DNA from: a virus | Direction: 5' to 3' (one strand) | DNA: 23,212 nucleotides | IMG/VR virus record: IMGVR_UViG_3300037246_002490 | Span: 1 to 23,212 of that record | Shown: one piece after another, positions 1 through 23,212 of the stretch | Layout of the letters: each line of letters starts with the position of its first letter | Numbering within the stretch: the stretch's first letter is position 1 | Program-made: the position numbers and the translations under genes | Notes under the pieces: model-generated | Seen by the model: only the letters and a program-made list of their open reading frames with translations | What the model was told of the DNA's origin: nothing | Databases searched by the model: none

Positions 1-755
1 CAAACCTCATTACGAGCAATCGCCCCTGGCGAATTCGGAATAATTTGATTATTATGAGGCCACCTTGGTAGCTTATCATAAGTCCCGAACACTGCAAAGT
101 CTTTGGACAATTCGTCCATTCTTTTAGTGGCTCTTGATGCCATAGAGACCAAAGCATCGTCCTGACTACGCTTGGAACTTTTTTGTTGACTTGCCTCAAC
201 CTTATCCATGCGTTCTTTTATGTCAGCGTTCTCTGCTCGAAGCCTATTAATCTCTACATCCTTACTTTCGATTTCCTCAACCTTTTTCTCAACAACTACT
301 TGCTGCTGAGCTTCACCTGCTTCTTTTTGTGAGAGTTGCTCTGACTTATCAGAATTCTCAGAAACCTGTGCCAACAAAAGAGGTGCTTGCTTTAACAATT
401 CCTCATTTGTATAATCAGATGTGAAATCTTCTATTTGTTGAACTGTCATGCCAACTTTCTCAGCGGCCTGAACAAACTCAACTGGAATGGCTTCGCCTGC
501 GTTTGTGCCTGTTTTGGCATTAGCATCAGCGTTCTCACCCCGTCCATCATCAGGCTTTCGTCTAATGATATTTCCAATTATCTTCATTAAACCAGATTTC
601 TTTTCCGGTTCTGTTTGTGTCTCTGTTTGTGTTTCTGTTTCTATTTGCTGCTCTTGTTGATTAGCATTAGCACCATCAACAACCTTGTTATCATCCTCTA
701 CAACAGCAACAACTTGTTCTGTTTCAATGCCTGTCTCTTTATTAGCTTCAGTCAT
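1..755 (-). CDS. Scaffold-like head protein, C-terminus off the left edge
   Basis: The ATG at 755-753 overlaps the upstream stop (TAATGA arrangement), and the frame stays open for 251 codons to the window edge. The first 60 residues are very acidic and Gln/Thr-rich, with a QTET-type repeat encoded by a short tandem DNA repeat at about 610-642. A basic patch (about residues 52-72) follows, then Gln/Glu/Lys-rich sequence predicted to form coiled coil (a stretch containing INRLRAENADIKERM), then a more globular part rich in Pro and Asn. Composition and position at the distal end of the terminase-portal-protease operon fit an internal scaffold or a head protein encoded just before the major capsid protein. 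I do not recognise a specific family. The role is inference; the reading frame is clear. Confidence 0.75.
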   Translation of the reverse strand, partial: MTEANKETGIETEQVVAVVEDDNKVVDGANANQQEQQIETETQTETQTEPEKKSGLMKIIGNIIRRKPDDGRGENADANAKTGTNAGEAIPVEFVQAAEKVGMTVQQIEDFTSDYTNEELLKQAPLLLAQVSENSDKSEQLSQKEAGEAQQQVVVEKKVEEIESKDVEINRLRAENADIKERMDKVEASQQKSSKRSQDDALVSMASRATKRMDELSKDFAVFGTYDKLPRWPHNNQIIPNSPGAIARNEV

Positions 756-1081
756 TAATCAGACTCCTTTATTACTGGCTCAGCTTTCTTTGACCTACAA
801 CTGTCGCAGAATTTTGCAGCAGGACTCCGTGGGAAGAACAAAGTCTTACATGTCTCACAACGTTTCCGACGCAAACCAGCTTCCTCAAGAATCTCATAAA
901 TGAGTTCCCTAATTATCGGTTCATTCATCAAATGTGCTCGTTCTTTATTTGGGTCTTTTATATCTTCCAGGCATGTAGCATCTGGATACGCCCCCGCACA
1001 AATGACACACTTACCATTGACCAACGCATCTGACCTAAAATCCGCACTACAAATTACACATCTTGTTCCTTGTTCTGGCAT
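755..1081 (-). CDS. Double zinc-ribbon protein
   Basis: 108 aa, starting at ATG 1081 behind a good AAAGGAA site. Two Cys4-type clusters are visible. The N-terminal one is CVICSADF followed by KCVICAG. The C-terminal one is CETCKTLFF...FCDSC, a ribbon often seen in small phage and bacterial proteins. A helical stretch (about residues 48-68) links them. It lies inside the leftward head operon between another zinc protein and the scaffold-like gene, with its stop overlapping the next start. A structural or regulatory zinc protein is likely, but no specific function can be assigned. Confidence 0.75.
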   Translation of the reverse strand: MPEQGTRCVICSADFRSDALVNGKCVICAGAYPDATCLEDIKDPNKERAHLMNEPIIRELIYEILEEAGLRRKRCETCKTLFFPRSPAAKFCDSCRSKKAEPVIKESD

Positions 1082-1091
1082 TCTGTTCCTT

Positions 1092-1424
1092 TCAATTATG
1101 TTCTATAAAACCACGTTCAGCCATCTGTCTCTTTTTGTCAGAACGGCTCTTTATAAGTAACCGGCCATCGTCCGAGTAAGTACTCCCAGGAAAACGTTTC
1201 CTAAAATCATTTACCTGAATAGCAGGTACGCCCATGCTGGTGCTCCAACGCTCATTACCTTTTTCATACCAATTTACTTTTGATATATCTTCTGGTTCAC
1301 GGTCAGCACAAAACCGAAGGCGATACCACTTACCACCACATGCAGGACAAGCAACTGGTTCATCATCATTAACATACTGTTGTACAAAATCACAACCAGG
1401 GTGTCTGCAAGTAAATATAGTCAT
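1092..1424 (-). CDS. Zinc-ribbon protein of the head operon
   Basis: 110 aa. The ATG at 1424 overlaps the stop of the upstream gene (TAATG), with GGGAC upstream as a ribosome site. The N-terminus holds CRHPGC and CPACGGKW, a classic zinc ribbon in the first 35 residues. The C-terminal part (RWSTSMGVPAIQVNDFRKRFP, then a basic segment) resembles the tail of FmdB-like zinc-ribbon proteins found among phage head genes. It may bind nucleic acid or help assembly; function is not shown by the sequence. Confidence 0.75.
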   Translation of the reverse strand: MTIFTCRHPGCDFVQQYVNDDEPVACPACGGKWYRLRFCADREPEDISKVNWYEKGNERWSTSMGVPAIQVNDFRKRFPGSTYSDDGRLLIKSRSDKKRQMAERGFIEHN

Positions 1425-1810
1425 TAAGTTGTCCCTGTTAAAAGATATTCATAGAGTGGAGTCTCAACACCAGTGGTGTTTTTCACCCAAATATTTCCGC
1501 TTGGATTTGGTATTACAGCAGCACACTTTCCTGCCTTAAGTGTAAAGTCGGCATCATGTCCCGCAGAATTACCAGCATCATTATCCAGGTCAACATCAAG
1601 GTCATAATCAATAGCCCGAATAACCAAAACTGTTTCAACTGCGACATCACCTAAATCCAAAGCCTCTGCTGTCCCACCTGCTGCCAGCTTACGATAATTA
1701 TAAGTTGCGGCTGTTGGTACTGTACCAGAAGAACCTTTGCTAACAAAATTCTGGTATCTACCGAGGCCCATTAATTCAACGATTATACTCACATCCACAC
1801 TTGCTGCCAT
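1424..1810 (-). CDS. Probable virion structural protein, beta-rich
   Basis: 128 aa from ATG 1810 behind AAGGGTG. The protein alternates short hydrophobic strands with Gly/Thr/Ala/Asp turns throughout and has no charged helical section. A C-terminal region reads as NIWVKNTTGVETPLYEYLL. There are no Cys or catalytic motifs. This composition is typical of beta-sandwich phage head decoration or stopper proteins, and it sits in the head operon between a small HECLH protein and a zinc ribbon. I do not recognise the family; the structural role is inferred from composition and context. Confidence 0.7.
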   Translation of the reverse strand: MAASVDVSIIVELMGLGRYQNFVSKGSSGTVPTAATYNYRKLAAGGTAEALDLGDVAVETVLVIRAIDYDLDVDLDNDAGNSAGHDADFTLKAGKCAAVIPNPSGNIWVKNTTGVETPLYEYLLTGTT

Positions 1811-1811
1811 G

Positions 1812-2111
1812 TTATTTCACCCTTCTATAATTCAATCGCCAGAGCAATTTTCCAATATCAATTGCTGTTCTATCAACTACCTTCTCAGACTTATTCCAAT
1901 TTGAGGCATGAAGGCACTCATGTAATAATACAGTAAGCATTAATCGAGCATGCCTATCATCACCATAAGGCAAACTCTCAGTCAACGTAACAACGGGACG
2001 AGCGATTGTGATACGTGGAAGCCCAAGCTCTTTGGTCGTTTCGCCTTTGAAGCCCTCAACATCTATTGCAAATAATTTGCCATTAAACCGATGAGTTTTT
2101 ACTTTACGCAT
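1812..2111 (-). CDS. Small HExxH-motif protein, possible zinc metalloprotease
   Basis: 99 aa from ATG 2111, overlapping the protease stop as TAATG and preceded by GGAG. A zinc-binding consensus HECLH lies at residues 64-68 within a hydrophobic helix (LMLTVLLHECLHASNW), followed about 15 residues later by VVDRTAIDIGKLLWRL, whose acidic residue could supply a third ligand as in minimal gluzincin-like folds. The length is near the lower limit for a catalytic metallopeptidase domain. It directly follows a serine protease gene, so the head operon carries two candidate proteases side by side. Activity is inferred from the motif only. Confidence 0.7.
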   Translation of the reverse strand: MRKVKTHRFNGKLFAIDVEGFKGETTKELGLPRITIARPVVTLTESLPYGDDRHARLMLTVLLHECLHASNWNKSEKVVDRTAIDIGKLLWRLNYRRVK

Positions 2112-2881
2112 TACTCTCCACTATAATGTGATTGAGAATAACCATCCCAATTTTTTGCTGCTTCTACTTTGTACTTCTCAAAAACAAACATCAGTTTAAT
2201 GTTTTCAATATCCCCAAGAAACAAATCACTGGGCATACTACAATTAAGAACAGGGCTATAACCACCGACCAAGAGTCCCCTAACAACCCCATCCATCGTA
2301 AATACAGGACCACCGCTGTTGCCTGGATGAGCACCTGCATCAGACGTAAACGCCACTTTCCAACCATAAGGTCCTCCATAATTACTTATTTCGTCCCAGT
2401 CTCTGTCAAGTCCACTTACAATTCCCAGTGTCACACTATTGAAATTTATTTTGCCATAAGGACTTCCAATGATAAACACTGGTTGGCCTAATGCACATTT
2501 CTTAATGCTTCCGAATTTGGCTGGTTTTAGCACCGCTTTTGAAACCTTAATAAACCCAATGTCATAATCTTTATGAACAATGGCTTGAGTACCTTTTAGC
2601 ACCACACCATTCTGTAATGTAATGGTGTAATTCGTTCCGTCTACAACGTGACGTGCGGTCACAACAATATCTTCTGTAATAGCCACGCCTGAACCTTGCC
2701 AACGGTCACACATAATATGAACCACACTTGGCAACACTTCTTGTATCTTATTTGGAAACTGAGTAGTCACTGCTGGCTCTGACCTTGCTCTTTCTTTTAA
2801 TGCTGCTGGTATTGTAATGACACTTACAACAGCCAGTATAAACGCCATCAAGAGCACTTCAAATTTTCCTACCTTTTTCAT
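2111..2881 (-). CDS. Membrane-anchored trypsin-like (PA clan) serine protease
   Basis: 256 aa. ATG 2881 overlaps the portal stop as ATGA, with GGAG just upstream. Residues 1-7 are basic and about 8-28 form a hydrophobic signal or anchor segment. The catalytic domain follows with all three triad residues in HtrA/trypsin context: His78 in VVTARHVV, Asp107 in HKDYDIGFIKV, and Ser189 in PGNSGGPVF. An oxyanion-loop Gly pattern and a GSG start of the first barrel (QGSGVAI, residues 62-68) are also present. No PDZ domain follows. Phage prohead proteases normally belong to other folds (S14/ClpP-like, S49, S78, U35), so an S1-type enzyme right after the portal is unusual. It could act as a maturation protease or in the host envelope; the hydrophobic N-terminus favours the membrane. 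Confidence 0.88.
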   Translation of the reverse strand: MKKVGKFEVLLMAFILAVVSVITIPAALKERARSEPAVTTQFPNKIQEVLPSVVHIMCDRWQGSGVAITEDIVVTARHVVDGTNYTITLQNGVVLKGTQAIVHKDYDIGFIKVSKAVLKPAKFGSIKKCALGQPVFIIGSPYGKINFNSVTLGIVSGLDRDWDEISNYGGPYGWKVAFTSDAGAHPGNSGGPVFTMDGVVRGLLVGGYSPVLNCSMPSDLFLGDIENIKLMFVFEKYKVEAAKNWDGYSQSHYSGE

Positions 2882-4656
2882 AGTTTAGCTCCCGTCTGTA
2901 TTCTGTCCTGAGCCTGTAGCGAGTTAGCTGTCCTACTTGGTTCTGATGCACCAAGTGAATCATTCATCTGACCAGGACTCTTTTGGCCTTTCTTGCCGCC
3001 TGGACGCTGCCCAACTGTTGGCTGCATCACGTAGGGAACACTCCCTGGGTCTTGTGGAACCACAGTTTTATAAATTTGGTCAAAGTTATCAAACCCTGCA
3101 TAGTCAGCAAGTATCTGGGTTGCCGTCACTACATCAACTTGTGCTCCTTGAGCGGCAGCAATCTGTGCTGTTGGTAATACCCAACTGCCCATAAACTGCA
3201 AAAGTTTCTGATGCAGTAGCTCTGGTGACGTTCGTTGACTACTGTATTGCTTGATATTGAAAACAAAATCATAGAAGTCGCCAACTTTATCAGCTTGCGA
3301 GAATACCATAGGCACTTCACCAAGACCAGGCACTTGTTTAATAACCGGAATATACACTGACGGGTCTGTCCAAACAAAATAGGCCAATTTATTTATGACA
3401 TTAATCATAAAATTCTCAAACCGATTATACATGTTATTTATAATTCGACTTGCATTCTTATAGACCATTTGTTCTTGCCCTAATGTGGGAGCTTGTGCTC
3501 CACGCCCACCAAGCACATCTGGATTAACACCAGTCTTTGTGAATTGCATTTCTGCAAATTCCATCCATTTATAGTTGTCAGGATTAACTCCACCAAAAGA
3601 CAGTACCTTTACGTCCTTCATGTTTTTAGCAACCACTACATCCATATTAGATGCTTTTAATATTTTTTCGGCTGCTTCTTTTGCAGCAGGCTCAGCAGCA
3701 ACAATATTCTTCTGGCTCTCTGCTTGCTCACGTGCAGTTCTGGCCAAGATGTTCATGCTGTAATCCAGGTCGTTCCACGCCCATGCCGGAGGTATTGGAA
3801 TAGGACATCCAGGAAAATATTTATAGCCAAGATAATCATAAGGGCCGTCGCCTGGCCCATCATAACTTATGGTTCTTAATCTAACTGGCGTTTGGCCAAA
3901 AGGCATGATGGTAATAATAATTCCTTCATCACGGATATACACATCCATGAAGATTGAATAGTCCCGCAAATTCAATTTATTCCAATTGAAATCGTGAGCC
4001 GTAATTTTCTCAGCACTGTATCTGTTAATTAATTTGGTTGTTGGCATAATTGAATCAGGAGCATCAAAGATGTCACGTGCATAAGCAGTTGGTAATCGGT
4101 AGATGTCACCCTCTATAACAAAATCATTACGATTTTTTGCAGCAGGGTCGCCAATATATTCTGTAGGGTCAATGACTATAATTCTTGGTGAGCCCAATTT
4201 TATTTCTTTATCATTGATGCTTATAACTCGGTCATACTCTGAAAAAGTTCTGGTTGCTACTCCACCAAACATACTCAATGTCGCAGCAGGAATAAAAACG
4301 GTTTCTGCTAAATTCATTTTCTTGTTAATTATGTAGTTCAAAGCCAACTCCGTTCGCCTTGCTGATGCTCTCATATTTGGTATACCATTAGGCTCCACCA
4401 TCACCCTTGGATTGCCCTCTACCAAAAATGGTACTATGGTACTGACACCACGGTCGGTAAGGTTAATCGGGTGACTTCGTGCATCCCGCTTATCAAAATA
4501 ACCGGAAGCATAATTTGCAAGCAACCTATGTGAATGAGCATGTGGGTCTTCCCATTTCTTAAACCATGCTTGGGCCATTATCTGAACTCGTTCTTCAAAC
4601 TTCTGCCCCATTCTTGCATTTGTCTCTAAAAATTTTTGTCCGTTTTCATCAATCAT
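2878..4656 (-). CDS. Portal (head-tail connector) protein
   Basis: 592 aa from ATG 4656, with AGGA six bases upstream. It lies directly after TerL, and its length, order and composition fit a phage portal. The first 130 residues are helical and include a segment on fixing mutable surfaces (VSTIVPFLVEGNPRVMVEP) of the kind found in portal N-termini. The centre is a mixed alpha/beta wing region, and residues about 400-450 give long amphipathic helices (NASRIINNMYNRFENFMINV) like the portal stem and clip. The C-terminus is disordered, Gly/Gln/Pro-rich. The portal forms the dodecameric ring through which TerL pumps DNA. I assign it from position and overall shape, not from a single diagnostic motif. 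Confidence 0.82.
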   Translation of the reverse strand: MIDENGQKFLETNARMGQKFEERVQIMAQAWFKKWEDPHAHSHRLLANYASGYFDKRDARSHPINLTDRGVSTIVPFLVEGNPRVMVEPNGIPNMRASARRTELALNYIINKKMNLAETVFIPAATLSMFGGVATRTFSEYDRVISINDKEIKLGSPRIIVIDPTEYIGDPAAKNRNDFVIEGDIYRLPTAYARDIFDAPDSIMPTTKLINRYSAEKITAHDFNWNKLNLRDYSIFMDVYIRDEGIIITIMPFGQTPVRLRTISYDGPGDGPYDYLGYKYFPGCPIPIPPAWAWNDLDYSMNILARTAREQAESQKNIVAAEPAAKEAAEKILKASNMDVVVAKNMKDVKVLSFGGVNPDNYKWMEFAEMQFTKTGVNPDVLGGRGAQAPTLGQEQMVYKNASRIINNMYNRFENFMINVINKLAYFVWTDPSVYIPVIKQVPGLGEVPMVFSQADKVGDFYDFVFNIKQYSSQRTSPELLHQKLLQFMGSWVLPTAQIAAAQGAQVDVVTATQILADYAGFDNFDQIYKTVVPQDPGSVPYVMQPTVGQRPGGKKGQKSPGQMNDSLGASEPSRTANSLQAQDRIQTGAKL

Positions 4657-4664
4657 GGAAAATC

Positions 4665-6716
4665 CTAATTAAGTCCAAATAGATATTTTTTAGCTTTGCG
4701 ATTATCTTTAGCTCGCCTTGCATTTTCAAGTTTCTCATAATAAGCAAAGCTTCCTTGTGGAGCAACTTTTGTCTGAGAATATTCACCACGTTGTTGGTCT
4801 CGACAACCGAGTATGCAAAGTGCAGCAGCAATGGCTCTGTCGCCATGCCTTTCACGTGCACCTGTACTTAAATCTGCATTTGATGAAGTGGTTATGGTTT
4901 TCCCTTCCCCAGAAAAAACATAATCAAATAACTCGGTAACCAATTCACCAGAATAAATTATGGCAGCTTTATATTTTGTATTATGTTCAAGAGCATAGGA
5001 CATAGCAATGCCAAGCTCGCCAAGCACGGCTGCTTTTCTTTCTGTGTTTGAAACAAATCCATACTTCTCTTTTCTTTTACGAGTCGTACTATCTTCCACA
5101 GTTTGTTTGTAACAATGCCAGTATTCTAAGTAATTTACTCGGTCAGTGAAGTTAGTTCCATGGCCACCATTACGTTCCCAAATTAAAAACGCTGGGTCAA
5201 CACCACCAACCCATTTTGCGAGTGCTACTGCCACATCAGCAAATGATTCTGGTTTTGTATTTGCACATGCCCATTCGCCAACAAACTCATAGGTGTTAAC
5301 ATCGTAAATATAAATCACGCTGTTGCTACTGCCTAAACCGACTGAAGGGTCAATACCAATCACAAAATTGTGTCGCTGGTCGGGACGACCGTTAATCAAG
5401 TATCCCCACCAACTCAATCGACGTTGGCCATAGTTCGGAAGAAACTGCACATCAATTATAGAATCATTTTCATCAAAGCCAAACTGGAGTTCCCCCACAA
5501 ACTCCGGTGGCCTAACAAATTTTTCCTTTATGTCGTAAAGTATTACAGGGTCAAATACCGTATCTGCCGAACCTAATGGAGTGGCCCAAGTGTTACAATA
5601 AAAGTCTCGACGGTTTCCCTTACTTTGTTTTTCTTTGTAATCATGCCAAGGACTACGACAGGTAATAATTTTGTCTCTGCTCCCATCAGCCACAAACTTG
5701 ATGTCTTTAAGCCGTGTCTGTGCATCCACAGACAACGATGGGAATAACCTCTCAAGGTGGTCACGACCGAGAGACTGGCCAGCTTCAATGACATCGAAAA
5801 CTTCCGGAACACGTTCACGGTAGTATTCAATATCGTCTATTACAACAACTCCAACAACAGGGGAATGATAAAGTCCCCGTGCTTTTTCTGGATTCTGATG
5901 CCATAACAATTTTATGACCTCAGTTGTTTCTTTGTTCAGACAATTATTAAAAGTATGATTTTGACCAAGCCAATGAGTACTACTATAGATAACACAGTTA
6001 GTAACAGCATGTACCGTACCTTCAATGGATTCAGCAACAGATTTACGTATGCGACCAAACTCGTCAAGCACCATAGCAGTAGCACGACTTCCAGCACTGA
6101 AGTTTTCATTCGTTGTCTCTCCAATTATAGCTGAGTTATTACGTTCTACACGTAACAACATATCTTTTCGTTTTACACAGCCACCAGCAGACTGGAACTT
6201 AAATCCCATCCAGGAGGGCAGATTCTCAAACACGTTATCAACTTTTGCAAAGAGCGTAAAGTCGTTACCAATGTTATCTACATCTTCCTTCTTATCAGAA
6301 CCCAGTATGAAACTAACCCGTTCATACAACATGCACCAAGCACTGAATATCTTGGCACAAATTTCTGAAGCTCCTTCATCACGTGTTTTATCAATCCCAA
6401 CATCTTGTGGAATGATGCTGTCCAAACTACTTTTTATTTTTCTGTCAATCAAATGCACAGCCGGTATTTGCTGCGGTCGCAGTATAAACGGCTGGTTCTG
6501 CTGTCCCCAGGGCTTCCGTGGATTCAGCGTCCAGAAACAGGTGTCGAACATAACTTGAAGGTCTTGCCGACACAAGCCCCAGAAAACTTTTTGAGCACCC
6601 TCATCTGCTGCCAACATCTTGTGAAGGTCTATACGAAAACGAATGTTCTCGCCAACTGTTCTTGGGATAGATTTTATGAAACCTTCAACCGAATCAAATG
6701 AAGAAAACTTATTCAC
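4665..6716 (-). CDS. Terminase large subunit
   Basis: 683 aa from GTG 6716. This start has AGGTG at the right spacing and overlaps the TerS stop by 8 bases; a TTG six bases further up has no usable spacing. The ATPase half shows a TerL-style P-loop (DKTRDEGAS, about residues 108-116), a Walker B ATAMVLDEF, and a motif III-like CVIYSSTHW. The nuclease half has the RNase H-fold acids: VIGIDPSVG, LIWERNGG, and GDRAIAAAL near the C-terminus. The enzyme translocates DNA into the prohead through the portal and cuts concatemers. It is somewhat longer than many TerL proteins, with a basic tail. Confidence 0.93.
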   Translation of the reverse strand: MNKFSSFDSVEGFIKSIPRTVGENIRFRIDLHKMLAADEGAQKVFWGLCRQDLQVMFDTCFWTLNPRKPWGQQNQPFILRPQQIPAVHLIDRKIKSSLDSIIPQDVGIDKTRDEGASEICAKIFSAWCMLYERVSFILGSDKKEDVDNIGNDFTLFAKVDNVFENLPSWMGFKFQSAGGCVKRKDMLLRVERNNSAIIGETTNENFSAGSRATAMVLDEFGRIRKSVAESIEGTVHAVTNCVIYSSTHWLGQNHTFNNCLNKETTEVIKLLWHQNPEKARGLYHSPVVGVVVIDDIEYYRERVPEVFDVIEAGQSLGRDHLERLFPSLSVDAQTRLKDIKFVADGSRDKIITCRSPWHDYKEKQSKGNRRDFYCNTWATPLGSADTVFDPVILYDIKEKFVRPPEFVGELQFGFDENDSIIDVQFLPNYGQRRLSWWGYLINGRPDQRHNFVIGIDPSVGLGSSNSVIYIYDVNTYEFVGEWACANTKPESFADVAVALAKWVGGVDPAFLIWERNGGHGTNFTDRVNYLEYWHCYKQTVEDSTTRKRKEKYGFVSNTERKAAVLGELGIAMSYALEHNTKYKAAIIYSGELVTELFDYVFSGEGKTITTSSNADLSTGARERHGDRAIAAALCILGCRDQQRGEYSQTKVAPQGSFAYYEKLENARRAKDNRKAKKYLFGLN

Positions 6717-7275
6717 TATCAATCACCTGTGCTTCAATAACCTTCGTAGGGTTAACCAACGCCATAAGCTTCCCAGCAAAACGTCGAATCTCATCCTCTG
6801 TTGGGTCAGCTTCCATAATCTGAGTCAGCGTTACTTTCTTGCTGTCAATAAAGTAATCTGGTAATCTGCTAAGCAACAACATCTTCAGTATAGCTGAATC
6901 AGGTCGTTGTTTTTTATCTGACTTCTTTTCTTTGACCAGCGTCTTTTCTCTGCGTATTAGCTCGCCTGTTTCTTCGTCTCTAATTTCCACAAACTTATAA
7001 TCTCTGGTCATTTCTGTATAGTCATAACCAACCGCAGCTTCAAAGGCAGTTGTCACAAGTTCTATGTCAGCCAGCCTGCGGCCAACCTCAAGAGCAATAG
7101 CAACATCAGGACATTCTTTTTTAAGCTGGGCAATAAACTTCCCAGGCTTTCTGCCACTGTAGCCTATTATCATTCCAATGTCTGCCTCTGTCTTTCCAAG
7201 CGAAGCAAGATTTTGGATAACCGGCAACAAAGCCAAGTCAAATTTAATCTTTTTTACTATTGCGTTCTTAACCAT
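6709..7275 (-). CDS. Terminase small subunit
   Basis: 188 aa from ATG 7275 behind AAGAGAG. Residues about 22-42 (LASLGKTEADIGMIIGYS) form an HTH of the type that opens phage TerS proteins. The following ALEVGRRLADIELVTTAFEAAVGYDYTE region matches the conserved pattern ending in a GYxYTE motif. A basic linker (KEKKSDKKQRPD) precedes SAILKMLLLSRLPDYF, a common C-terminal helix in this family. TerS binds packaging sites and loads TerL, which begins 8 bases inside this gene. The assignment rests on motif pattern plus adjacency to TerL. Confidence 0.88.
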   Translation of the reverse strand: MVKNAIVKKIKFDLALLPVIQNLASLGKTEADIGMIIGYSGRKPGKFIAQLKKECPDVAIALEVGRRLADIELVTTAFEAAVGYDYTEMTRDYKFVEIRDEETGELIRREKTLVKEKKSDKKQRPDSAILKMLLLSRLPDYFIDSKKVTLTQIMEADPTEDEIRRFAGKLMALVNPTKVIEAQVIDSE

Positions 7276-7352
7276 GCCTGTCTCTCTTTTGCACGTCTGC
7301 CTTTTTGTTTCAGCTTCTTAAACTTTGGAACGTATCGTTTTGTTTTACCCAT
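7257..7352 (-). CDS. Possible 31-aa basic peptide
   Basis: A 31-codon frame (MGKTKRYVPKFKKLKQKGRR...) begins 6 bases downstream of the tRNA-Pro 3' end and overlaps the TerS start by 19 bases. It is strongly basic. No good Shine-Dalgarno is seen (only GGATTACT), so translation is uncertain; it may only be leader sequence for TerS. Confidence 0.35.
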   Translation of the reverse strand: MGKTKRYVPKFKKLKQKGRRAKERQAWLRTQ

Positions 7353-7357
7353 AGTAA

Positions 7358-7430
7358 TCCAAGTGGCAAGAGTCGAACTTGCAATCTCACGACCCCAAAT
7401 CGTGTGGCTTGCCAATTAGCCTACACTCGG
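7358..7430 (-). tRNA. tRNA-Pro (anticodon UGG)
   Basis: Read on the minus strand, the 73-nt cloverleaf is complete. The acceptor stem CCGAGTG/CACTTGG has one G-U pair. The D stem is GGCT/AGCC with GG in the loop. The anticodon stem CACGA/TCGTG has loop TTTGGGG, giving anticodon TGG. The T stem is GCAAG/CTTGC with loop TTCGACT. The discriminator is A and CCA is not encoded, so the host would add it. It is 3 bases downstream of tRNA-Ala and upstream of the head genes, probably on the same leftward transcript. Confidence 0.93.
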
Positions 7431-7433
7431 TAA

Positions 7434-7504
7434 TGGAGTCACTCAGAATCGAACTGAGATTTCCGCCTTGCAAGGGCAACGTTCTCCCGTTAAACTATGT
7501 CCCC
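7434..7504 (-). tRNA. tRNA-Ala (anticodon UGC)
   Basis: 71-nt cloverleaf on the minus strand: acceptor GGGGACA/TGACTCC, D stem GTTT/GAAC, anticodon stem TTGCC/GGCGG with loop CTTGCAA (anticodon TGC), variable AAAT, T arm CTCAG-TTCGATT-CTGAG, discriminator A. The third acceptor pair is G3-U70, the key identity element for alanyl-tRNA synthetase, which supports the assignment. Oddities: an A-A mismatch at pair 5-68 and two G-U pairs closing the anticodon stem, so the fold is weaker than usual. No CCA is encoded. Confidence 0.88.
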
Positions 7505-7512
7505 AAATATTG

Positions 7513-7533
7513 GCCGGTGTTGTGGGAACCGGC
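7513..7533 (-). other. GC-rich hairpin in the tRNA leader
   Basis: GCCGGT and ACCGGC form a 6-bp stem with a 9-nt loop, 9 bases before the tRNA-Ala 5' end on the leftward transcript. It may be a processing or pausing element. The loop does not fit a tRNA T arm. Confidence 0.4.
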
Positions 7534-7573
7534 TACTCCCGTTTGTGCACATACGTCCTGACTTGCGGAACTC

Positions 7574-7601
7574 AGTATAAGACATAAGTTCAATCTGTCT
7601 A
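7574..7601 (-). promoter_or_regulatory. Candidate leftward promoter for tRNAs and head operon
   Basis: On the minus strand TAGACA (-35, one mismatch to consensus) is followed after 16 bases by TATACT (-10). It would start transcription near 7567, upstream of both tRNAs, and could drive the whole packaging/head operon. No competing promoter of similar quality was seen nearer to TerS. Confidence 0.45.
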
Positions 7602-7666
7602 CAGTGGACAGGTACGTTAGATTTAAATACTATAACTTGCATTGTAAAGTACATAAAGTATTTTTC

Positions 7667-7858
7667 TCATTTTGTCTCCAATAAGTTTTTCATTCCACCG
7701 TCTGCTAATCCACCAGCTTGTTCATCAGGTGGCCAGCCTTCTTCCCGCCCGTGTGCAGTCTGACAAGCACGACACCAAACGTAGTGTCCCTGACGGTCGT
7801 TGCGTTTTACAAAATCGCTTAACGGTTTTGTTACCAAACATTTTGAACAACGTTTCAT
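7667..7858 (-). CDS. Small zinc-ribbon protein, HNH-associated type
   Basis: 63 aa from ATG 7858; a TTG 24 bases earlier extends the frame but has no better ribosome site. The N-terminus MKRCSKCLVTKPLSDF followed by WCRACQTAHG is the treble-clef start seen at the front of many phage HNH endonucleases and orphan zinc proteins. There is no HNH catalytic half: the rest is a short Gly/Glu-rich tail. It is either a free-standing zinc protein or a remnant of a longer homing-type nuclease. It is leftward, upstream of the late promoter candidate. Confidence 0.65.
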   Translation of the reverse strand: MKRCSKCLVTKPLSDFVKRNDRQGHYVWCRACQTAHGREEGWPPDEQAGGLADGGMKNLLETK

Positions 7859-7901
7859 AAACACCCAGGAAAGAAATGTCAATACAAAACACTATATATT
7901 T

Positions 7902-7932
7902 AACGCTTAATTACTTCGTTTAATAGAGCGTT
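7902..7932. other. Hairpin over the stop codon of the 43-aa ORF
   Basis: AACGCTTAATTA and TAATAGAGCGTT pair in 11 of 12 positions (one G-U, one A-A mismatch) with a 7-nt CTTCGTT loop. The stop of the leftward 43-aa ORF lies within it. No T-run follows on either strand, so it is not a classic intrinsic terminator. Confidence 0.45.
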
Positions 7933-8051
7933 TCTCTGGTAAAGTAATGTAGTCTTTGTTTTTTAACCGGACGACTTTTTATGGCTTCGCCTTTAGTTGT
8001 CGTAAATATATAAGCCTCCTCCACTACTGCCTGAACTCCTGTTTTCTGCAC
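7920..8051 (-). CDS. Possible 43-aa leftward peptide
   Basis: GTG at 8051 has GAAG upstream at 7-base spacing; the frame encodes a basic 43-aa peptide containing AYIFTTTKGEAIKSRPVKK and ending TRETLY. A second GTG at 8024, followed by GAGGAG, is an alternative start. It lies in the divergent control region and would be the first leftward gene. I do not recognise it. Confidence 0.4.
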   Translation of the reverse strand: MQKTGVQAVVEEAYIFTTTKGEAIKSRPVKKQRLHYFTRETLY

Positions 8052-8119
8052 GGAAAATCTTCAAAGATTTCCAAAATTTTTTTGTAATCGTTGATTAAAT
8101 AACCTCCTTGCTGTTTACC

Positions 8120-8148
8120 TTGACAAATACTATTAAGTACGTTTTAAC
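8120..8148 (+). promoter_or_regulatory. Candidate rightward promoter
   Basis: Consensus -35 TTGACA at 8120-8125 and TTTAAC (4 of 6) at 8143-8148, spacing 17. It would give a leader of about 80 bases before the first rightward gene and crosses the dyad at 8154-8170. Confidence 0.35.
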
Positions 8149-8153
8149 GACTA

Positions 8154-8170
8154 TATTGATTGTGTCAATA
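8154..8170. promoter_or_regulatory. Operator-like dyad
   Basis: TATTGA-TTGTG-TCAATA, a perfect 6-bp dyad with a 5-base centre. It sits just downstream of the TTGACA promoter and upstream of the HTH gene, where a repressor would block rightward transcription. No regulator is proven. Confidence 0.35.
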
Positions 8171-8198
8171 AATTTATTTGAATTTAACCAGATTTTCC

Positions 8199-8227
8199 TT
8201 GCAAAATATGTAAATCGTGAATAAAAT
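8199..8227 (+). promoter_or_regulatory. Candidate promoter of the repeated GATTTT-CTTGCA family
   Basis: TTGCAA (-35), 17-base spacer, TAAAAT (-10, 5 of 6). The preceding AGATTTTCC matches the AGATTTTAC that precedes TTGCAT in two promoters at 14163 and 15679. A start at about 8234 would put the first base at or near the ATG, so the transcript would be almost leaderless unless the upstream promoter is used. Confidence 0.5.
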
Positions 8228-8233
8228 AGAGAT

Positions 8234-8728
8234 ATGGACAAGATAACGATTGACAACTTGAAGGTGCGACCTGACCAGAAAACAGGAAAGAAGCCAACAA
8301 CCAAACAACTGCAATTGCTTTGCGTACTCAATCCTTTCCGAAGAAGAAGGAAGGTGACATACGCAGAAGCTGCTGCCCTTCTTGGGATTAGTGTTTCTTC
8401 AGTTAATGGAAGAATGAGTAATTTCAAGCACCGTTGTCCGGAGTTACATAAGAATTTTGATGTGGTTCGTTACCCAAAAAAGTATCGAGAGGTAAGACAC
8501 GTTCACAAAACTGGATGTGTAGATTGCGGAACACCTGTCCCTGAGAATCAAAAGCTTTGTTTTGGGTGTTGGCGAATACGTGACAGAAAATACAATCCCC
8601 ACATCTACAAACAAGACAAGATGTTTCCTAAAAATGGCCGAACATGCAGTACAATTGATTGGGACAAATGGGAAGACAACGATTATCATTGGAACAACCA
8701 ATGTCGACATCAAAGGAGAAGTTACTGA
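8234..8728 (+). CDS. HTH plus zinc-ribbon DNA-binding protein
   Basis: 164 aa, first gene of the rightward operon. After a basic N-terminus, residues about 42-62 (VTYAEAAALLGISVSSVNG) form a helix-turn-helix of the sigma-region-4/LuxR-like type, followed by basic FKHRC. Residues about 95-115 carry CVDCGTP...CFGCWR, a zinc ribbon. This domain pair suggests a transcription factor acting on the divergent control region beside it. The only start is ATG 8234, with a weak AGAG upstream. Its stop overlaps the next start as TGATG. The C-terminus ends QRRSY, encoded by the ribosome site of the next gene. Confidence 0.75.
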   Translation: MDKITIDNLKVRPDQKTGKKPTTKQLQLLCVLNPFRRRRKVTYAEAAALLGISVSSVNGRMSNFKHRCPELHKNFDVVRYPKKYREVRHVHKTGCVDCGTPVPENQKLCFGCWRIRDRKYNPHIYKQDKMFPKNGRTCSTIDWDKWEDNDYHWNNQCRHQRRSY

Positions 8729-8730
8729 TG
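8711..8730 (+). promoter_or_regulatory. Repeated ribosome-binding junction, copy 1
   Basis: CAAAGGAGAAGTTACTGATG combines a strong AAAGGAG, a TGATG stop-start overlap and the C-terminal codons of the upstream gene. A copy with one base change is at 19706-19725. Confidence 0.6.
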
Positions 8731-8946
8731 CTAAGTTATGTGCTTTCATTCCTCACTATCCTGGGGCTTTACTTAGTTGGTCGAAAAAACAAGTACGGAT
8801 TTCTTGTTACGTTTTTTAGCGAGTTCCTTTGGATTTACTGGATAAGCATTACAGTTGGTGCAAAGGGCTTGTATATCGCTTGTGTCGTGATAATGGTAAT
8901 TAGCATGAAAAGTTATTTAAGGTGGAACAAAGATGAACGAAAATAA
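8728..8946 (+). CDS. Small two-helix membrane protein
   Basis: 72 aa. The ATG at 8728 (AAAGGAG upstream, TGATG overlap) is better than in-frame starts further left that would run through the HTH gene. Three hydrophobic stretches are visible (about residues 2-17, 25-40 and 43-58), with LVGRKNKYGF between the first two. The layout resembles short phage membrane proteins that look like a piece of PnuC-type transporters, but 72 residues is too short for a full transporter. Function unknown. Confidence 0.75.
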   Translation: MLSYVLSFLTILGLYLVGRKNKYGFLVTFFSEFLWIYWISITVGAKGLYIACVVIMVISMKSYLRWNKDERK

Positions 8947-9115
8947 AATATTTTGTGCGTGCAACGGTCTGGAGTGTTACGGCCCTTGCAGAACCCAACA
9001 TCTGGAAAGAGCACGTGATTGGTCTGACCCAGAAAACTTTTGTCCGTCAGCTTACGGGGAAGGGATTAATCGTGGCAAAAAGATTTCCAAGAAAAAGAGT
9101 TCGAAAAAGAGGTGA
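8933..9115 (+). CDS. Small Cys-rich protein
   Basis: 60 aa, overlapping the membrane protein by 14 bases. CACNGLECYGPC near the N-terminus and a further Cys at about residue 37 could bind zinc; the tail is a Lys/Ser run (KKISKKKSSKKR). AAGGTGG precedes the ATG. Unrecognised. Confidence 0.6.
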   Translation: MNENKIFCACNGLECYGPCRTQHLERARDWSDPENFCPSAYGEGINRGKKISKKKSSKKR

Positions 9116-9296
9116 GTTAGTTAAACATGCGGTAGCAAAAGCGTTGAAGCAGCCGTGGTCGCCACATGAACGGTTCTGTCAAAACGTGTTGCAGCTTAAC
9201 GGCATTAAGAATCCTACTTTGGAAACAGTTCGGCAAGTGATACGTCAACAGCAGTTGAACGAAACAAATAGAAAGTATAAGGAACTTACAAAATGA
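9072..9296 (+). CDS. Small basic protein
   Basis: 74 aa from GTG 9072, which has GAAGGGA eight bases upstream; an in-frame ATG at 8955 lies deep inside the previous gene. The first 15 residues are nearly all basic (VAKRFPRKRVRKRG), followed by two likely helices with SPHERFCQNVLQLNGI and ETVRQVIRQQQLNE. The charge suggests nucleic-acid binding. It overlaps its neighbours on both sides. Unrecognised. Confidence 0.6.
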   Translation: MAKRFPRKRVRKRGELVKHAVAKALKQPWSPHERFCQNVLQLNGIKNPTLETVRQVIRQQQLNETNRKYKELTK

Positions 9297-9559
9297 AAAC
9301 AGATTTTAAGCACATTTATTTTGATAATATTTCTGAGGAATATCCTAAACGAAAAACTCAAGTTTGGATTTGTCGGAGCAATGGGTCAGATGATTTTTTG
9401 GGGTTAGTAGAATGGTATGCTCCTTGGAGACAATACTGTTTTTCTACAGAAGCTGGTGTTATTCTTGCTAAAAGTTGTTTAACAGATATTGTTTATTTTA
9501 TAATACATTTGAATATGGAGAAAAATGAAAAAAACAAGAGTAGTTCATTGCCGTCGTGA
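9293..9559 (+). CDS. Conserved-looking small phage protein
   Basis: 88 aa, ATG overlapping the previous stop (AAATGA). The core (EEYPKRKTQVWICR, DFLGLVEWYAPWRQYCF, and LAKSCLTDIVYFI) reads as a compact beta-rich fold rich in Trp. I have seen this pattern as a short conserved phage hypothetical protein, but no function is known to me. The last 35 bases overlap the next gene. Confidence 0.7.
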   Translation: MKTDFKHIYFDNISEEYPKRKTQVWICRSNGSDDFLGLVEWYAPWRQYCFSTEAGVILAKSCLTDIVYFIIHLNMEKNEKNKSSSLPS

Positions 9560-9818
9560 GGCTTATGATGTGATGATTGACCGGACGACTGACTTCGGGA
9601 ATCCATTTCCAATAACTAAAAGTTTTACAAGGGAGCAATCCATAGAGCAGTTTAGAAATTATTTTCGTGCAAGGTTAGCATCTGACCCAGCATTTAAGAA
9701 AGCAGTGTTAGCTTTAGCTGGTTTAACCTTGGGATGTTGGTGTAAGCCAAAGGCATGTCACGGTGATGTGTATGTTGAATACCTGGAGGGATTAGACGAT
9801 GATAATGCTGTGTCCTAA
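9525..9818 (+). CDS. DUF4326-family protein
   Basis: 97 aa from ATG 9525 with GGAG five bases upstream. It shows the family signature: a start with VVHCRREAYDVMIDRTTDFGNPFP, split here as VVHCRREAYDV then IDRTTDFGNPF, and the C-terminal LGCWCKPKACHGDVYVEYL. The Cys/His pair in CWCxxxxCHGD may bind metal or be catalytic. The family is common in phages and mobile elements and has no established function. It sits just upstream of the polymerase group. Confidence 0.88.
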   Translation: MKKTRVVHCRREAYDVMIDRTTDFGNPFPITKSFTREQSIEQFRNYFRARLASDPAFKKAVLALAGLTLGCWCKPKACHGDVYVEYLEGLDDDNAVS

Positions 9819-9975
9819 GTGCAAAGGTGAAGGTTCTATTGCAAGACAAGGTTGGCATGACGAGCCATGCTGGATACGAGAGGAATGTAAAAACTGTGAG
9901 GGAACAGGACGACTGGTAAGAACTGTTGATGATGTTCCTTTTAAACCACTTGATGAAAATGATTGTAGTAGATAA
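9799..9975 (+). CDS. DnaJ-type zinc-finger minigene
   Basis: 58 aa from ATG 9799, overlapping the DUF4326 gene; its stop overlaps the polymerase start (TAATG). It carries exactly two CxxCxGxG repeats, CPKCKGEG near residue 5 and CKNCEGTG near residue 36, the signature of half a DnaJ/Hsp40 cysteine-rich domain. No J domain is present. It could bind zinc and an unfolded or partner protein, perhaps the polymerase with which it is translationally coupled; that is inference. Confidence 0.75.
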   Translation: MIMLCPKCKGEGSIARQGWHDEPCWIREECKNCEGTGRLVRTVDDVPFKPLDENDCSR

Positions 9976-11813
9976 TGCATAAAACAGTAATACATACTCC
10001 TTTAGAATTTCTTAAGTGGTGGCAGGCTCACCGTCAGCCAGTGATGTCACTCGATACTGAGACTACGTCTCTCGATTACCTGGAAATGGAACTTGAGGGA
10101 TTTAGTCTTTGTAATGGCACACATAGTTGTTATGTTCAATATGACAATCATGAATGGGTGCTGGCAGCCTTGAAGGATGTAGTTGACTACCTTGATGTTA
10201 CGGTCATGCACAACGCTGTGTTTGATTTAAAAGTACTTCATAAGTATAACACTGAACCTAAAAAGATTTGGTGCACGCTGACCGCCGCCAAGTTGCTGAA
10301 CGAAAATCGTGGCAAGGGCGAATATGGGCTGAAGTCCTTGGCTGTCAGTGTCCTGGAAATTCCGGAAGAACAGATTAAAAAGTGGGAAGAAGTTGAGGTA
10401 GGTACTCCAGAGTTTTACGACTATGCAATCAACGATGCTGTTTGGACTTACATGTTGTATGAACAATTCCTGCCGATGCTTGTAGCCCAAGACCTGATTC
10501 ATTTGTTTGAAGTAGTTGAAATGCCTTTTCAACATGTGCTGTCTGACCTTGAACGTAACGGTGTGTTGATTGATAAAGAAATACTTCACCAATTTAAACC
10601 ACAGGTCGAAAACATATTGTTCAAACTTGAAGTGCTTATGCTCGCTGAGATAGGAATGGAACATGATGTTCACTCAATTTCGGGTGAGATAGAATTAGTA
10701 AGTCCAATTAACTTGAATAGCAGTCAACAACTTGTGGGAGTTGCTGAAGGAATCCTTGGACTTAAGATAACAGAACGCACAAGACGAAGCAAGAAATTTC
10801 CGAAGGGACAACCAAGTGTTGATAAATTCACGATTGCAAGACTGGCTCCTAAGAGCGAGTTCTTTACGTTGCTTAGTCGTTACCGAAAACTTGGGACACT
10901 ACATCGCACGTTCTTGAATCCTTGTGAGCACTTCATTGGCTTGGACGGTCATATCCGAGCATCATACCAAATGATTCGTACCGGCAGGCTTAGTTGTAGT
11001 AGACCCAATCTTCAAAACTTACCAAACCCAAAGAAAGAGAAGCTGGAATTCAATCACCGGCTGATGTTTATTCCTGCTGCTGGACATGTGTTTGTCAAAG
11101 CTGATTGGGCAGGACAAGAACTGCGGGTGTTGGCCGAAGAATCTCAAGACGAGCGTATGATTCAGGCATTTATTGATTGTAAAGACCTACATTTAATGAC
11201 CGCCAATAGTATATTTGATTTACAGCTTACGGATGAACAACTGACGGCTACATCTGAGGCTTTCAAGAAAGCAAAAGCGGAGTTCGCTACTGAACGACAT
11301 AGGGCCAAGAACGGAGTTAACTTCCCAATAATTTATGGCAAGAGTGTCAAGACATTAGCCACGGATTTTGACATCACGGTTGAGGAAGCTCAGCGTTGGA
11401 TGGATGCATTTCACGGGCTGTATCCAAATGTACAGAAGGCCATTGACATAACCAGGTTGGAACTTCAAGAGCATGAGTTCGTTGTGACCATGATGGGTCG
11501 CCGCCGTAGGTTCCCAGGCTACAACCAGATGAGCAAGTGGGAAAAGGCTGCGGCCTTGCGACAGGCGTTCAATTTCAAAATCCAAGGCTTCAGTGCAGAA
11601 ATGATGAAACTGGCCGGAAGTCGGATACGGTTGATAATCCAAAATTACGATGCACGAATTGTGTTAACAATCCATGATGAATTAATCTATGAGGTTCTTG
11701 AGCAACAGGCTACGGCTTTTGCCGTGGAAGTGAAGCACATCATGGAACACGTTGTAAGCCTAAGTATACCAATTGTGGTAGATGTTTCAATAGTAAATTC
11801 GTATGGTGATTAG
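9975..11813 (+). CDS. polA: DNA polymerase, family A, with 3'-5' proofreading
   Basis: 612 aa from ATG 9975. The proofreading domain has intact Exo I (SLDTET, D27/E29), Exo II (MHNAVFDL, about 78-85) and Exo III (YAINDAVW). The polymerase domain has motif A ADWAGQELR (about 375), motif B around RHRAKNGVNFPIIYG (about 437-451) and motif C IHDELIYEV (about 565). No 5'-3' flap-nuclease domain is present, as in most phage replicative PolA enzymes. Motif B differs from the bacterial RRxAKxINFGxIYG: there is one extra residue between Lys and the NF pair, and Pro replaces Gly, a form I associate with some phage polymerases such as the T5 type. This is the replicative polymerase of the phage. Confidence 0.97.
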   Translation: MHKTVIHTPLEFLKWWQAHRQPVMSLDTETTSLDYLEMELEGFSLCNGTHSCYVQYDNHEWVLAALKDVVDYLDVTVMHNAVFDLKVLHKYNTEPKKIWCTLTAAKLLNENRGKGEYGLKSLAVSVLEIPEEQIKKWEEVEVGTPEFYDYAINDAVWTYMLYEQFLPMLVAQDLIHLFEVVEMPFQHVLSDLERNGVLIDKEILHQFKPQVENILFKLEVLMLAEIGMEHDVHSISGEIELVSPINLNSSQQLVGVAEGILGLKITERTRRSKKFPKGQPSVDKFTIARLAPKSEFFTLLSRYRKLGTLHRTFLNPCEHFIGLDGHIRASYQMIRTGRLSCSRPNLQNLPNPKKEKLEFNHRLMFIPAAGHVFVKADWAGQELRVLAEESQDERMIQAFIDCKDLHLMTANSIFDLQLTDEQLTATSEAFKKAKAEFATERHRAKNGVNFPIIYGKSVKTLATDFDITVEEAQRWMDAFHGLYPNVQKAIDITRLELQEHEFVVTMMGRRRRFPGYNQMSKWEKAAALRQAFNFKIQGFSAEMMKLAGSRIRLIIQNYDARIVLTIHDELIYEVLEQQATAFAVEVKHIMEHVVSLSIPIVVDVSIVNSYGD

Positions 11814-11822
11814 GAGGTTAAT

Positions 11823-12077
11823 ATGAATAAAGAATTAGAGAAGAAGTTTTGGTATATTACAAGACATAAAGGAAATTGTGCTACTTGTAAATATTACAAA
11901 CCAGATAATGAAATAACTGGATACGACCCTTGGTATCAACAAAATGAAGTATCTGCTTGGTATACAGGAGAATGTCAATTTAATCCAATACCAGTTAGTA
12001 AAGATGCTTGGAAACAAAAGTGTGGTCAATATGAAGAAATATCTGAAGAAGATTTTCTTAGAAATTATGGGAAATAA
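11823..12077 (+). CDS. Small Cys-rich protein
   Basis: 84 aa behind AGGAGG. CATCKYYK, GECQFNP and KCGQYE give four spaced cysteines in the C-x2-C ... C-x ... C pattern of short phage proteins that probably bind zinc. Aromatic residues (several Trp-Tyr) lie between. It is more AT-rich than the polymerase before it. Function unknown. Confidence 0.75.
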   Translation: MNKELEKKFWYITRHKGNCATCKYYKPDNEITGYDPWYQQNEVSAWYTGECQFNPIPVSKDAWKQKCGQYEEISEEDFLRNYGK

Positions 12078-12080
12078 GAT

Positions 12081-12575
12081 ATGGGAATACGCTTAAAACA
12101 AAATAAGAACAGTGCAGCACAGACGGAGTTCAGCATCCAGAAGATACTTGTGCGGCACTACATGTCAGGTGCCAAGTATATGGTTCCAAATATGTATTAT
12201 GGTCTGGGAGAAATGGATATGTTTCTGTTGCGACGAAGCGGTTATGTAGAGGAATTTGAGATAAAGTGCAGCACCTCAGACTTGAGGGCCGACTTTAAGA
12301 AACGTAAGCACAGTCACTTTGCCCAAGTTTATTGTACCGGCAAGCCTCTGAAGTGCCAGATACCTAACAGATTCAGCTATGTATTGGGACAAAATGTTTC
12401 TTGGGTCAAAGATTGGTTTCCTGAATACGCTGGATTGTACGTTGTTCATAATTATTACTTACAGTGCTTGATTACACCGAAGTTAATGCACAAACAGAAA
12501 TATAATTGGCATGAGAAAGTCGCAGGCAGTTGTAGTCACCGACTTCTTAAGACCCTGAAATTAAGGAACTACTAA
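12081..12575 (+). CDS. MmcB-like PD-(D/E)XK nuclease-fold protein
   Basis: 164 aa. The core is GLGEMDMFLLRRSGYVEEFEIKCSTSD, quoted here in two pieces: GEMDMF (acid at D46) and EFEIKCSTSDLRADF (E60-x-K62). This D ... ExK pattern with a Glu helix before it (QTEFSIQKILV, E16) is the restriction-endonuclease-like active site, and EIKCSTSDLRADF resembles MmcB-family DNA-repair nucleases. A Lys/His-rich segment (KKRKHSHFAQVYC) follows. Placed right after the polymerase, it may process recombination or replication intermediates. Confidence 0.8.
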   Translation: MGIRLKQNKNSAAQTEFSIQKILVRHYMSGAKYMVPNMYYGLGEMDMFLLRRSGYVEEFEIKCSTSDLRADFKKRKHSHFAQVYCTGKPLKCQIPNRFSYVLGQNVSWVKDWFPEYAGLYVVHNYYLQCLITPKLMHKQKYNWHEKVAGSCSHRLLKTLKLRNY

Positions 12576-12576
12576 T

Positions 12577-12864
12577 ATGAAAGAATTTGAAAAATGGTGT
12601 GATGAAATTGAATTCCTGTGTGTAGATTATAGTAAAAGAGATTCTATGAGAAGGGCTTGGCGAGCAGCTTTGAAGTGGTCATTAACCCAAGAGACAGATT
12701 TACAGGCTACAGAAATTGCTTGGGCAATTGAAAAGGAACTCGAAGATGAAAACATTCAAGGCCAAGAACGATGGTGTGAAAAATGTAGAGCAAAAATTGA
12801 GGCAGCCAAAAACTTGGAATGTGTAAGAATCTGCCATGCTTGTGCAAAAAGGAATCTACGATGA
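12577..12864 (+). CDS. Small protein with C-terminal zinc-binding Cys cluster
   Basis: 95 aa from ATG 12577, AAGGA nine bases upstream. The first 60 residues are helical and acidic (EFEKWCDEIEFLC ... ATEIAWAIEKELEDE). The C-terminus has CEKCRAKI and CHACAKR, a Cys4 cluster. The stop overlaps the next ATG as ATGA. Unrecognised. Confidence 0.7.
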   Translation: MKEFEKWCDEIEFLCVDYSKRDSMRRAWRAALKWSLTQETDLQATEIAWAIEKELEDENIQGQERWCEKCRAKIEAAKNLECVRICHACAKRNLR

Positions 12865-12950
12865 TTAAGTTGCTTGCAGCAGCGGCCATGACGTACATTG
12901 TTATTCGCATAACAGTACTTGTAACCCGAATTTGGAGAGCATATAGATGA
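12861..12950 (+). CDS. 29-aa single-pass membrane peptide
   Basis: ATG 12861 overlaps the previous stop as ATGA, and its own stop overlaps the next start (ATGA at 12947). The peptide MIKLLAAAAMTYIVIRI... is a hydrophobic helix with Arg at the C-terminal end. The tight overlaps on both sides support translation. Confidence 0.55.
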   Translation: MIKLLAAAAMTYIVIRITVLVTRIWRAYR

Positions 12951-13198
12951 ACGAAAAACCATACCTTAGTGCACATGATAAAATCAAACAACTTGAAGCC
13001 CAGAACAAAGTACTACAAGCTGAGTTGGATTGGTGGCATGAGCTTATTAATAAGCATCATAAGAATGTAACTTGTCCAGATTTGAGAACATACGTAGAGC
13101 AACTTCAAGCTGAGGTCAAAGAATTAAAGGCCTGGCGTGCCCGTTACGATGCAGGTGCTGCTGAGCGGCGTTGGAAGGCACTCGGCGGCAGTTGGTGA
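12947..13198 (+). CDS. Coiled-coil protein
   Basis: 83 aa with GGAGAG upstream. Two heptad segments are clear: DKIKQLEAQNKVLQAELDWW and YVEQLQAEVKELKAWRARY. Function unknown; probably dimeric. The leader (TTTGGAGAG...ATAGATG) is nearly repeated before the next gene. Confidence 0.7.
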   Translation: MNEKPYLSAHDKIKQLEAQNKVLQAELDWWHELINKHHKNVTCPDLRTYVEQLQAEVKELKAWRARYDAGAAERRWKALGGSW

Positions 13199-13221
13199 AC
13201 CAAATTTGGAGAGGAAAATAG

Positions 13222-13419
13222 ATGAAAGAACCAATTGAAAATTTGAAGTGGCAGACAGACAAAGGAAGTAATTGTCCAGTCGGTTGTTGGTGTCGCAGGA
13301 TAGTTACTGTGCCGGGGCCGGGCAAACGGAAACGTACATTCATTTCTCAGGGTTGGATAACCAAGGCCCAAGCTGAGTTGATAGTTAAAATACATAATGA
13401 ATGGCTGAAATCAATTTAA
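13222..13419 (+). CDS. Small protein with CPVGCWC motif
   Basis: 65 aa behind GGAGAGG. The N-terminal half is polar with CPVGCWCRRI; the C-terminal half (SQGWITKAQAELIVKIHNEWL) is a helix. A close idea appears in the 44-aa protein at 14236, which also has a QxEadLLVKIH-like helix. Unrecognised. Confidence 0.65.
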   Translation: MKEPIENLKWQTDKGSNCPVGCWCRRIVTVPGPGKRKRTFISQGWITKAQAELIVKIHNEWLKSI

Positions 13420-13592
13420 ATCAATCTGCAAGGTACTTCTCACGCAATTTACGTCGCATTCCCTGGGATTATAGAAATCAAACGTTGCGAAAAAACAACA
13501 ACTATGTTGATTTCTATAAACATGTCAATACCATTGTCATAATAGGTACAATCAGTATTATGATAATACCTGATTATGCAAATACGGGCTGA
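13401..13592 (+). CDS. Small basic protein with C-terminal membrane helix
   Basis: 63 aa; ATG 13401 lies inside the previous gene and lacks a clear Shine-Dalgarno, so coupling is needed. After a basic N-terminus (SARYFSRNLRRIPWDYRN), about residues 43-57 are hydrophobic (NTIVIIGTISIMIIP). The stop lies inside a strong hairpin. Last gene of the operon. Confidence 0.45.
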   Translation: MAEINLNQSARYFSRNLRRIPWDYRNQTLRKNNNYVDFYKHVNTIVIIGTISIMIIPDYANTG

Positions 13593-13604
13593 TAATTAGG
13601 TATT
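13565..13604 (+). terminator. 13-bp hairpin over the operon's last stop codon
   Basis: AATACCTGATTAT (13565-13577) pairs with ATAATTAGGTATT (13592-13604), all Watson-Crick except one G-U, around a 14-nt loop containing the TGA stop. No T-run follows (TTGAGC), so it is either a non-canonical terminator or an RNA stability element. Confidence 0.5.
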
Positions 13605-13765
13605 TGAGCAATAGTTGCCCTGTAATAGAGCGGGTGGTTGTCCAGGTTACGTTAAATGTCTTGACAAGAATGGGTTTCTCAAAAATTAGTTATAATTTTC
13701 GGGTAACATTAACATCCTTTACCTAAAATATGCAGGTTCTTCCCACCTACCGGTCATCATATCTC

Positions 13766-13841
13766 TTTGTCCTATAATCACTTACATTCCATGCGTTAAT
13801 CAATTATGTTATACACCATTTCATGTAGTTTGTCCTATAAT
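13766..13841. repeat. 13-nt direct repeat TTTGTCCTATAAT
   Basis: Exact copies at 13766-13778 and 13829-13841, 63 bases apart. Each ends in TATAAT but has no -35 at 16-18 bases, so a protein-binding site is as likely as a promoter. Confidence 0.6.
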
Positions 13842-13876
13842 GGTAGTTATGTTTCATTGACATACTACATATAGTG

Positions 13877-13929
13877 TATGGTACATGCTGTACATACCAT
13901 ATATAGTGGGTATATATTTAATATATGGT
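13877..13929. repeat. Nested inverted repeats TATGGTA/TACCATA/ATATATGGT
   Basis: TATGGTA (13877-13883) pairs with TACCATA (13895-13901), with an inner GTAC...GTAC dyad. ACCATATAT (13896-13904) pairs with ATATATGGT (13921-13929). The middle arm can pair either way, so two exclusive cruciforms or operator pairs share it. Confidence 0.65.
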
Positions 13930-14025
13930 ATAATGTGGAGATACTGCTGGGCATAATATTACAACACAACATACATCATGTCATATCTGTTAGGTACTCA
14001 CATAACTATACAACATATTACGTCA

Positions 14026-14057
14026 ACACTAATAGAATGTATTTGACACTAATAGAA
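14026..14057. repeat. Tandem 12-nt repeat ACACTAATAGAA
   Basis: Exact copies at 14026-14037 and 14046-14057, start-to-start 20 bases, about two helical turns, as expected for an iteron or paired operator. Confidence 0.6.
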
Positions 14058-14061
14058 CAGT

Positions 14062-14077
14062 CTTTACAAGCGTAAAG
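14062..14077. other. 6-bp hairpin CTTTAC-AAGC-GTAAAG
   Basis: Perfect stem with a 4-nt loop, 4 bases after the second ACACTAATAGAA repeat. Too short and lacking a T-run for an intrinsic terminator; likely part of the repeat locus. Confidence 0.35.
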
Positions 14078-14085
14078 ATATGCCG

Positions 14086-14109
14086 TAGACTAATTCTATA
14101 AATAGTCTA
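14086..14109. repeat. Dyad TAGACTA-N10-TAGTCTA
   Basis: Perfect 7-bp arms with a 10-base AT centre, 53 bases upstream of the conserved promoter upstream element. Arm centres are 17 bases apart, so a dimeric regulator could bind here. Confidence 0.4.
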
Positions 14110-14162
14110 TATATACGTAGACAATATATTTTGACTATTTTCACATAATTAAAAGATTTTAC

Positions 14163-14191
14163 TTGCATTGTCATACAACATGTGGTATACT
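14163..14191 (+). promoter_or_regulatory. Promoter, conserved family copy P1
   Basis: TTGCAT, 17 bases, TATACT. The 19 bases AAAAGATTTTACTTGCATT (14151-14169) recur exactly at 15667-15685. It reads into the 44-aa gene at 14236. Confidence 0.7.
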
Positions 14192-14235
14192 TTGTATAGT
14201 CAATAAGTCACGTAGTTAAAACAAGAGGATATAAA

Positions 14236-14370
14236 ATGATTAAAGCACGAAAAGACAAACGTATTACCCAAAGGGAAACAGACCTGTTAGTCAAAATTCA
14301 TGCAGGTATATTGACATGGAAACAGGCTATTAAAATCATGGACAAATTCCTTAAAAAGATTGGTTATTAA
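14236..14370 (+). CDS. 44-aa basic helical protein
   Basis: ATG 14236 behind AGAGGAT, 45 bases after the P1 -10 box. The sequence (ITQRETDLLVKIHAGILTWKQ) forms one long amphipathic helix with Lys/Arg ends, and the pattern of a short HTH-like half is possible. Not in larger families I know. Leads a cluster of very short genes. Confidence 0.6.
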   Translation: MIKARKDKRITQRETDLLVKIHAGILTWKQAIKIMDKFLKKIGY

Positions 14371-14383
14371 ACTGGAGAAAATT

Positions 14384-14476
14384 ATGTATTATCTTGGATT
14401 CGCTTTTGGTGCGTTGTTGGTGGCAAGCGTATTAGTCACCATAACAGTAATTACGTTCTGGATATTGTGGGATTAG
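14384..14476 (+). CDS. 30-aa membrane peptide
   Basis: ATG 14384 behind GGAGAAA. The whole peptide is one hydrophobic helix (FAFGALLVASVLVTITVIT...) ending in WD. Likely inserted in the host membrane. Confidence 0.6.
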   Translation: MYYLGFAFGALLVASVLVTITVITFWILWD

Positions 14477-14480
14477 AATA

Positions 14481-14561
14481 ATGGAATACATGCTATTCGA
14501 TAACTTGTCTGCAAGGCTAATGTTGTTACTAACTGTCTGTGCATACATAACATTATGTTAA
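14481..14561 (+). CDS. Possible 26-aa hydrophobic peptide
   Basis: ATG 14481 starts 4 bases after the previous stop. It contains LMLLLTVCAYITL. No clear Shine-Dalgarno, so it would need coupling. Confidence 0.35.
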   Translation: MEYMLFDNLSARLMLLLTVCAYITLC

Positions 14562-14580
14562 CCTTTTTGGAGATATTAAA

Positions 14581-14736
14581 ATGACAGCAGAAGAAAAATA
14601 CAGGGACATGCTTGACGAATGTTACCCAGAAGTAGAAATTGGATGCCTAACATTTTCACCAAGTAGAATAATTGGGGAACTCGACCCAATTGCTTTCAGT
14701 TGCGGTGTTTCTGACAGTGAATATGAAGACGACTAA
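14581..14736 (+). CDS. 51-aa acidic protein
   Basis: ATG 14581 behind TTGGAGA. The sequence YRDMLDECYPEVEIGCLTFSPSRII... with LDPIAFSCGVSD resembles short conserved proteins I have seen in phages and enterobacteria, with motif FSPSxx-x-LDPIAF. No function is known to me. The stop lies within a 14-base palindrome leading to P2. Confidence 0.65.
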   Translation: MTAEEKYRDMLDECYPEVEIGCLTFSPSRIIGELDPIAFSCGVSDSEYEDD

Positions 14737-14746
14737 AATATTTTAG
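14733..14746. repeat. Perfect palindrome CTAAAATATTTTAG
   Basis: 14 bases, covering the stop codon of the 51-aa gene and touching the hairpin at 14745. Confidence 0.4.
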
Positions 14747-14766
14747 AACAAAAAGGATTTTGTTCT
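14745..14766 (+). terminator. 9-bp hairpin joined to promoter P2
   Basis: AGAACAAAA-AGGA-TTTTGTTCT is a perfect 9-bp stem with a 4-nt loop; its last base is the first base of the P2 -35 box. It could end the P1 transcript. No T-run follows. Confidence 0.45.
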
Positions 14767-14793
14767 TGCAATTATCAAAATATGTTGTATACT
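14766..14793 (+). promoter_or_regulatory. Promoter, conserved family copy P2
   Basis: TTGCAA, 16 bases, TATACT, preceded by AAGGATTTTGTTC. The TGTTGTATACT -10 region is identical to that of P3. Drives the gene at 14836 and those after it. Confidence 0.7.
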
Positions 14794-14835
14794 ATAAGTA
14801 GAGAATAACAACAAAATAATTGGAGAACTAACAAT

Positions 14836-15093
14836 ATGTATAAAACTTGGAATACCATAGACGAACGGGCGAAAATCGAAGGTGCCGCAATTGCCGCTCA
14901 TAACAGGATACGCATTATCCCGAAAAAAAGAACGTCTGTGAAACGTCCTGATGTTACTGTTTTGGAAATCTTTGTCCCGATACGTAATTGTCTGCCGTCT
15001 ATAAATCTACGTCGTTTAGCTGCCAGCAAAAAGCATAGAGCAATTCTCGCCCGGCTGAAAAACCCGACATTATATAAAAACTTTAGGAGCTAA
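14836..15093 (+). CDS. 85-aa basic protein
   Basis: ATG 14836 behind TTGGAGA. The centre (RIRIIPKKRTSVKRPDVTVL) is very basic and the C-terminus (LRRLAASKKHRAILARLKNP) is a basic helix, suggesting nucleic-acid contact. Unrecognised. Confidence 0.6.
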   Translation: MYKTWNTIDERAKIEGAAIAAHNRIRIIPKKRTSVKRPDVTVLEIFVPIRNCLPSINLRRLAASKKHRAILARLKNPTLYKNFRS

Positions 15094-15097
15094 AAAC

Positions 15098-15388
15098 ATG
15101 ACTACAAAGCATAGATATAAACAGATAATGACTAAAAATAAAAATTGTAGTTTAACAGATTTGCCAACCGCAGACAGAACCAAAGCAATTGCCGAAAACA
15201 TGGACGGTCTATATAATTTTAGTCCATTAGCAACTGAACCGTATTTTAGTAAAATGGCATGTGAAACCTGCGGCACTAAACTCTATGGCAACCGCCATGA
15301 TTTCTCGGCAACTATTGGGAAACGCCATGATTGCCGTCGTCAAATTGTTAGTTGCTGCGTAGATTGCTTCATGTATTTATTTTGCTGA
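15098..15388 (+). CDS. 96-aa Cys-rich protein
   Basis: ATG 15098 behind TAGGAGC. CETCGTKLYG and, near the end, CCVDCFMYLFC give a Cys4-like cluster with HDC between, so a metal site is likely. N-terminal half is polar without motif. Unrecognised. Confidence 0.65.
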   Translation: MTTKHRYKQIMTKNKNCSLTDLPTADRTKAIAENMDGLYNFSPLATEPYFSKMACETCGTKLYGNRHDFSATIGKRHDCRRQIVSCCVDCFMYLFC

Positions 15389-15426
15389 ATTACGTCAATA
15401 ATATTTAAGACACTGGAGAAAAAATC

Positions 15427-15654
15427 ATGATGATTCTGAATTACAAGAGCAAAAAACAGATTAGGGAAAACATTGGAAAACCACTGGATTATACCGAAAC
15501 GAGTTTTTTCGGCCTTGAATATCTGACAGACGGTAATTTCTGCGGATGTAACAGGCCTTTTAGTCCTGAATATCCGAAATTCGCACAACGCAAAGGCCGC
15601 GAGTTTTTCGCATCCGTGACCATGCAAGGTGGTCTGATTTTCAAAGTAGAATAA
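15427..15654 (+). CDS. 75-aa conserved-type phage protein
   Basis: ATG 15427 (or the next ATG at 15430) behind TGGAGAA. It opens LNYKSKKQIRENIGKPLDYTETSFFG and ends FASVTMQGGLIFKVE; the first is split by me from a longer run. This start-and-end pattern is one I have met in small conserved phage proteins. A single compact beta fold is likely. Function unknown. Confidence 0.65.
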   Translation: MMILNYKSKKQIRENIGKPLDYTETSFFGLEYLTDGNFCGCNRPFSPEYPKFAQRKGREFFASVTMQGGLIFKVE

Positions 15655-15678
15655 ATGTTGAAAAACAAAAGATTTTAC

Positions 15679-15706
15679 TTGCATTAGCTGAAAAATGTTG
15701 TATACT
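15679..15706 (+). promoter_or_regulatory. Promoter, conserved family copy P3
   Basis: TTGCAT, 16 bases, TATACT, with the same 19-base upstream block as P1 (15667-15685). It reads into the 67-aa gene, the kinase-like gene and the Gp88-like gene. Confidence 0.7.
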
Positions 15707-15727
15707 TTAGATATGGAGAACAACAAA

Positions 15728-15931
15728 ATGAAAAACGAATTGAAAAACTGTTTAACCGTGCTGCAAAAAAGCTTCTATGAAAATCAAGCAGCTCATGCAG
15801 CGAAATTACCGGAGCTTTTCAACTTTCCGGATAATGGAGATTATTATCAACAAACCAAAGGCGTAATTTTTGGGATTCAAGGTTGTTTGAATTACGTCAA
15901 TGAGTTTTTGGGACGATTGGAGAAATCATGA
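15728..15931 (+). CDS. 67-aa helical protein
   Basis: Start at ATG 15728, with GGAG nine bases upstream; an ATG 33 bases earlier falls in the P3 -10 box and is excluded. Two helices surround LFNFPDNGDYYQQ. The stop overlaps the kinase-like start as ATGA, so the two are co-translated. Confidence 0.65.
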   Translation: MKNELKNCLTVLQKSFYENQAAHAAKLPELFNFPDNGDYYQQTKGVIFGIQGCLNYVNEFLGRLEKS

Positions 15932-16422
15932 GAAAATCAGATAATGTACGTATTCCAGATTTTTTGGCAGACTACAAATATATCGGCAAAGGCTGCGAAT
16001 GCAAAGTTTTCGAGATTGTCAAGCAAAAGCTTGTTTGCAAAGTCTATTATTCAGGTGCCGATGCAAAATATAACTATACGTTACAACGCATCGGATACCG
16101 AGCGGGTATTGCACCGCAACCACTGGCACTTGAGAATAACTACTATTTTTCAAGGTACGTAATGGCATGGGAAAAACTGGAAGTTGCCAAACATAAATCA
16201 TGGTATACAATTAAAGAACAGGTGAAATTCAAAAATTTTATAAAGAAAATAACGGAAATTTTTGGTGGTTATTGGAACGACGACCATAGCGGAAACGTAG
16301 GGATATTGGTAGTACGTGGTAGAAAACGTTATGTTATTATAGACTTCGGCGTAGCCGGGTTTGATAAAACTGTGTTAGGCGAATTACTAAGCGAAAAACT
16401 TGATGTATATTGGGATTATTAA
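15928..16422 (+). CDS. Minimal protein-kinase-like protein
   Basis: 164 aa, ATGA-coupled to the previous gene. Kinase core elements are in order: a Gly-rich loop IGKGCECKVFEI (G20xG22xxxxV27), the ATP lysine in LVCKVYY (K38), a hinge-like FSRYVMAWEKLE, a catalytic loop WNDDHSGN (D118-x-H120-x-x-N123) and IIDFG (DFG 139-141). The DxHxxN form is that of aminoglycoside-phosphotransferase/RIO-like kinases. Almost the whole C-lobe after DFG is missing, so it is much shorter than typical kinases (about 250 aa). It could phosphorylate a host protein or small molecule, or be a binding scaffold. The fold call is strong; activity is open. Confidence 0.8.
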   Translation: MRKSDNVRIPDFLADYKYIGKGCECKVFEIVKQKLVCKVYYSGADAKYNYTLQRIGYRAGIAPQPLALENNYYFSRYVMAWEKLEVAKHKSWYTIKEQVKFKNFIKKITEIFGGYWNDDHSGNVGILVVRGRKRYVIIDFGVAGFDKTVLGELLSEKLDVYWDY

Positions 16423-16424
16423 TC

Positions 16425-17057
16425 ATGGGAACGATAAACTACGTATGTAAACGCAGACCGAAATATTCAGGCGTTTTTAGTTTCGGTAACAGTAAACTGC
16501 CATACAGTACAGCAGTTTTTAACATGACAAGTGCTACAGATTGCCCGTCTTATAAACGCGGCTTGTGCCAGGTTGATAAACTACAAAACAAAGTACGTCG
16601 GTGTTATGCATTGCGAACCGAACGGATGTTTCCGAAAACTTGTTTGGTATATAAGAGAAAACAAGCTGCATATTGGGCAAAGTGCAGTAATTTGACTTTC
16701 ATTACTGATTTGCAAATTGCCACTAAAAACATGAAAACCATTACGGCTTTGCGATTCAATGAATCAGGCGATTTTCGTTCGCAGCGTGATGTTAAAAAAG
16801 CTGAAAAAATAGCAGCGGCATTACATGATTTCGGCGTAAAAACTTATTGCTATACTGCAAGACGCGACCTGGATTTTAGCAAAGTAAAATATCTAATTAT
16901 CATGGGTAGCGGGTTTGTCAAGCCAGGGATTAAAGGCGAATTTCGGGTAGTAAAAACAGCAGCAGAAAAACCCAAAGGGTTTGGAATTTGCTGCGGGGAT
17001 TGTACTCATTGCCGCCGATGTATTGACGGCAAAAATACTGTTGTGATTTTACATTAA
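16425..17057 (+). CDS. Gp88-like phage protein
   Basis: 210 aa from ATG 16425, just after the kinase stop; a TTG at 16410 has no site. Residues of note are CPSYKRGLCQV and RRCYALRTER near the start, the central ALRFNESGDFRSQRDV, and VKTYCYTARRDLDFS, which match the pattern of the Gp88 domain first named in mycobacteriophages (conserved SGDF and YTxR). The end holds CCGDCTHCRRC, a Cys cluster able to hold zinc or iron-sulfur. Biochemical role is not established. Confidence 0.72.
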   Translation: MGTINYVCKRRPKYSGVFSFGNSKLPYSTAVFNMTSATDCPSYKRGLCQVDKLQNKVRRCYALRTERMFPKTCLVYKRKQAAYWAKCSNLTFITDLQIATKNMKTITALRFNESGDFRSQRDVKKAEKIAAALHDFGVKTYCYTARRDLDFSKVKYLIIMGSGFVKPGIKGEFRVVKTAAEKPKGFGICCGDCTHCRRCIDGKNTVVILH

Positions 17058-17069
17058 AGGAACAAAATT

Positions 17070-17291
17070 ATGAAATTAGATAGTGGAATAGAAACAGACA
17101 GAGAAAAAAGAAAAATGGATAATTATCAGGCGGTTTCAATAGCAGAAGGTTTTTGTGATTTCGAACCAACAGAAGAGCAGCAGATTTCGGCCTGGCAACA
17201 CCTTATTGATACCGGATTGGCTTGGTCGTTGCAAGGCAGTTTTGGTCGAACAGCCATGGCATTAATCGAAGCCGGAATTTGTACGAAGTGA
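17070..17291 (+). CDS. 73-aa conserved-type small phage protein
   Basis: ATG 17070 behind AAAGGAAC. After a polar start, the core NYQAVSIAEGF, AWQHLIDTGLAWSLQGSFG and RTAMALIEAGICTK is a pattern I recognise as widespread in small phage proteins. All-helical. No known function. Confidence 0.7.
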   Translation: MKLDSGIETDREKRKMDNYQAVSIAEGFCDFEPTEEQQISAWQHLIDTGLAWSLQGSFGRTAMALIEAGICTK

Positions 17292-17425
17292 CATACGTTG
17301 CTGTTGCAAGATTTATCCTTGGCAGGTTCCACCGTAAGAATTGTGCCGACTTATGGTGTCGATGCCAGGCCATAAGTTGTTTGAGCAGCAGCAGTTATAA
17401 TAAACTTATAAAAAATATTATTTAG
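17289..17425 (+). CDS. Doubtful 44-aa ORF
   Basis: GTG 17289 overlaps the previous stop, but the only upstream site is a weak GAAG. The frame crosses a strong hairpin and shows odd composition (CADLWCRCQAISCLSSSS). More likely non-coding. Confidence 0.2.
17349..17377 (+). terminator. 8-bp hairpin before promoter P4
   Basis: ACTTATGG and CCATAAGT pair perfectly (with a G-U pair beyond) around a 13-nt loop, followed by TGTTTG. It lies 52 bases upstream of a consensus promoter, so it probably ends the P3 transcript. Confidence 0.45.
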
Positions 17426-17428
17426 TAC

Positions 17429-17457
17429 TTGACAAGCCATAACGAATTTGTTATAAT
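17429..17457 (+). promoter_or_regulatory. Consensus sigma-70 promoter P4
   Basis: TTGACA, 17 bases, TATAAT: a perfect consensus. It differs from the TTGCAT family and starts a new unit with the gene at 17493. Transcript start near 17464. Confidence 0.8.
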
Positions 17458-17477
17458 ACAGTTTGAAATGAAAATAC

Positions 17478-17495
17478 TGAAAGGGTTTGAAAATG
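17478..17495 (+). promoter_or_regulatory. Repeated ribosome-binding element, copy 1
   Basis: TGAAAGGGTTTGAAAATG. AAAGGG is the Shine-Dalgarno. Copies at 17681 and 17883 differ by one or two bases. Confidence 0.65.
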
Positions 17496-17693
17496 CAAAA
17501 CGAAAATAACAATTTAGTAAAAATGATAAAAAATCAATGTTCACGCTTTCCTTGTACAAACCCAGTGATACATGCAATTAGTGCCAAGGGATTTACTTTG
17601 AAAAGTTGTGATAAACATTTAGGGGCATTGTTAACTCGTTTTAATACAATGCACAAAACAACAGATAAAGATTTGAAAGTTGAAAGGGTTTGA
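17493..17693 (+). CDS. 66-aa Cys-containing protein
   Basis: Start ATG 17493; a TTG two codons earlier lies within the ribosome site. The N-terminus is Asn-rich, followed by CSRFPC and SCDKHLG, which could bind a metal. It ends LKVERV, with ERV-stop coming from copy 2 of the repeated ribosome-binding element. Confidence 0.6.
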   Translation: MQNENNNLVKMIKNQCSRFPCTNPVIHAISAKGFTLKSCDKHLGALLTRFNTMHKTTDKDLKVERV

Positions 17694-17697
17694 AATG
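17681..17697 (+). promoter_or_regulatory. Repeated ribosome-binding element, copy 2
   Basis: TGAAAGGGTTTGAAATG serves as the ribosome site for the gene at 17695 and also codes ERV-stop of the gene before it. Confidence 0.65.
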
Positions 17698-17895
17698 AAT
17701 GTTGCAGAAAAATTTGCTGAAGCTGTGAAAGAAAAGCTTAATGAACTTTGTTGGTATTGCAGACATTGTCCTAAAATTTCAGAATGTGAGGAACAGACAT
17801 CAAAGGAAGGTTTTGAACCACGTTATTGTCGGACAATTATTGAAGCTGCTATTCTAAACAGAAAAGATTTTATACAACCTTTTGAAAGGGTTTAA
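17695..17895 (+). CDS. 66-aa Cys-rich protein
   Basis: ATG 17695. CWYCRHCPKISEC and a later RYCRTI give five cysteines, likely zinc-binding or structural. It ends FERV, again encoded by the next copy of the ribosome-binding element. Unrecognised. Confidence 0.65.
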   Translation: MNVAEKFAEAVKEKLNELCWYCRHCPKISECEEQTSKEGFEPRYCRTIIEAAILNRKDFIQPFERV

Positions 17896-17899
17896 AATG
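17883..17899 (+). promoter_or_regulatory. Repeated ribosome-binding element, copy 3
   Basis: TGAAAGGGTTTAAAATG, serving the gene at 17897; its TTTAA gives the previous gene a TAA stop instead of TGA. Confidence 0.6.
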
Positions 17900-18040
17900 A
17901 GATTAACATCAATAAATTTGTGGAGTATTGTAATGGTTGGTTTGTCTGTGTTTTTAGGAATGTCGGGCAGATTAGATTGGTGGACGATTGCTTTTGTGTG
18001 GTTAATGGGATTTGAAATTAACCTTAAATTGAAGGGATAA
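17897..18040 (+). CDS. 47-aa two-helix membrane protein
   Basis: ATG 17897. Two hydrophobic segments (LWSIVMVGLSVFLGM and WWTIAFVWLMGF) are separated by SGRLD; ends with Lys-rich KLKG. A hairpin inner-membrane protein is expected. Confidence 0.65.
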   Translation: MRLTSINLWSIVMVGLSVFLGMSGRLDWWTIAFVWLMGFEINLKLKG

Positions 18041-18043
18041 AAC

Positions 18044-18130
18044 ATGAAACAAACGATTTGTGATTGCTGTGGAAAGGGTAACGCACAAAAATCCTTGATA
18101 GAATGTATTATTAAAATGTTAGGAGGATAA
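18044..18130 (+). CDS. 28-aa Cys-rich peptide
   Basis: ATG 18044 behind GAAGGGAT. Contains CDCCGKG. Its C-terminal codons LGG form the AGGAGG ribosome site of the next gene, and the stop is one base from that ATG. Confidence 0.5.
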   Translation: MKQTICDCCGKGNAQKSLIECIIKMLGG

Positions 18131-18131
18131 T

Positions 18132-19028
18132 ATGAGACTTGCCATTGGCAAAGATGTATCGAAGGCACGGACTGCTGCGGAGTGCATGGAAATTGCAGGA
18201 CTGGATTATGGACTGAAATTAGAACCAGTCTATGTGCAAGGCAAAGCCCTGGTGGACGGCATTCCGGTTATTGGATGTCGTGTACCAGAAAAATATGCCG
18301 TAGTTCGGCAAGACACTGTTGAGCCCATTGCGATTGTTGGCAATAAATATGAGGTTGTTCAGAACTCTAAAGTGTTCGGATTTTTTGACGGACTTGTTGA
18401 ACAAGGTCACGCAAAGTTTGTACGGGCCTACAGTACACACAACGGAGCAAAGGTTAATATTGTTGCCAACTTAGGCGATACTGTAATCGGCGGCGACCGA
18501 AGCGAAAAACGTCTGACGTTGCGTACATCACATGACGGTAGTTGTCGAATTACTGGCATACTTGAAGTGTATCGACTGGTATGCAGTAATGGCCTAATGG
18601 CGTACTCGAAGGAAAGCAGTTTTGCTGTCAAGCACACCAAAATGTATAGTGGTAAATTGAATGCTGCTAAACATATTATTGGTATTGCAGACCAGTACTA
18701 CCGTTGGTTTGCTGAACAGGCAGACAGGCTGGTTAATACCCCGATTACGCCAACAAGGGCGACGGAGTTAATCAAGTGCTTGTTGCCTGCTGCTGATGAA
18801 CAGGATGTTAGTACCAGAACCCAGAACCAACGTGAGGCCGTCTATAACTTGTACCATTATGGCAAAGGGAATAGCGGCAGCAGCCGTTGGGACTTGTACA
18901 ACGGTATCGTGGAGTTTGTTGACCACCACCGGAGCAAAGGTCGTGACAGGGAAACAGCGACTGAAACCAACTTGGTCGGCAGCGGTGCGAAGCTAAAACA
19001 ACGGGCTTTCGCTTTGTTGTCTGAATAA
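18132..19028 (+). CDS. DUF932 (phage/plasmid-like) protein
   Basis: 298 aa from ATG 18132 behind AGGAGG. The central section (YAVVRQDTVEPIAIVGNKYEVVQN, split here, then FDGLVEQGHAKFVRAYS) and DGSCRITGILEVYRLVCSNGL follow the DUF932/TIGR03299 pattern: a domain comparing with R..CxNxL and a C-terminal helical part with NLYHYGKG. Common in phages, plasmids and mobile elements, often near ssDNA-handling genes; function is unknown to me. The gene is less AT-rich than its small neighbours, suggesting a separate origin. Confidence 0.85.
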   Translation: MRLAIGKDVSKARTAAECMEIAGLDYGLKLEPVYVQGKALVDGIPVIGCRVPEKYAVVRQDTVEPIAIVGNKYEVVQNSKVFGFFDGLVEQGHAKFVRAYSTHNGAKVNIVANLGDTVIGGDRSEKRLTLRTSHDGSCRITGILEVYRLVCSNGLMAYSKESSFAVKHTKMYSGKLNAAKHIIGIADQYYRWFAEQADRLVNTPITPTRATELIKCLLPAADEQDVSTRTQNQREAVYNLYHYGKGNSGSSRWDLYNGIVEFVDHHRSKGRDRETATETNLVGSGAKLKQRAFALLSE

Positions 19029-19044
19029 TATAAATCGGTGATTG

Positions 19045-19066
19045 GTGGGGGAACGGATTCTCCCAC
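19045..19066 (+). terminator. 9-bp GC-rich hairpin after the DUF932 gene
   Basis: GTGGGGGAA-CGGA-TTCTCCCAC pairs fully with one G-U. It lies 17 bases after the DUF932 stop. No T-run follows, so it may attenuate or protect the 3' end. Confidence 0.45.
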
Positions 19067-19100
19067 ACAGCCCTGCAATAATATTTTAATAGGAGATACC

Positions 19101-19343
19101 ATGGTTAGACCGAATCACGTAACACTGTTTTTCCACCTTGAGGAAGTTGTGGAAATCAGACAGAGTGACAGCAAGGACTTTTTTACCTTGACTGACACAT
19201 CCGGAAATGATGTAGTGCTGTATGGTGACTGTCGCCAACAGTTATTTAATGAGTTTGTGCGTATTTTGCCGAAGGTAGTACATCCGAGAGCATTGCGGGT
19301 TATTACACCTTCAGAAAAGGAGATACAAGATGGAAAGAATTAA
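19101..19343 (+). CDS. 80-aa protein of unknown function
   Basis: ATG 19101 behind AGGAGA; an earlier in-frame ATG at 19038 would run through the hairpin and is rejected. Mixed alpha/beta: LFFHLEEVVEIRQSDSKDFF and LTDTSGNDVVLYGD, then a helix. No motif. Confidence 0.65.
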   Translation: MVRPNHVTLFFHLEEVVEIRQSDSKDFFTLTDTSGNDVVLYGDCRQQLFNEFVRILPKVVHPRALRVITPSEKEIQDGKN

Positions 19344-19536
19344 ATTTGAAGTGATTTTTAATCACAATGAACGTGCGTCATTAGATAGACCTGCATGGAC
19401 TTCGGAGCAATCGTCCGGCATGTTTACGGCATTCAATCACAAACATTCGATGCAGGGCAAAAGATTTAGAATAGACTTTAATTATTATATCAGACGTGCA
19501 GCAAAGATTTTGCAACTGCTGTCAGGAAGGCGGTAA
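19330..19536 (+). CDS. 68-aa protein of unknown function
   Basis: ATG 19330 behind AAGGAGA, overlapping the previous gene by 14 bases. A beta start (RIKFEVIFNHNE) and a basic helical end (YYIRRAAKILQLL). Unrecognised. Confidence 0.6.
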   Translation: MERIKFEVIFNHNERASLDRPAWTSEQSSGMFTAFNHKHSMQGKRFRIDFNYYIRRAAKILQLLSGRR

Positions 19537-19540
19537 TTAC

Positions 19541-19723
19541 ATGAAAGGTCAACCAAAAAGATATAACAACAGTGTATGTATGACAGAGGAATCAGGGCGA
19601 AAGCCAAATCCGTATTATGTAGAACCAAACGAAGAAGATGTCGAAGATGATTACTCTGAGGACAGTGATGCCAGTTGTGGTGGGCCACTTAGTTTCTTGC
19701 AAGAACAAAGGAGAAATTACTGA
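19541..19723 (+). CDS. 60-aa acidic protein
   Basis: ATG 19541 behind AGGAAGG. A strongly acidic middle (PNEEDVEDDYSEDSDASC). The C-terminus EQRRNY is encoded by the repeated CAAAGGAGAAATTACTGATG junction, much as in the HTH gene at 8234, which ends QRRSY. Unrecognised. Confidence 0.6.
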   Translation: MKGQPKRYNNSVCMTEESGRKPNPYYVEPNEEDVEDDYSEDSDASCGGPLSFLQEQRRNY

Positions 19724-19725
19724 TG
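19706..19725 (+). promoter_or_regulatory. Repeated ribosome-binding junction, copy 2
   Basis: CAAAGGAGAAATTACTGATG, one base different from 8711-8730, with the same stop-start overlap. Confidence 0.6.
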
Positions 19726-19980
19726 CCTAAGTTTAGCAAAAGAGAGAGAGAAGATAAGGCATATTGGCTGGCATTCAAAATGGTTTGTGAGCTTGGTGCC
19801 CGTGCACCAGCACAATTAAGGTTGGCTGCACGTGAGGCAAAGGCTGTTCTGGCAGACACAAAGAATCGTCACGCTGATGATGATAAGAAATGTGTTCGTC
19901 ACCCGCTGTATAAGGGTAAGCGAAAACCAAAAAATAATTGTCGTACTTGTTGGAGAGTTTATAATGCACTGCAAGAATGA
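19723..19980 (+). CDS. 85-aa protein with C-x-x-HP ... CxxCW motif
   Basis: ATG 19723. The N-terminal 50 residues are helical (REREDKAYWLAFKM...). The end CVRHPLYKGKRKPKNN then CRTCWRVYNAL is a zinc-knuckle-like motif I recognise from many short phage proteins (HPxYKxxRxP...CxxCW). Likely zinc-binding. Confidence 0.7.
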   Translation: MPKFSKREREDKAYWLAFKMVCELGARAPAQLRLAAREAKAVLADTKNRHADDDKKCVRHPLYKGKRKPKNNCRTCWRVYNALQE

Positions 19981-20227
19981 TAACAAAGGATATTGGTTAG
20001 GATTTTATAGGCCTGGTTGGGCAATGGGAGCACGAATAACAGTGAAAGACAAGGCTAAGAAGCTAAGTTGGATTCGTAGGAAATTAGGTACGTTGTTTGG
20101 TACTCGATGTCCTGCGTGTTTTTCAAAAGATTTCGAAGTAAACTATTTGCTTCATGCTGGCCGCAATTTTTGTAAAGATTGTGGACACAGGTGGGGCGAA
20201 GTATTAGCAAGGAGATATGACCCATGA
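19964..20227 (+). CDS. 87-aa zinc-ribbon protein
   Basis: ATG 19964 behind GGAGAG, inside the previous gene by 17 bases. CPACFSKDFE and FCKDCGHRWGE form a zinc ribbon at about residues 49-79. The first half is basic. It may bind DNA or RNA. Confidence 0.7.
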   Translation: MHCKNDNKGYWLGFYRPGWAMGARITVKDKAKKLSWIRRKLGTLFGTRCPACFSKDFEVNYLLHAGRNFCKDCGHRWGEVLARRYDP

Positions 20228-20448
20228 GAGCAATTAAAAGATTCGAAGAAAAAGTTGCACAATCTAAGTTGACTAAAATACAACATGGTCAGCGGGTGCG
20301 TGACATCAGAATAAATTATGTTCCTAAAGTTGGTGAGATTATAAACACCAGAATTTGCAGAGGATGTGGTTTTCGAATCCGCGGTGCTGGCCACCTGGAA
20401 GGTGCTCATCACAATGGCGTTGTCCCTGCATGTCACAGAGGGAGATAA
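20224..20448 (+). CDS. 74-aa zinc-binding basic protein
   Basis: ATG 20224 overlaps the previous stop (ATGA), behind AAGGAGA. CRGCGFRI, HLEGAHH and CHRGR at the C-terminus give a Cys/His cluster. Basic N-terminus. Confidence 0.65.
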   Translation: MRAIKRFEEKVAQSKLTKIQHGQRVRDIRINYVPKVGEIINTRICRGCGFRIRGAGHLEGAHHNGVVPACHRGR

Positions 20449-20449
20449 A

Positions 20450-20680
20450 ATGGATAGATTAACATACAGATATGTAACAAAGGTAGTATCTTTTAATTCA
20501 GTTAAGTGGAATCAAATACAATGTCTTTTGAATACTAAAGGTATTTACTGGTTTCTTACTGACCCGTATAAGGGTGAACAAATAGCTGTTATGGTATCCA
20601 AATATGATGAGCAACAGTTTAATGAAATAGTTAACACAATGTTTGATGCAAATTTTTATGGAAAGGAATTAACCCATTAA
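20450..20680 (+). CDS. 76-aa protein of unknown function
   Basis: ATG 20450 behind GGGAGA. Contains IYWFLTDPYKGEQIAVMVSKY, given here as 20 residues or fewer: IYWFLTDPYKGEQIAV. Resembles a small beta-alpha-beta unit. Stop overlaps the next ATG (TAATG). Confidence 0.65.
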   Translation: MDRLTYRYVTKVVSFNSVKWNQIQCLLNTKGIYWFLTDPYKGEQIAVMVSKYDEQQFNEIVNTMFDANFYGKELTH

Positions 20681-20946
20681 TGTTGTCAAAGATTCATCCA
20701 GGATGTTTTACATGGAGCTTATGGCGTGGCGGTTGTTTACTTGATTTGGTGCCAACTATTGCTAAGAATCGGGATGTTGCAAAGAAAGCCGGGCTGTTAA
20801 GAAAGTATGCAATTGGTTATTGTATTGCAAGTGAGTTGTTGGTCAGGCCAAAGACCAACTGCTTTGCCGTAATGTTTCTGAAGGAAGAACTATGTTTCTG
20901 GACACACTTAACAGTAGTTGAATTTAATAAAATGAGAGGAACATGA
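20680..20946 (+). CDS. 88-aa protein of unknown function
   Basis: ATG 20680 behind AAAGGAA, TAATG-coupled. Contains LVRPKTNCFAVMFLKEELC and FWTHLTVVEFN, a pattern I have met in short phage proteins where a WTHLT motif ends a beta sheet. No function known. Confidence 0.65.
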   Translation: MLSKIHPGCFTWSLWRGGCLLDLVPTIAKNRDVAKKAGLLRKYAIGYCIASELLVRPKTNCFAVMFLKEELCFWTHLTVVEFNKMRGT

Positions 20947-20947
20947 A

Positions 20948-21148
20948 ATGGCAGTAAGAGAATATTATAGTCATAAAAAAGCAGACGAAAAGAAAAGACA
21001 AAGAGGCAACCAGGCAGCGGCACGTCAGTTGCTGCGAAATAGCCGGAGTAATGCTCAGCAACTACGAAAATTAGATGCTGGTAACGGTGCTGGTGGTAGT
21101 GCTTACGTTGCTGCAAAAGAAAGAGCAAGATTGGGGGACGTGAAATGA
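20948..21148 (+). CDS. 66-aa basic, Ala/Arg-rich protein
   Basis: ATG 20948 behind GAGGAAC. Highly basic (HKKADEKKRQRGNQAAARQL) with a Gly-Ala stretch. Overlaps the radical SAM start (ATGA). Could be a nucleic-acid-binding peptide. Confidence 0.6.
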   Translation: MAVREYYSHKKADEKKRQRGNQAAARQLLRNSRSNAQQLRKLDAGNGAGGSAYVAAKERARLGDVK

Positions 21149-22116
21149 AGTTAGAAGATATAGGATTCTATACCTTGAGTGATGCACGTGCTGCTGTTGC
21201 TACGCACTGCTCACCATTACAGCGGTGTGAGTTGTTGGTAACACAGCGATGCAACTTTAATTGTCCTTATTGTCGGAAGTTGGAAGGGCAGGAGCTTAGT
21301 TTGGACGACGCAGCAAAAATTCTTAAGCTTTGGATACGGGACGACCTACAGAATCTGCGGTTCTCTGGTGGCGAACCAACTTTGTGGCCTTACTTAGAGG
21401 AATGTGTAAGGTACTGTAAGATTGCAGGAGTTAAGCGAATTGCTGTTTCCACCAACGGCAGTGCTGACTGGGAGCTTTATGAACGTCTTATCAAAGCTGG
21501 TGTCAATGATTTTAGTGTGTCACTTGATGCCTGTTGTTCAGAAGGCGGTAATGTTATGTCCGGTGTCAAAGACCAGTTTAATAAAGTTGCAAAAAATATT
21601 GAACTGATATGCAGCCGTAAAATCTATCTGTCTGTTGGGGTTGTGCTCACTGACGAAAATATCGGTGAAGTAGACAAGATAGTGGCGTTTGCTCACAGTC
21701 TGGGAGTAAGTGACATACGGGTGATACCTGCTGCTCAACACAGCAAGGCCTTGCCAGAGATACAACCTGGTTATACCAAGATTTACCCAATACTTAAGTA
21801 CAGGCTAAACAACATGAAGGCCGGTAACACTGTTCGTGGATTGCAGGAAACTGATAATCACCGTTGTCCGTTGGTGTTGGACGACATGGCAGTGTGGGAT
21901 GGACACCACTATCCTTGTATAATTCATCTGCGGGAAGGTGGTGCTCCAATAGGTAAGGTTAGTGCCAAGATGAGAGACGAACGATTTTGGTGGTTCAGCA
22001 TACATGATACACACGTAGACCATATTTGCAAAGGTAATTGCCTTGACGTGTGTGTGCAGTACAACAATCGTGTTCGTGAACTGCGAGAAATTAACAAACG
22101 TAATTGGGAGAAGTGA
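21145..22116 (+). CDS. Radical SAM enzyme, SPASM-like C-terminus
   Basis: 323 aa from ATG 21145, coupled by ATGA. The [4Fe-4S]-binding CxxxCxxC is at Cys36/40/43 (CNFNCPYC), followed by FSGGEPTL (SAM binding), ISTNGS-type VSTNGSAD and VSLDAC. The C-terminal part has CPLVLDDMAVWDGHHYPC and CKGNCLDVC, spaced like SPASM/twitch auxiliary cluster ligands. Such enzymes mature peptides or RNA; substrate cannot be read. It resembles no QueE, MiaB or anaerobic NrdG by length. It lies four genes upstream of rtcB in one transcript. Confidence 0.9.
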   Translation: MKLEDIGFYTLSDARAAVATHCSPLQRCELLVTQRCNFNCPYCRKLEGQELSLDDAAKILKLWIRDDLQNLRFSGGEPTLWPYLEECVRYCKIAGVKRIAVSTNGSADWELYERLIKAGVNDFSVSLDACCSEGGNVMSGVKDQFNKVAKNIELICSRKIYLSVGVVLTDENIGEVDKIVAFAHSLGVSDIRVIPAAQHSKALPEIQPGYTKIYPILKYRLNNMKAGNTVRGLQETDNHRCPLVLDDMAVWDGHHYPCIIHLREGGAPIGKVSAKMRDERFWWFSIHDTHVDHICKGNCLDVCVQYNNRVRELREINKRNWEK

Positions 22117-22117
22117 C

Positions 22118-22327
22118 ATGTATACAGCAATTAAAATGACAGGAAAATTTTATGTAATGGAGTGTGTTGATGATGGCCTCGAAAATTTACAGTTCAGTCC
22201 AGACGAAATAGAAAGATGTGACACCTTTATAAATGAGGGCAACCCTGTCATTTTCTTCCAGGATGTTGAAGATTTAGAAGGTTTATTTGATGAACCAATT
22301 GAAATTGTAATGGTAGAAAGGGATTAA
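22118..22327 (+). CDS. 69-aa acidic protein
   Basis: ATG 22118 behind GGGAGA. Acidic throughout, with ERCDTFINEGNPVIFFQD and a VMVERD end. No motif. Sits between the radical SAM and cREC-like genes. Confidence 0.6.
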   Translation: MYTAIKMTGKFYVMECVDDGLENLQFSPDEIERCDTFINEGNPVIFFQDVEDLEGLFDEPIEIVMVERD

Positions 22328-22328
22328 T

Positions 22329-22718
22329 ATGTGGCTTCTTGTAGATGATAAACGCAGCCTTGATAGTAGTGAGGTTGATATTATTGCCCGCAATAGTCAG
22401 GCCGCTATGGAAATACTGTTAGGCATGGGCCACAGGTTAACTGGTTTGGTACTTGACTATGACCTGGGAGAAAAAGAGAACATCGGCAAGGGCGGCAGAC
22501 GCAGTAGAGAAATCACGGGGTATGATGTGCTGATGTTCGCTATTGTAAACGAAGTCCTGCCCCTTACTGTTCAGATTATTACTGATAATCCGGCTGGTAG
22601 AGAGCGACTTCATAACGGGTTGATACATGACGCAAAGTATGTTATAAAAACCGTTCAAAGTCATGGCCGAACTCGAATTACTTATGTTAAACCAGATAAG
22701 GACGAAATTGTAAAATGA
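22329..22718 (+). CDS. Receiver-like cREC-type protein
   Basis: 129 aa from ATG 22329 behind AAAGGGA. It keeps a receiver-domain layout: acidic pair in LVDDKRS (D6/D7), an acidic loop GLVLDYDLG (D43/D45 after the third strand) and VQIITDNPAG in place of the switch Thr/Ser strand, with GYDVLMFA between. There is no output domain. Small proteins with this pattern (DDxR ... DxDLG ... GYDxL ... TxNPxG) are known as the cREC, or cyclic-phosphate-processing receiver, type, linked in the literature to RNA-repair operons. The rtcB gene two positions downstream supports this. ATGA-coupled to the next gene. Confidence 0.75.
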   Translation: MWLLVDDKRSLDSSEVDIIARNSQAAMEILLGMGHRLTGLVLDYDLGEKENIGKGGRRSREITGYDVLMFAIVNEVLPLTVQIITDNPAGRERLHNGLIHDAKYVIKTVQSHGRTRITYVKPDKDEIVK

Positions 22719-22891
22719 AAAACAAATTTGAGGTTGTAAAGTATACTATTGTTTTCTTAATATTTGCCCTTCTTGCTTACGCTTTTTGGACTGATTATAA
22801 TGTTTCACCATCGGAATATGTTCCAAGAATAAAACAGCAACAGGCATTCAAGATGATAAAAGAAATCCATGAACATCTATTAGGAGAGTAA
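22715..22891 (+). CDS. 58-aa single-pass membrane protein
   Basis: ATG 22715, ATGA overlap with the cREC-like gene. After a short basic start, about residues 8-25 (VKYTIVFLIFALLAYAFW) form one membrane helix, then a polar tail. Its stop is one base from the rtcB start. Unrecognised. Confidence 0.65.
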   Translation: MKNKFEVVKYTIVFLIFALLAYAFWTDYNVSPSEYVPRIKQQQAFKMIKEIHEHLLGE

Positions 22892-22892
22892 T

Positions 22893-23212
22893 ATGAAAAA
22901 CGTAATAACAACAGAACGATTGCCAATTAAATTGTGGTTGGATGATGCTGATGAACAAACGTTAGACCAGGCACGTAACTTAGCTAACTTGCCGTTTGCG
23001 GTTAAGCATATTGCACTTATGCCTGATGCTCACGTAGGTTATGGTATGCCAATTGGTGGTGTCATGGCATGTGACGATGTTATTGTACCAAATGCAGTAG
23101 GTGTTGACATCGGCTGTGGCATGTGTGCAGTTCGTACTGACCTGACTGAGATTAGTGTTGCATCACTGACCAGTATTGTGATTGAGATTAAGAGGCACAT
23201 ACCAACAGGATT
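22893..23212 (+). CDS. rtcB: RNA-splicing ligase RtcB, N-terminal part
   Basis: ATG 22893 behind AGGAGAG; the frame is open for 106 codons to the window edge, about a quarter of the usual 400 residues. RtcB signatures are clear: MPDAHVGYGMPIGGVMA and the metal-binding VGVDIGCGMCA, with Asp72 and Cys75 matching the manganese ligands. RtcB joins 2',3'-cyclic phosphate (or 3'-phosphate) RNA ends to 5'-OH ends using GTP, the ends left by tRNA-cutting toxins and ribonucleases. In a phage it would repair RNA cut by host defence. The catalytic His lies beyond the window. Confidence 0.93.
   Translation, partial: MKNVITTERLPIKLWLDDADEQTLDQARNLANLPFAVKHIALMPDAHVGYGMPIGGVMACDDVIVPNAVGVDIGCGMCAVRTDLTEISVASLTSIVIEIKRHIPTG

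What the first reader, a model, noticed from the sequence alone, without database searches (positions are those of the whole stretch)
15928..16422. 164-aa kinase-like protein with full active-site motifs but almost no C-lobe
All core elements (GxGxxxxV, K38, DxHxxN, DFG) are present in a protein of 164 residues, ending 23 residues after DFG. Either a minimal active kinase or a nucleotide-binding scaffold. It is coupled to a 67-aa partner and sits under a phage promoter, so it is probably an accessory (host-takeover or anti-defence) gene.
Basis: partly seen in the sequence, partly recalled or inferred. Interest (0 to 1): 0.65.

Follow-up and report, generated by a model that had tools for sequence, protein, structure and literature searches.

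The report
Compact early-region phage protein-kinase-fold gene
A small phage gene encodes a protein with the ATP-binding and catalytic half of a protein kinase and almost nothing after it; it belongs to a previously unnamed family of such mini-kinases found in environmental phages, and is probably an early tool for modifying the infected host.

Summary
In detail: window 15928-16422 (+) encodes 164 aa with G20xG22xxxxV27, K38, D118xHxxN123 and D139FG141, ending 23 residues after DFG. It is not a truncated longer kinase: no frame after the stop holds C-lobe remains, and the next gene starts 3 nt later. No Pfam, NCBIfam, PDB-sequence or phage-record match names it. Motif scans of viral contigs found relatives: L067 (141 aa, full-length match, ends VDFGF) and 'family A' (about 20 loci). 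A profile built without the window protein recovers it (hhalign 96%, E 1e-9, 119 columns; HMM E 8e-7 against 0.08 for the best of 2000 shuffles). AlphaFold2 on this alignment (pLDDT 74, pTM 0.72) gives a kinase N-lobe, helix E, catalytic loop and DFG; the top PDB matches are kinase-fold (RIO2, Rio1, OspG, Bud32). Compactness is normal here: 51 of 52 related ORFs under 330 aa end within 35 residues of the DFG-like motif. A sigma70-like promoter precedes the operon. The 67-aa partner has no relatives; a GP88-family gene adjoins the kinase here and in all 21 family A loci where it can be seen. Most likely an early host-takeover or anti-defence kinase, possibly needing a partner. Activity is untested.

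The parts
15679..15706 (+). sigma70-like promoter element TTGCAT-N16-TATACT upstream of the kinase operon, third of three similar elements (others 14163-14191, 14766-14793)
   Evidence: pattern scan, 3 found against 0.05 expected; consensus match only
15728..15931 (+). 67-aa upstream ORF, stop overlapping the kinase start (ATGA)
   Evidence: no relatives found
15928..16422 (+). compact kinase-fold protein, 164 aa
15985..16008 (+). glycine-rich loop, G20xG22xxxxV27
   Evidence: sequence; G22 invariant in the 21-sequence alignment
16039..16041 (+). beta-3 lysine K38
   Evidence: sequence; invariant in the 21-sequence alignment and not part of the search motif
16279..16296 (+). catalytic loop D118-D-H120-S-G122-N123
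   Evidence: sequence; pattern match
16342..16350 (+). D139-F-G141 metal-binding motif
   Evidence: sequence; pattern match
16351..16419 (+). 23-residue tail after DFG with one short helix (147-157) in the model; helices F to I of a usual C-lobe absent
   Evidence: AlphaFold2 model, low confidence at the very end
16425..17057 (+). GP88-family protein (PF17338, phrog_1392), 210 aa, function unknown; a family that also adjoins the kinase in family A phages

Best explanation
The gene encodes a compact protein of the protein-kinase-like fold: an ATP-binding N-lobe plus only the part of the C-lobe that carries the catalytic loop and DFG. Shown by computation: the fold, the complete ATP, metal and catalytic residue set, and membership of a family of 140-180 aa phage proteins that end at or soon after DFG. 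Inferred: it is made early by host RNA polymerase from a sigma70-like promoter and phosphorylates host proteins to redirect the cell or blunt defences, working like the kinase domain of T7 gp0.7 or JSS1_004; because helices F-I are missing, substrate binding probably comes from the short tail, a dimer or a partner protein. My estimates: kinase fold 0.95; catalytically competent, alone or with a partner, 0.6; host-takeover or anti-defence role 0.5.
For: Motifs complete. Family profile built without it recovers it: hhalign probability 96.4, E 1.2e-9, 119 columns; HMM E 7.9e-7. Full-length match to L067. K38 invariant in 21 sequences. AlphaFold2 pLDDT 73.8, pTM 0.72, order b1-b2-b3-aC-b4-b5-aE-catalytic loop-b7-b8-DFG. 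All 50 top Foldseek PDB rows are kinase-fold; VIA-align Z about 10 to RIO and ABC1-type chains. Early-type region with three sigma70-like promoters. T7 gp0.7: the N-terminal ~30 kDa domain is an active Ser/Thr kinase (PMC4858673), with its DFG-like Asp at 213. JSS1_004 kinase inactivates DndFGH and phosphorylates other defence proteins (PMC12345140).
Against: No direct sequence link to gp0.7 (hhalign 1.7-7%; the family profile misses T7 and phage P14). The aC helix (43-58) has no Glu; the conserved residue there is Gln53. No activation segment, APE or helix F. SteC cut shortly after DFG is inactive and OspG needs a partner (PMC13395416). No substrate, no expression data, no close homologue for selection tests. 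The relatives were found by the catalytic motif, so conservation of D118/H120/N123/D139 is partly built in.
Confidence: 0.55

Rival explanations
1. Pseudokinase or nucleotide-binding scaffold: it keeps the fold and binds ATP but does not transfer phosphate; it acts by binding a host or phage protein, perhaps as a decoy or switch.
For: No helices F-I, no activation segment, Gln in place of the aC Glu; relatives L007 and L067 end 0-2 residues after the DFG-like motif; SteC truncated at a similar point is inactive.
Against: K38 and all metal and catalytic residues are kept in the window protein, L067, L007 and family A; pseudokinases usually lose some of them.
Confidence: 0.25
2. It transfers a phosphate or another ATP-derived group to a small molecule or nucleic acid, or AMPylates protein, rather than phosphorylating proteins. 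The DxHxGN loop is common to aminoglycoside, choline, ABC1 and RIO-type kinases.
For: Catalytic loop D-x-H-x-x-N instead of HRD; fold matches include RIO and ABC1/UbiB-type chains; weak ABC1 profile hits of relatives.
Against: No substrate-binding helical subdomain as in APH or choline kinases; too short to bind a small substrate by itself in the known way.
Confidence: 0.12
3. The motifs are a chance resemblance in an unrelated small phage protein.
For: No Pfam, NCBIfam or PDB sequence hit; single-sequence AlphaFold2 gave only pLDDT 39.
Against: Profile recovery, N-lobe test, aligned model and fold searches.
Confidence: 0.03

Closest known systems
Phage T7 gp0.7 / JSS1_004 kinase domain (Autographiviridae; phrog_15752, phrog_2828)
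   Same: Phage-encoded early kinase; DxHSGN loop and DFG-like TDP; the domain ends soon after that motif; the 182-aa Aquamicrobium phage P14 member ends 9 residues after its TDP Asp.
   Different: No detectable direct sequence similarity; no basic C-terminal shutoff domain; DFG instead of TDP; the window phage has a family A DNA polymerase and no RNA polymerase gene was seen in the fragment.
phrog_4301 (unknown function)
   Same: Weak match over the glycine loop and K38 (E 0.035); the relative L007 matches nearly full length (E 9e-6).
   Different: No significant full-length match of the window protein.
RIO1/RIO2 kinases
   Same: Best fold matches; no activation loop; D-x-H-x-x-N type catalytic loop.
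   Different: RIO proteins are larger (chains of 220-300 aa in the matches); no sequence match; RIO N-terminal helices absent here.
Minimal bacterial effector kinases OspG and SteC
   Same: Depleted C-lobe; OspG (about 170 aa in the structures) is among the top fold matches.
   Different: Those act on animal-cell proteins; OspG is activated by an E2-ubiquitin conjugate and SteC by phosphorylation (PMC13395416); no sequence link.

Membership tests
Protein-kinase-like fold superfamily | N-lobe b1-b5 with aC, then aE, catalytic loop, b7-b8, DFG | tested here: met
   model pLDDT 73.8, pTM 0.72; all top PDB rows kinase-fold
Protein-kinase-like fold superfamily | Glycine loop, b3 Lys, catalytic Asp, Asn and DFG Asp | tested here: met
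   sequence; invariant in the family alignment
Eukaryotic-like (Hanks-type) kinases | aC Glu, HRD, activation segment with APE, helices F-I | tested here: not met
   residues 43-58 contain no Glu; the loop is DxHxxN; only 23 residues follow DFG
T7 gp0.7 kinases | Sequence similarity to the gp0.7 kinase domain | tested here: inconclusive
   direct hhalign 1.7-7% and no profile hit in T7 or P14; an intermediate, L007, reaches phrog_15752 at E 6.5e-4
T7 gp0.7 kinases | C-terminal basic transcription-shutoff domain | tested here: not met
   the chain ends 23 residues after DFG; phage P14's short member lacks it too
T7 gp0.7 kinases | Phosphorylates host proteins | not testable with these tools
   needs an assay
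Compact phage kinase family with L067 and family A (defined here) | Profile match over N-lobe and catalytic region | tested here: met
   hhalign 96.4%, E 1.2e-9; hmmsearch E 7.9e-7; L067 full-length match
Compact phage kinase family with L067 and family A (defined here) | Adjacent GP88-family gene | tested here: met
   21 of 21 family A loci whose flank is visible and the window; order reversed in the window, and L067 and L007 records have none

The most novel reading that the evidence does not exclude
A hitherto unnamed, widespread family of phage kinases that end at or just after DFG and are active only as part of a complex, with the GP88-family protein encoded next door supplying or controlling substrate binding, so that kinase and GP88 form a two-protein early module.
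Probability: 0.15. Interest if true: 0.7.

Novelty: new variant of a known kind. Interest (0 to 1): 0.45.

Why it matters
If active, these proteins show how little of the kinase fold is needed for phosphotransfer, and they extend phage-encoded kinases with a possible counter-defence role well beyond T7-like phages. Relatives that stop at the DFG motif itself make the question of where substrates bind directly testable, and the recurring GP88 neighbour gives a first candidate partner for a protein family of unknown function.

Tried and rejected
Pfam, NCBIfam, PADLOC and PDB-sequence searches with the protein: nothing significant. Plain protein scans of viral contigs, GTDB genomes and 50,697 phage records: no relative. 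Single-sequence AlphaFold2: pLDDT 39, not used for conclusions. One search is void: the pattern had 40 instead of 37 free bases; the corrected scan is. A first alignment (A5) put the window protein out of register after the hinge and was replaced by A6. The genome-contig scan gave one chance match. Truncation or frameshift of a longer kinase: rejected, no C-lobe remains after the stop. Direct membership of the gp0.7 family: not demonstrable; the 94% value for the profile containing L007 is circular, since L007 sits on both sides. A relation of the 67-aa ORF to genes next to relatives: none found. GP88 linkage: the GP88 proteins of the window and of family A match the same Pfam and PHROG families but not each other by hhalign (6%), so this is association by family only. 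Three of 49 other records (2.24 Mb) also hold a GP88 gene, so a direct neighbour by chance would be of the order of 0.3%.

Full report
Observation. The ORF at 15928-16422 (+) is real and as described: 164 aa, G20xG22xxxxV27, K38, D118xHxxN123, D139FG141, 23 residues after DFG. It starts with ATG behind GGAGA, overlaps the upstream 67-aa ORF by ATGA, and is followed after 2 nt by the next gene, so it is not the front of a broken longer kinase; no frame after the stop looks like a C-lobe. The record is an IMG/VR virus fragment of 23,212 bp, a tailed phage with a family A DNA polymerase and a terminase distantly like those of Proteus, Acinetobacter and Vibrio phages.

No library names it. Pfam, NCBIfam, PADLOC and the PDB sequences give nothing significant; PHROG gives only a weak hit to phrog_4301 over the glycine loop and K38. 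Direct protein scans of phage records, viral contigs and genomes found no relative.

Relatives were reached through the catalytic motif. Degenerate DNA scans of viral contigs returned many small ORFs with a glycine loop, a lysine, DxHxGNxG and IDxG. They include L007 (144 aa, ending IIDW), L067 (141 aa, ending VDFGF) and about 20 loci of one coherent family, here called family A (148-176 aa). Of 52 such ORFs under 330 aa, 51 end within 35 residues of the IDx tripeptide. Ending near DFG is therefore the rule in this class.

Is the window protein one of them? An HMM of family A built without it scores it E 7.9e-7, against 0.08 for the best of 2000 shuffles. The catalytic part is partly circular, because that motif was the search key, so the N-lobe half was tested alone: E 0.015, above all 5000 shuffles. 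L067 bridges: it matches the window protein from end to end (28% identity, phmmer 30.5 bits) and matches the family A N-lobe at E 1.7e-9. Profile comparison of the window protein with L067 plus family A gives probability 96.4%, E 1.2e-9, over 119 columns. K38 and G22, which were not in the search key, are invariant in the 21-sequence alignment.

Structure. Alone, AlphaFold2 failed (pLDDT 39). On the 21-sequence alignment it gave pLDDT 73.8 and pTM 0.72, with b1 16-21, b2 25-30, b3 35-40, aC 43-58, b4 65-69, b5 72-76, aE 101-112, the catalytic loop at 118-123, b7 124-129, b8 132-137, DFG, and one short helix at 147-157. All 50 top Foldseek matches in the PDB are kinase-fold proteins, led by RIO2 and the compact effector kinase OspG; VIA-align gives Z about 10 to ABC1-type, RIO and other kinases. 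BFVD matches include other small phage proteins, one of 146 aa and the 182-aa 'putative serine/threonine-protein kinase' of Aquamicrobium phage P14. The aC helix has no Glu; Gln53 is the conserved residue there.

Relation to T7 gp0.7. [quoted passage not shown] Its DFG-like TDP is at residue 213, so a 30 kDa domain would extend only some tens of residues further (my inference). The P14 protein is a clear gp0.7 relative (E 5e-16) that ends 9 residues after its TDP Asp. The architecture is therefore known. Homology of the window protein to gp0.7 in particular is not shown: direct profile comparison gives 1.7-7% and the family profile finds nothing in T7 or P14. L007 is a weak bridge (phrog_15752 E 6.5e-4, phrog_4301 E 9e-6). 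I file it as working like a compact phage kinase, not as a gp0.7 member.

Neighbourhood. Three TTGCA-N16-18-TATACT elements lie at 14163, 14766 and 15679, against 0.05 expected by chance; the third sits directly before the 67-aa/kinase/GP88 gene run. The 67-aa ORF has no relatives. The following gene is a GP88-family protein (PF17338 E 1e-7). In all 21 family A loci where the flank can be seen, a GP88/DUF7227 gene lies just upstream of the kinase on the same strand, directly or with room for at most about one small gene between, while only 3 of 49 other records, 2.24 Mb in all, hold a GP88 gene. This is suggestive of a functional link, but the order is reversed in the window and the two GP88 proteins are very distant.

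Function. The likeliest role is an early kinase that modifies host proteins for takeover or counter-defence. Precedents are T7 gp0.7 and JSS1_004, whose kinase domain phosphorylates DndFGH and other defence proteins (PMC12345140). Caution on activity: SteC constructs ending shortly after the DFG-like motif are inactive, and OspG needs a partner (PMC13395416). A partner-dependent kinase or a pseudokinase is therefore a serious alternative. No assay could be run here.

Noticed in passing
L009 and L016 (viral contigs): Kinase-like segments (GRESMVF...VFKL...WKDAHQGNVG...VIDGD) lie inside very large ORFs of 1877 and 2407 aa, so mini-kinase domains also occur embedded in large phage proteins.
   Followed up: no
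window 17429-17457: Perfect sigma70 consensus promoter TTGACA-N17-TATAAT with TG before the -10, followed by ORFs at 17487 and 17680.
   Followed up: no
window 22329-22718: Protein with a cyclic-phosphate processing receiver domain (PF20274, E 6e-11), near a radical SAM protein at 21145-22116.
   Followed up: no
window 9525-9818: DUF4326 protein (E 1e-23) upstream of the family A DNA polymerase gene.
   Followed up: no
L056 (4315-4373 and 5841-5899): Two compact kinase-like ORFs on opposite strands about 1.5 kb apart in one contig, possibly a divergent duplicated pair.
   Followed up: no
window 7358-7505 (-): Adjacent tRNA-Pro (TGG) and tRNA-Ala (TGC) genes in the strand-switch region.
   Followed up: no
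window 2111-2881 (-): Trypsin-like protease with an N-terminal hydrophobic stretch next to the virion genes (PF13365 E 2e-21).
   Followed up: no
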